From Liolophura sinensis (lineage: Eukaryota > Mollusca > Polyplacophora > Chitonida > Chitonidae): a stretch of 64,000 nucleotides of DNA. The position numbers and the translations under genes are program-made. The DNA lies in contig NC_088302.1 of assembly GCF_032854445.1 (NCBI RefSeq), positions 57,638,237-57,702,236 on the forward strand. The letters are read 5' to 3'. Below are positions 1-64,000 of this stretch, in pieces. The notes under the pieces were generated by a model. The model did not search any database and had not been told where the DNA came from. It saw only the letters and a program-made list of their open reading frames with translations. The first letter of the stretch is position 1, and each line of letters opens with the position of its first letter.

Positions 1-675
1 ATCTACAATGTACATCATGCTCATCAAATGACCTATACTTTATCTCATCATGTACAAACATGTGATCATTTACACATAAAACAGATCAGAGTTATAAAAT
101 ATATATGCCCACATCACATACTGTACATCGACATAATATTTTGGAGCACATATAACATTTTTCCCCAGCATCACTTTTACAGAAATAAAGACATGATATA
201 AAAATAAGAAAATAAAACTCTGTCACATTAAAGATGTTGTGGCAACACTTTCTAAAAATGTGATCGCTAAGACTGTGTTAAAATATCAAAATATTCGGTA
301 AAATGAACTTAGTATTTAATCTTTTTCCCATTGCATTTGTTTCAAACTACAATCATAGAAAATCTTAAAAAGACACTAAGATCAAAAAAACTATCAAGAT
401 GTACTATGTATGAAAATAGCCTTTAGCCTTGGAAGACACATGGATAAGTGAACTGTTCCTGATATGTCACACTATAAGATACACCCTGAAATCACTGTTG
501 TCCAACAGTCATAACAGTATTCTAATAACACAGCGGAAAAGTGACACGACATCCTTGCGTTCATTCTTCACAGGGATACAATCCAACATCAATTCTGTTC
601 ACTTGAGTTAAACAGGCCAGTCACTGGTATTACACAACAAATCGATACATGATATAATGATAACACTGTGCTCTC
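1..675. other. AT-rich flank, no gene seen
   Basis: No coding pattern or repeat recognised. An ATTAAA on the minus strand (320-315) could be a distant polyadenylation signal for DCTD, about 1 kb after its stop; weak evidence. Confidence 0.3.
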
Positions 676-1003
676 ATCAACTTCTTCACAGTACAGGATA
701 CAGCCTATCTTGCAGGATGACTTCCTCACAGTACAGGATACAGCCAATCCTGCAGGATGACTTTGTCACAGTACAGGATACAGCCAATCCTGCAGGCTGA
801 CTTCCTCACAATACAGGATACAGCCAATCCTGCAGGATGACTTCCTCACAATACAGGATACAGCCAATCCTGCAGGATGACTTCCTCACAATACAGGATA
901 CAGCCAATCATGAAGGTTGACTTAATTGCAGTACAGGATGCTGACAATCCTGCAGGATAACTTCCTCGCAGTAAAGGATACTGACGATCTTGCAGACAGG
1001 TGA
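676..1003. repeat. 40-bp tandem repeat downstream of DCTD
   Basis: About eight copies of a 40-bp unit (gacttcctcacagtacagga then tacagccaatcctgcaggat). The last two copies are diverged. It lies 350 bases beyond the DCTD stop codon, so it may be in the 3' UTR. Confidence 0.9.
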
Positions 1004-1352
1004 AACATCATACTGCAGCTAAAGGTTTCACCTCTATTCCAGAAATCCAAATAATCTGTAAAAGTGATATGCACATTCTTTGGATTCCATTTTTACAACA
1101 GGGATGGTTCCTTTTCACCCACAGATAAAAAGGTTTTGCCAACCAAAAATAAAGCAGTTTAAAGAACCAGGAACAAACTGCACAGCTCTCCAATTTGTGG
1201 CTTAGAATGCTAGGGAATGTCTTTCTGCTTACTGATACACAGTAACCACGTTCAGACGTATGATGGAAGGCTTAATAGCTCGTCATTTGATCCATGACTG
1301 ACTTGACACTTCAGCCAATCATATCACCAACACGGTTCTTGTACACATCACC

Positions 1353-4300
1353 TCAATGACTTTTAACGGTCGCTTCTATTTTACTGAAGTCAATCACAAT
1401 TTGCTTCTGCTTTGGACGATATTGTCTAAAAGGCAAGGAAAATCAAAATATTAGCTTTATGTTTTTGAGCATGATCATTTAACACACTTGTAAAACATTT
1501 CGGCCTGCAATGTCACTATAGTACACTGACACCACCCTGACATCATTTTAAAGCTGTTTTCTGCTTCTTAAAGTGCATTTCCTGAAGAAGAAAAAAACAC
1601 GTTTTGATGTCATAACGTATTTTATACGACAACGATATTTTTTTTTTCGATTTACAGGCAAGCCAACTTTCAAACATGCATAAATGGAATAAATATAAAA
1701 CTGAAAATCCACCAATAATCTCCATGCATTCTGACCATTAATATGTAAATATGTCTTTAACAGGAAAAAGTGCCATTTAAATCCACAGTATTTATTTTTA
1801 TCTTTACACCCATCTGCGACATTAAAAAAAAGATTTATTCTTCCTGTAAAACAATTAAAACTGGTGTAAGCCTTACCCTCAACCTTCAACTGCAACCTCA
1901 ACCTTCACCATTCAACCTTCAACTTCAACCTTCACCACCCATCACTCCACAAATTCAAATAAATTCAGCTAAACTATTTTCAGGAAAGCAAATCTTTTCG
2001 CTCATCGAGTTCTAGTGGGCAGGAAAAACTAAAACCTATTACCTGGACTTATACTGTTCAGACTTAATTTGGAATCGGCTTATGGCAATTTGTGATTTAT
2101 TTTTACCTGTATGTCACACCTGCAAAATCCATCATTTTCTTTGAGGCTTTAAACTCCACATGCTCCTTATACTTGTCAGAGAAATAGATGACCTCTTTGA
2201 TACCAGACTGAATTATAACCTTGGCACATTCGTTACAGGGGAAGAGCGCGACATAGATAGAACAGCCTTTCACATCAGCCGAGTTCTTGTTGAGGACAGC
2301 ATTCAACTCGGCATGACACACTGGAACACAAAGATAGCACATGTAATTCCTAATTATGTTCTATGAATTATGAAACTTTCACATTTAGTTGTTGGCAACT
2401 ATTTTAAAATAAATTCTTGTGCTTTATCATTACTTGTGAATTAAACATTATTACATTCTGAAGATTTCCTCTTGGATTCTATGATGCGAGGTGTGATAAT
2501 TATAACTAGGTTAATGGCTCAAGTAGACGCCCAGCTGTGGGCCTGACAAACCGCAGACAGATGGTCACACAGATGGTCACACAGATGGTCTGATGTCCTC
2601 TGAATCGATCAGGATCATTTTAAACATCATAAACAGAAGAAAAATATAATTTGGTGAGGAAACATCTGAAAATCTACTCAACTACGATTGAGTCACAATT
2701 GGCCTTTATACCTCACAGCAGTACATACCTTGTACATGGGACCTACAGGTGTACATACCATGTGGGGTATCTCTGTGTGTACAACACAGAGCACAGAACA
2801 TACCATGTGGGCCATCTCTGTGTGTACAACACAAATCAGAGGACATACCATGTGGGCCATCTCTGTGTGTACAACACAAACCACAGGACATACCATGTGG
2901 GCCATCTTCATGTGTACAAAACAAACCACAGGGCTTATCATGTGGGCCATCTTCATGCGTACAACACAGACAACAGGGCATACCATGTGGGCCATCTCTG
3001 TGTGTACAACAAAGAGCACAGAACATATCATGTGGGGCATCTCTTTACCCGTCTCGCCATCTACCTGTACAACACAGACCACAGGACACACCATGTCGGC
3101 CATCTTCGTGTGTACAACACAGACCACAGGGCATACCACGTGGGGCATCTCTGTGTGTACAACACAGACCACAGGACATCCATGTGGGGCGTCTCTGTGT
3201 GTACAACACAGACCACAGAACATACCATTTGTGGGGAATCTCTATGTGTACAACACAGACCACAGGGCATACCATGTGAGCCATCTCTCTGTGTGTACAA
3301 CACAGGACAACAGAAAATACCATGTGTGGCGTTTCTCTGTATACACCACAGACAACAGGAGAGGTCCATATGGCCCATCTCTGTGTGTACAACACAAACC
3401 ACACAACATACCATGTGGAGAATCTCTCTGCATACAACACAGAACACAGGGCATACCATGTGGGGCAACTCTCTGTGTAAAATACAAACCACAGCACATT
3501 CCATGTGGGCCATATCTCTGTGCACAACATAGACCACAGGACAAACCATATGGGCCATCTCCCTGTGTACAACACAGACCACAGGAAATACCATGTGGGC
3601 CATCTCCCTGTGTACAACACAGACCACAGGGCATATCATGTGGACCATCTCTCTGTGTACAACACAGACCACAGGACATACCATGTATGCCATCTTCATG
3701 TGTATCACACAGACCACAGGGCATACCATGTGGGGCATCTCTCTGTGTACAGACATACTATGTGGGGCGTCTCTGTGTGTACAACACAGACCACACGACA
3801 TACCATGTGGGCCATCTTCATGCGTACAACACAGACAACAGGGCATACCATGTGGGCCATCTCTGTGTGTACAACACAGACCACAGGACATACCATGTGG
3901 GCCATCTCTCTGTGTGTACAACACAGACCACAGGACATACCATTTGGGGAATCTCTCTACCCGTCTCGACATCTACCTGCACAACACAGACCACAGGACA
4001 TACCATGTCGGCCATCTTCGTGTGCACAACACAGACCACAGGGCATACCATTTGGGGCATCTCTGTGTGTACAACACAAACCACAGGACATACCATGTGG
4101 GGCGTCTCTAGGTGTAAAACACAGGCCACAGGACATACCATTTGTGGGGAATCTCTCTGTGTACAACACAGACCACAGGGCATACCATGTGGGCCATCTC
4201 TCTGTGTGTACAAAACAGACCACAGAACATACCATGTGTGGCGTGTCTCTGTATACACCACAGACAACAGGAGAGTCCATATGGGCCATCTCTCTGTGCA

Positions 4301-7300
4301 CAACACAAACCACAGGACATACCATGTGGGGCATCCTTATGTGTACACAAACCGCAAGACATATCATGTGGGCCATCTCTGTGTGTAAACACAAACCACA
4401 GGACATCTCATGTGGGCCATCTCTCTGTGTACAACACAAACCACAGGACATACCATGTGGGCCATCTCTCTGTGTACAACACAGACCACAGGACATACCA
4501 TGTGGGCCATCTCTCTGTGTACAACACAAACCACAGGACAGTCCACGTGGGCAATCCTTGTGTGTACAACACACACCACAGGACATCTCATGTGGACCAT
4601 CTCTCTGTGTACAACACAAACCACAGGACATACCATGTGGGCCATCTCTCTGTGTACAACACAAACCACATGACATCTCATGTGGGTCATCTCCGTGTGT
4701 ACAATACAAACCACAGGACATACCATGTGGGCCATCTCTGTGTAAAACACAGACCACAAGACATACCATGTGGGCCAACACTCTGTGTAAAACACAAACT
4801 ACAAGACATACCATGTGAGCCATCTCTCTCTGTACAACACAAACCACAGGACATACCATGTGGGGTGTCTCTGTGTGTACAACACAAACCACAGGACAAT
4901 AACATGTGGGCATCTTCATGCGTACACACAGAAAACAGGGCATACCATGTGGGGACATCTCTGTGTGGTACAACAAAGGGCACAGAACATACCATGTGGG
5001 GCGTCTCTCTACCCGTCTCGCCATCTACAACACTGGCCATAGGACATACCGTGTGGGCCACCTTCGTTTGTACAACACAGACCACAGGGCATACCCATGT
5101 GGGGCGTCTCTGTGTGTACAACACAGGCCACAGGACATACCATTTATGGGGAATCTCTGTGTGTACCACACAGACCACAGGGCATACCATGTGGGCCACC
5201 TCTCTGTGTGTACAACACAGACCACAGGACATACCATGTGGGCTATCTCTCTGTGTACAACACAAACCACAGGACATTACCATGTGGCCATCTCTCTGTG
5301 TACAACACAAACCACAAGACATACCATGTGGGCCATCATTTTCTGTACAATACAAAAAACAGGACATCTCATGTGGGCCATCTCTCTGTGTACAACACAG
5401 ACCACAGGGCATACCGTGTGTGGGGCGTCTCTGTGTGTACAACACAGACCACAGGACATAACGTGGGCCATCTTCAATGCGTTACAACACAAACAACAGG
5501 GCATACCCTGTGGGAACTCTCTATGTGTACAACAAAGAGCACAGAACATACCATGTGGGGAATCTCTCTACCCGTCTCGCCATCTACCTGTACAACACAG
5601 ACCACAGGACATACCATGTCGGCCATCTTCGTGTGCACAACACAGACCACAGGGCATACCATTTGGGGCATCTCTGTGTGTACAACACAGACCACAGGAC
5701 ATACCATGTTGGGCGTCTCTGTGTAAAACAGGCCACAGGACATACCATTTGTGGGGAATCTCTCTGTGTACAACACAGACCACAGGGCATACCATGTGGG
5801 CCATCTCTCTGTGTGTACAAAACAGACCACAGAACATACCATGTGTGGCGTGTCTCTGTATACACACAGACAACAGGAGAGTCCCATATGGGCCATCTCT
5901 CTGTGTACAACACAAACCACAGGACATACCATGTGGGCCATCTCTCTGTGTACAACACAAACCACAGGACAGTCCACGTGGGCCATCCTTGTGTGTACAA
6001 CACAAACACAGGACATACCATGTGGGCCATCTCTCTGTGTACAACACAAACCACGTGACATCTCATGTGGGTCATCTCCGTGTGTACAATACAAACCACA
6101 GGACATACCATGTGGGCCATCTCTCTGTGTAAAACACAGACCACAAGACATACCATGTGGGCCAACACTCTGTGTAAACACAAACTACAAGACATACCAT
6201 GTGAGCCATCTCTCTCTGTACAACACAGACCACAGGACATACCATGTGGGGTGTCTCTGTGTGTACAACACAAACCACAGGACATAACATGTGGGCCATC
6301 TTCATGCGTACAACACAGAAAACAGGGCATACCATGTGGGACATCTCTGTGTGTACAACAAAGGGCACAGAACATACCATGTGGGGCATCTCTCTACCCG
6401 TCTCGCCATCTACCTGTACAACACAGGCCATAGGACATACCGTGTGGGCCACCTTCGTCTGTACAACACAGACCACAGGGCATACCATGTGGGGCGTCTC
6501 TGTGTGTACAACACAGGCCACAGGACATACCATTTATGGGGAATCTCTCTGTGTACCACACAGACCACAGGGCATACCATGTGGGCCACCTCTCTGTGTG
6601 TACAACACAGACCACAGGACATACCATGTGGGCTATCTCTCTGTGTACAACACAAACCACAGGACATACCATGTGGGCCATCTCTCTGTGTACAACACAA
6701 ACCACAAGACATACCATGTGGGCCATCATTTTCTGTACAATACAAAACACAGGACATCTCATGTGGGCCATCTCTCTGTGTACAACACAGACCACAGGGC
6801 ATACCGTGTGGGGCGTCTCTGTGTGTACAACACAGACCACAGGACATAACATGTGGGCCATCTTCATGCGTACAACACAAACAACAGGGCATACCCTGTG
6901 GGACATCTCTATGTGTACAACAAAGAGCACAGAACATACCATGTGGGGAATCTCTCTACCCGTCTCGCCATCTACCTGTACAACACAGACCACAGGACAT
7001 ACCATGTCGGCCATCTTCGTGTGCACAACACAGACCACAGGGCATACCATTTGGGGCATCTCTGTGTGTACAACACAGACCACAGGACATACCATGTTGG
7101 GCGTCTCTGTGTAAAACAGGCCACAGGACATACCATTTGTGGGGAATCTCTCTGTGTACAACACAGACCACAGGGCATACCATGTGGGCCATCTCTCTGT
7201 GTGTACAAAACAGACCACAGAACATACCATGTGTGGTGTGTCTCTGTATACACCACAGACAACAGGAGAGTCCATATGGGCCATCTCTCTGTGTACAACA

Positions 7301-10300
7301 CAAACCACAGGACATACCATGTGGGGCATCTCTCTGTGTACACAAACCACAAGGCATATCATGTGGGCCATCTCTGTGTGTACAACACAAACCACAGGAC
7401 ATCTCATGTGGGCCATCTCTGTGTGAACAACACAAACCTCAGGACATACCATGTGGGCCATCTCTCTGTGTACAACAGAGGCTACAGGACATACCATGTG
7501 GGCCATCTCTCTGTGTACAACACAAACCACAGGACAGTCCACGTGGGCCATCTCTCTGTGTACAACACAAACCACAGGACATCTCATGTGGGCCATCTCT
7601 CTGTGTACAACACAAACCACAGGACATACCATGTGGGCCATCTCTCTCTGTAAAACACAGACCACAGGATATATCATGTGGGTCATCTCTCTGTGTAAAA
7701 CACAGACCACAAGACATACCATGTGGGCCAACACTCTGTGTAAAACACAAACTACAAGCATACCATGTGAGCCATCTCTCTCTGTACAACACAGACCACA
7801 GGACATACCATGTGGGCCATGTTCATGCGTACAACACAGAAAACAGGGCATACCATGTGGGACATCTCTGTGTGTACAACAAAGAGCACAGAACATACCA
7901 TGTGGGGCGTCTCTGTACCCGTCTCGCCATCTACCTGTACAATACAGGCCATAGGACATACCGTGTGGGCCATCTTCGTTTGTACAACACAGACCACAGG
8001 GCATACCACGTGGGACATCTCTGTGTGTACAACACAGACGACAGGACATACCATGTGGGGCGTCTCTGTTTGTACAACACAGACCACAGGACATACCATG
8101 TGTCGGGAATCTCTCTGTGTACCACACAGACAACAGGGCATACCATGTGGGCCATCTATCTGTGTACAACACAAACCACAGGACATCTCATGTGGACCAC
8201 CTCTCTGTTAACAACACAAACCACAGGACATACCATGTGCGCCATCTCTCTGTGTACAACACAAACCACAGGACATACCATGTGGGCCATCTCTGTGTGT
8301 ACAACACAAACCTCAGGACAGCTCATGTGGGCCATCTTTCTGTGTACAACACAAACCATACGACATACCATGTGGGCCATCTCTCTGTGTAAAACACAGA
8401 CCACAAGATATATCATGTGTATACACCACAGGACATACCATGTGGGCCATCTCTGTGTGTACAACACAAACCACAGGACATCTCATGTGGGCCATCTCTC
8501 TGTGTACAACACAAACCACAGGACATACCATGTGGCCATCTCTCTGTGTACAACACAGACCACAGGACATAGTCATCTCCATGTGTACAACACAGATCGC
8601 AGAACATAACATGTGAGCCATCTCTCTGTGTACAACACAAACCACAGGACATACCATGTGGGCCATCTCTCTGTGTACAACAAAGACCACAGGACAGTCC
8701 ATGTGAACCATCTTTGTGTCTACAACACAAACCACAGGACATACCATGTGGGGCATCTCCGTGTGTACAACACAGACCACAGGACATAACATGTGGGCCA
8801 TCTCTCTGTGTACAACACAGACCACAGGACATACCATGTGGGCCATCCCCCTGTGTACAACACAAACCACAGGGCATCTCACGTGGGCCATCTCTCTGTG
8901 TACAACACAGACCACAGGACATACCATGAGGGCCATCTCTCTGTGTGTACAACACAAACCACAGGACATACCATGTGGGCCATCTCTCTGTGTGTACAAC
9001 ACAGACCACAGGGCATCTCATGTGGGCCATCTCTCTGTGTACAATACAGGCCACAAGACATAACATGTGGGCCATCTCTCTGTGTACAACACAAACCACA
9101 GGACATACCATGTGGACCATCTCTCTGTGTGTACAACACAGACCACAGGACATACCATGTGTGGCGTCTCTCTGTATACACCACAGACAACAGGAGAGTC
9201 CATATGGCCCATCTCTGTGTGTACAACACAAACCACAGGACATACCATGTGGGGAATCTCTCTGTGTACAACACAGACCACAGGACATACCATGTGGGCC
9301 ATCTCTCTGTGTAAACAACACAAACCACAGGACATACCATGTGGGCCATCTCTCTGTGTGTACAACACAGACCACAGGGCATCTCATGTGGGCCATCTAT
9401 CTGTGTACAATACAGACCACAAGACATAACATGTGGGCCATCTCTCTGTGTACAACACAAACCACAGGACATCTCATGTGGGCCATCTCTCTGTGTAAAA
9501 CACAAACCACAGGACATACCATGTGGGCCATCTCTCTGTGTACAATACAAACCACAGGGCATCTCATGTGGGCCATCTCTCTGTGTACAACACAAACCAC
9601 AGGGCATCTTATGTGGGCCATCTCTCTGTGTACAACACAAACCACAGGACATACCATGTGGGCCATCTCTCTGTGTGTACAACAAAAACCACAGGGCATA
9701 TCATGTGGGCCATCTCTCTGTGTACAACACAAACCACAGGACATACCATGTGGGCCATCTCTCTGTGTACAACACAGACCACAGGGCATACCATGTGGGC
9801 CATCTCTCTGTGTACAACACAAACCCCAGGACATACCACGTGGGCCATCTCTCTGTGTACAACACAAACCACAGGACAAACCACGTGGGCCATCTCTCTG
9901 TGTATAACACAAACCACAGGACATATCATGTGGGCCATCTCTCTGTGTACAACAGGCCACAGGACATACCATGTGGGCCATCTATCTGTGTACAACACAA
10001 ACCACAGGACATCTCATGTGGGCCATCTCTGTGTGCACAACACAAACCACAGGACATCTCATGTGGGCCTTCTCTGTGTACAACACAAACCACAGGATAT
10101 ACTATGTGGGCCATTCTCTCTGTGTACAACACAGACCACAGGACATACCATGTGGGCCATCTCTCTGTGTACAATACAAACCACAGGGCATCTCATGTGG
10201 GCCATCTCTCTGTGTACAACACAGACCACAGGACATACCATGTGGGCCATCTCTCTGTGTGTACAACACAAACCACAGGACATACCATGTGGGCCATCTC

Positions 10301-13300
10301 TCTGTGTTTTTACATTTTTGTGAAGGGAGTTAAAGGCATTGAAATGTTTGAATTCTAAGGCGGGCTTCATGGACCATACTATAAGCGTTTAGGAACTCTA
10401 AGCGGAAGTTTTTCCAACTCCTATCACGACACTGAATATGTGAATAACTCTTTATACCCAGGATTTAAAGACCACTGAAATGATGTTCTCAAAACTTCGT
10501 TCCTTCTGGTTAATATCAGGAGAAAAAGGTCATGTGACATCAGAGTTCACAGATACTGTCAGTATGGCTTGTAATGCCCAACAAAGAATTCAAATAGTTG
10601 AATGTCTTTCAGCACTCAAAAAAACTAAAAAACCCATGAAAGTATTTTTATGCTCACTTTTCAGTTGTCTATCTGATGAACCTTACTTTATACTTTTTAG
10701 CTATCTTTTACTTTAAAGTTACATACGTGGCCAAAAAAAAAAAGCCACAGATAGAGGAAATATGGACCAGATCTGACTGAATACTCCCTTCAATTACTGA
10801 TGAGGGGCCTCCAAGGCTCGGTACAGAGCCATCTTGACTATGGCGTAGAGCTCCAATGAAATAAAATAACTAAATCAATTACTGATGCTCTCAGGGCACT
10901 ACATATTGAAAAGCCCAACAAGGCATTGTCAAATCCATGCATATGGCTTATAGCATATCAGACTTGCTAATTCAACTAATTCAACCAAGAAATACAGAGG
11001 TTTATCCTAAAATAAAGCCAAACGAAAAAGAAAAGGTCCACATTTTCACTCCAGGAAACACAGGCTCTGACAGCAACTGTTGCGAAGCGATGGCCTTTTC
11101 CCCTATAACAGCCATGAGGCAGAAGGGCAGGCTTCCAACTCATTTCAAATCTTGCCTACACGCCGCTGTGGGCGCGCAAGACCCAAATGCATGCTACATC
11201 TTGAAGTCGAGATAATATAAACCCGGATAAATTTAAATGGGCACTTCTACAAGCTACCAATCACTGTTTCCACACTATAAAATTCAAGCTTCATTATAGA
11301 TTAAGCCACACCATGACTATGGCTTCTGGAAAAGCACAGTGAGTAGGCCTAATGCATCAATTTAGCAATGCTTTACAGGGCAATACATAATGCCTTCAGG
11401 TCTTCCTGGCATGGCGTCACCTGCTCTGGGCTCTGCGGCTGACAGGATTGGCAGACAGTCCATCTTAAATGTTGTTTTTAAATGGAAGTGGTTGACATAA
11501 TATTTTCTTATAAGCAGGTTACAAATGCACAAAGCATAAATAACATGAATAATTTTTATCTAAGTTTGAGCTTTTCCAATCTACTGTACATGGGAAGGTC
11601 TGTCATCAATCTGCGGATGGGCCTGGTTTTCCTCCCGAGCTCTGCCTGCTTTTCTCCCACCATAATGCTGGCCACCACTGTACAACTGAAATATTCTCGA
11701 GTATGGCTTAAAACATCATATAAATACATACACTCAGAATTGGTAACAAGCCTACCACAGAGCTTGCCTGTTTGAGGCAACAAAGTCAGGAATTCAGCCA
11801 TTTATGTTATTTAATATGCACACACCGAATCAACGATGGAATATCCCCCTCATGCTATTGTGCTCTACATGTGAGCAAAGTCTGAGCTCAATACATGCAG
11901 TATTTTTTAAGATATCACCCGACACACTTTGTTTAACATTGATCCTTATACACCATACACATACACCATACTCAATACACCATACACCAGACACAATACA
12001 TACACCACACACCATACATATACACAATACACCACACACAATACCCCATACATCACACATAATACACCACACACCACACAAAATACACCATACACCACAC
12101 AGGATGCACATAGCCTGAAGTAATTCAGTAATTTACCGTATTTAATATACACACCCCCAATCAACGATGGAATACACCCCTCATGCTACTGTGATCTACA
12201 TGTGTGCAAACCTGGAGCGCAATACCTGCTGTACTTAAGATAACACTCCCAACATTTTGTTTAACATTGCTGTATTATTGGACACCAATGCTCAGGGTTT
12301 GATATAAGCTACACCCTTACTTTACAAAGGCGAGCTGAAAGGGGTGGACACTCAAGATGTCCTTAGGTCAGCTGTTATGGTTACCATAAAGACGCTTCTG
12401 ATCCAGTATGTCGCCCTCTCTCCCCCAGGGCATGACGTCATCGCTGCACCCAATAGGCATCCCATTGTACCCTATACCCACAATCTTGTTCTCACTGTTT
12501 ACAATGCATGCTCCAACCTGTAAGAAATAGAATCAGACAAGACAACCTAACTACTTCCACAGGGTTACAACAGGTGAAATAGTACAGGGCAAAATGTCTG
12601 AGATAAGAGTTCTCTCCTGAAATAAATAGACATGCAGACAAGGTATTACACAAGGGAGTTAAATAATGTTCATAATGGGAGGGTGGTGGGGGAGTGGTAA
12701 CAAAATTCACCTAGAGTTCTGTAGTGACAGAACTATCAAGTTTGACTTAAATTCAGTGCTGGATGCAGGGTTCCAAAGAGTCCTTCAGTTGACTTGTTTT
12801 TAAAGTAATCAATGACAAAGTAATCAATGACAAATTATTCAGAGCAAATAAGGTATGAAAATTGTATCGTATTACCAATACATGTAAATTCTGAAAGCAC
12901 AAAAACACTCAAATATGTCCCAATTGAGAACTAGAAACTGGAAATGCTAGGACATAAGCCAAGTGGTCAGACACCAACAGTGAAGCTGTGGTCTTAATAC
13001 ATGTATCCTAGCTGTGGTCTTAATACATGTATCCTAGCTGTGGTCTTAATACATGTATCCTAGTTGTGGTCTTAATACATGTATCCTAGCTGTGGTCTTA
13101 ATACATGTATCCTAGCTGTGGTCTTAATACATGTATCCTAGCTGTGGTCTTAATACATGTATCCTAGCTGTGGTCTTAATACATGTATCCTAGCTGTGGT
13201 CTTAATACATGTATCCTAGCTGTGGTCTTAATACATGTATCCTAGCTGTGGTCTTAATACATGTATCCTAGCTGTGGTCTTAATACATGTATCCTAGTTG

Positions 13301-15945
13301 TGGTCTTAATACATGTATCCTAGCTGTGGTCTTAATACATGTATCCTAGCTGTGGTCTTAATACATGTATCCTAGCTGTGGTCTTAATACATGTATCCTA
13401 GTTGTGGTCTTAATACATGTATCCTAGCTGTGGTCTTAATACATGTATCCTAGCTGTGGTCTTAATACATGTATCCTAGCTGTGGTCTTAATACATGTAT
13501 CCTAGCTGTGGTCTTAATACATGTATCCTAACGGTGGTCTTAATACATGTATCCTAGCTGTGGTCGTAATACATGTATCCTAGCTTGAATATTTCGATTC
13601 TCATATATTTTTAAGGGCCTCATTTCCTACAGTTGACGTCCACCTTACGTGCACACCACAACAGGTACCTAGCCTGAAAATTTGGTCTAAGGATGGCTTG
13701 TACTTACTGATATGTGGAGAACATCCCTGGATGAAATGTGCACCTGATCATCACACTGTATCATAGCTATCCCCAAGCCACCATTGAATAGTTGTTTGTT
13801 GCGGGTTACAAACTCTATCTTTTGAAGTCGACTCGGTCGATCGGCATTTTTTTTTTTTGAAAGTAAACTGAAAGTAATTCCCAGCCCGCAATCTGAATCT
13901 GAATGCTAATTGAATTATCGCGGGTCCAATTTTCGTCACTTGCTTCAGGGCATACATCTCTTGTCTCTTTAAATGCTCTTTAAAAACCTTGTTGTTTTGA
14001 TAAACAAGTTCTATCACATTGAAGTCAAAGATTCCTTCTTGATTGTGGATCCAACATTAAATTTGAGCAAATTTATGAACTTTAACCCTAAACAACTGAA
14101 GCTGAAAGGCATCCATTGCTTTCGCCATGGTGGCGAAGGGTGCCAACTTGCTTTAGCAACACAGAAATTATATTTGCCAAACCTAAGGTGGCGAATGGCT
14201 AGCAGAAGCCTAGCGACTAAACAGATTATCAGTCATATAATGAATTTGGGCTATTTCTTTTTTTCTTTTTGACACAAAGGGCACTTCGAGGGAAAGGCAG
14301 TATCCGGTAATCGGACGCTGAGAAGGGCTGGGTTTGGCCCTGCATATCCTAGCTGTGCTCTTAATGCATGTACCCTGTGATCTTAATATATGTATCCTGT
14401 GATTTTAATATATGTATCCTGTGATCTTAATACATGTATCCTGTGATCTTAATACATGTACCCTGTGATCTTAATACATGCAGAGGCTACAACTGAGTTG
14501 CATAACTGAGCATGCTACATTGTTGAAATCCATTTATAAACTCATCTGGCTGATAACCATACCTGTGTCCTCGGGTCCTTACTTCTCTCTGCAGAAAGAA
14601 AAGCCACAGCCATGAAGTAATCAGCCCATTCCAGGTAACCCTCTCTCTTCTTACTGTTTATCCTGTGTTAACATCAAGCATTGAAATAAGTCACCCTATG
14701 CCATGGTCAAACATAAGTCATACACATAAGTCAAACTGTGCCAAGGTCAACCATACACATAAGACACCCTGAAAACAAGGTCAAACATAAACACAACATC
14801 AGCTGGTGTATTTTATATCAGGACGACGGATTCTTCTTGTAGCTGGCTGAACCCAATGCTGACATACTGGTGTTTGTAGTCCTACTTCACTGGAATGTAC
14901 AAAATGTCGAGAACAAGAGACATGATGTTACACCCAGTCACACTGTACTATCACCGGGCGTCAAGTACTTGGCCAATTCCTCTTATGCTGAGTGCCAAGC
15001 AAGACACTACCAGGATTACTGAGGGGCAAGTTTTATGACTCAATTCAAGTCTGTACCCCAGATCTACCATGTACAAGGCAGATATGCTCAATCCACTACC
15101 AGCCCTCAAAATTTGCAAAACTTTGAGGCGGCAATAAATGGCACTGCATCAGCACTTTGAAAAATGCTTAAGACACCAAAATAAAGGCAGTCCATTTACT
15201 CTGCAAATTCATCTGCACTGCCTACAGTAAAGTCTTATTACATCGCTATTTTCATCTATATAATACCCAATTAGATTGTCCAGATTTCAACCGTCAGCCA
15301 TTTTTTGTTTAACCATTATCAAGCAACACAAGAGAGAGTTACGTAATTCAACATCTGAAGACACATGCTTTGTTATTGAACAGATCAGAACTTGAAATAA
15401 TATTTTCGCACTAAAAAAACTAGAATGAGTTTTTCAACCTAATCCATAAAAATTCACAACCACAAAGATATATACTACAGCTGAGTTTACCTTACATAGC
15501 AATTATTTTAATTTTGTGAATAAGGACTACAAATCATAAATCTCTGTTCTGATGAGCATGGCTTGTGTTGATATGTTACAGACCTTGGCCCATTGGTAAA
15601 TATTTAATTGTTCGCGATTTTTGATCTTTACAGGGATATATGATAAAAATGAAATATGAATAAGAAGTTTGTTCATGCAAAAACATAATGATAAATCTGT
15701 GCTGGTTTAAAAATTTGCAAAAAGTTGCTGTCGCAAGTTCAGGTCAGTCATCAAGTGGCAAAATTGTCAATTTACCACAGGGCATTTATAGCCTTGTGAA
15801 TTTCCCTTTCCATGTACATAATAGTCCTAGGATAACCTTGACCCCTACCTGAGGCCTAGTCAAATATTTACCTGGATTTGTCTTCCAGAGTTGTTACAGC
15901 TTCTAATCTCTCACTCAGCTGATCAACTGTCTTTCCTTCTGACAT
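1353..15945 (-). CDS. DCTD: Deoxycytidylate (dCMP) deaminase, complete five-exon gene
   Basis: Zinc enzyme that deaminates dCMP to dUMP, the main supply of substrate for thymidylate synthase; cytosolic. Coding exons in transcription order: 15945-15872, 14653-14563, 12517-12385, 2320-2107, 1425-1353. All junctions are AG/GT and phases agree; the sum is 585 nt, 194 aa plus TGA. Human DCTD is 178 aa; the extra length is mainly a longer N-terminus. Visible motifs are [20 protein letters not shown] (residues 31-50), a [20 protein letters not shown] stretch just after residue 56, the active-site CHAELN (His102 zinc ligand, Glu104 proton shuttle) and PCNEC (Cys128 and Cys131 zinc ligands). These match family catalytic residues. 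The start is the ATG at 15945-15943, which gives MSEGK, similar to the human N-terminus. Intron 3 (12384-2321) is about 10 kb because of a giant minisatellite; intron 2 also carries an array. No frameshift or lost key residue seen. Confidence 0.96.
2740..10308. repeat. Giant 45-bp minisatellite inside DCTD intron 3
   Basis: About 165 copies of a 45-bp unit (ggacataccatgtgggccat, ctctctgtgtacaacacaaa, ccaca) with 43-47-bp variants. A marker variant containing acccgtctcgccatctacc recurs at about 3050, 3962, 5015, 5572, 6397, 6958 and 7917. Blocks repeat with a spacing near 1.39 kb (for example 5039 and 6429, 5575 and 6955), so there is higher-order structure. The last 2 kb is the most uniform. 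Because 45 is divisible by 3, it produces open frames of up to 772 codons on both strands; these are not genes. Confidence 0.97.
10335..11589. other. DCTD intron 3, unique part
   Basis: No exon, RNA or clear repeat seen. A stretch near 10800-10875 (gggcctccaaggctcggtac...) weakly recalls the head of the SINE described elsewhere and may be an old copy. Confidence 0.3.
11590..11731 (+). mobile_element. Truncated tRNA-derived SINE (family 1), 3' part
   Basis: Matches the core and tail seen in the fuller copy at 63083-63440: tgggaaggtctgtcatcaat, tcccaccataatgctggcca, and a tail gaaatattctcgagtatggc followed by a TAAATACATA-type end. 5' truncated and diverged; lies in DCTD intron 3, in the opposite orientation to the gene. 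Confidence 0.75.
11785..12275. repeat. Direct duplication of about 150 bp flanking a CA-rich tract
   Basis: Copies at about 11793-11944 and 12121-12270 share aatcaacgatggaata, cccctcatgct, ctacatgtg and ttgtttaacattg in the same order with about 20% differences. Between them (11945-12115) is an imperfect acaccata/caccacac tract. Confidence 0.8.
12986..13585. repeat. Homogeneous 26-bp minisatellite in DCTD intron 2
   Basis: About 23 nearly identical copies of a 26-bp unit (ctagctgtggtcttaataca tgtatc). Very few substitutions, implying recent expansion or active homogenisation. Lies between DCTD coding exons 2 and 3. Confidence 0.97.
14343..14482. repeat. Diverged outlier block of the 26-bp minisatellite
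   Basis: Six 22-bp units (tgtgatcttaatacatgtat cc) that are the 26-bp unit lacking tagc. Separated from the main array by 750 bases of unique sequence and close to DCTD exon 2. Confidence 0.85.
14860..15110 (-). mobile_element. Old tRNA-derived SINE (family 2) in DCTD intron 1
   Basis: On the minus strand it shows ggctggtagtggattgagca, then cttggcactcagcataagag and agtgtgactgggtgtaacat, the order seen in the family-2 copies at 24556, 21912 and 62690. Strongly diverged. Confidence 0.55.
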
Positions 15946-15957
15946 TATGAACTCTCA

Positions 15958-16034
15958 CTAAATTTGCTGACACCTTGGAAAATACTGTGGACACCTTGGT
16001 AAATACTGTGGACACCCTGTTAAATACTGTGGAA
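15958..16034. repeat. Short tandem repeat just upstream of the DCTD start codon
   Basis: Three copies of about 22 bp (acaccttggaaaatactgtg g). They begin about 15 bases upstream of the DCTD ATG on the minus strand, in its 5' UTR or first-intron acceptor region. Confidence 0.7.
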
Positions 16035-16139
16035 TGTTGAAATATCACCAAACATTAAAATACAAATAGTAGGAGGCATTTGGGAAATAAAAACTTAGCA
16101 AAATATAACTAGCAAACATGGGATGCATGTACAATTAAA

Positions 16140-16690
16140 GACGCTGGCGAAACTTGTGATCAGAAACAACACGTCACCGCAAACCATTATTGCCATCCAA
16201 AAGGGTTGCATTTAATGAATATTCATGGCATTATTGATAAAAATAGGGTATAGCATAGATAATAAATCTTTCCACATACCTATTCAATTTTTGTTAAGAA
16301 CTGACATACACGTGCGTGCACGCGTACCTGTACGTGTTAAATTTGTCAGAGACACACAGCTCCCTTTTCCCGGACCACTCTTACTCTCCTCTCTCTCTCG
16401 ATCCAGTCTTCTGATTGCTGTTTCAGTCGTACTCACGGCCATACACACACCTTCGGAAAGTAGCTTACAATTCCAAAATAACTTGCTACGCGGAACGATG
16501 CGTCGAGTACTATGCAGCCGAGACAAGTCACTACAAGGGGTTTCGATCGTCACACTTTCCTTCGCGGGTCAGCTTCTCGTGCACACCCAGTGTCTTCGTG
16601 TCACCACTACCAAAAATCAGTAATTCCCGCGTGAATTTCAACCACACCCATATCCCTCTAGCGGGATGGTAGCCAAAGCGTGATCAGATT
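16140..16690 (-). promoter_or_regulatory. Possible DCTD promoter/first-exon region
   Basis: Richer in G+C and CpG than its surroundings, 200-750 bases upstream of the DCTD start codon, with no convincing protein frame. A strictly alternating purine-pyrimidine tract lies at 16304-16327. Promoter role is inference from position and composition. Confidence 0.35.
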
Positions 16691-17029
16691 ATCTCCCCTT
16701 CCTGGATTCATTTGCCGGCTGTGGGTGCCAGAAACAACTTTTGCTGGTACATTGTATCTTTCGCATCGAATTAAATAGGCCAGTTATCATTTAAGGATGA
16801 AAATACAAAAAGCGAAAAAGAAATTTCACTTTTCGTCGCACTAAACGTAACAGCTTTTTTTGTTTTGATTCCGATAACATAGGCCTATACATGTGCAAAC
16901 ATCAGAAACAATCAATGTAGGTCATGTTTAGGGGCCTACTGGTTTCTGACGAAAAATTTATATATGCCGGCGATTTTCGGAGTGTTTTCTGGAACCACAC
17001 ATTGTAGTGATCGATGGGTAAAGTAGGTT

Positions 17030-19705
17030 TGTTGTGTGTGTCTGAGCTTACTGTATTGTCTTTACACGTAGGCATTCTGCATGTCCCTAACGGAATGTGC
17101 CGTGTGTGTCTGAGTGTACTATATTTTCTTTACACATAGGCGTGCTGTCCCTAACAGAATGTGTTGTGTGTGACTGGGCGTACTGTATTGTCAACACACA
17201 TAGGCGTGCTGTCCCAAACGGAATGTGCCAGGTGTGTCTCAGCGTACTGTAGTGTCATTACACATAGGCGTGCTGTTCCTAACGGAGTGTGCTGTGTGTG
17301 TCAAGCGTACTGTATTGTCATTATACATAGGCGTGCTGTCCCTAACGGAGTGTGCTGTGTGTGTCTGAGCGTACTGTAGTGTCATTATACATAGACGTAC
17401 TGTCTCTAACGGAATGTGCCAGGTGTGTCTGAGCGTACTGCATTGTTATTACACAAAGGCGTGCAGTCCTTAACGGAATGTGCCGTATGTGTCTGAGTGT
17501 ACTGTATTGTCATTACACAAAGGCGCGCTGTCCCTAACGGAGTGTGCTGTGTGTGTCTAGCGTACTGTATTGTCATTACACATAGGCGTACTGTCTCTAA
17601 CGGAGTGTGCTGTGTGTGTCAAGCGTACTGTATTGTCATTACACATAGGCGTGCTGTCCCTAACGGAATATGCTGTGTGTGTCTGAGCCGACTGTAGTGT
17701 CATTATACATAGGCGTACTGTCTCTAACGGAGTGTGATGTGTGTGTCTGAGCGTACTGTATTGTCATTATACATAGGCGTGCTGTCCCTAACGGAATATG
17801 CTGTGTGTGTCTGAGAGTACTGTATTGTCATTATACATAGGCGTGCTGTGCCTAACGGAGTGTGCCGTGTGTGTCTAGCGTACTGTATTGTCATTACACA
17901 TAGGCGTGCTGTCCCTAACGGAGTGTGCTGTGTGTGTCTGAGCCGACTGTAGTGTCATTATACATAGGCGTAATGTCTCTAACGGAGTGTGCTGTGTGTG
18001 TCTGAGCGTACTGTATTGTCATTATACATAGGCGTGCTGTCCCTAACGGAATATGCTGTGTGTGTCTGAGCGTACTGTATTGTCATTATACATAGGCGTG
18101 CTGTCCCTAACGGAGTGTGCCGTGTGTGTCTAGCGTACTGTATTGTCATTACACATAGTCGTGCTGTCCCTAACGGAGTGTGCTGTGTGTGTCTGAGCCG
18201 ACTGTAGTGTCATTATACATAGGCGTACTGTCTCTAACGGAGTGTGCTGTGTGTGTCTGAGCGTACTGTATTGTCATTATACATAGGCGTGCTGTCCCTA
18301 ACGGAGTGTGCTGTGTGTGTCTGAGAGTACTGTATTGTTATTACACATAGTCGTGCTGTCCCTAACGGAGTGTGCTGTGTGTGTCTGAGCCGACTGTAGT
18401 GTCATTATACATAGGCGTACTGTCCCTAACGGAATGTGCCGTATGTGCCTGAGTGTACTGTATTGTCATTACACAAAGGCGCGCTGTCCCTAACGGAGTG
18501 TGCTGTGTGTGTCTAGCGTACTGTATTGTCATTACACATAGGCGTGATGTCCCTAACGGAATATGCTGTGTGTGTCTGAGCGTATTGTATTGTCGTTACA
18601 CACAGGCTTACTGTCCCTAACGGAGTGTGCTGTGTGTGTCTGAGTGTACTGTCCCTAACGGAGTGTGCTGTGTGTGTCTGAGCCAACTGTATTGTCATTA
18701 CACATAGGCGTGCTGTCCCTAACAGAATGTGCTGTGTGTGTCTGAGCGTACTGTATTGTCATTATACATAGGCGTACTGTTCCTAACGGAGTGTGATGTG
18801 TGTGTCTAGCGTACTGTATTGTCATTATACATAGGCGTACTGTCTCTAACGGAGTGTGCTGTGTGTGTCTAGCGTACTGTTTTGTCATTACACATAGGCG
18901 TACTGTCTCTAACGGAGTGTGCTGTGTGTGTCTAGCGTACTGTATTGTCATTATACATAGACGTACTGTCTCTAACGGAGCGTGCTGTGTGTGTCTGAGC
19001 CAACTGTATTGTCATTATACATAGGCGTACTGTCTCTAACGGAGTGTGCTGTGTGTGTCTAGCGTACTGTATTGTCATTACACATAGGCGTGCTGTCCCT
19101 AACGGAGTGTGCTGTGTGTGTCTGAGCGTACTGTATTGTCATTATACATAGGCGTGCTGTCCCTAACGGAATATGCTGTGTGTGTCTGAGCGTACTGTAT
19201 TGTCATTATACATAGGCGTACTGTCTCTAACGGAGTGTGCTGTGTGTGTCAAGCGTACTGTATTGTCATTACACATAGGCGTGCTGTCCCTAACGGAGTG
19301 TGCTGTGTGTGTCTGAGCCGACTGTAGTGTCATTATACATAGGCGTACTGTCTCTAACGGAGTGTGCTGTGTGTGTCTGAGCGTACTGTATTGTCATTAT
19401 ACATAGGCGTACTGTCTCTAACGGAGTGTGCTGTGTGTGTCTGAGCCGACTGTAGTGTCATTATACATAGGCGTACTGTCTCTAACGGAGTGTGCTGTGT
19501 GTGTCTAGCGTACTGTATTGTCATTACACATAGGCGTACTGTCTCTAACGGAGTGTGCTGTGTGTGTCTGAGCGTACTGTATTTTCATCACGCATAGGCG
19601 TGCTGTCCCTAACGGAATATGCTGTGTGTGCCTGAGCGTACTGTATTTTCATCACGCATAGGCGTGCTGTCCCTAACGGAATGTGTCATGTGTGTCTGAG
19701 CGACA
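17030..19705. repeat. 62-64-bp minisatellite between DCTD and the lectin gene
   Basis: About 42 copies of a unit (ctgagcgtactgtattgtca, ttatacataggcgtgctgtc, cctaacggagtgtgctgtgt gtgt). Variants tctagcgta/tgagccgac and gtccc/gtctc alternate in blocks, suggesting multi-unit duplications. Intergenic, in the divergent gap between two genes. Confidence 0.97.
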
Positions 19706-19899
19706 ATGTAATAATTGGCTAGAAATAAGATATTTGTAAATCCTATATCAAAAATGTATCATTAAAAAAAATGAAAAAATACTTTTCTGTAATAGAGAAA
19801 ATAGAGATAATAGAGAAAAGAAATAGAGAAAAATCCCCACGTGAGGAGAATTTACATTGGAAAAAAATAAAAAAGAACGCCTTCTGCAGTTTCAAGCTT

Positions 19900-20580
19900 C
19901 ATGTTATTTTCAAGGAATATGAATATATATTTGGGATATGCGTATGCTGCTTTACATGGGGATTTAGGATATATATATATATGCTGCTTTATATGGAGGT
20001 TGGTATTTATGTATGCTGCTTTATTTGAGGGTTTGGGATATATGTATCCTGCTTCATATAGGGATTTGGGATATATGCATGCTGCTTTATATGGAGGGTT
20101 GGGATATACGTACGCTGCAGCTTTATATAGGAATTTGGGATATACATATACTGCGTTATATGGGGGATTGGTATTTATTTATGCTGCTTTATATTCGAGG
20201 GTTGGAATATATGTATTTTGCTTTATATGGAGATTTGGGATATATGCATGCTGCTTTACATCTGGGTTTGGGATTTATGTATGCTGCTTTATATGGGGGG
20301 TGTGGTGGGATATGTGTATGGTGCTTTGTATCGGTGGGGTGGGGTGGGACATATGTATGTTGCTTTATATGGTGGGTTGGTATATATGTATGCTGCTGGT
20401 GCTGTACGGGGGAAATTTGTATGGTGCTTTATATGGAGATTTGAGATATATGTATGCTGCTTTATATGGGGGATTTGAGAGATACGTATGTTGCTTTATA
20501 CAGGGACTTGGGATATATGTACACTGCTTTATATGTTGGGTTGGGATATACGCATACTGCTTTATATGGGTACATTTTAT
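19900..20580. repeat. 33-36-bp degenerate minisatellite
   Basis: About 20 copies of a unit (ggatatatgtatgctgcttt atatggagggttg) with variable length. A purine-rich aatagagaaa tract precedes it (19789-19835). Confidence 0.92.
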
Positions 20581-20762
20581 TTTCTACTTTGATCAATGTG
20601 CAATACGCTGACGAGAAGCTACCTGGGATGGCCAGGGTTTACCCCATGTGTTTGTAGATAAATGTCTTATTGTGCCAACTTTGAATTTCTTTTGAATTTC
20701 GTTGTCTAACAGGTCATTTTGTAGAACTCCCACACGTTTGATGTATATATTATGTGAGTGGG

Positions 20763-21190
20763 ACTAGCATGGCTCAGCGGTGCAACGTCTACAACTTCCA
20801 ATTGCTGACACATGCCGTTCGGGTTCGATCCAGGTCATGGGTAGGGAGTTAATAGATTTACACTCTTGTTCGTGTATGGAGCCATGGTGACAATACGCGG
20901 TCGACGACACTCGTGCCTGAGGTTGATGGTGCAGCCTCCCGCTCGTTGAGTACAACATGTTTTCTACACTGTACTTCACATAGTGTCTACTTCACACCTG
21001 GTAATGGTCGTCAGTAAGTTGCCAACGGCCAGCTTTGTGACAGCGGGCAAAGCCAGGGGAAAACCCACGACCACCCGCAGGCTGCTGACAGATCTTCCCA
21101 CATACGACTACCATACCAATATCTTACATGAATCATTAAAAGTGAAATATTCTTGAGTACGGCGCTAAAGAAAAATCAAACTAAATAAAC
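20763..21190. mobile_element. Composite SINE relics in two orientations
   Basis: Starts with a tRNA-like head on the plus strand (ggctcagcggtgcaacgtct with a B-box-like gggttcgatccagg at 20819-20832). Bases 21020-21112 hold the family-1 core on the minus strand (gggcaaagccaggggaaaac ccacgacc, then cagatcttcccacatacg). Bases 21138-21188 hold the family-1 tail on the plus strand (gtgaaatattcttgagtacg). The mixture implies nested insertion or rearrangement. Confidence 0.6.
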
Positions 21191-21911
21191 ACATACATGG
21201 TGAAAGAAAAAATAAACTGCAGAAAACCCTGTCTTATTTTATACTAAACTGCACATTCAGGAAAACCGTTGAGCGCCAGCAATGAATGTTCCAAGTCTTT
21301 ATGTCCTGTCATACAAGTAACCAGGGGTTTTGACCCAGCAAAGGCGAGCCCCTTCTTGACACTTCCCCTCTACATGCATAGATATTTCCCACTTAGGTCC
21401 ACATATAGCCTTTACATGCACGATCTCTGATATCCCTACATATCATCTGCATGACCGTCTATATATAACACATGTAATGTCAAATACACATGTCCTCACT
21501 TCTGGTGTATGTATATCACGTTGTATATTAAACATGTATGTAGATTATATATAGCCACTTTTGTCAATGAAATTACATATGCTTGTTAAAATAAGAAGGA
21601 TATTGTTAAGTTGTACCTGGTCTGCGTATCTCTGATACAACATTCTACTGATATGACGGTAAAGATTATTGTATAGATGCATTATCGAACTGTTGATTCA
21701 CAGGTCAGCTGATATTCTATCAAGGATATAAGTACACTCCAATACGTTTATTTATTTCGTTTAATGTCTTTTAATGGCTTGTACACTCTAGAATCACTCA
21801 TACATGTATACATGAGTGTTATCCGCGATATGATATATTCACAGTATAAACACTAGCTTATGAATTGCCTAACAGGTAAAGGTATAGTAAAGGTCATACA
21901 TAACTGTATTT

Positions 21912-22245
21912 TCATGTCTGGTAGAGCGTACGCGTCGGGGGTGGTAGATTCAATCCTGGATCGGGTCACACCTAAGGCCTTAAAAGAGGAAGTTGTAGCT
22001 TCTTCTGTTGGCGTTCAGAATTAAGGGGATAGTGCAACGACTGGTTGATCCGTATCAGTATAATGGCTGGGGCGGGGCGGCTTACTTGCCTTCGGTAAGT
22101 CGTCTCATTGAAGCAGCGCTAGATAAATGAGAGGCGGAAATCCGTCCTGCAACAAGGAGACGCGCACTCTAAGGTACTCTTCGTCGTCATATGACTGAAA
22201 AATTGTTAAGTTCGACGTTAAACCCTAAACACTCACTAACTCTGT
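21912..22245 (+). mobile_element. tRNA-derived SINE (family 2)
   Basis: A-box-like ctggtagagcgt, B-box-like gattcaatcctgg at about 21949, then aaggggatagtgcaacgact ggttgatccgtatc, ggcggaaatccgtcctgcaa, and a tail cgacgttaaaccctaaacac tcac. Nearly full length; the very 5' end is truncated. Confidence 0.8.
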
Positions 22246-23814
22246 TTTCAGGTCCATAGTACTACCCCACAATGCAGGCTTTGAGGCATTTTCATGCAGA
22301 ATCTAGAACAACCTACATGACATGGGGTGTAATGGGCGAACTCGAGGACGGGAATTTTTAGGCCACTGGGCCACGTCTTTCCCGCCAGAAAAATAATTTT
22401 GCTGAAACATATGTATATATCTAGGTGTTGTCAAAATCTCGTTTTGGTTAACGTTTGTCTTCATATGTAAAGGGAATAATGTGAACAGTTTTGTCATAGT
22501 TTGGCTAGTTTAAAACCCGTGTTTCTGCCATAGTCTGTCGCGCAACCTTCATAGTACAGTGAACTAACGAGTTGATGGAATTGGTGCTGACGTGTGAACT
22601 AACGAGTTGATGGGGTTAAAGGATATATGAAAAGGAACAATAAAACCAAGGTTATGTTGCTATGCCGAATGAAGAAGATTATGCCCTAGAATATTTGTTA
22701 AATAAAATTCATTCTAGGGGTTAGCTATAATTTAGTGCACTAGAGTAGGATACCATTTTTCGCTTTGTTTGACCAAAGCATGGCTTCAGTGCTTGTTTAG
22801 AGCTTTATATGTCACATGCTTGCCATATAGCAGGAAAAGAAGAGTAAAACAGAACTTAAGAAAGTAGCAGCCTTACGAGTGTGTCAGTGGCTGTCACTCA
22901 CAGCTATAGTCAGTTTCGCTTCTTAAGGTGCACAGTTTCTAGCATTCGGGCCGATTCTTCGCCTTACCATTTCAAGTCCTTTGCTAATAACTTCAAGTTT
23001 AAAATATATCGATAATAGATTCGTCTGTGAAATGAAATTATTTGTCTCACAGACGTATATAGTAATAAAAAGTATTATTTATTTATCTGACTGGTGTTTT
23101 AGGCCGTACTGAAGTAAATTTCACTTATACGGCGGCGGTCATCATTATGATGGGAAGAAACCGGGTAGAGTCCGGGGGAAACCCACGACCATTGCTGCGG
23201 GAGCCAGCATGAGCTGAACTTCAACTCACACCGTATGCACACGCGTGCACACACAAATACATTCATAATATGAAATAAATAACATGATTATAAGAGTAAG
23301 TTGGCTAATTCATCACTGCATTCCAGTGACACCGAAAACCTGTCTTTGACTATATGCATTGTGCGATGTTTTGCCCTTGTGAATTTCTAATTCAACTCTT
23401 GATTTAAGGGCAAAGTATATATATAGGATTACATGGTGGACATTGTTCAGTCATGCGTATACGTACCTGGATGAATGCATTATGTAAATCACTCAGCCGT
23501 GACCGGTGCGTATCGGGCCACCGTATTTAAAACATCATCTTAACGGGGACTGGGCGAGCTTTAATTGTCATCGTTAATTACATTTTCGTGTTGCACCAGA
23601 GTCACGCCGCCAATCTCACGGCTCCCAGGACGATCTGACTTAAAGTCTGGAAACGATCTGTCAGGATTTCTTTTTTTTTTTTTTTTGTTCAGCCAGAACT
23701 CCGTCATTGGTCCATTAGACATTTTCAGAATTATACGACAATCTGTACACGGGTCATTTCCGGCTGAATTCCTGGATGTACATTGTAGACTAGTGACCAA
23801 GAAACTCCTCGGAC
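22246..23814. other. Upstream region of the lectin gene, outside the SINE
   Basis: No coding frame with supporting features. A short direct repeat gaactaacgagttgatg occurs at about 22560 and 22594. Apart from the SINE at 23076-23233 I see nothing further. Confidence 0.3.
23076..23233 (-). mobile_element. tRNA-derived SINE (family 1), partial
   Basis: In plus-strand reading: tttatttatctgactggtgt, ccgtactgaagtaaatttca cttata, cgggggaaacccacgacc, then gggagccagcatgagctgaa. This is the reverse complement of the tail and core of family 1, with an internal deletion. Confidence 0.8.
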
Positions 23815-23817
23815 GTG

Positions 23818-23827
23818 TATATAAAAG
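23818..23827 (+). promoter_or_regulatory. TATA box of the fibrinogen-related gene
   Basis: TATATAAAAG lies 88 bases before the start codon at 23915. A transcription start about 30 bases downstream (near 23850) would leave a short 5' leader of about 65 nt with no upstream ATG in the normal position. Its match and spacing are seen directly; its use is inference. Confidence 0.7.
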
Positions 23828-23914
23828 TACCTGGTGCTTTTCGGACAAAGCGGACATTAGATCTTGATGGTAGTTTTGCTTTGTGGAAGACGCTATCCTG
23901 TACCGACTTTCACC

Positions 23915-26900
23915 ATGCTGTTCGGCGTCCGGTTGGCGTTTGGCGTCATTTTGTTTTCCCATCTCCAGGAAGCCTTGGGTTTTCAGTGCACCGACACTTT
24001 TCTTGGTAAGTTACTCGTGGCACACTAGAATGGTTTAATCTTCGAATGTACTTACTGAAAATATAATACATTTTAATTTTTGAAATAGTAAAACAAAACA
24101 AAACAAATGAAAAAAAAACAGCTGAAAAAGTTAGAATGCATGTCTTGCAAATGTATGTGACGGGAATTGCATATATAATTTTGTATAGGTAACTTCATAT
24201 ATAACTTACTTTTGCACATTTATTTTAATTATAATACAAATATATTGGCTTGCAATGTTCACAAGCTGCGATTTTTCGGCGTGAAATCATCAAATACAAT
24301 TAGTTCTTGAAAACAGCCACAGAACAAACTATGTTACAAACTGTTAGTACATTTCGGATAATACAGTACATGACTACACTTGAGTTTCGCCCAGAACGTT
24401 AAAGGAAAATCTTATTGGAATTACCAATTAAGCACCATATTGTTGTAATTAATACGTATATGGTTTGACCTTCACATCTCCGCTTACGTGTCTATACATG
24501 TGCGTTGACAGTAGTATATTTGATATACATAATATCACTGTCAACGTTACTCTGACCGACCCTCATGGCTCAGCTGGTAGAGTGTCCTCTTCTGAGGCGG
24601 TAGATCCGTAATGAATCCAGAGTCGGGTCACAACTAAGACTTTAAAGGAGAAAGTTGTAGTTTCGTCGCTTGGCCTTTAGCGTTAAGGGGATAGTGCAAC
24701 GACAGGTTGACCCGTATCGGGCTAATGGCTTGAGTGAGGCGGCTTATTTTTCTTCAGTAACTCATCTCAGTGAAGCAGCACTAGACAAACGAGCGGTGGA
24801 AATCCGTCCTGCAACAAGGAAACACCTTACATGTACATGCACCCTAAGGACACCTTCGTCGTCATTTGACTGAAGCATTGTTAAGTACTACCTTCAACTT
24901 TAAGCACTGACTCACACACCAAACGTTATTTTGCGTGTTGGATGGCATTGTTGACCCAAATGTATCGTTTTGTGATGGCATCGTGAAATATCTGAGGAGA
25001 AACCAAACGGGCCTACCTGAAGATAACTGATATAAGTTGATTATTCCACGTGATTCGTGCTTTTGTTTAAATTTTGCATAGAGGACATTTTCAAACAGCC
25101 TGGCCATCAACATTTTTCAATGGCGGTATAAAGTCGCTCAGAAATGCATGCAAGTGTATGCGTCGGAAAGGCAGTAGACGCATTGTCTCTATTAGAATCA
25201 CCTTTTCACGTCTGGAAAACGGATCAGAATTTGTGTGATAGGAAACCAGTCATTGACAGCTTGTATGTTGTGCACGACAAAAATGCCATGAAGGTGGAAA
25301 ATAGTTTGCTGTATGAGTCAAAAATGCCACAACCTTGGGAAATGGTTTGCTGAGTACAAGGCAAAATGCCACAACCTTGGGAAATAGTTTGCTGAGTACA
25401 AAACAAAATGCCACAACCGTGGGAAATAGTTTGCTGAGTACAAAACAAAATGCCACAACCGTGGGAAATAGTTTGCTTTATACAAAACAAAATGTCACAA
25501 CCGTGGGAAATAGTTTGCACGTCTATGTACCGCTACATGGGCATGTGTATTTGGCCAGACATAATGACCGAAAAGTATTCGGCTCAAAATGTTACGTTTG
25601 TTTGTACTTACACTGATGTAAGACGAGAAACTTTTTGATCTTCATGTTATCAAGTCAGAGACTTCGTATATAGATATGTATTCTACCTTTATCAAACGGT
25701 CCATGCCATGGGAAGATTGAATCATTTGATTATTTTCCATTGGATAACTTTACCTCACGAACCTTGACCCAAACTGCCTCGCTTGTAATTGTGTTAGAAT
25801 ACATGGCATCTAGCTAGATACGGCAGAACAACGACTGGACAGAGATATCTGAACTGCGCAGAAGTGCCATGGGCTAAGTCATAATTAAAGGCTGTTCGCT
25901 GAAAATATCCAAGTCGTGACTAAATGCACTTTATTTGTACACAATAAACCGTTAACTTATTTTGTCTATTTCAGTGTTTTATATAGTCGTTAGCGTATTA
26001 AGAGTTATAATATAGTTGTTAATAATTCCAGTCCGTGGTTAATAATTTAATAGTGTCTAAATGATAGATACATGACTCCTGTGAGAGATGCCAGAGAGTA
26101 TGAGGGTATAGCTGCTTATACTCGTGCACACGGAGGGTATAGGGATATAGCTACTTATGTTCGTGCATACAGAGGGTATGGGGGTATAGCTGCTTATGTT
26201 TGTGCACACAGAGGGAATGAAGGTATAGTTGCTTATACTCGTGCACACAAAAGTATGAAGGTATAGCTGCTTATACTCGTGCACACAAAAGTATGAAGGT
26301 ATAGCTGCTTATACTCGTGCACACGGGGGGTATGAGGGTATTGTTGCTTATGTTCGTGCATACAGAGAGCATGAGGGCATAGCTGCTTATATTCGTGCAT
26401 ACAGAGTGTAAGAGGTTATTGCTGCTTATACTCGTGCATACAAACGCATGAGTTTATAGTTGCTTATGCTCGTGCACACGGAGGGTAAGGGGCTATAGCT
26501 GCTTATGCTCGTGCACACGGAGGGTGTGGGGATATGGCTGCTTATACTCGTGCATACAGAGGGTATGAGGGTATTGTTGCTTATGTTCGTGCATACGGAG
26601 GAATGGGGGTATAGCTGCTTATGTTCGTGCACACAGAGGGTATGAAGGTATAGCTGCTTATGCTCGTGCACACGGAGGTATGAGGGCATAGCTGCTTATG
26701 TACTTGCATACAGAGGGTATCGGAATATAGCTGGTTATGTTCGTGCATACAGAGTATGAGGGTATAGCTGCTTATGTTCATGCACACGGAGGGTATGAGA
26801 GCATAGTTGCTTATGTACTTGCATACAGAGGGTATCGGAATATAGCTGGTTATGTTCGTGCATACAGAGTATGAGGGTATAGCTGCTTATGTTCATGCAC

Positions 26901-29900
26901 ACGGAGGGTATGAGGGCATATCTGCTTATGTACTTGCATACAGAGGGTATGAGGGCATAGCTGCTTATGTACGTGCATACAAAGGGTATGAGAGTATAGC
27001 CGCTTACATTTGTGCATACAGAGGTATGAGGGTATAGCTCTCTATGTGGATTTTGAAACAAATTGTATGCTTGTGTTCTTGCATGCAGAGGGTATGAGGA
27101 GTAGCTGTTTATGCTCGTGCAGGGTATAGCTGCTTATGCTCGTGCATACAGAGTGTATAAGGGCATAGTTGCTTATAACTCGCGCATACAGAGGGTATAG
27201 GAGTATAACTGCTCATACTCTCACTTACAGAGGGGATGAGGGTATAGCTGCTTATACTCGTGCATACAGAATGTATTAGGGTTTAGTTGCTTATACTCGT
27301 GCATACAGAGGGTATAGGAGTATAACTGCTTACCGCTTACGGAACAAATATCTGTCATTACCTACAGTTATGGATGGACTTTCAGAGACAAAATTAGGAA
27401 AGAATCTATGAAATATTTATACGCAGGCCCTCTAATTTTAGATCTGTACGAGAAGTCAGTTGCTGTACTATAACTGTGCCATATAGTCTCAGAGGGACAA
27501 AGCTTTGGTTGAACTTCTTTTGATCAATGACGATTAACCTTGACATGTGTGGACTTGTATAAAGCTCCCATAACACACTCACTTCGTTGTCTCGGAGGAC
27601 ATCTTAAAGACTGGAGCTTATGCATATCCATAAAGTGGACAGATTATATGTGCGCTAATGAAGTCATGTAGTCAATCAGTGATAAAGGGAGTTGCTCGTG
27701 TGATTTTGACTTGCTGATGAGATCGTGGTACTGATCACCGTGCTCTCTCATTAGCTGACTACTGAACAGGAACGTCAGCACGACTGACAAGAAACTCAAT
27801 AATTCATTGATTATTAAAAGCTCTGTATGACGTCATAAGACGAAGTACACGTTTATATATACGTTGTAAGATGACTGTCCAGTGTCGAGCATAACTCTTT
27901 CATTATTACGTAGATATGCGCCACTGAACTCAACAGGGGTATCTAGGAATATGCCGGCGTTCATCCCAGATTCAAGGAAGCCAGTACCTGTGAGGACAAG
28001 GTTCTTAATGCATGGCTTATCTTGGTTTAGAGTGTCCAATCTTCATTTAATCAAACTAGCTGTGATGTCCGCTATCAGAATCACGAATTATCCAACGCAT
28101 TTTAATCTGCATGATATTTCTGTTGGGATGACCAAACTGCATACCAAATTGCATACAAAAGATCTTCATATAGATTCCCTCTACGGAAAGAATAGCTCAC
28201 ATTTTTTTACAATCAGTTGCATTATATTCACCTTTTGTCCAATCAATCAATCACTTCACAATCCATCCAATCAATAATCCAAGAAGGCAAAGGGCGTTTG
28301 TTAATTCAGAGAAGTTGCTTGAGCCTAGCTATAAATTTTCATCGTTTAGGTATTCGCCTATAACCCTGACCTTTTTGCCAGTGGGGACAAAGAGACAGTG
28401 TTTAGGTGGCAATGTTTCCAGTCACCTCCTTAGAACCATCAATGGCGCCAGGTCGAACGCCATGGCGAACTGCACATAATCATTGCTTGATAAAGGCTGC
28501 TTAGCTTCCATAACTACAGAAAAGAGTTTAAAAGGCAAACAATTCAGATTTATCCACCCTCGATGAATCATAATGTATCATGTGCAAACACTATGCCTAG
28601 CATCAGTCGTTGTGACTGTCTGACTCACTGACTAACTCATGTAAACCTGGCTACTTGCTAGTCGTCGTACCAGCTCATCGTTTCTACTTATATTGGCTTG
28701 TATTTCACAACATACATTGGATCCATTTAAATTGGACTGTTTTTATTCATGTTTTCTCGCCAATGGGTTGCGGTGTGACTTCAAAGCATTGTTGACACAG
28801 AAGGCTGAATTAACTGCCTCAAATAAACTAGACATGTGATTGTTTTAGCTGTTGTACGTGGGTATTGGAATGTAGGTGTAACATTTCGCTTTTGACATAC
28901 CAATCCGTGCTCAGCTGCGTCTACACGCTAATCTACACTTGTATACTTAGTGTACGTGTAACAGCCAACGGTACCGTGGTGAGAACAGTGAAATGATGTA
29001 AACAAGTGACAAAGAAGATTCTAAATCCGGCTGTACAGCAGCATCGTCGCAGCAGATGTTAGCGGACATATAGAATGTTGGAGGAAACATTCTGAAAATA
29101 CGGCCAGGACAAGGAAAAGTTATAAGTGGGATGTCCGCATTAACTTTGAAAGACTGAATAGGTGGGGAGTTAAAAAATTCGAATGTGTTAACGAAATACA
29201 GCAGGGAACATTCATTAGCCTGCAAGTAGAGACACATGCAAAATAACACACATGATAAGTTGGTGACTTGATCTGGTCACGAATGAGTGGGTGAGTGTTA
29301 GTTTAAGGTCCTACTTAACAATTTTTCATTCGTATGACAATGAAGGTTTCCTTAGAGTGCATGTAATGTGCCTCCTTGTTGCAGAACGGATTCCCTCCGA
29401 TCTTTTATTTAGTGCTGCTTCACTGAGACGACTTAACCTCCCCCCCCCCTCCCCCGGCAACACACACACATACATACATTACGCAGCCATTATACTGATA
29501 CGGGTAAATCGGTCGTTGCACTATCCCGTTAATGCTGAACGCCAAGCAAGGAGGCTACAACTTCCTCTTTTAATATCTTGGGTCTGACCCGGTCCAGGAC
29601 TGACCCTGAAGCTATCACCGTCGAAGCGGAGATCAGGTCAAGACAGGAACAACATAACACATGTGAGACGCTCTTGACTTGATCGGCTTACAACACACGG
29701 ACAACATAACATGTAAGAATCTGGTGACTTGATCAGCTCACGACACACGGACAACATAACACACATGTAAGAAGGTGGTGACTTGATCAGCTTACGACAC
29801 ACGGACAACATAACACATGTGAGATGCTGGTGACTTGATCAGCTCACGACACACGGACAACATAACACACATGTGAGAAGCTGGTGACTTGATCAGCGGA

Positions 29901-32900
29901 CAACATAACATATGTGAGATGCTGGTGACTTGATCAGCTCACGACACACGGACAACATAACACACATGTGAGAACTTGATCAGCGGACAACATAACACAT
30001 GCGAGATGCTGGTGACTTGATCAGCTCACGACACACGGACAACATAACAAATGTGAGAAGCTGGTGACTTGATCAGCTCACGACACACGGACAACATAAC
30101 ACACATGTGAGAAGCTGGTGACTTGATCAGCGGACAACATAACACATGCGAGATGCTGTTGACTTAATCAGTTCACGACACACGGACAACATAACTCACA
30201 TGTGAGAAGCTGGTGACTTGATCAGCTCACGACACACGGACAACATAACACACATGTGAGAAGCTGGTGACTTGATCAGCTCACGACACACGGACAACAT
30301 AACACACATGTGAGAAGCTGGTGACTTGATCAGCTTACGACACACGAACAACATAACACATGTGAGATGCTGGTGACTTGATCAGCTCACGACACACGGA
30401 CAACATAACACACATGTGAGAAGCTGGTGACTTGATCAGCTCACGGCACACGGACAACATAACACATGTGAGAAGCTGGTGACTTAATCAGCTTAGGAAG
30501 GATAAGAAATACCCAAAACTAACATGAAGGTGCTGGGTACCTTATTCTGTATTCATTATGAGTAGGCTGTTATCTCTGATATGTCACATCCGTTGTTTCT
30601 TGTTTCCCTTGTTTCAGGTAAATCGTGTGGCCTCCCTCCCCGGGACTGCGTGGACCTGAGGAATGCTGGACAGAGGAAGAACGGGGTCTATCTAATCTAC
30701 CCCCAGGGCACGGAGATGTCCTTCCCGGTGTACTGTGACATGACCACGGACGGGGGAGGCTGGTTGGTGAGCGACTCCTAGCCATAGCTACATACACACT
30801 GACTTTTTTTAACATATGTATTAAACTTGCCACTTGGGGTATCGAACCATCCATCCACCCCCCCTCCCATCCTGTATAAATCTGACCGCCTTTATATAAG
30901 TGGCGTATCTCTGAGAACGGCGTAAACCACGAAGTTCATCTGTCAGTCAATCAATGTTCAAAGTGACTGAATTAATATAGAAAAGAACATAGAAAAGGAT
31001 CTATCATCCGATGAAAAGAAGAAAACAGACATCACTGTGACAGAATCTTGCCTTCCTTTAGCTTTAAGCAGATGAAAACAAGCAGACACCATTTTCACAG
31101 TAGCTTGTCTTCCTCGAGCTTTAACCTGATGAAAACAAGCAAACAGACACCATTTTCACAGTAGCTTGTCTTCCTCGAGGTTTAACCTGATGAAAACAAG
31201 CAAACAGACACAACTGTGACGGTAATTTATCTTCCTCGAGCTTTAACCTGATGAAAACAACCGAACAGACACAACTGTGACAGTACCTTGTCTTCCTTGA
31301 GCTTTAACCTGATGAAAACAAACAAACAAACAGGCACAATTGTAACAGTAACTTGTCTTCCTCGACCAGGTTTTCCAGAGGCGTATAGACGGAACGGAAG
31401 ATTTCAACAGAAACTGGACGGCTTACGAGAATGGATTCGGCAATCGCGAGAAGGAATTCTGGCTTGGTAAAACAGTCGCAAAAATGAAAGACCTACTGTA
31501 TGGTAGCACATGTTAGTCTATTGAATAGGGGAAGATTATCGTACCGGAGTATCGTAGGCTAATACGATGATTAGGCTACACCTACACTGTATCGTATCGT
31601 ATGTTAGTGTAGTGAATAGGGGTACATTATCGTACAGGAGTATCGTACGCTAATACGATGATTAGGCTACACCTATACTGTATCTTATCGTATGTTAGTG
31701 TAGTGAATAGGGGAAGATTATCGTACCGGAGCATCGTAGGCTAGTACGATGATTAGGCTACACCTTCACTGTATCGCATCGTATGTTAGTGTAGTGAATA
31801 GGGGAAGATTATCGTACCGGAGCATCGTAGGCTAGTACGATGATTAGGCTACACCTATACTGTATCTTATCGTATGTTAGTGTAGTGAATAGGGGAAGAT
31901 TATCGTATCGGAGCATCGTAGGCTAGTACGATGATTAGGCTACACCTACACTGTATCGTATCGTATGTTAGTGTAGTGAATAGGGGTACATTATCGTACA
32001 GGGGTATCGTACGCTAATACGATGATTAGGCTACACCTATACTGTGTCTTATCGTATGTTAGTGTAGTGAATAGGGGAAGATTATCGTACCGGAGCATCG
32101 TAGGCTAATACGATGATTAGGCTACACCTACACTGTATCGCATCGTATGTTAGTGTAGTGAATAGGGGTACATTATCGTACAGGAGTATCGTACGCTAAT
32201 ACGATGATTAGGCTACACCTATACTGTATCGCATCGTATGTTAGTGTAGTGAATAGGGAAGATTATCGTACAGGAGTATCGTAGGCTAATACGATGATTA
32301 GGCTACACCTACACTGTATCGCATCGTATGTTAGTGTAGTGAATAGGGGTACATTATCGTACCTGAGTATCGTACGCTAATACGATGATTAGGCTACACC
32401 TACACTGTATCTTATCGTATGTTAGTGTAGTGAATAGGGGAAGATTATCGTACCGGAGCATCGTAGGCTAGTACGATGATTAGGCTACACCTACACTGTA
32501 TCGCATCGTATGTTAGTGTAGTGAATAGGGGAACATTATCGTACCTGAGTATCGTAGGCTAGTACGATGATTAGGATACACCTACACTGTATCTTATCGT
32601 ATGTTAGCGTAGTGAATAGGGGAAGATTATCGTACCGGAGTATCGGGGGGTAATACGATAATTAGGCTACACCTATACTATCGTATGTTAAAGCAATAAT
32701 CAAGCTAGACTTCGCTACATAACCAGGTAGACGTAACAATGTTGTTATATAAACTTATATTCTTTTGCGTTTCTTAGGTAATTACAAACTTTACATGCTG
32801 ACGTCACAGGGCAAGTACCATCTGCGCGTGGATTTAGAAGACTTCGAGTTTAACAAAGCATTTGCGAAGTACAGTCAGTTTTCTGTGGCCGGGCCGATGG

Positions 32901-35900
32901 ACGACTACAGACTGACGTTGTCTGGTTTCACCGGAAGCAAGATTCCCCTCGTCAGTAAGTACTACACATAATGTAAACTTACTGTGGCTTTACCACGGGT
33001 TGGGGAGTCAACGTGTATGGTAACGGTAACGTGTGCTAGTTTGCTCTCAGCAATGCCCAGCGATCAAGGAAGTGGTTGTAGCGTGATTGCTCTGGTTTCT
33101 CAGCTACGGTATCGCGTGTGAAGTTGTCGTGCTGACACGTGCTCTTGCGCATCTACTGTACCGTCTGTAAGGGGCCTGGTCGTCTGACATCTGCTCTGTT
33201 ACCTCAGCTTCGGTACCATCTGTGAGGGTGTGGTCATCGTATGACTGACATCCTCTCTTGCGCATCAGGTACGTTACTGCGAGGGCCTGGTCGCCGTGTG
33301 ATTGACATCTGCTCTGGTACCTCAGCCACGGTACCGTCTGTGGTCGTCGTGTGACTGACAGTTGCTCTAGTGCCTCAGCTACGGTACTGTCTCGGAGGGT
33401 GTGGTCATGGTGTGGCTGATATCTTCTCTTGCGCATTAGTTACGTTACTGCGAGGGTGTGATCGCCGTCTGACTGACATCTGCTCTGGCGCCATAACTAC
33501 GGTACTGTCTGCGAGGGCGTGGTCATGGTGTGACTGACATCTTTCCTTGCGCATCAACTACGTTACTGCCGGGATGTGATCGCCGTCTGGCTGACAGCTG
33601 CTTTGGCGCCTCAGCTAGGATACCGTCTGCAAGAGTATAGACATCTTCTCTGGTGCCTCAGCTACCTTACTGCAATGGTGTGATCGTCGTATGACTGACA
33701 GCTGCTCTGGCGCCTCAGCTACGGTACCGTGTGTAAGGGTGTGGTCGTCGTATGACTGACAGCTGCTCTGGCGCCTCAGCTACGGCACTGTATGCAAGGG
33801 TGTGGTCGTCATATGACTGACAGCTGCTCTGGCGCCTTAACTATCGTGCTCTCTGCGACGGTATAGACATTTTCTCTGGTGCCTCAGCTACGGCACCATG
33901 TGCAAGGGTGTGGTCGTCACATGACTGACAGCTGCTATGGCGCCTTAACTACGGTACTGTCTACTAGGGTATAGACATCTTTTCTGGTGCCTCAGCTACG
34001 TACTGTGTGCAAGGGTGTGGTCCTTGTGTGACTGACAACTGCTCTGCTGCATTAATTAAGGTAACCTCTTTGTAGTCGTCGTGTTATCGACACCTGTTCT
34101 GGCCTGTTCATGTCTATGAGGGTGTGGTCGCCGTGTGACTGACAACTCTGGCGCCTCAACTACTGTACGGTCTGCCAGCAGCTTGCTGATAGTCGTGGGT
34201 TTCCCCCGGGCTTCGCCCGGTTTCCTCCCACGACAATGCTGGTGACCGTCGTATAAGTGAAATATTCTTGAGTACGAAGTAAAACACCAATCAAATAAAT
34301 AGATCAACTAGTGTACAATGTGCGAGGATGGGGTTGTTGAGTAACTGACAGCTGTTGTGATGCCTCAGCTACAGTACTGTCTGTCAGAACTATAGATTTA
34401 CGTCGGTCCCCTCTCACGCCGTATTTATCTAGTAGAAATGGGATTAAGATAGACATGTGACGTTTTATGCACTCTCTTCTATCTCAAGTCTCCTATCTCA
34501 AGTCTCCTATCTCAAGTCTCCTATCTCAAGTCTCCTATCTCAAGTCTCCTATCAAGTAATCCCATATCAGTTGCCATCCGTCTGAGGAAAGCTTCAACAG
34601 ATGCAGCGGGTAACTAGGGACTACATGACATCAGTTCGGTTATCGGTAATCTGTTGACTTATAACACGTGTGTCTACTCTCCTGTCGTAATATAAAGGTT
34701 CAAACCGTGGATACATCCATCAGTTAATCGGTATCCTATGTCTTGATAGGAAGGTTCAAACCGTGGATACATCCATAAGTTAATCAGTAATCTGGTCAGT
34801 TATAACACCAGTATGTCTATCCACATGTCTAGATAGGGTGGTTCAAACCGTGGATACATCCATAAGTTAATCAGTAATCTGGTCAGTTATAACACCAGTA
34901 TGTCTACCCTCCTGTCTTGGTAGGAAGGTTCAAACCGTGGATACATCCATCCCCTAATAAGTAATCTGGTCAGTTATAACACCAGTATGTCTATCTACAT
35001 GTCTAGATAGGAAGGTTCAAACCGTGGATACATCCATACCCTAATCGGTAATCTGGTCAGTTATAACACCAGTATGTCTACCCTCCTGTCTTGGTAGGAA
35101 GGTTCAAACCGTGGATACATCCATAAGTTAATCAGTAATCTGGTCAGTTATAACACCAGTATGTCTACCCTCCTGTCTTGGTAGGAAGGTTCAAACCGTG
35201 GATACATCCATACCCTAATCAGTAATCTGGTCAGTTATAACACCAGTATGTCTACCCACCTGTCTAGATAGGGTGGTTCAAACCGTGGATACATCCATAA
35301 GTTAATCAGTAATCTGGTCAGTTATAACACCAGTATGTCTACCCACCTGTCTTGGTAGGAAGGTTCAAACCGTGGATACATCCATCCCCTAATCGGTAAT
35401 CTGGTCAGTTATAACACCAGTATGTCTACCCACCTGTCTTGGTAGGAAGGTTCAAACCGTGGATACATCCATCCCCTAATCGGTAATCTGGTCAGTTATA
35501 ACACCAGTATGTCTACCCACCTGTCTTGGCAGGAAAGCTCAAATCGTGGATACATCCATCAGTTAATCTGACCTGTTATAACACCAGTATGTCTACCCTC
35601 CTGTCTTGATGGGAAAGTTCAAACCGTGGATACATCCATCCCCTAATAGGTAATCTGGTCAGTTATAACACCAGTATGTCTACCCTCCTGTCTTGATGGG
35701 AAAGTTCAAACCGTGGATACATCCATCCCCTAATAGGTAATCTGGTCAGTTATAACACCAGTATGTCTACCCACCTGTCTTGGTAGGAAGGTTCAAACCG
35801 TGGATACATCCATCCCCTAATCGGTAATCTGGTCAGTTATAACACCAGTATGTCTATCTACATGTCTAGATAGGAAGGTTCAAACCGTGGATATATCCAT

Positions 35901-37276
35901 CAGTTAATCGGTAATCTGGTCAGTTATAACACCAGTATGTCTACCCACCTGTCTTGATAGGAAGATTCAAACCGTGGATACATCCATCCCCTAATCGGTA
36001 ATCTGGTCAGTTATAACGCCAGTATGTCTATCCACATGTCTTGATAGGAAGATTCAAACCGTGGATACATCTATCCCCTAATCGGTAATCTGGTCAGTTA
36101 TAACACCAGTATGTCTATCCACATGTCTAGATAGGGTGGTTCAAACCGTGGATACATCCATACCCTAATCGGTAATCTGGTCAGTTATAACACCAGTATG
36201 TCTACCCACCTGTCATGGTAGGAAGGTTCAAACCGTGGATACATCCATCCTCTAATCTGGTCAGTTATAACACCAGTATGTCTATCTACATGTCTAGATA
36301 GGGAGGTTCAAACCGTGGATACATCCATCCCCTAATCGGTAATCTGGTCAGTTATAACACCAGTATGTCTATCTACATGTCTAGATAGGAAGGTTCAAAT
36401 CGTGGATACATCCATCCCCTAATCGGTAATCTGGTCAGTTATAACACCAGTATGTCTACCCACCTGTCTTGGTAGGAAGGTTCAAACCGTGGATACATCC
36501 ATCCCCTAATCGGTAATCTGGTCAGTTATAACACCAGTATGTCTACCCACCTGTCTTGGTAGGAAGGTTCAAATCGTGGATACATCCATCCCCTAATCGG
36601 TAATCTGGTCAGTTATAACACCAGTATGTCTACCCACCTGTCTTGGTAGGAAGGTTCAAACCGTGGATACATCCATCCCCTAATCTGGTCAGTTATAACA
36701 CCAGTATGTCTACCCACCTGTCTTGGTAGGAAGGTTCAAATCGTGGATACATCCATCCCCTAATCGGTAATCTGGTCAGTTATAACACCAGTATGTCTAC
36801 CCACCTGTCTTGGTAGGAAGGTTCAAACCGTGGATACATCCATAAGTTAATCGGTAATCTGTTCATTCAGTGTGGAGAATAGCGGTGACTTAATTCAGAC
36901 AATTTTTGCAGCTCTCATAAATTATCTGATTCAAGTCAAAACTGTTACCACGTTAACCAAATGAATTGTCTATTTGATAAGGAGCTTAAACTGATGCCAT
37001 GTATGTTCTTTTCTCTTTGTCGCAGGGGACACCTTCGCTCCTATTCACAGTAACCACACGTTTTCCACGAAGGACTATGGTGATAAAATCATTTGCGCAA
37101 ACTCGTACAATGGGGGCTGGTGGTTCAACCATTGTCACGCCGTCCATCTGAATGGGGTGTACCGCTTACAGAACATTGAGAACGCCGCCTTCGCCAACGG
37201 CATCATCTGGAGCGGCTGGAAGGGCAACGGCTACTCCCTCAAGTTTTCTGAGATGAAGTTCAGACCTGTCAAGTAA
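23915..37276 (+). CDS. Secreted fibrinogen-related protein (ficolin/tachylectin-like lectin), complete five-exon gene
   Basis: Exons 23915-24005, 30618-30766, 31370-31466, 32778-32954, 37026-37276, all AG/GT with matching phases (1,0,1,1); 765 nt, 254 aa. Residues 1-22 form a hydrophobic signal peptide (ends EALG). Residues 33-254 are a whole FReD domain: SCGLPPRDC (33-41), [12 protein letters not shown] (68-79), [16 protein letters not shown] (81-96), [18 protein letters not shown] in exon 4, GGWWFNHCH (201-209) and the C-terminal FSEMKFRP. Four domain cysteines (34 or 41, 70, 195, 208) fit the usual two disulfides. Likely N-glycosylation sites are N95 (NWT) and N181 (NHT). There is no collagen stalk or coiled coil, so it is a short FReD-only protein. 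Family knowledge: such proteins bind acetylated sugars and act in innate immune recognition. The calcium-loop region reads KDYGDK and is shorter than the usual KDRDND. Substrate is not inferable. The gene is divergent from DCTD; its introns are packed with minisatellites. Confidence 0.95.
24556..24915 (+). mobile_element. tRNA-derived SINE (family 2), near full length, in lectin intron 1
   Basis: Head ccctcatggctcagctggta gag (A box), B-box region aatccagagtcgggtcac, body aaggggatagtgcaacgaca ggttgacccgtatcgg, ggtggaaatccgtcctgcaa, tail ctaccttcaactttaagcac tgactcac. Same orientation as the gene. Confidence 0.85.
25262..25520. repeat. 42-bp tandem repeat in lectin intron 1
   Basis: Five good copies plus one degenerate (tgccacaaccgtgggaaata gtttgctgagtacaaaacaa aa). 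Confidence 0.93.
26070..27335. repeat. 39-42-bp minisatellite in lectin intron 1
   Basis: About 31 copies of a unit (ggtatagctgcttatgttcg tgcatacagagggtatgag) with variants in the jjtactcgtgcacac type (actcgtgcacac versus gttcgtgcatac). A block of about 120 bp is duplicated nearly exactly (26690-26800 and 26805-26915). Confidence 0.95.
27340..29240. other. Lectin intron 1, unique part
   Basis: No exon, repeat or RNA gene recognised. Confidence 0.3.
29243..30490. repeat. 54-bp minisatellite in lectin intron 1, split by a SINE
   Basis: About 15 copies of a unit (agctcacgacacacggacaa cataacacacatgtgagaag ctggtgacttgatc) at 29640-30490, with some units lacking 20-odd bases. One isolated copy at 29243-29282 lies on the other side of the SINE at 29283-29607. 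The array ends about 130 bases before exon 2. Confidence 0.93.
29283..29607 (-). mobile_element. tRNA-derived SINE (family 2) inserted into the 54-bp array
   Basis: Reverse complement of family 2. Tail side gagtgggtgagtgttagttt aagg, then gctgcttcactgagacgact, gtcgttgcactatcccgtta atgctgaacgccaagcaa, and the head side ggtctgacccggtcc. Array units flank both sides, so insertion followed array formation. Confidence 0.8.
31010..31369. repeat. 61-64-bp tandem repeat ending at the 3' splice site of lectin exon 3
   Basis: About five copies (cagtagcttgtcttcctcga gctttaacctgatgaaaaca agcaaacagacaccattttc a). The final copy supplies the polypyrimidine tract of the real acceptor (acttgtcttcctcgaccag before 31370). 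Each upstream copy keeps the same pyrimidine stretch followed by AG. Confidence 0.93.
31490..32690. repeat. 91-bp minisatellite filling lectin intron 3
   Basis: About 13 copies (gtatgttagtgtagtgaata ggggaagattatcgtaccgg agcatcgtaggctagtacga tgattaggctacacctacac tgtatcgcatc). Units contain complementary words (atcgtac, gtacgat) and can form hairpins. It fills almost the whole intron between exons 3 and 4. Confidence 0.96.
33060..34165. repeat. About 61-bp degenerate minisatellite in lectin intron 4
   Basis: About 17 copies (gtgtggtcgtcgtatgactg acagctgctctggcgcctca gctacggtaccgtgtgtaag g), many diverged or shortened. Confidence 0.92.
34169..34302 (+). mobile_element. SINE family 1, 3' half
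   Basis: ggtctgccagcagcttgctg atagtcgtgggtttcccccg, core tttcctcccacgacaatgct, tail gtgaaatattcttgagtacg followed by caccaatcaaataaat. It abuts the end of the 61-bp array. Confidence 0.85.
34471..34556. repeat. 14-bp tandem repeat
   Basis: Six copies of tctcaagtctccta in lectin intron 4. Confidence 0.95.
34690..36865. repeat. 87-bp minisatellite in lectin intron 4
   Basis: About 25 copies (gtctacccacctgtcttggt aggaaggttcaaaccgtgga tacatccatcccctaatcgg taatctggtcagttataaca ccagtat). Two sub-types alternate (acccacctgtcttggtagg and atctacatgtctagatagg). Ends 160 bases before exon 5. Confidence 0.97.
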
Positions 37277-39455
37277 TCGGCGATCTGATTTCGGACTGAG
37301 CTTGATAGGTTATGCATCACGAGCGTAACGTCAGGTTTCTGAATAAAACAGTTATGCCGCCAGGACCACTGACTCTAAAAACGTTCTCCGTAACACATTT
37401 TTTAAAGTTTCACAGAGCCGGATCCAGAAAACGAATTTTTGAGATTATTGAAAATTTAAAACCATTAAAATCTATTCACGATTTATTGCCTTAAAAGTTC
37501 AAATGACCACAGATTGGTTTTATCACATTACCACCACCACATTAATTCTAAGGATCCAAAATCAGTAGCCATATCAAAATTGCACATAATTCAACCATGA
37601 CGTTTTGGTTTTAATCAAGCGAAAACCATAATAACAGTATTTCCGAGCGATCCTAGATATGGCAGATTATTACAAAATCAGTTGGAAGGAACATTTCATA
37701 CGCTGACCTGTATTCAAATTCTTCTCTCAGTGAAGTACCATCCACAATCTGACACCTTTTTGTGTGCGCAAAGATTTGGAAAATAAAAAACTATGGCCAA
37801 TCTGTGTCAAAAGTCAAACACCTCCCATGTGATGTCAAATATAATGTTCCATGAGCTTATGTTCAATCCAATACTCTTATATCGTCCTTGGGAAGGCTAA
37901 GGGACAATGTCAATCAAAATACAAGTCCCACTATCATCCAATCAAAACATCTGAGATGTTGTTAACGCGGCCATTTGTCTTTTTGTTTGTACAATAGCCA
38001 TGCAGTTAAGGCGCCACAGGAGCGTGGTTACTTTTGATGTACGAAAATATAACATCTGTCTTTCGATCTTTTTTGGGTAATTTTTGTCATATGCCATAAT
38101 TTTCTTTTTTCATGTTCTGAGATTTTCAACTGATTCAAGTCTTCATGGATTTGTGGATAGTGAGATTTTTGTGATGGGAAAGTGTAAAACTGCGTGATTA
38201 TATATTATTTTGCCTTATCTACAAAATTATATATTAAATAAAGGTGTGGACAGTAAGCTATATACCTACTTTTAAATGGTGATTCTCGTTGTCGTTAGGC
38301 CTGATTTCTACCCCATCTGCTTCACATTTAGCACTGTATATTAAACACTGGCAACATTTTATTTCACTCGTTCAGATTATATTCTCTTTCCTATCTACGC
38401 TATGTTTAACATCTACTTACTGGATAATGTGCAATCAAAAGCAGAATTGATGATGTATCCATCATGGGACCATAGCACAAAGCGATACGATGACAAAGGC
38501 ACGAAGCGAGGGGCCGACGTCACGAAGAGTTGGAACGATGGCACGAGCCGATGGCACGAGCCGATGGCACGATGTTCCTCAGTTCGTACCACTTCGTCAC
38601 ATAGCTTCGTACGTTCGCTCCCTTCGTTTTGTTCCATCGTCGAGCGACACGACGATGACTTCTACAGTCGCACGTCAGTGTACCACCATGTATGTATCCG
38701 GTCGAGGTGTTTTTCCGTGCAAAAGTTAATGAAGTAAGAAAAAAGAAAATTGAGGAAAAGGGTCATCTTATTCTGTGTACCATATTAATTACAAACAGCT
38801 TTATAAATAAAATAAACAACATTAATATTGAACATTTACATTCTTGATTTATTTACTGACGGATGTACACAAATGATATTTCGTCGTCATATTCATTGAT
38901 CAATCTCAGTTCAATTAAATATACATATAACAGATCTGTGCTTAGTATATTTACATTTAAGACCATGTTATGGAATCCGGAAAAAATTTTAATGTTGAAA
39001 GTTCTGGCGGTACGGATGTACGGTGAATTCCACCATTTATGTGATCTTCACCATCTATGTGATCTTCACCATCTATGTGATATTAACCTTCTATGTGATC
39101 TTCACAATCTATGTAATCTTCGCCATGTACAAGCACAGAATAGAAAAGCCTCGCGTAGGTTTAGACACTAGAATGCCATATGTGTGTATATCAGTCCAGC
39201 AGAAGTGAGAAACCATAGAGATGCAAATCAACATGAACTAGACACTGTTCGTTTGAAATTTTTTGTACTTTTAATCCAAACTTTCCACGAGAATCGAACA
39301 CAGGCATTTCTCTTTAATTGCCTTTTCTCGCTAAGAACATTTCAGGGAGGGTATTCAAATGTCAAAGTTCACTCACATCTTGTCAAACCTTAAATTGTTG
39401 ATTCCAATCGATGTGATGTTATAGCGCTGTACAATCCAGCAATTTATATCTACTG
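37277..39455. other. Lectin 3' UTR and intergenic sequence
   Basis: Two AATAAA motifs (37342, 38237). Bases 38450-38660 are rich in ACGA/TCGT words (see findings). Bases 39033-39125 hold five copies of an 18-bp unit (ctatgtgatcttcaccat). No coding pattern seen. Confidence 0.4.
37342..37347 (+). terminator. Candidate polyadenylation signal of the fibrinogen-related gene
   Basis: An AATAAA hexamer occurs 66 bases after the stop codon. A second AATAAA at 38237-38242 would give a 3' UTR of about 1 kb. Either or both may be used; only the motifs are seen. Confidence 0.5.
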
Positions 39456-39600
39456 ATTTATTTGACTGATGTTAAACGACGGTGGCCATGGCTGACAATC
39501 TCACGGATAGGGTAGGAAGTCTGCATAAGCTGGAATTAAACTCAGTGCGATCGCACTCGAGAGAATCTACCTCGATCACCTCTCGGCCACGGAGCCCCAA
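39456..39600 (-). mobile_element. tRNA-derived SINE related to family 1
   Basis: Reverse complement reads ggggctccgtggccgagagg (tRNA-like A-box region) and ends in a tail cgtttaacatcagtcaaata aat. The core is shortened. Confidence 0.65.
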
Positions 39601-39609
39601 CAAAACCCC

Positions 39610-40290
39610 ACCCACCCACACCATCCCACCCAACCTCCCAACAATTTATATACAAACGGTAAAAGCATATACGCATCTATATGCATCCTAGGGTATATAC
39701 AAAAAGCCTATACATATACAAGCCGAACAATGTGCACATGAAATCATCAACTTAAAATACTGTTGAGATGAGATAAAGGCAAGGGTCACGTTCTGGATGA
39801 CAATGGGATATAAAGTACACAAAAATTGGGACCAACCAATAAAACTGAATTTATTCGTATATTTCTAAAATATTTACTTGCGTATGTGACAATTTGCCAT
39901 CAGGATTTTTTACAGCGTTCATCAAGTTGTCAGGAACGTTGTCTACTTTGTGTTGTAGTCATATAAAATGAAAACAGACGTAAGATGGACGATGGAAACA
40001 AATTATTTTCGCTAAATATGGACGGAGTGGTCACTATTTATATACCCAAATTGAAAAGTAAATACATGGTACATGTAGAAGAACGGGCCATTGATATCAG
40101 ATACCCACGCAGTCATATTTACATCAGCGATATGATGCAAACACGGCAACATGTTTAATTATCACCATCGTCTGAAAAGAGACCAACATATCAATGTTAA
40201 AATAACCTATATTACCATATAAGCACAGGCTGATTCTACAGCAGCGCTACTGAAGAACTCCGTCTCTATCCGTGACACAGTGACATAGCA
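39610..40290. other. Intergenic, no feature seen
   Basis: AT-rich; no gene, RNA or repeat recognised. Confidence 0.3.
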
Positions 40291-40294
40291 TAGA

Positions 40295-41055
40295 ACAACT
40301 CACGGTCGAAGGCTGTCGCCACCATATCAACATCTCTAACCTCACCACTTTCAGGGCCTGTCGCCTTCATATCAACGTCTCTAACCACACCACTTTCAGG
40401 GCCTGTCGCTGTTATATCAACATCTCTAACCACGCCACTTTCAGGGTCTGTCGCCGTCATATCAACATGTCTAAACACCCCACTTTCAGGGTCTGTCGCC
40501 GTCATATCAACATCTCTAACCACACCACTTTCAGGGCTGTCGCCGTCATATCAACATGTCTAACCACACCACTTTCAGGGCCTGTCGGCGCCACATCAAC
40601 TTCTCCAGTCACACCATTTTCAGGGTCTGTCGCCGTCATATCAACATCTCTAACCTCACCACTTTCAGGGCCTGTCGCCGTCATATCAACATATCTAACC
40701 ACACCATTTTCAGGGCCCGTCACTGTCATATCAACATCTCTAACCACGCCACTTTCAGGGCGTGTCACCTCCATATTAACAGCACTGACCACATCGTCAT
40801 ATATACATTTCTGTCGGTGCCACATCAACATCTTCAACCACACCACTTTCAGGGCCTGTCACTGTCATATCAACATCTGTAACCACACCATTTTCAGGGT
40901 CTGTCGCCGCCATATCAAAGTCTCTAACCACACCACTTTTAGGGCCTGTCGGCGTCATATCAACATCTCTAACCACACTACCTTCAGAACCTCTCGGCAC
41001 CATATAAACATCTCTAATCACACCATTTTCAGAACCTGTCGCCGAGAACACCATC
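40295..41055. repeat. 45-bp tandem repeat between the two convergent genes
   Basis: About 17 copies (gggcctgtcgccgtcatatc aacatctctaaccacaccac tttca). On the minus strand it reads as a 15-residue repeat around PESGVVRDVDMTATG, broken by frameshifts near 40525 and 40797. It starts 535 bases past the stop codon of the cysteine-rich gene. Treated as a minisatellite; see findings for the coding alternative. Confidence 0.9.
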
Positions 41056-41589
41056 CCCGTTATCATCATAGTCGTCGACGTCGTCACATTGTTATTCTCC
41101 AAAGAAGTCATTTGCTTGTCAATACGGACACATGGTGGAAATAATGAGACGTGGCTGATTCCACCCGAGGCCACATCCTTTACAGGAGACAGATCAGCCA
41201 ACCCAAATGAATATAGGACCAGAATTTACCTTGACAGGAAAGTGGTGTTGAGGTCATGTTTTTCAGTTTATAAACCTCATCTTATATCTCTTGGGGATTT
41301 AATTAACACCCGCAGTGGAAGGGTGTCTCTTCTCGTTCGAGGGCATATTCAACGGCTTCTCGTCAGGGGCAGATAACTAGGGTTGCCGATCTTGTAGATT
41401 TCAGGGATCTATCATACCTCAGCGGCAAGACAAGGAATGTATAAATAACGGTCTCTCTGGCACCTAGTGGATTCCCAGGATAATGTACACCTGATGTGAC
41501 GAGATGGAATAAATACGTTGAGGGTGACGAGGATTGGATAATAGCTGTGACATGGGGAGAAAACTCTTTGTTCATTGAAAGCTCATTGG

Positions 41590-44500
41590 TCACGTGAAGA
41601 TCAGAGCAGCGCCAATCAGAAGAAGAGCCAGAGAGGGGATAGTCCGCAACGCTTGCTGGCCGTTATCCGTCGTGTAAGCTGGCATGAATTCCGGTGGCGA
41701 CAGTGTTTGGGAGACATCGGCCGTGGCAGGCAATTCTGTCGTGAATGTTTTAACATCAGTCAGGCTCTCCGTCATGGTAACTCTTTCGGTTAGAGTCGTT
41801 GTTTTAGGTTTTTTATAGTTTTTGATTTTCTTTGTGGTTTTTCTTACTTTCTTTGTTGTTTTCTCAACTGGCAACTCATCAAATTCAGAAGAGATACCTG
41901 CCACTTGCTTACACCAGCTCGGTAAAACTGCCACATTGTAGTTGTTGTAGGCCGTTTTCACTTGATCAGTACATGATGTGTACGCTTGCTGTTCGCATCG
42001 CAACAGTTCAGCAGTTGCTCTGAAGCAAAAAGACATTAAATGACTGATTGATTGACTGATTGGTGTGTTGAAGAATGTTTCACTTATATGACGGCGTGGG
42101 AGAAACCGGATTGACCTTCGCAAGTTACCTGACAAAACCGGCTGAAGGAAAACAAGCCATGGGAAAGATTAAATCAGACAGGCTAAACCAAAGTTAGCTG
42201 AATACGGTGTCAACTAAGGCAAAATGTGCAAATAACAATTTTAGTAAACAGTACAATTTCAAAAGTTCACACAAGTTTCATAAGCTATACTAGAAATATT
42301 GAAACAAGCAGACCTATTGTATGAGGTATTATCCAGAAATGTACAGGGCAAAGACTGGAGAGGGAAGACTTGCTCATTATATCCCTTTTTTAAAGATCTC
42401 TGCCGGTGCACTTACTTGCACATGATAATACGCTTGTCTTGGAATGATAGCTCTGGTGTCTCTAACTCGTACGTTGCTTCGCTGTAGTCGTTGTTACAAG
42501 CTTCCGACACAGTCACATTGGGGTCTTGTACACATTCCAAGTCCTCCCCAAGATCTGCAATGTAAGCATCAAATTTTACGTCGTGTGTTGACTTATTAGC
42601 TCAGCCATATCGATCGTCATGTTTGAATGTTCGGTGCCAGCAACAGGGGTTTACTTTAACATTACAGATCAGTAAGTAGAACGCGCATTTCGAGAGCTAT
42701 CTTCACCTATAATGTTATACCTACAATTTCATTTACTTCTCAATGAAGTGGAATAGGTACAGTAATCACAGTTTCAGGATAACACAAATATTACCATTCA
42801 CAATAGGACAAAACGCTCTGTAGACCAACACTTACCATTCACAATAGGACAAAACGCTCTGTAGACCAACACTTACCATTCACAATAGGACAAAACGCTC
42901 TGTAGACCAACACTTACCATTCATAATAAGACAAAATGCTCTGTAAACCAACACTTACCATTCACAATAGGACAAAACGCTCTGTAGACCAACACTTACC
43001 ATTCACAATAGGACAAAACGCTCTGTAGACCAACACTTACCATTCACAATAAGACAAAATGCTCTGTAGACCAACACTTACCTTTCACAATAGGACAAAA
43101 CGCTCTGTAGACCAACACTTACCATTCACAAAACGCTCTGTAGACCAACACTTACCATTCATAATAGGACAAAACGCTCTGTAGACCAACACTTACCATT
43201 CACAATAAGACAAAATGCTCTGTAGACCAACACTTACCATTCACAATAGGACAAAATGCTCTGTAGACCAACACTTACTATTCACAATAGGACAAAATGC
43301 TCTGTTGACCAACACTTACCATTCACAATAGGACAAAATGCTCTGTAGACCAACACTTACCATTCACAATAGGACAAAACGCTCTGTAGACCAACACTTA
43401 CCATTCACAATAGGACAAAACGCTCTGTAGACCAACACTTACCATTCATAATAGGACAAAACGCTCTGTAGAGCAACACTTAACATTCACAATAGGACAA
43501 AACGCTCTGTAGACCAACACTTACCATTCACAATAGGACAAAACGCTCTGTAGACCAACACTTACCATTCACAATAGGACAAAATGCACAGTAGGCGAAC
43601 ACTTAGCATTCACAATAGGACAAAATGCTCTGTAGACCAACACTTACCATTTACAAAAGGACAAAATGCTCTGTAGACCAACACTTACCATTCACAATAG
43701 GACAAAATGCTCTGTAGACCAACACTTACCATTCACAATAGGACAAAACGCTCTGTAGACCAACACTTACCATTCACAATAGGACAAAATGCTCTGTAGA
43801 CCAACACTTACCATTCATAATAGGACAAAACGCTCTGTAGACCAACACTTACCATTCACAATAGGACAAAATGCTCTGTAGACCAACACTTACCATTCAC
43901 AATAGGACAAAATGCTCTGTAGACCAACACTTACCATTCACAATAAGACAAAATGCTCTGAAGACCAACACTTACCATTCACAATAAGACAAAATGCTCT
44001 GTAGACCAACACTTACCATTCACAATAGGACAAAACGCTCTGTAGACCAACACTTACCATTCACAATAGGACAAAATGCTCTGTAGACCAACACTTACCA
44101 TTCATAATAGGACAAAATTCTCTGTAGACCAACACTTAGCATTCATAATAGGACAAAATGCTCTGTAGACCAACACTTACCATTCACAATAGGACAAAAC
44201 GCTCTGTAGACAAACACTTACCATTCATAATAGGACAAAACGCTCTGTAGACAAACACTTACCATTCATAATAGGTCAAAACGATCTGTAGACCAACACT
44301 TACCATTCACAATAAGACAAAATGCTCTGTAGACCAACACTTACCATTTACAATAAGACAAAATGCTCTGTAGACCAACACTTACCATTCACAATAGGAC
44401 AAAACGCTCTGTAGACCAACACTTACCATTCATAATAGGACAAAACGTTCTGTAGACCAACACTTACCATTCACAATAGGACAAAATGCTCTGTAGACCA

Positions 44501-47500
44501 ACACTTACCATTTACAATAGGACAAAATGCTCTGTAGACCAACACTTACCATTCACAATAAGACAAAATGCTCTGTAGACCAACACTTACCATTCACAAT
44601 AAGACAAAATGCTCTGTAGACCAACACTTACCATTCACAATAGGACAAAATGCTCTGTAGACCAACACTTACCATTCACAATAGGACAAAATGCTCTGTA
44701 GACCAACACTTACCATTCATAATAGGACAAAATTCTCTGTAGACCAACACTTACCATTCACAATAGGACAAAATGCTCTGTAGACCAACACTTACCATTC
44801 ACAATAGGACAAAACGCTCTGTAGACCAACACTTACCATTTACAATAAGACAAAATGCTCTGTAGACGAACACTTACCATTCACAATAGGACAAAATGCT
44901 CCGTAGGCGTTTAGCTGAGATTCAGAGTCGAACAAGTCATATGACCCCAACTCGTACAAAAGTCCTGTACGATTTCTCCTCTCGACCACTTGTTGGAGAC
45001 ACGGAATAAACGTCTCATAATATCTGTTGGAGGAAAGAGAAATGGAAAACAAATAAGAAAATACATAACATTTTGGCGCCAAAACAGACATTCGCGTTTC
45101 GGATCAGTTGCAAGACCAAAAAACGACATTCAACACCAACAAGCAAAGACCTAAGAAGTACCCAGCCTACAGTAAGAAATTATGATCTATTCATGTAAAA
45201 GGAAGAAGGTAACATTTTTCAGTGATGATGGAAAACTGCAAAAGTTCTAGGCGAATGAATTAAATCAGCATTGGAATAGTGCACCATTTTTCATATTTAA
45301 CAAGTGGTAGTGCAGTTAAACACTCTTTGTTGCAAGTTCTGAAGTCTGCAAGTTCTGAAGTCTGCAAGTTTTGAAGTCTGCAAGTTCTGAATTCTATAAG
45401 TTCTGTAGTTTCTAATGTAAACTAATAAACAATATTGTTAACAAGGAAACCTTTATAAATATTTGAAAGACAAACAAACGAAACAAGATAAATGTTTGGA
45501 AGACAAACAAAGCAAGATAAATGGCGGGAAGACAAACAAACAAAGCCTAGATAAATGTGGAGAAGATAAACAAAGGAAGACAAATATTGGTAAGACAAGC
45601 ACACAAAGCAAGATAAATGTTGGGAAGACAAACACACAAAGCAAGATAATGTTGGGAAGACAAGCACACAAAGCAAGATAAATATTGGTAAGACAAGCAC
45701 ACAAAGCAAGATAACTGTTGGGAAGACGAACAAACAAAGCAAGATATATGTTTGGAAGAAAAACAAAGCAATATAAATGTTGGGAAGACAAACAAACAAA
45801 GCCAAGATAAATGTGGAGAAGACAAACAAGGCAAGATAAATATTGGTAAGACAAACAAAGAAAGCCAAGATATATGTTGGGAACACAAACATACGAAGCA
45901 AGATTAACTCATCAGATTCATATCCAACAGACTGGTGTAAATATAGTCAGATACATTTAAACAAGCATTTTGTTGAACGTACGGCTCTGCAATACAAGAC
46001 CCCTAGCGGCATGTGCGGTCAGAATAACATTAAAGTCAAAGCCTACAACAAAACGAAACGGGGATAACTTGGTTCACATTAGACGAAACTCCTCAAGTTG
46101 TAATCCAATGCGACAAAACCGTTTCGAACAGCTGAAAACTGCACAAATCTTTTTTGGAAAAAATCTAGAAGCCCAAATCAGTAGAAAACAGCCATAATTT
46201 TGTGAGCGAAGCGGCCCGAGACTGCGGTGTAAGTTCTCATGATGAAACCACGCGCCAAGTCTGAATTCTACATTAAGATTAACCTCTTAGAAAAAAATTC
46301 AGGAATCTTGGCCAGGTCTAATTCAACAGACGCTCAGGTAGAGGTAGTGGACTTATCAGCGAGAAATAATAGAATCTCTAGATGCAAAGATACCACTTCA
46401 CAAGAAAGGCCAGTGATCCTAAATAATGCGGAGAAATCCTGAATATCTTCACTTTCAGCTCACCTGCACAGTTTGTTCAAGGTTGTCCCCAAGGACGCAG
46501 GGTCGGTTTCTCTGTCTTCCGGGAAACATTCTACAGGAATGCCCATCCAAAAAGGACCAAAGATGATGTCGTCGTACTTGGAGTTCACACCGAGCATAAT
46601 CTTGCAGGTCGTGGGTAGTGCCGCGATGTAGAAGTTGGCCATGGCTCGCCCCATACCGGCATCGCACGATGAGAACGCCAAGCTCTCACAGCTGGCGTGT
46701 TTCTGGAACGCTCTGCGTTATAATAGATATCGAAAATATCACGCTATTAGTATAAATCTAAGCGTCAAGTCCAACATTCCTCTACCACCCGTGCAGGCGA
46801 AGAAGAGTGACTAAAGTCGATAATTGCCAGACGAAATGTATATTCACTTTCCCGCACTAGGCGTATGGGTATACGTCTTTTTTACAATACATACCTAATT
46901 CCTCAATTAATTTATGGTTCACAATTTTTCGGTATTTGTGTTGCCCGTTGTTTTCGGTCTTCATGCTACTACTGGTCATTTTGTGGCTATCACATATACA
47001 AATGTCAATGACGCCTTATACATACCATTGATTTGGCCCTTTTCTGTGTTGCATTTAAACTGTTGTGTGCAAAACTTTACGTACCTACATAAATATGTTG
47101 TTGATTCGTACACATCGTAAAAATTATGGTCCAGAAGAGAGCTGACGGCGTTCAGGTCCTCATTACACTTCATTAGTTCTGGTTCCTTCTCCTGAACACA
47201 GTGACGATTTGGGGTTATCGCTGTAAACAGAAGGGAAGCAGACAAACAATAAATCTTCTCCACAACACAGTGACGACTAGGGGTGATCGCTGTAAACGGT
47301 GGTGTAACAGACAAACAATAAATCTTCTCCACAACGCAGGAGAGTGCGGAGAGGTGGTGTACACGGGACAGGAGAGTGCGGAGAGACTTTCTGTGCAGGT
47401 TTAGTTATCAAAGAGAAAGTTGTTTGTTATCAACTGTTGCCAGTTCCGTCACTTCTTTTTGGAACGCTAGGAGTGTGTGGATGTCAATCTTTTGCTATTC

Positions 47501-49855
47501 TGATGAAATAGATGTTTCTTTGCTATAATGCTATAAGGAGGCTTGATTGAAGAGAAAAGAGAGGAATTTGTGGTGAAGTTGCTCGAGCGAACAGCGGTCG
47601 ACAAATGGTGATATTCAATGGTGTTGGATGACGCAGCATTCATTTCGCACAAGGCAAAAGACAACGAGAAAGGTGATCAGAGAAGATGATCAGGTAAAGT
47701 CTGAGAACATGGACTCGGCATACTTCAGCATGCTGATGGAGGTTATACAGTATTTGTGAGGCCCGTGGTAACGAGTGCACGTCTTTAGGGCAGCTGGAAA
47801 TGCCCGTGTGGCCTGCTGGAGTGTTAACAGGCGCGAATACTCACCTAGCAGATCGAGGCACACTCCCCGGTACGCTAGTTTCATCGAGTGGACATCGTGG
47901 AAGAGGTCAAGAGGCAATGGCCCGGGGTAAAAGGCAGCGGCTTCCTGTACGTCAAGAACGTAACACGCCAAGTAAAGCTCCAAGTTTCTGTTAACACAAG
48001 CAAACGCCAAGTAACATATACAGGTAAATCTGGCTTAGCTGCTAGGTGGACAATTCTACGGAGGTAAATTTTGGTCTCCTGTTCGAGTTCTTGAAATAAG
48101 TGCTAGTTCCGCCGTACACTTATCACTCACAGGCGGACTGACGCCACACGACAACGTTGACAGTTACATGACCAATCAAGACCTGTTCCCAATACAGCCC
48201 TTTACAGAAGTTCATTAAGATATGCCCTAATTCGACTGATACACAAGCTTTCAGGCTGATTACATGTACATCTGCTTAAAGCTGCTGTGCTAACGAAACG
48301 TTTCAACCTAATCATGTTCAATCCTTTCATTTATCGTCCAACATGTAAGCTATACTATAAACCCAATTACTTATATCGTGCTATTCCTGGCGTGTTCAGC
48401 GTGGCGTACAAGTTAGGCACCACTACAGTATATCGGCATTGTGACAGGCCGTCGTGATATATACTACATAATCGTCGTGATGTTTACTGCGTTGACGTCG
48501 TGATGTATACTGCATGATCGTCGTGATATATACTACATGATCGTTGTGATGTATACTGCATTGACGTCGTGATGTATTCTGCATGGTCGTCATGATGTAT
48601 ATTGCATGGTTGACATGATATGTACTGCATGGTCGTCATGATATATACTATTCGGTTGGTGTGATATATACTGCATGGCTGTGGTGATATATACTGCATG
48701 GCTGTGGTGATGTAAACTGCAAAATCGTGGTGGTGTATACTGCAAAATCGTGGTGATGTATACTGGTTGGTCGTGGGGATGTATACTGCATGGTTGTCGT
48801 GATGTATACTGCATGGTCGTCGTGATATACACTGCACAGTCGTCGTGATATATACTACATGGTCGTCATGATATACTATACGGTTGGTGTAATATATACT
48901 ACATGGTCGAAATAATGTATACTGCATGATCGTCGTGATATATACTGCATGGTGGTTGAGATATATAGTTATGGTCGTCGTGATATACACTGCATGATCG
49001 GCGTGATGTTTACTGCATGATCGTCGCGATATGTACTGCATGGTCGTCGTGATATGTACTGCATGGTCGTTGTGATATACAGTGTTTGGTCGTCGTGATA
49101 TATACTGCATGATTGTCGTGGTGTATACTGCATGATCGTGGTGACATCTACTACATGGTCTAGATATATAGTGTATGGCCGTCGTTATGTACACTGCCTG
49201 GTCGTCGTAATATGTACAGTCCGGTCGCCGTGATGTACACTGCATGGTCGTCGTGATATACACTGCACAGTCGTCGTGACATCTACTGCACGATCGTCGC
49301 GATGTAAACTGCATGATTGTCGTGATATATACTGCCTGGTCATCGTGATATGTACAACATGATCGTTGTGATATGTACTGTATGGTCGCCGTGATATGTA
49401 CTGCTCCGTCGTCGTGATGTAAACTGTATGATCGTCGTGATATATATTGCCTGATCGTCGTGATATCTACTGTATGGCCGTCGTGATATGTCCAACATGA
49501 TCGTCGTGATATATACTGCACGGTCGTCGTGATATGATAGACATGATCTTAATGGCGACCATTAAGGCCAAGCCACAAACACGCCGACATAAACACGGTA
49601 CTCTGTGTTCTCCTAACAAACTCAGACCAGCTGTAATTGTAGTCGTATTTCTGAGACACTGAAAATATTTTCTCCGTTAGATACAGATTGTATCATAAAC
49701 TTACTGGCATATTTGCTCCAGATCAAAGATCTTGTGATACGAAGGCTCAAGAATCTGCATGCATTCTCCTAGCATCGGCGGCTCATCGGATACTACAGTA
49801 TTTGTGTAGTCCACCGTGGACATGGCCAGCATCGTTGAGGATTCCAGGAGCAGTA
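41590..49855 (-). CDS. Cysteine-rich secreted protein with C-terminal GPI-type signal, 3' part of a multi-exon gene
   Basis: Exons in transcription order: 49855-49705, 47987-47845, 47220-47085, 46712-46464, 45023-44878, 42554-42416, 42019-41590. Every junction is AG/GT and the reading frame stays open for 463 codons to TGA at 41592-41590. The 5' exons are missing from this model. The product is a chain of about 75-residue modules with a recurring pattern, Cys - about 15-20 residues - (L/I)C(R/K/Q) - about 6-8 residues - Cys, for example VECFPED...NKLCRYYETFIPCL and LECVQDP...IIMCKATAELLRCE. Intron phases alternate mostly 1 and 2, as in exon-shuffled modules. After the last module come a Lys/Thr-rich stretch (KTTKKVRKTTKKIKNYKK), a Thr/Ser-rich mucin-like spacer and a hydrophobic end (SLALLLIGAALIFT) after small residues, as in GPI-attachment signals; a single membrane anchor is the alternative. 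I do not recognise the family and assign no function. Extracellular location is inferred from cysteines and anchor. Confidence 0.8.
42046..42118 (-). mobile_element. Fragment of SINE family 1
   Basis: gactgattggtgtgttgaag aatgtttcacttatatgacg gcgtgggagaaaccgg resembles the reverse-complemented family-1 tail with an internal deletion. Lies 27 bases upstream of the last exon of the cysteine-rich gene. Confidence 0.6.
42789..44877 (-). repeat. 41-bp minisatellite made of an exon end plus 5' splice site
   Basis: About 51 copies of a 41-bp unit. On the minus strand each reads cattttgtcctattgtgaat g|gtaagtgttggtctacaga g. The first part equals the last 20-21 bases of the coding exon 45023-44878 (residues encoding AFCPIVN); the second equals the start of its intron. 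The array begins exactly at that exon's donor and fills most of the intron up to the exon at 42554. Nearly all copies keep gtaagt; exceptions include copies near 43484, 43605 and 44134, and one shortened unit lies near 43125. Confidence 0.97.
45470..45905. repeat. 33-bp tandem repeat in an intron of the cysteine-rich gene
   Basis: About 13 copies (gcaagataaatgttgggaag acaaacaaacaaa), variable length, purine-rich. Confidence 0.93.
45906..46463. other. Intron sequence, nothing recognised
   Basis: Between the 33-bp array and the exon 46712-46464. No repeat or frame of interest. Confidence 0.3.
47203..47336 (-). repeat. 69-bp direct duplication of a 3' splice site
   Basis: The segment around the acceptor of exon 47220-47085 (tttacag|cgataacccc) is repeated 69 bases upstream (tttacag|cgatcacccc at 47289). 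Both copies share gtcactgtgtt and aagatttattgtttgtct. The spacing is 23 codons and the frame stays open between them. Confidence 0.9.
48425..49545. repeat. 23-bp minisatellite in the cysteine-rich gene
   Basis: About 48 copies (tatactgcatgatcgtcgtg ata). It lies in the intron between exons 49855-49705 and 47987-47845. The long open frame across it (minus strand) is a repeat artefact. Confidence 0.95.
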
Positions 49856-50129
49856 CTGCAACACATCACCACTTATGTCATCAAAGATTAAGGAGATAAT
49901 CAGGGTAAGTTGATAACACATACCAAATACTCATGACTTCACATTGTATACAACTTGCCAAAAGTATCCTTAATCAGGGATATATTGTTTACAGGTGCCA
50001 ATAAAATTCAAAGTGGTTGAGAAATTTCCGTTAAAGGTTATCATTATCTCCTCTGAAATGTTATACTCCGTACAGTAGACATACAGCTATGATATTTTGA
50101 GCTCGAATGTAAACATGAAGTTTAACGTT

Positions 50130-50960
50130 TATATAGTCTAGGTGCGCCTAGACTATCACACAGTGACATTTAGAGTCGGTGTGCACACTTACGCTATCAC
50201 ACAGTGACATTTAGAGGCGGTGTGAACGCCTAGACTATCACACAATGACGCTCAGAGCCGGAGCGCACGCCTTGAGTATCGCACAATGATATTTCGAGCT
50301 GGAACGGACGCCTACAGTATCACACCATGACATTTAGAGTCGGAGTGCACGCCTAGAGTATCACACAGTGACATTTAGAGCAGGAGTGCACGCCTAGAAT
50401 ACCACACGATGACATTTAAAGTTGGAACGCACGCTTAGAGTATCGCACAATGACATTTAGAGCAGGGTCGCATTCCTAGAATATGACTTTTTGATATTTA
50501 CAGCTGGAGCTCATGTATAGACCTGAAGTGTCACCCAATGACATTTACAGTGGAAACTCACCCCTGAAGTTGTTTATTTTGTTTGATTGGTGTTTTACGC
50601 CGTACTCAAGAATATTTCACTTATACAACGGCGGCCAGCATTATGGTGTGTGGAAACTGGGCAGAGCCACCCAATGACATTTATAGTGGAAACTCACCCC
50701 TGAAGTAACACACAATGACATTTACTGTGGAAATCCACGCCAACAAAGAATGACATTTACCGTGGAAACCCACACCTAAAGTAACACAGAATGACATTTA
50801 CAGTGAAAACCCACGCCTGAAGTAACACAGAATGACATTTACAGTGGAGACTCACCCCTGAAGTAACACACAATGATATTTACAGTAGAAACTCACCCCT
50901 GAAGTACTACATAATAAAATTTAAATGCAGAACACGCGCCTAAAATATCACACAATGACA
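50130..50960. repeat. 41-44-bp degenerate tandem repeat, split by a SINE
   Basis: About 16 copies around tcacacagtgacatttagag. The left part has gcctagactatcac units; the right part has tttacagtggaaactcaccc ctgaag units. Interrupted by the SINE at 50572-50668. Confidence 0.88.
50572..50668 (-). mobile_element. SINE family 1, 5'-truncated, inserted into the tandem repeat
   Basis: tgtttattttgtttgattgg, acgccgtactcaagaatatt tcacttata, cggcggccagcattatggtg, ending at gggcagagcc. This copy has one of the best-preserved tails in the window. The array resumes directly after it. Confidence 0.88.
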
Positions 50961-51339
50961 TTACCGCCGGAACGGTTATGGCAGTTTTGGAATACTCGCC
51001 ACATGCTTGCTGAAATCTATATGCGAGCTATGCTATGCTTCATTTATGTGTTTATTAATCTGGCATGTCACCAACCACCATTATTTGGCAGCAAAAGTCA
51101 TCGATATACCAAGTGAAAACCGGCCTTTAGAAGGAATATTTGGCAGTACATGTATCTGTGGGAAACCTACAATCTTTTTAACGCCGCCATTCCTCTAATA
51201 AGTTATACAGAGAGCTTTGCTAGTCTTCGTTTACGGTATGGGCTTAAAACTCCCAATTGCCTAACGAGCAGTTACAATTTACATATATTTTTTGGTTTTG
51301 GCTTCTGTGCAGGCAAATTGTGGATTATGTAATATGTAG

Positions 51340-51669
51340 AAACTGTTTGGTTGTATATCCATCAAGGATACAATTGTTGTGTATTACCCTGGCAACATTA
51401 TCGCTTTGCGCAGTACAGACGAAAATGTATCTTCATCCTCGGGACATGGAGTCCTTTTCGTTTCTGGCAAAACACGTATCCCCCGTGAAGAATACTTTTT
51501 AGCCCAGTTCCGTGTGACATCAAGCTTGCTGTATTCCCCCCGTCTGATCGGAGATTGGGTGCAGCTGAACTCTTACTCCAGTCGATTTGATAATGACATG
51601 ACTCACAGAGACATAACTATTTATCCCTCAGCCAGTAGGTTACAGTTTGGAGTTTGCTTGACTGAGTAG
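51340..51669 (+). other. Unassigned open frame of 109 codons without ATG start
   Basis: Bases 51340-51669 are open on the plus strand to a TAG. The deduced peptide (IVVYYPGNIIALRSTDEN..., SRFDNDMTHRDITIYPSA) has a normal mixed amino-acid composition, is not repetitive, and lies outside any tandem array. It has no ATG near its beginning and no good splice acceptor, so it may be a relic exon, a transposon fragment or chance. It runs opposite to the cysteine-rich gene, in the interval where that gene seems to lack an exon. Confidence 0.2.
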
Positions 51670-51691
51670 AGGAGAAGAGTAGGCTAACTAC

Positions 51692-51839
51692 CGCGCGATG
51701 TTCATAATATACAAAACGTATTTCAGCCAATAATTTCCGTCTTCGATGTGGTTACACGTAGGTGTATCGGGTAGGGGGAAAATGGAGTTCTTGGTGAAGA
51801 ATTTGGCTGCAAATTCCAGAGCGCTCCTGCAGGCACATT
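51692..51839 (-). CDS. Probable upstream exon of the cysteine-rich GPI-type gene
   Basis: Read on the minus strand, acceptor tttgccag is followed by 148 nt open in one frame (CACRSALEFAAKFFTKNS..., then PTCNHIEDGNYWLKYVLY). The composition and cysteine spacing resemble the downstream modules. The only nearby donor is a weak gtagtt, leaving phase 2, whereas the next known exon (49855-49705) needs phase 1. Either an exon of about 140 nt lies between them that I could not find, or an internal donor (tgtaacc, near 51754) is used. Seen: open frame and acceptor. Inferred: membership in the gene. Confidence 0.5.
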
Positions 51840-53035
51840 CTGGCAAATCATAAAGTATCAGAGCATGCAGAGTATAAGGGAATGATACGCCTTTCAGAGA
51901 GAGGACATTTTGTGAATGAATATTTTGGTGCTTTTGTTCACTGTGATTGGGTGAGGAACCTGTGGTGTAGAAACCCCGATGCTAGCCTACTTGTAGCCTA
52001 TTGTATTTAAATCATTTCTAGGACGGAAATAATCATGTCTGCAGTGAAATAAAGTTTTACGCGAGTGATGAAATTTGTCGTCTTAAAACACAATGATGTT
52101 AACTGAAATACTAGAAACAATACTGCAACCTCATAGTATAATAACTCTAGTAATTATAACACAACTGAAAAGTCAATCAGGAGTTTTTACAATTGTTAAG
52201 AATAGACAAATATGAAATGATAGAGACATGGAAGAACGCTAGGAGTGTGTGGATGGTGCGCGTTGTTGGCAGCACTCGGACGCCGTGTTGTGAGACGTAT
52301 GGTGGTGGTGTGCTACTCTTGTAACGGGATCTATTAAACCACAGGTGGAAGCGCGCAGTAGAGACATGACGGCCTTTCTTACCTCATTATTGTGGCATGT
52401 GAACAAAGTTTCTCAAAATATTTCGCAACGATTGGAACAGCTCGCAAAGAGCTGACATGGAAGCGGGCCAAGTGCCGGCCTGTAGTACCCCATCTCCCCT
52501 CTCGCCCCTCGACTACTTACAGCGGGGTGTGCGTGATTTAGGTAGATGGGCGTTAGCCCAGCCCCGGGCCAAATGGCTTCTGTTCTCCGCCATAGCTCAT
52601 CGGTAGGTGGAGGGAGCCCCGAGTTGACGAGCTCACTACAAGCCATAGACGACATCAGGTCTGACTTAACCGTCTGCCCAAAGGTAACTAACCTGGGGCA
52701 TGATAGGCTTCAAAGGGGCGAGAAAACAGGGAAGGCATTGCCGCTTTTGTTCTCTGTAATAGCCGGTACATACAAATTACGGCGAGGTGAGCAGATGGGT
52801 AGAAGGTCGACTTCACGCACTGCGCATCAGGGTGGCCAGTTAAGTCAACAGCCCAGAGTTGTATTATTTCTACCCCAACCCGCGATAGGTGGAGCACATC
52901 CCTTAACCGCTAGTAGCCTGCTCTGAACTTTCCTATGTCGGTTGAAGATCCAATCGTTTGTAGGCCCATCTTCTGAGCTATTGTCTTTTAGTACAGCCTT
53001 CCGAATTTAGGCCATCGAAAACATTAGCAGTGTTA
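51840..53035. other. Region upstream of the probable exon, no gene established
   Basis: Bases 52440-52930 are richer in G+C and have overlapping open frames on both strands (127 codons plus, 81 minus), neither with a recognisable domain. A transposon fragment is possible. Missing 5' exons of the cysteine-rich gene should lie here or beyond 56 kb. Confidence 0.3.
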
Positions 53036-53039
53036 GCGT

Positions 53040-55960
53040 GTCAAGTGTAGGAGCAGATCACGTGCAGTGTAGGAGCAGCGCATGTACAGCGTACGTATAG
53101 TGTCCATATCAGGTGCAGTGTAGGGGCAGCGCATGTACAACGTACATATAGTGTCCATATCAGGTGCAGTGTACGTTCAGCGTATGTACATCGTATATAT
53201 AGTGTCCATATCAGGTACAGTGTAGGTGCAGCGCATGTACAGCGTACACATAGTGTCCATATCAGGTGCAGTGTACGTTCACCGCATGTACAGCGTGAAT
53301 ATAGTGTACATATCAGGTGCAGTGTAGGGGCAGCGCATGTACAGCGTACATATTGTGTCCATATCAGGTGCAGTGTAGGGGCAGCGCATGTACAGCGTAC
53401 GTATAGTGTCCATATCAGGTGCAGTGTAGGGGCAGCGCATGTACAACGTACATATAGTGTCCATATCAGGTGCAGTGTACGTTCAGCGTATGTACATCGT
53501 ATATATAGTGTCCATATCAGGTGCAGTGTAGGGGCAGCGCATGTACAGCGTACATATTGTGTCCATATCAGGTGCAGTGTAGGGGCAGCGCATGTACAGC
53601 GTACATATTGTGTCCATATCAGGTGCAGTGTAGGGGCAGCGCATGTACAGCGTACATATTGTGTCCATATCAGGTGCAGTGTAGGGGCAGCGCATGTACA
53701 GCGTACATATTGTGTCCATATCAGGTGCAGTGTAGGGGCAGCGCATGTACAGCGTACGTATAGTGTCCATATCAGGTGCAGTGTAGGGGCAGCGCATGTA
53801 CAGCGTACATATTGTGTCCATATCAGGTGCAGTGTACGTTCACCGCATGTACAGCGTGAATATAGTGTACATATCAAGTGCAGTGTAGGGGCAGCGCATG
53901 CACAGCGTACATATTGTGTCCATATCAGGTGCAGTGTAGGGGCAGCGCATGTACAGCGTACGTATAGTGTCCATATCAGGTGCAGTGTAGGGGCAGCGCA
54001 TGTACAACGTACATATAGTGTCCATATCAGGTGCAGTGTACGTTCAGCGTATGTACATCGTATATATAGTGTCCATATCAGGTGCAGTGTAGGGGCAGCG
54101 CATGTACAGCGTACATATTGTGTCCATATCAGGTGCAGTGTAGGGGCAGCGCATGTACAGCGTACATATTGTGTCCATATCAGGTGCAGTGTAGGGGCAG
54201 CGCATGTACAGCGTACGTATAGTGTCCATATCAGGTGCAGTGTAGGGGCAGCGCATGTACAGCGTACATATTGTGTCCATATCAGGTGCAGTGTACGTTC
54301 ACCGCATGTACAGCGTGAATATAGTGTACATATCAAGTGCAGTGTAGGGGCAGCGCATGCACAGCGTACATATTGTGTCCATATCAGGTGCAGTGTAGGG
54401 GCAGCGCATGTACAGCGTACGTATAGTGTCCATATCAGGTGCAGTGTAGGGGCAGCGCATGTACAACGTACATATAGTGTCCATATCAGGTGCAGTGTAC
54501 GTTCAGCGTATGTACATCGTATATATAGTGTCCATATCAGGTGCAGTGTAGGGGCAGCGCATGTACAGCGTACATATTGTGTCCATATCAGGTGCAGTGT
54601 ACGTTCACCGCATGTATAGCGTGAATATAGTGTACATATCAGGTGCAGTGTAGGGGCAGCGCATGCACAGCGTACATATTGTGTCCATATCAGGTGCAGT
54701 GTAGGGGCAGCGCATGTACAGCGTACGTATAGTGTCCATATCAGGTGCAGTGTAGGGGCAGCGCATGTACAACGTACATATAGTGTCCATATCAGGTGCA
54801 GTGTACGTTCAGCGTATGTACATCGTATATATAGTGTCCATATCAGGTGCAGTGTAGGGGCAGCGCATGTACAACGTACACATAGTGTCCATATCAGGTG
54901 CAGTGTAGGAGCAGCGCATGTACAGCGTGAATATAGCGTACATATCAGGTGCAGTGTAGGGGCAGCGCATGTACAGCGTACATATTGTGTCCATATCAGG
55001 TGCAGTGTAGGGGCAGCGCATGTACAGCGTACATGTTGTGTCCATATCAGGTGCAGTGTAGGGGCAGCGCATGTACAGAGTATAGACAGTGTCCAGATCA
55101 GGTGAAATGTAGTTGCAGCGCATGTACAGCGTGAATATAGTGTACATATCAAGTGCAGTGTAGGGGCAGCGCATGTACAGCGTACATATAGTGTCCATAT
55201 CAGGTGCAGTGTACGTTCACCGCATGTAAAGCGTGAATATAGTGTACATATCAAGTGCAGTGTAGGGGCAGCGCATGTACAACGTACACATAGTGTCCAT
55301 ATCAGGTGCAGTGTAGGGGCAGCGCATGTACAGCGTACATATTGTGTCCATATCAGGTGCAGTGTAGGGGTAGCGCATGTACAGCGTACATATTGTGTCC
55401 ATATCAGGTGCAGTGTAGGGGCAGCGCATGTACAGCGCACACATAGTGTCCATATCAGGTGCAGTGTAGGTGCAGCGCATGTACAGCGTATATGCAGTGT
55501 CCAGATCAGGTGCGGTGTAGGAGCAGCTAATGTTCAGTGTACATATTGTGTCCATACCAGGTGCAGTACAGAATATAGGGTCAAGTTCAAGTGCAGTGTA
55601 GGGGCAGCGCATGTACAGCGTACATATTGTGTCCATATCAGGTGCAGTGTAGGGGCAGCGCATGTACAGCGTGAATATAGTGTCCAGATCAGGTGCAGTG
55701 ATGGGGCAGCGCTTGTACAGCGTACATATACTGTCTATATCAGGTGCAGTGTAGGTGCAGCGCTTGTACAGCGTACCTATACTGTCCAAATCAGGTGCAG
55801 TGTAGGGGCAGCGCATGTACAGCGTATCTAAAGTGTCCAGATCAAGTGCAGTATAGGGGCGAGCACATGTACAGGGTAATGTCCAAATGAAGTGCAGTGT
55901 TGGGGCAACGTAGGTGTAGCGTATGTACTCTTCAGGTGCAGTATACATGTAAGTGCACTT
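53040..55960. repeat. 51-bp minisatellite with higher-order organisation
   Basis: About 57 copies (gtccatatcaggtgcagtgt aggggcagcgcatgtacagc gtacatattgt). Variant units with tacgttcaccgcatgtac recur at about 53275, 53835, 54295, 54600 and 55213; those at 53835 and 54295 are nine units (459 bp) apart. Variants with tacgttcagcgtatgtacat form a second marker series. 51 is divisible by 3, giving an 800-codon open frame on the minus strand that I regard as an artefact. Units diverge toward 55960. Confidence 0.97.
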
Positions 55961-57034
55961 CAGTTGCAGTGTCAGTGCTGTGAACAATAAAAGGTTCTAC
56001 AGCGGGAAAAACAACTGCATGGGTTATCTTTGACAGCTAAATGATTCCACTTGATACGTAAAGGGTTTTTAATGAAATCAGCAGGTTTAAGCAATGCCCG
56101 TAAGTCAGATGTCAGTCTGTGAGCGAATACCTGGGCGAAATTGTTGGCAAGATCAAGGGGAAAGTTTGGTAAATATCATGGGTGTATGGTTTCACAAAAG
56201 CGGCCGTAGCTGCTGTCAGTCAGAGAAGGCCCGGTTCACATACACAACCAGGCGGCCATTATCGCCGTACCACTGACACACAGCACAAACAACGTCTCAT
56301 TTAGCTATACATTTTTTCCACTCCACTTCTGGTTTAGACATCACCGTAGAATGCAAGGTACATCGTCTGGCTTGGTTATTGTCTCTTTACGCGGGAAGAA
56401 TTCTTTTCCACTTCCACCACATGCTTCACTTTCTTGTAACGAAATTCACCGAACATGTTCCAGTATACAGGCAGTTGAGAGACTTGCGGCCTGTGTCTCA
56501 ATTTGTGGGAAGAATCCTCTTTTAATTTTGCCATATGTTTGATTTTTTCTCCGAGCAAATTTGCAACGCGTCTGCCAATGCAGTTTACTCGCAGTATAAC
56601 TCTGCGTAAATAACAGATTACGCCGCTAAGCTACAGCACACTAACCACAGAATCTGGGGGTCTGGGAGAAACCTTCCTTACACAAACCATGGCAGACACA
56701 TATACAGACGCTCACGTCAGTTTGACCATTACTGGGATGTAACAAGGCTAATCTTGTCATGCCCTCGACAACCACCCTGCCGCTGTCTCGCAGCCACTCT
56801 GCCAATTGCACGCTATCCCCCCTTCCCACCATACACAAGCAGTGTTAGTGGGTACATCCTATAAGACATTACTGAACTGGGTGTCAGTGGTTCCACAGAT
56901 CAGATTTGTATAAAAAAATCTATATTTGGTCCATCATCAGGAAAGTTCTGCGAAGTCCTGATGGTGGCACAAACGTATTGTCCGAAATGTATATGACGAC
57001 TGTGACTGTTTAACAATGTATAACTATTGACTCT
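55961..57034. other. Non-coding region, nothing firm
   Basis: Several short open frames on both strands without recognisable domains or splice support. Confidence 0.3.
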
Positions 57035-57155
57035 GGTCTGCCAGCAATCTGAAGATGGTCATCGGTTTGGTAGAAAACGGAAATAATGGCCACGGTGGCA
57101 TATATGTGAAATAATCTTGAGTACGGTTTAAAGCACCATTCAAATAAATACATAA
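57035..57155 (+). mobile_element. SINE family 1, 3' end
   Basis: ggtctgccagcaatctgaag atggtc, then tatgtgaaataatcttgagt acgg and caccattcaaataaataca. Confidence 0.8.
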
Positions 57156-57197
57156 ATATCAATCCGGAGTTATCCTTCTTCTATAAGATGCGCATAC

Positions 57198-57272
57198 GAA
57201 ATAATAATGATAATAATAATGATGATAATAATGATGATGATAATAATAATGATGATGATAATGATAATAATA
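57198..57272. repeat. aat/gat trinucleotide microsatellite
   Basis: Imperfect tract of aataat and gatgat units directly after the SINE tail. Confidence 0.9.
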
Positions 57273-57379
57273 AATCAATAGCATTCTTCTAAAAGTATCG
57301 ACTCCGCTAAGGTATCATGCCAAAGACATCAGACATTATACCAGTCCTGTTTTTTTTTCACACTAACCTCTTAATATCG

Positions 57380-57722
57380 AGCACGTGTATTGGCAGAGTA
57401 CATAGTTGTGCGTGTATTCGCAGAACACATAGCTGTACATGTATTGGCAGAGCACATAGCTGTGCGTGTGTTGGTAGACCACATACCTGTACATGTACTG
57501 GCACAGTAGGCCTACATAGCTGTACCTTGTACTGGCAGAGTACATAGTTGTACCTTGCGCTGGCAGAGTACACAGATGTATGTGCACTGGCAGAGAACAT
57601 AGCTGTACGTGTATTGGCAGAGTACATACTTGTAGCTGTTAAAGTACAAAGCTGTACATGTATTGGCAGAATACATACAAGTAGCTGCACGTGTACTGTT
57701 AAAGTACATAACTCTACGTGTC
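57380..57722. repeat. 27-bp tandem repeat
   Basis: About 12 copies (cgtgtattggcagagcacat agctgta), lengths 24-36 bp. Confidence 0.9.
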
Positions 57723-57729
57723 TTGGAAG

Positions 57730-58385
57730 ACAGACCTTTGATATTAACTACAAGAACGCTTATAATGAAATCAAATGTCAGCAGTTTTCGTGCTATTTAA
57801 AGCTATACAAAAACATAGGTTGGAAAAAGCCACTTCATATTACTGGTACTTTATTACAGTTTTTGTTAATGAGCTAATCCTTACAATCAAGGACAAGTCA
57901 ACAAAACGATGATCTAAAGTCGAAGATGTACTTCCCTCATTTAAGTCTCCGGGCTAACGCAACTATCTACTAGTTTGTCATTCCTCTGGTAATATAGTTA
58001 CAGACCAGTGACACCTGATCAGACATTACGACTTTCCAAAGACGAGCGTATCATCATACTATACTACATCCCCGAGTGCGATCTGATAGTAACATATACT
58101 GAAGTGTTTCAGACCTCTCACTTGCTTGTGCAGATGTTTCCGTCACCTCAGATAACCTATGACCAATAAGGTCGGGGTTTCTAATCCAGTTATTGCTATT
58201 TTTTTTTTAGGTTTCAAAATCTACAAAGACTGGTCATGTTCGGTTTCTTCCACCCATGAACCTGATCGTCCCATATAATTAAGAAAAACTTACATGCATG
58301 TCAGACAGATTGCTTTTGTCCCAAGTACCAGTACGACAAAATTCTAAGATAGAAGTAGTCATAACCACATGCAGATATTGTCAAC
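57730..58385. other. Non-coding, nothing recognised
   Basis: No frame, RNA or repeat supported. Confidence 0.3.
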
Positions 58386-58387
58386 AT

Positions 58388-58590
58388 GTTAAGGTGTCAA
58401 AACCTTATGAGTCGTCTAGCAGAACTACACAGCACTATAGCTGAGGTGTCAAAACCTGATGAGTCGGCTAGCAGAACTACACAGCTAAGGTGTCAAAACC
58501 TTATGAGTCGTCTAGCAGAACTACACAGCACTATAGTTGAGGTGTCAAAACCTGATGAGTCGGCTAACAGAACTACACAGCACTACAAAA
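58388..58590. repeat. Tandem repeat with two-unit higher-order period
   Basis: Four units (aggtgtcaaaaccttatgag tcgtctagcagaactacaca g); odd and even units differ (ttatgagtcgtc versus tgatgagtcggc), giving a period of about 95 bp. Confidence 0.92.
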
Positions 58591-58599
58591 ACTAGCTGT

Positions 58600-59340
58600 C
58601 AAAACAACGTAAATGCCAGGTGTATGTTTCAGCTGTAAACATTTTGAAAACTTCGCTGACTATCACTGAGTTAATGCATCCGTCTGACACTACACTATTG
58701 TATGTATGCTTTACACATTTTCTTATCTACTAGGACAAATAACCTATCAGGCTTAACGCTGACTTTCTCTCCTATAAGGTAATCAGAATTTATGGACTTT
58801 TCCGAAATTGTATCAGGGCTTGATCGGGTCCAGGGTTTGGTTCGGTGAAAATGCCATAAATATATATCTTGCAACATTAGTCAAAATGGTTAATGAAATT
58901 GCCAATATAAACTCGCTTTTCTCATACATTTTGGTGGCTATTTTTGGAGTGGAGTGTCTTCTAAACTGAACATAGAGCAGAGAAAAGCTTCAGGGAAAGG
59001 TCTTTTGTAGACAGTTCTATCTAAAGACAGCAGTCAGATGCAAAGGTCAAGTAAACATACTTTACCTTCCGATTAACAGGTATCACCTGCTGCAACACAG
59101 AAAAAATGATTGTTTTGGCAAAAATGTCACTTAAACAGCCCTCGATTGCAGTCGCGACCACACGCTGGTTTGAAGAGTATTGGCTGACACGAAATGGCGG
59201 GAAGCCTTGAGCACGCTTCGCAAAGTTCAGTCGGTTCTGACAGATTAAACAGGGCTTATATACTGAAGTATTCGGTGTTTAGTTTAAGCATCTATCTAAG
59301 GGTAAGAAATAAAACTTTTATCAAAATTTGGAGTCACCTA
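58600..59340. other. Non-coding, nothing recognised
   Basis: No supported feature. Confidence 0.3.
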
Positions 59341-59344
59341 ATTT

Positions 59345-59695
59345 AAAGCAATACACACCATGACATACAGCTTATAAAGGGGTAAAGCACTCCACACAAT
59401 GAGATACAATTTATAAAGCGGTAAAGCAATACACACCACGACCTACAGCTTACAAAGTGATAAAGCAATACACACCACGACATACTGCTTATAAAGTGGT
59501 AAAGCAATACACACCACGACATACTGCTTATAAAATGGTAAAGCAATACACACCACGACATACAGCTTATAAAGCGGTAAAGCAATACACACCACGACAT
59601 ACAGCTTATAAAGTGGTAAAGCAATACACACCACGACATACAGCTTATAAAGCGGTAAAGTAATACACACCACGACATACAGCTTATAAAGCGTA
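59345..59695. repeat. 39-bp minisatellite
   Basis: Nine copies (taaagcaatacacaccacga catactgcttataaagtgg). Open on both strands because 39 is divisible by 3. Confidence 0.96.
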
Positions 59696-59784
59696 TAGCT
59701 AATCGCTTAGTATTTTTCTATCTTTCTATTAAAAAAGAAGATTGAATATATTCCTTTCGTTAGGTTAGTATCTATTATTGCTGA

Positions 59785-61480
59785 TCTCAAACCGGTGATA
59801 TCGCAACAGTGTATGCCTGCAGAGAGGATATCTCAATGCTGAGCCTATGCATGTAGAGTGGAGATCTCAAAGTGATGATAGCACACCAGTGCATGCCTGA
59901 AAAGAGAAGATCTCAATGCTGTGATATTACAACTGTGTATGCCTATAAAGTGGAGATCTCAAAGTAATGATATCACAATAGTGTATGTCTGTAGAGAGGA
60001 GATCTCAGTGCTGTGATATCTTAACTGTGTATGCCTGTAGAGGAGAGGTCTTAATGCGGTGATATCACAACAGAGTTTGCATGTTGAGTGAAGATCTCGA
60101 AGTGATGATAGTACAGCAGTGTATGCCTGTAGAGGAGAGATCTTAATGCGGTGATATCACAACAGTCTATGCATGTAAAGTGGAGATCTCGAAGTGATGA
60201 TAGCACAACAGTGTATGCCTGTAGAGAGGAGATTTCAATGCAGTGATATGATAACAGTGTATGTCTGTAGAGGAGAGATCTCAATGAGGTTATATCACAA
60301 CAGTGTATGCATGTAGAGAGAAGATCCCAATGCCGTGATATCGCAGCTGTGTATGCCTATAAAGTGGAAATCTCAAAGTGATGATATCACAACAGTGTAT
60401 GCCTGTAGAGAGGAGATCTCAATGCAGTGATATGATAACAGTGTATGTCTGTAGAGGAGAGATCTCACTGAAGTTATATCACAACAGTGTATGCATGTAG
60501 AGGAGTGCTTTCAATACTGTGATATCTCAACTGTGTATGCATGTAAAGGAGAGATCTCAAAGCAATGATAGCACAACAGTGTATGTCTACAGAGAGGAGA
60601 TCTCAATGTGGTGATATCATGACATTATAGAGGGTAGATCTGAATGCGATATAGAGGGTGGAGTTGTCAGTCCGGTGATATCACGACAGTGTATGCCTAC
60701 AGATGGGTGATCTCAATGTGATGATATCATGTTATTATAGAGAGTAGACCTGAATACAGCGATATCGTGACAGTGTATGTGTATATATGCGGTGATGTGA
60801 ATGCTGTGATATCATGACAGAGTATGCCTATAGAGGTGAGATATCAATGCGGTGATGTCATGACAGTGTAGAGGGTAGATCTAAATGCGATGATATCTTG
60901 ACATTATAAAGAGTAGACCTAAATACAGCGATATCATGACAGTGTATGCCTACAGAGAGGAGATCTCAATGCGGTGATGTTATGACAGTGTATGCTTACA
61001 GAGGGGATATCTCAGTGAGGTAATATCATGACAGTGTATACGTATAGAGAGGGAGATGTGAATGCGGTGATATCATGACAGTGTATGCCTATAGAGGGGG
61101 GATCTCAATGCTGTGAGGAGGTCATGGCAGTATATGCCTGTAGAGGGGAGATCTCAATGCGGTGATATCATGACAGTGTATGCCTATAGAGGGGAGATCT
61201 CAATGCTGTGAGGAGGTCATGGTAGTATATGCCTATAGAGGGGAGATCTCAATGCGGTCATATCATGGCAGTGTATGTCTGTAGAGGAGAGATCTCAATG
61301 CTGTGGGGAGGTCATGGCAGTGTATACGTGTAGAGGGGAAGATGTGGATGCGGTGATATCATGACAGTGTATGCCTATAGACGGAGAGATCTGAATGCGG
61401 TGATATCATGACAGTGTATGCCTATACAAGGGAGATCTTAATGCGGTAATAGCATGACAGTGTAAGCTTATAGTGATGAA
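59785..61480. repeat. 46-bp minisatellite
   Basis: About 37 copies (gatatcacaacagtgtatgc ctgtagagaggagatctcaa tgcggt). Two halves: cacaacag-type units to about 60600, then catgacag-type units. Confidence 0.95.
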
Positions 61481-61691
61481 GTCTGACATGGGATACAATA
61501 TGACATTTTGTATCCCAGGTCTAACAAACCGCTGCTCGCCTTTTTGAATACACGAGGAATCACTATTTATCATAGTAGATAAGAATCACTTCAACTTAGG
61601 CCTTGGAGGTCTGTTCGTACCTGCTCCCAGTGAAAGTATTCACTTCACAAATTTTGTTGCCATGTACACAATAAACCTAAGCAGATCATGG

Positions 61692-61820
61692 CCAAGCCGT
61701 GGGACCAAGAGGTGGGAACAAGCGGTGGGACCAAGCTGTGGGACCAAACGGTGGGACCAAGAGGTAGGACGAAGAGGTGGGACCAAGCTGTGGGACCAAG
61801 CTGTGGGACCAAGAGGTTAT
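61692..61820. repeat. 13-bp tandem repeat
   Basis: Nine to ten copies of gtgggaccaagag and close variants. Confidence 0.95.
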
Positions 61821-61829
61821 TGTAACTGG

Positions 61830-62600
61830 GGCTCTATTCACCTCTTTCATTGGTTTAAATCATACGAGCTTACTTCCGCTTCCCTCCAGTTTTCTGGAAG
61901 CTTGGTCAAAAGGACCCAGCGACCGAAAATAACAGCTAAATTGGAAAAACCCGCAGGCAAATAACAGCTAACAGCACTAGGATTTCTTCCAAAATTATCT
62001 AATGCTTATCCAAAGTAATTCAGACGCGCGTCCTTGAGTTGAGTATCATGGTTGTTGGCGTCTTGGTTCTCTTTAAAACAAACGTTTATGCTCTTAGAAT
62101 GGAAACAAATGTCACGAGCACTCGGGAGGTCATCAGGAGTCTTGTTTTGACAGACGAGGTGATGTGTCAGCTGATCTGAGAGTAAAATTTGACAGGGTAC
62201 TCACACAGCTTTGTCAACAGCTAGCGACATCTGGTGGCAAGAGTGTGTAACCTCTGTTTTTCCAAACACATTCCACGTCCAGCAATCGGCACTAAGGTTC
62301 ATAACGGTTATAGCCCGATGCACACAAAGTCAAGCATCAGTGCGATCGTATTTTAGCTGGCCTGCCAGAGTAGCTCAGGCGCTTTCCGCTGGAATAGGCT
62401 TACGTAAAGTATTACCCATACTACATAAATAACTAATGTCAGCATATAGATGGATGACGATGTTTTATGTGACAGCAATGCTATGGACAGCACCGGTTTG
62501 TTGTCAGACTTTCAGATTGTAATATAACAATGAGGGTTATTAGACATCCAGGTTACCACTGAACAGAGAAATAATGGAAATATTGTATATTTATCATTCA
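61830..62600. other. Non-coding, nothing recognised
   Basis: No supported feature apart from a short ttcaacctattcaacc tract that begins just after, at 62616-62672. Confidence 0.3.
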
Positions 62601-62681
62601 TCTTCCGGCGATAACCTATTCAACCTTCAACATATTCAACCTTCAACCTATTCAACCATCAACCTGTTCAACTTTCTATGC

Positions 62682-62815
62682 CCTGGTCAGGTCATACGCA
62701 AGGCTTTAAAAATGATACTTGCTGCTGTATCGCTTGGCGCTCAGCTTCGAGAGGTTAGAGCAAGGGAACAGGCCTGGTTGGCTTGGTCAGTATAATGTGA
62801 CTGGGTGGGGTATCA

Positions 62816-62850
<35 letters not shown>
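62682..62850 (+). mobile_element. SINE family 2 variant, internal part
   Basis: gctgtatcgcttggcgctca gcttcgagaggttagagcaa gggaacaggcctggttggct, then agtataatgtgactgggtgg ggtatcatgtc, followed by four copies of tggtgtc. Corresponds to the middle of the family-2 elements at 21912 and 24556. Confidence 0.75.
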
Positions 62851-63082
62851 CTCCTGTAGAAGTTATCTAATAAGAAGTTTCTGGAAGGTATCGTGTATGG
62901 TAATAATTTTGTCTAGACTCTAAAGCTTTTATTTCATTTCAATGATAAAAATCTATTCTCAGATTTTGACTGTCTTTATTTACAGGTCACCGATTACAGT
63001 ATAGATATACATGACATCCACATATGCTTGTAACATACGAAATGTCATAAGTGGGATATTAATGTAAGCAAAAGCTATAGGA

Positions 63083-63445
63083 GGCCTCCGTGGCCGAGGT
63101 AGTTAGCATCCCATGGCGGCGCAGTAACCCAGGGGCCTCCATAGTCGCGGTGTTGAGGGCGGCGAATTAACCCAAGGACCTCCGTGGTCGAGGTGTTGAG
63201 CATGCCGACGCGGCACAAGGACCTAGGTGTTAGTATGCCTGCACGGCCAAATGGCCCAACAGCCTCTCACCCATACGTTGGTTTGAGTTCAAATTCAGTT
63301 CATGCTAGCTTCATCTCCCGCCGTACGTGGGAAGGTCTACCAGCAACATACCGATGGTCATGTATTTCCCCCGGGCTCTGTCCGGTTTCCTCCCACCATA
63401 ATTGGCCTTCATCGAATAAGTAAAATATTCTTGATTGCGAAAAAT
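63083..63445 (+). mobile_element. SINE family 1, full length with triplicated tRNA-like head
   Basis: Head ggcctccgtggccgaggtag ttagc (A-box-like) at 63083, a second head ggcctccatagtcgcggtgt at 63135, a third gacctccgtggtcgaggtgt at 63177. Then the B-box-like region gttggtttgagttcaaattc at 63277, the core gccgtacgtgggaaggtcta, cccccgggctctgtccggtt tcctcccaccataa, and a tail aaatattcttgattgcga. This copy defines both ends of the family for this window. Confidence 0.88.
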
Positions 63446-63449
63446 CTAA

Positions 63450-64000
63450 CAACTGTCGTTTATTGCAAACAAGTGATGCACACAGTAGTGCCCAGATTTC
63501 TAAATTTTAATTATTTTTCACAGATATATCTTTTTCAAGATGGTATTTTTTTGTTTCGTAGAGACATGAGTTCAAAATCTGTTCTTTACTTCAAAGCTAC
63601 ATTTATATTTGACTCACTTCCCTTGACATATAAAAATTCAGAAGGGAATTTTTGTGCACTGTGCTTTGCCCAGTATAATGATTTATTGGTTTAAACACTA
63701 TCAATTTTATGTCACTGAGAAGAAAATCTGGGAACGGTTGGGAAGCTCTGTAGTAAATTGTTGGAGGAATGTAATCGCCATGCAGGATTTTCACAAACCA
63801 CGAATACTCCTAGAATGCATTGTCAAGAACATGTCAACTGTCAATAACGTATACTTTTCAGCAAGTATTTTTTGTGTCCCATAGGGTAACATGACAAGTT
63901 GATGTACCGCTGTCAGTCTGCTCCGGAAGAATTTTGTGATCGGGTTATTTGGCCTGAGCGCTCTCCATTCCACATGATCAAGTACGTGCTTATGCGAGTT
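63450..64000. other. AT-rich end of window, no gene established
   Basis: Short open frames only; none has splice support or a known domain. Confidence 0.3.

Follow-up and report, generated by a model that had tools for sequence, protein, structure and literature searches.

The exon-border array and its host gene

The window analysed here, the whole stretch of 64,000 nucleotides, carries on its minus strand four modelled exons of a coding gene, with further exons of the same gene lying upstream. An upstream coding exon (46464..46712), whose end tgcag is followed by the donor gtgagc and which leaves in phase 2, was placed by its borders and by the open joined frame. It precedes a coding exon of 146 nt (44878..45023; acceptor caacag, donor gtaagt, phase 2 in and phase 1 out), the next coding exon (42416..42554, phase 1 in and phase 2 out) and the last coding exon (41590..42019), assigned from the joined frame, which holds the stop codon and a hydrophobic tail that by inspection is of the GPI type. 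The GT/AG borders and the phases are consistent over the four exons, which when joined give an uninterrupted frame of 320 residues. These data agree with the proposal of the sequence-only reading that the 146-nt exon is probably spliced from its donor at 44878 to the acceptor at 42554. The focal protein gave no match to a Pfam family and a genome search for a second copy of exon 45023-44878 found only the focal locus, so that this junction rests on the phases and on the similarity between modules, the protein of exon 46712-46464 resembling that of the last exon (tblastn match at 46714-46565, E 2.6e-8).

Across the 5' border of the intron that follows the 146-nt exon lies a tandem array with a period of 41 bp, which Tandem Repeats Finder (TRF) places at 42791-44906 on the minus strand, with 51.8 copies, 94% matches and a score of 3700. 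On this strand the array begins within exon 45023-44878, which it overlaps by 29 nt, and extends for about 2.1 kb into the intron; segmentation resolved it into an exonic copy followed by 51 intronic units, of which 50 measure 41 bp and the remaining one 33 bp. Each unit comprises about 32 nt of exon end and 9 nt of intron (gtaagtgtt). The unit therefore spans the exon–intron border, and the true exon end, as given by the exon frame and borders and by the TRF overlap, falls inside the array. The sequence-only reading had described about fifty 41-bp copies of an exon end with its 5' splice site, originating by duplication across the exon–intron border: the copy number, the period and the origin are all supported by the sequence, while the exon share of 20-21 bases given there proved too short, since the units are homologous to about the last 32 nt of the exon.

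We counted 52 donor positions in the array, the terminal degenerate one included. GTAAGT is intact at 48 of these, among them the first, exon-proximal donor (44872..44877, minus strand); the G of GT is lost at three, and the terminal donor, at the distal end of the array (42789..42794, minus strand), reads GTAATA. Pairing with U1 is predicted at -11 kcal/mol or better for 47 of the 52. An acceptor-like tctacag is also present in most units, as seen in the position table. The exact 41-mer of one common unit occurs nine times in the whole assembly (609,464,459 bases in 632 contigs, of which contig C1 accounts for 96,433,062), every time in the focal array.

This arrangement resembles the so-called mirages of amphioxus, tandem repeats that span exon–intron borders, both 5' and 3', in Adh3, the globins BflGb6 and BflGb9, PGBD5 and TnC, with units of 10 to about 160 bp, many of which contain splice signals (accessible text of PMC3087553 and PMC3902484). 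The two cases differ in that amphioxus is a cephalochordate and its globin mirages have few copies in the accessible text (6 and 3 units in two BflGb6 haplotypes), whereas the chiton is a mollusc whose array numbers 52 donor positions, and further genes of its genome show the same layout.

An error of assembly or annotation, by which the length of the array would be wrong or the exon not real, is the least probable explanation and can hardly be expected to hold. The copy number is checkable only with reads. However, the available description of the Liolophura japonica assembly reports HiFi reads of 8,347 bp on average at 14X (PMC11068029), four times the length of the 2.1-kb array, which makes an assembly artefact unlikely; moreover, frames and phases agree over four exons, and other genes, with strong homology, show the same arrangement, as described below.

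Donor choice and variation among the units

In combination with the acceptor at 42554, the first donor alone gives an open frame through the four modelled exons. Any later donor would lead to a stop 12 residues past the junction, inside unit 1 (GKCSSTEHFVLL, then the stop), as the sequence-only reading had anticipated in placing an in-frame stop about a dozen codons after the true junction. Such a stop, together with the 48 intact GTAAGT motifs and the 47 donors predicted to pair well with U1, is compatible with a regulatory switch, in which distal donors would be used in some tissues and give rise either to a shortened protein that lacks both the last module and the hydrophobic tail or to a degraded mRNA. 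A precedent for the use of repeated donors is the human IFI6 (6-16) minisatellite, which, like the chiton array, supplies several splice donors in one transcript (Turri et al. 1995, as cited in the accessible text of PMC4526556 and PMC2572611). According to the same text, two downstream units are used there as donors (PMC4526556) and yield further isoforms, whereas a later donor of the chiton array meets the stop after 12 codons.

Positions +2 to +9 of the donor are invariant among the 50 full units, which also speaks for the switch, and at positions +1 to +6 only 3 of 300 cells are variant, compared to 64 of 1,750 elsewhere in the unit. Of these 67 variant cells, 41 sit at three common variable positions (22, 30 and 35). 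Counted by rare-variant kinds, the donor has 2 of 19 where 2.8 would be expected; this lack of depletion argues against the switch. The low raw variation of the donor could mean constraint, but the rare-variant kinds show no depletion, and the comparison is ambiguous. Also in view of the genes described in the next section, we consider a regulatory switch unlikely.

As to the growth of the array, a direction in which unit 1 would be the closest to the exon was rejected: unit 1 has 4 mismatches in 32, the range over the 50 full units being 2 to 7. No repeated blocks of unit types, three or more units long, were found in the focal array, and identical neighbouring units number 8, against 6.3 in shuffles (P 0.27).

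The same layout at other genes

The whole assembly was scanned for three GGTAAGT words spaced by 20-50 bp, which gave 793 + 884 matches. The matches listed make up 21 arrays, all within the initial 26.6 Mb of C1, and 20 pieces were fetched at their 5' edges, one of which contains two neighbouring arrays. In 6 of the 20 sampled arrays the first donor belongs to a coding exon with homology support, the array starting at this donor or beside it. Four of these exons were recognised by Pfam: DUF4457 (L012, E 3.3e-15), Branch (L016, E 1.5e-6), the alpha-glucosidase family GH31 (L027, E 2.9e-13) and the myosin head of a muscle myosin (L028, E 2.2e-10; PDB 2.8e-11). The remaining two were assigned through PDB matches, to the RNA polymerase III subunit RPC1 (L022, 3e-9) and to N-acetylneuraminate lyase (L023, 9e-4, the Pfam DHDPS match reaching only 0.12). 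Two more of the 20 are probably exon-anchored: a chitinase-like locus (L014), with a PDB match that is not significant (E 0.21), and an open frame with no family and hardly any exon in the unit (L021). In the other 12 sampled arrays no recognisable exon was present at the first unit.

The exon share of the units varies across loci from almost none to about 39 nt. The latter value belongs to Branch, where the exon end copies the unit by eye and 49 nt of other sequence lie between its donor and the point where the TRF array begins. One further candidate (L026) was excluded from the count, as its upstream open frame of 807 nt runs on and the array begins about 250 nt later; an identification of L021 as a TMC-like channel was rejected, having no Pfam support.

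For all eight loci, 2.0-2.6 kb of downstream sequence were fetched in search of the next exon. This was present past the array at four of them (DUF4457, GH31, myosin and Branch) and was not seen within that distance for RPC1, the lyase, L014 and L021. Joining the exons at the first donor gave a gapless alignment over the junction with maltase-glucoamylase for GH31, and likewise with a myosin, which we take to be that of squid, for the myosin gene. The DUF4457 exons, joined in the same way, place 83 residues on 83 profile positions. For Branch the E-value improves to 2.5e-8, but the join is not free of insertions, because 110 residues fall on 99 profile positions. The presence of arrays similar to the focal one in such genes counts against the regulatory switch considered above: in myosin heavy chain, in RPC1 and in GH31 a conserved protein would probably be broken by insertions.

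The GH31 units, of 39 bp, keep the frame open over 92 residues beyond the junction (L027, from 2138), and a shift of donor would therefore add protein repeats of 13 residues. Beyond the GH31 array, at about 374-730 of the piece L031, two adjacent copies of one GH31 exon (GILNFQLFGIPL...) were observed, which might be mutually exclusive exons or the product of a recent duplication.

The predicted U1 pairing was compared over the first eight donors of each array, with the Branch values left out. In the focal array all eight are equal (-11.0 kcal/mol), and in DUF4457 no copy is predicted to be stronger than the first donor. In GH31 the first donor, GTATGT, is predicted at -8.3 kcal/mol, the next five, GTAAGT, at -12.1, and the last two at -5.5 and -8.2; in RPC1 the first donor, GTAAAT, is predicted at -8.3 kcal/mol and the other seven at -12.9 to -13.7. 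The first donor of GH31 and RPC1 is thus predicted to be weaker than most of those that follow, and therefore position would have to beat strength. From the coding need, these arrays predict that being close to the exon counts for more than the strength of the donor.

RNA structure was assessed at the focal locus. A stretch of 208 nt that covers the exon end and the first units has a less stable fold than shuffled sequences (z +2.36). A single fold of the exon end with three units has most of the first donor paired (mean probability of being unpaired 0.18), so that accessibility does not explain the use of this donor.

Genome-wide occurrence and interpretation of the arrays

Triples of GGTAAGT number 1,677 from 79,283 single sites (2.1%) and those of the reversed word 2,410 from 103,436 (2.3%), counts that are dominated by long arrays. 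For GGTGAGT there are 3,101 triples versus 2,088 for its reversed word, as triple counts only, without normalisation to single sites. Some excess of donor arrays, with a mild preference at donors, is possible. The counts also bear on the proposal that the array acts as a U1 sink or kinetic buffer, its many donors loading U1 and thereby suppressing premature polyadenylation or raising expression. A single intron with about fifty U1 sites predicted to be strong would suit such a role, but GGTAAGT seeds arrays no more than its reversed word does, and we regard the proposal as very improbable.

Among the matches listed for the control word TGAATGG there are six arrays. A convincing exon was seen by eye at none of the five readable 5' edges and at none of the five readable 3' edges, one 5' edge lying outside the fetched piece and one 3' edge having been left out. 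Exon-anchored arrays are thus 6 to 8 of 20 for the donor word and 0 of 5 for the control, numbers too small for a test.

At 3' splice sites, the matches listed for TTTCAGG comprise 22 arrays over 94.5 Mb, 20 of which were fetched. A homology-supported exon lies at the array end in two of the 20 (prefoldin 3, whose units hold almost no exon, and GH18), one more lies at a weak tetraspanin exon (E 0.003, below its cut-off) and one is supported by an open frame only, without a family; these four are L053, L062, L064 and L066. Judged from the matches listed and with no formal test, the 3' arrays are rarer per length than donor arrays (22 in 94.5 Mb versus 21 in 26.6 Mb), and the single word TTTCAGG is commoner than GGTAAGT (127,801 versus 79,283). 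The scarcity of 3' arrays would fit donor arrays being easier to tolerate.

Taken together with the directly observed sequence, frames and recurrence of the layout at other exons, these results lead us to consider it very probable that the focal array is a minisatellite of the mirage type, most likely neutral, whose proximal donor at 44878 would be spliced to 42554. It probably arose by a duplication over the 5' border of the intron, including about 32 nt of exon and 9 nt of intron, and would have expanded to 52 donor positions by tandem-repeat turnover, through slippage or unequal exchange. The exon-proximal donor would be the one used, because together with the upstream acceptor it defines the real 146-nt exon, and the remaining copies would leave with the intron; minisatellite births at donors would be tolerated for this very reason. 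In the accessible text on amphioxus, the Adh3 and globin data likewise suggest that regular splicing is undisturbed by mirages (PMC3087553).

The sequence-only reading had left three options: a switch, a U1 sink, or an array tolerated because the first or the last donor always wins. Tolerance through the first donor fits best, since only this donor keeps the frame with 42554 and the same layout at conserved exons joins gaplessly; the switch and the sink gained no positive support, and use of the last donor would keep the array, stop included, in the mRNA. Distal donors may quite possibly be used to a minor extent.

A wider, more tentative proposal, to which we give slightly less than an even chance, is that exon-anchored splice-site minisatellites in this chiton number roughly in the hundreds, with conserved core genes among their hosts, and that the spliceosome takes the proximal donor though stronger copies follow within tens of bases. 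The figure of hundreds is extrapolated from one motif and one period range (21 arrays listed in 26.6 Mb, 6 to 8 of 20 exon-anchored).

In the accessible literature on minisatellites, splice sites and intron gain (including PMC3862624 and PMC11545220) we found no mollusc case of an exon-border donor array. As far as the literature searched goes, exon-border minisatellites are already known in amphioxus and the present ones add a new phylum. The accessible text on the earthworm metallothionein clone Lr6F14 reports duplications of exon 4, repetitive introns and duplicates absent from the final transcript (PMC12783039). The chiton gene shares the repetitive introns and the repeated exon sequence, which here too would be missing from the final transcript, but in the earthworm it is the fourth exon that is duplicated, and that text does not describe it as a donor array. 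Mollusc exon-border minisatellites, present at several conserved genes and reaching about fifty copies in the focal array, are natural experiments on 5' splice-site choice among near-identical neighbours, and also raw material for intron gain, as the amphioxus authors proposed.

Tandem arrays with a period of 10 or more make up 47% of the 64-kb window. This repeat load and the triple counts fit frequent births of minisatellites everywhere, some of them at splice sites. Further arrays of the window include one of 45 bp with 165.6 copies (2753-10307) and one of 51 bp with 55.7 copies (53057-55878); the minus strand of the latter has one frame open over 830 codons, which is allowed because the period is a multiple of 3. 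Elsewhere in the assembly, the mitochondrial gene order on contig C632 differs from that of amphioxus, one reason for rejecting amphioxus as the source, and contig C99 shows seven COX1 matches about 15.5 kb apart, corresponding to tandem mitochondrial genomes kept in the assembly.
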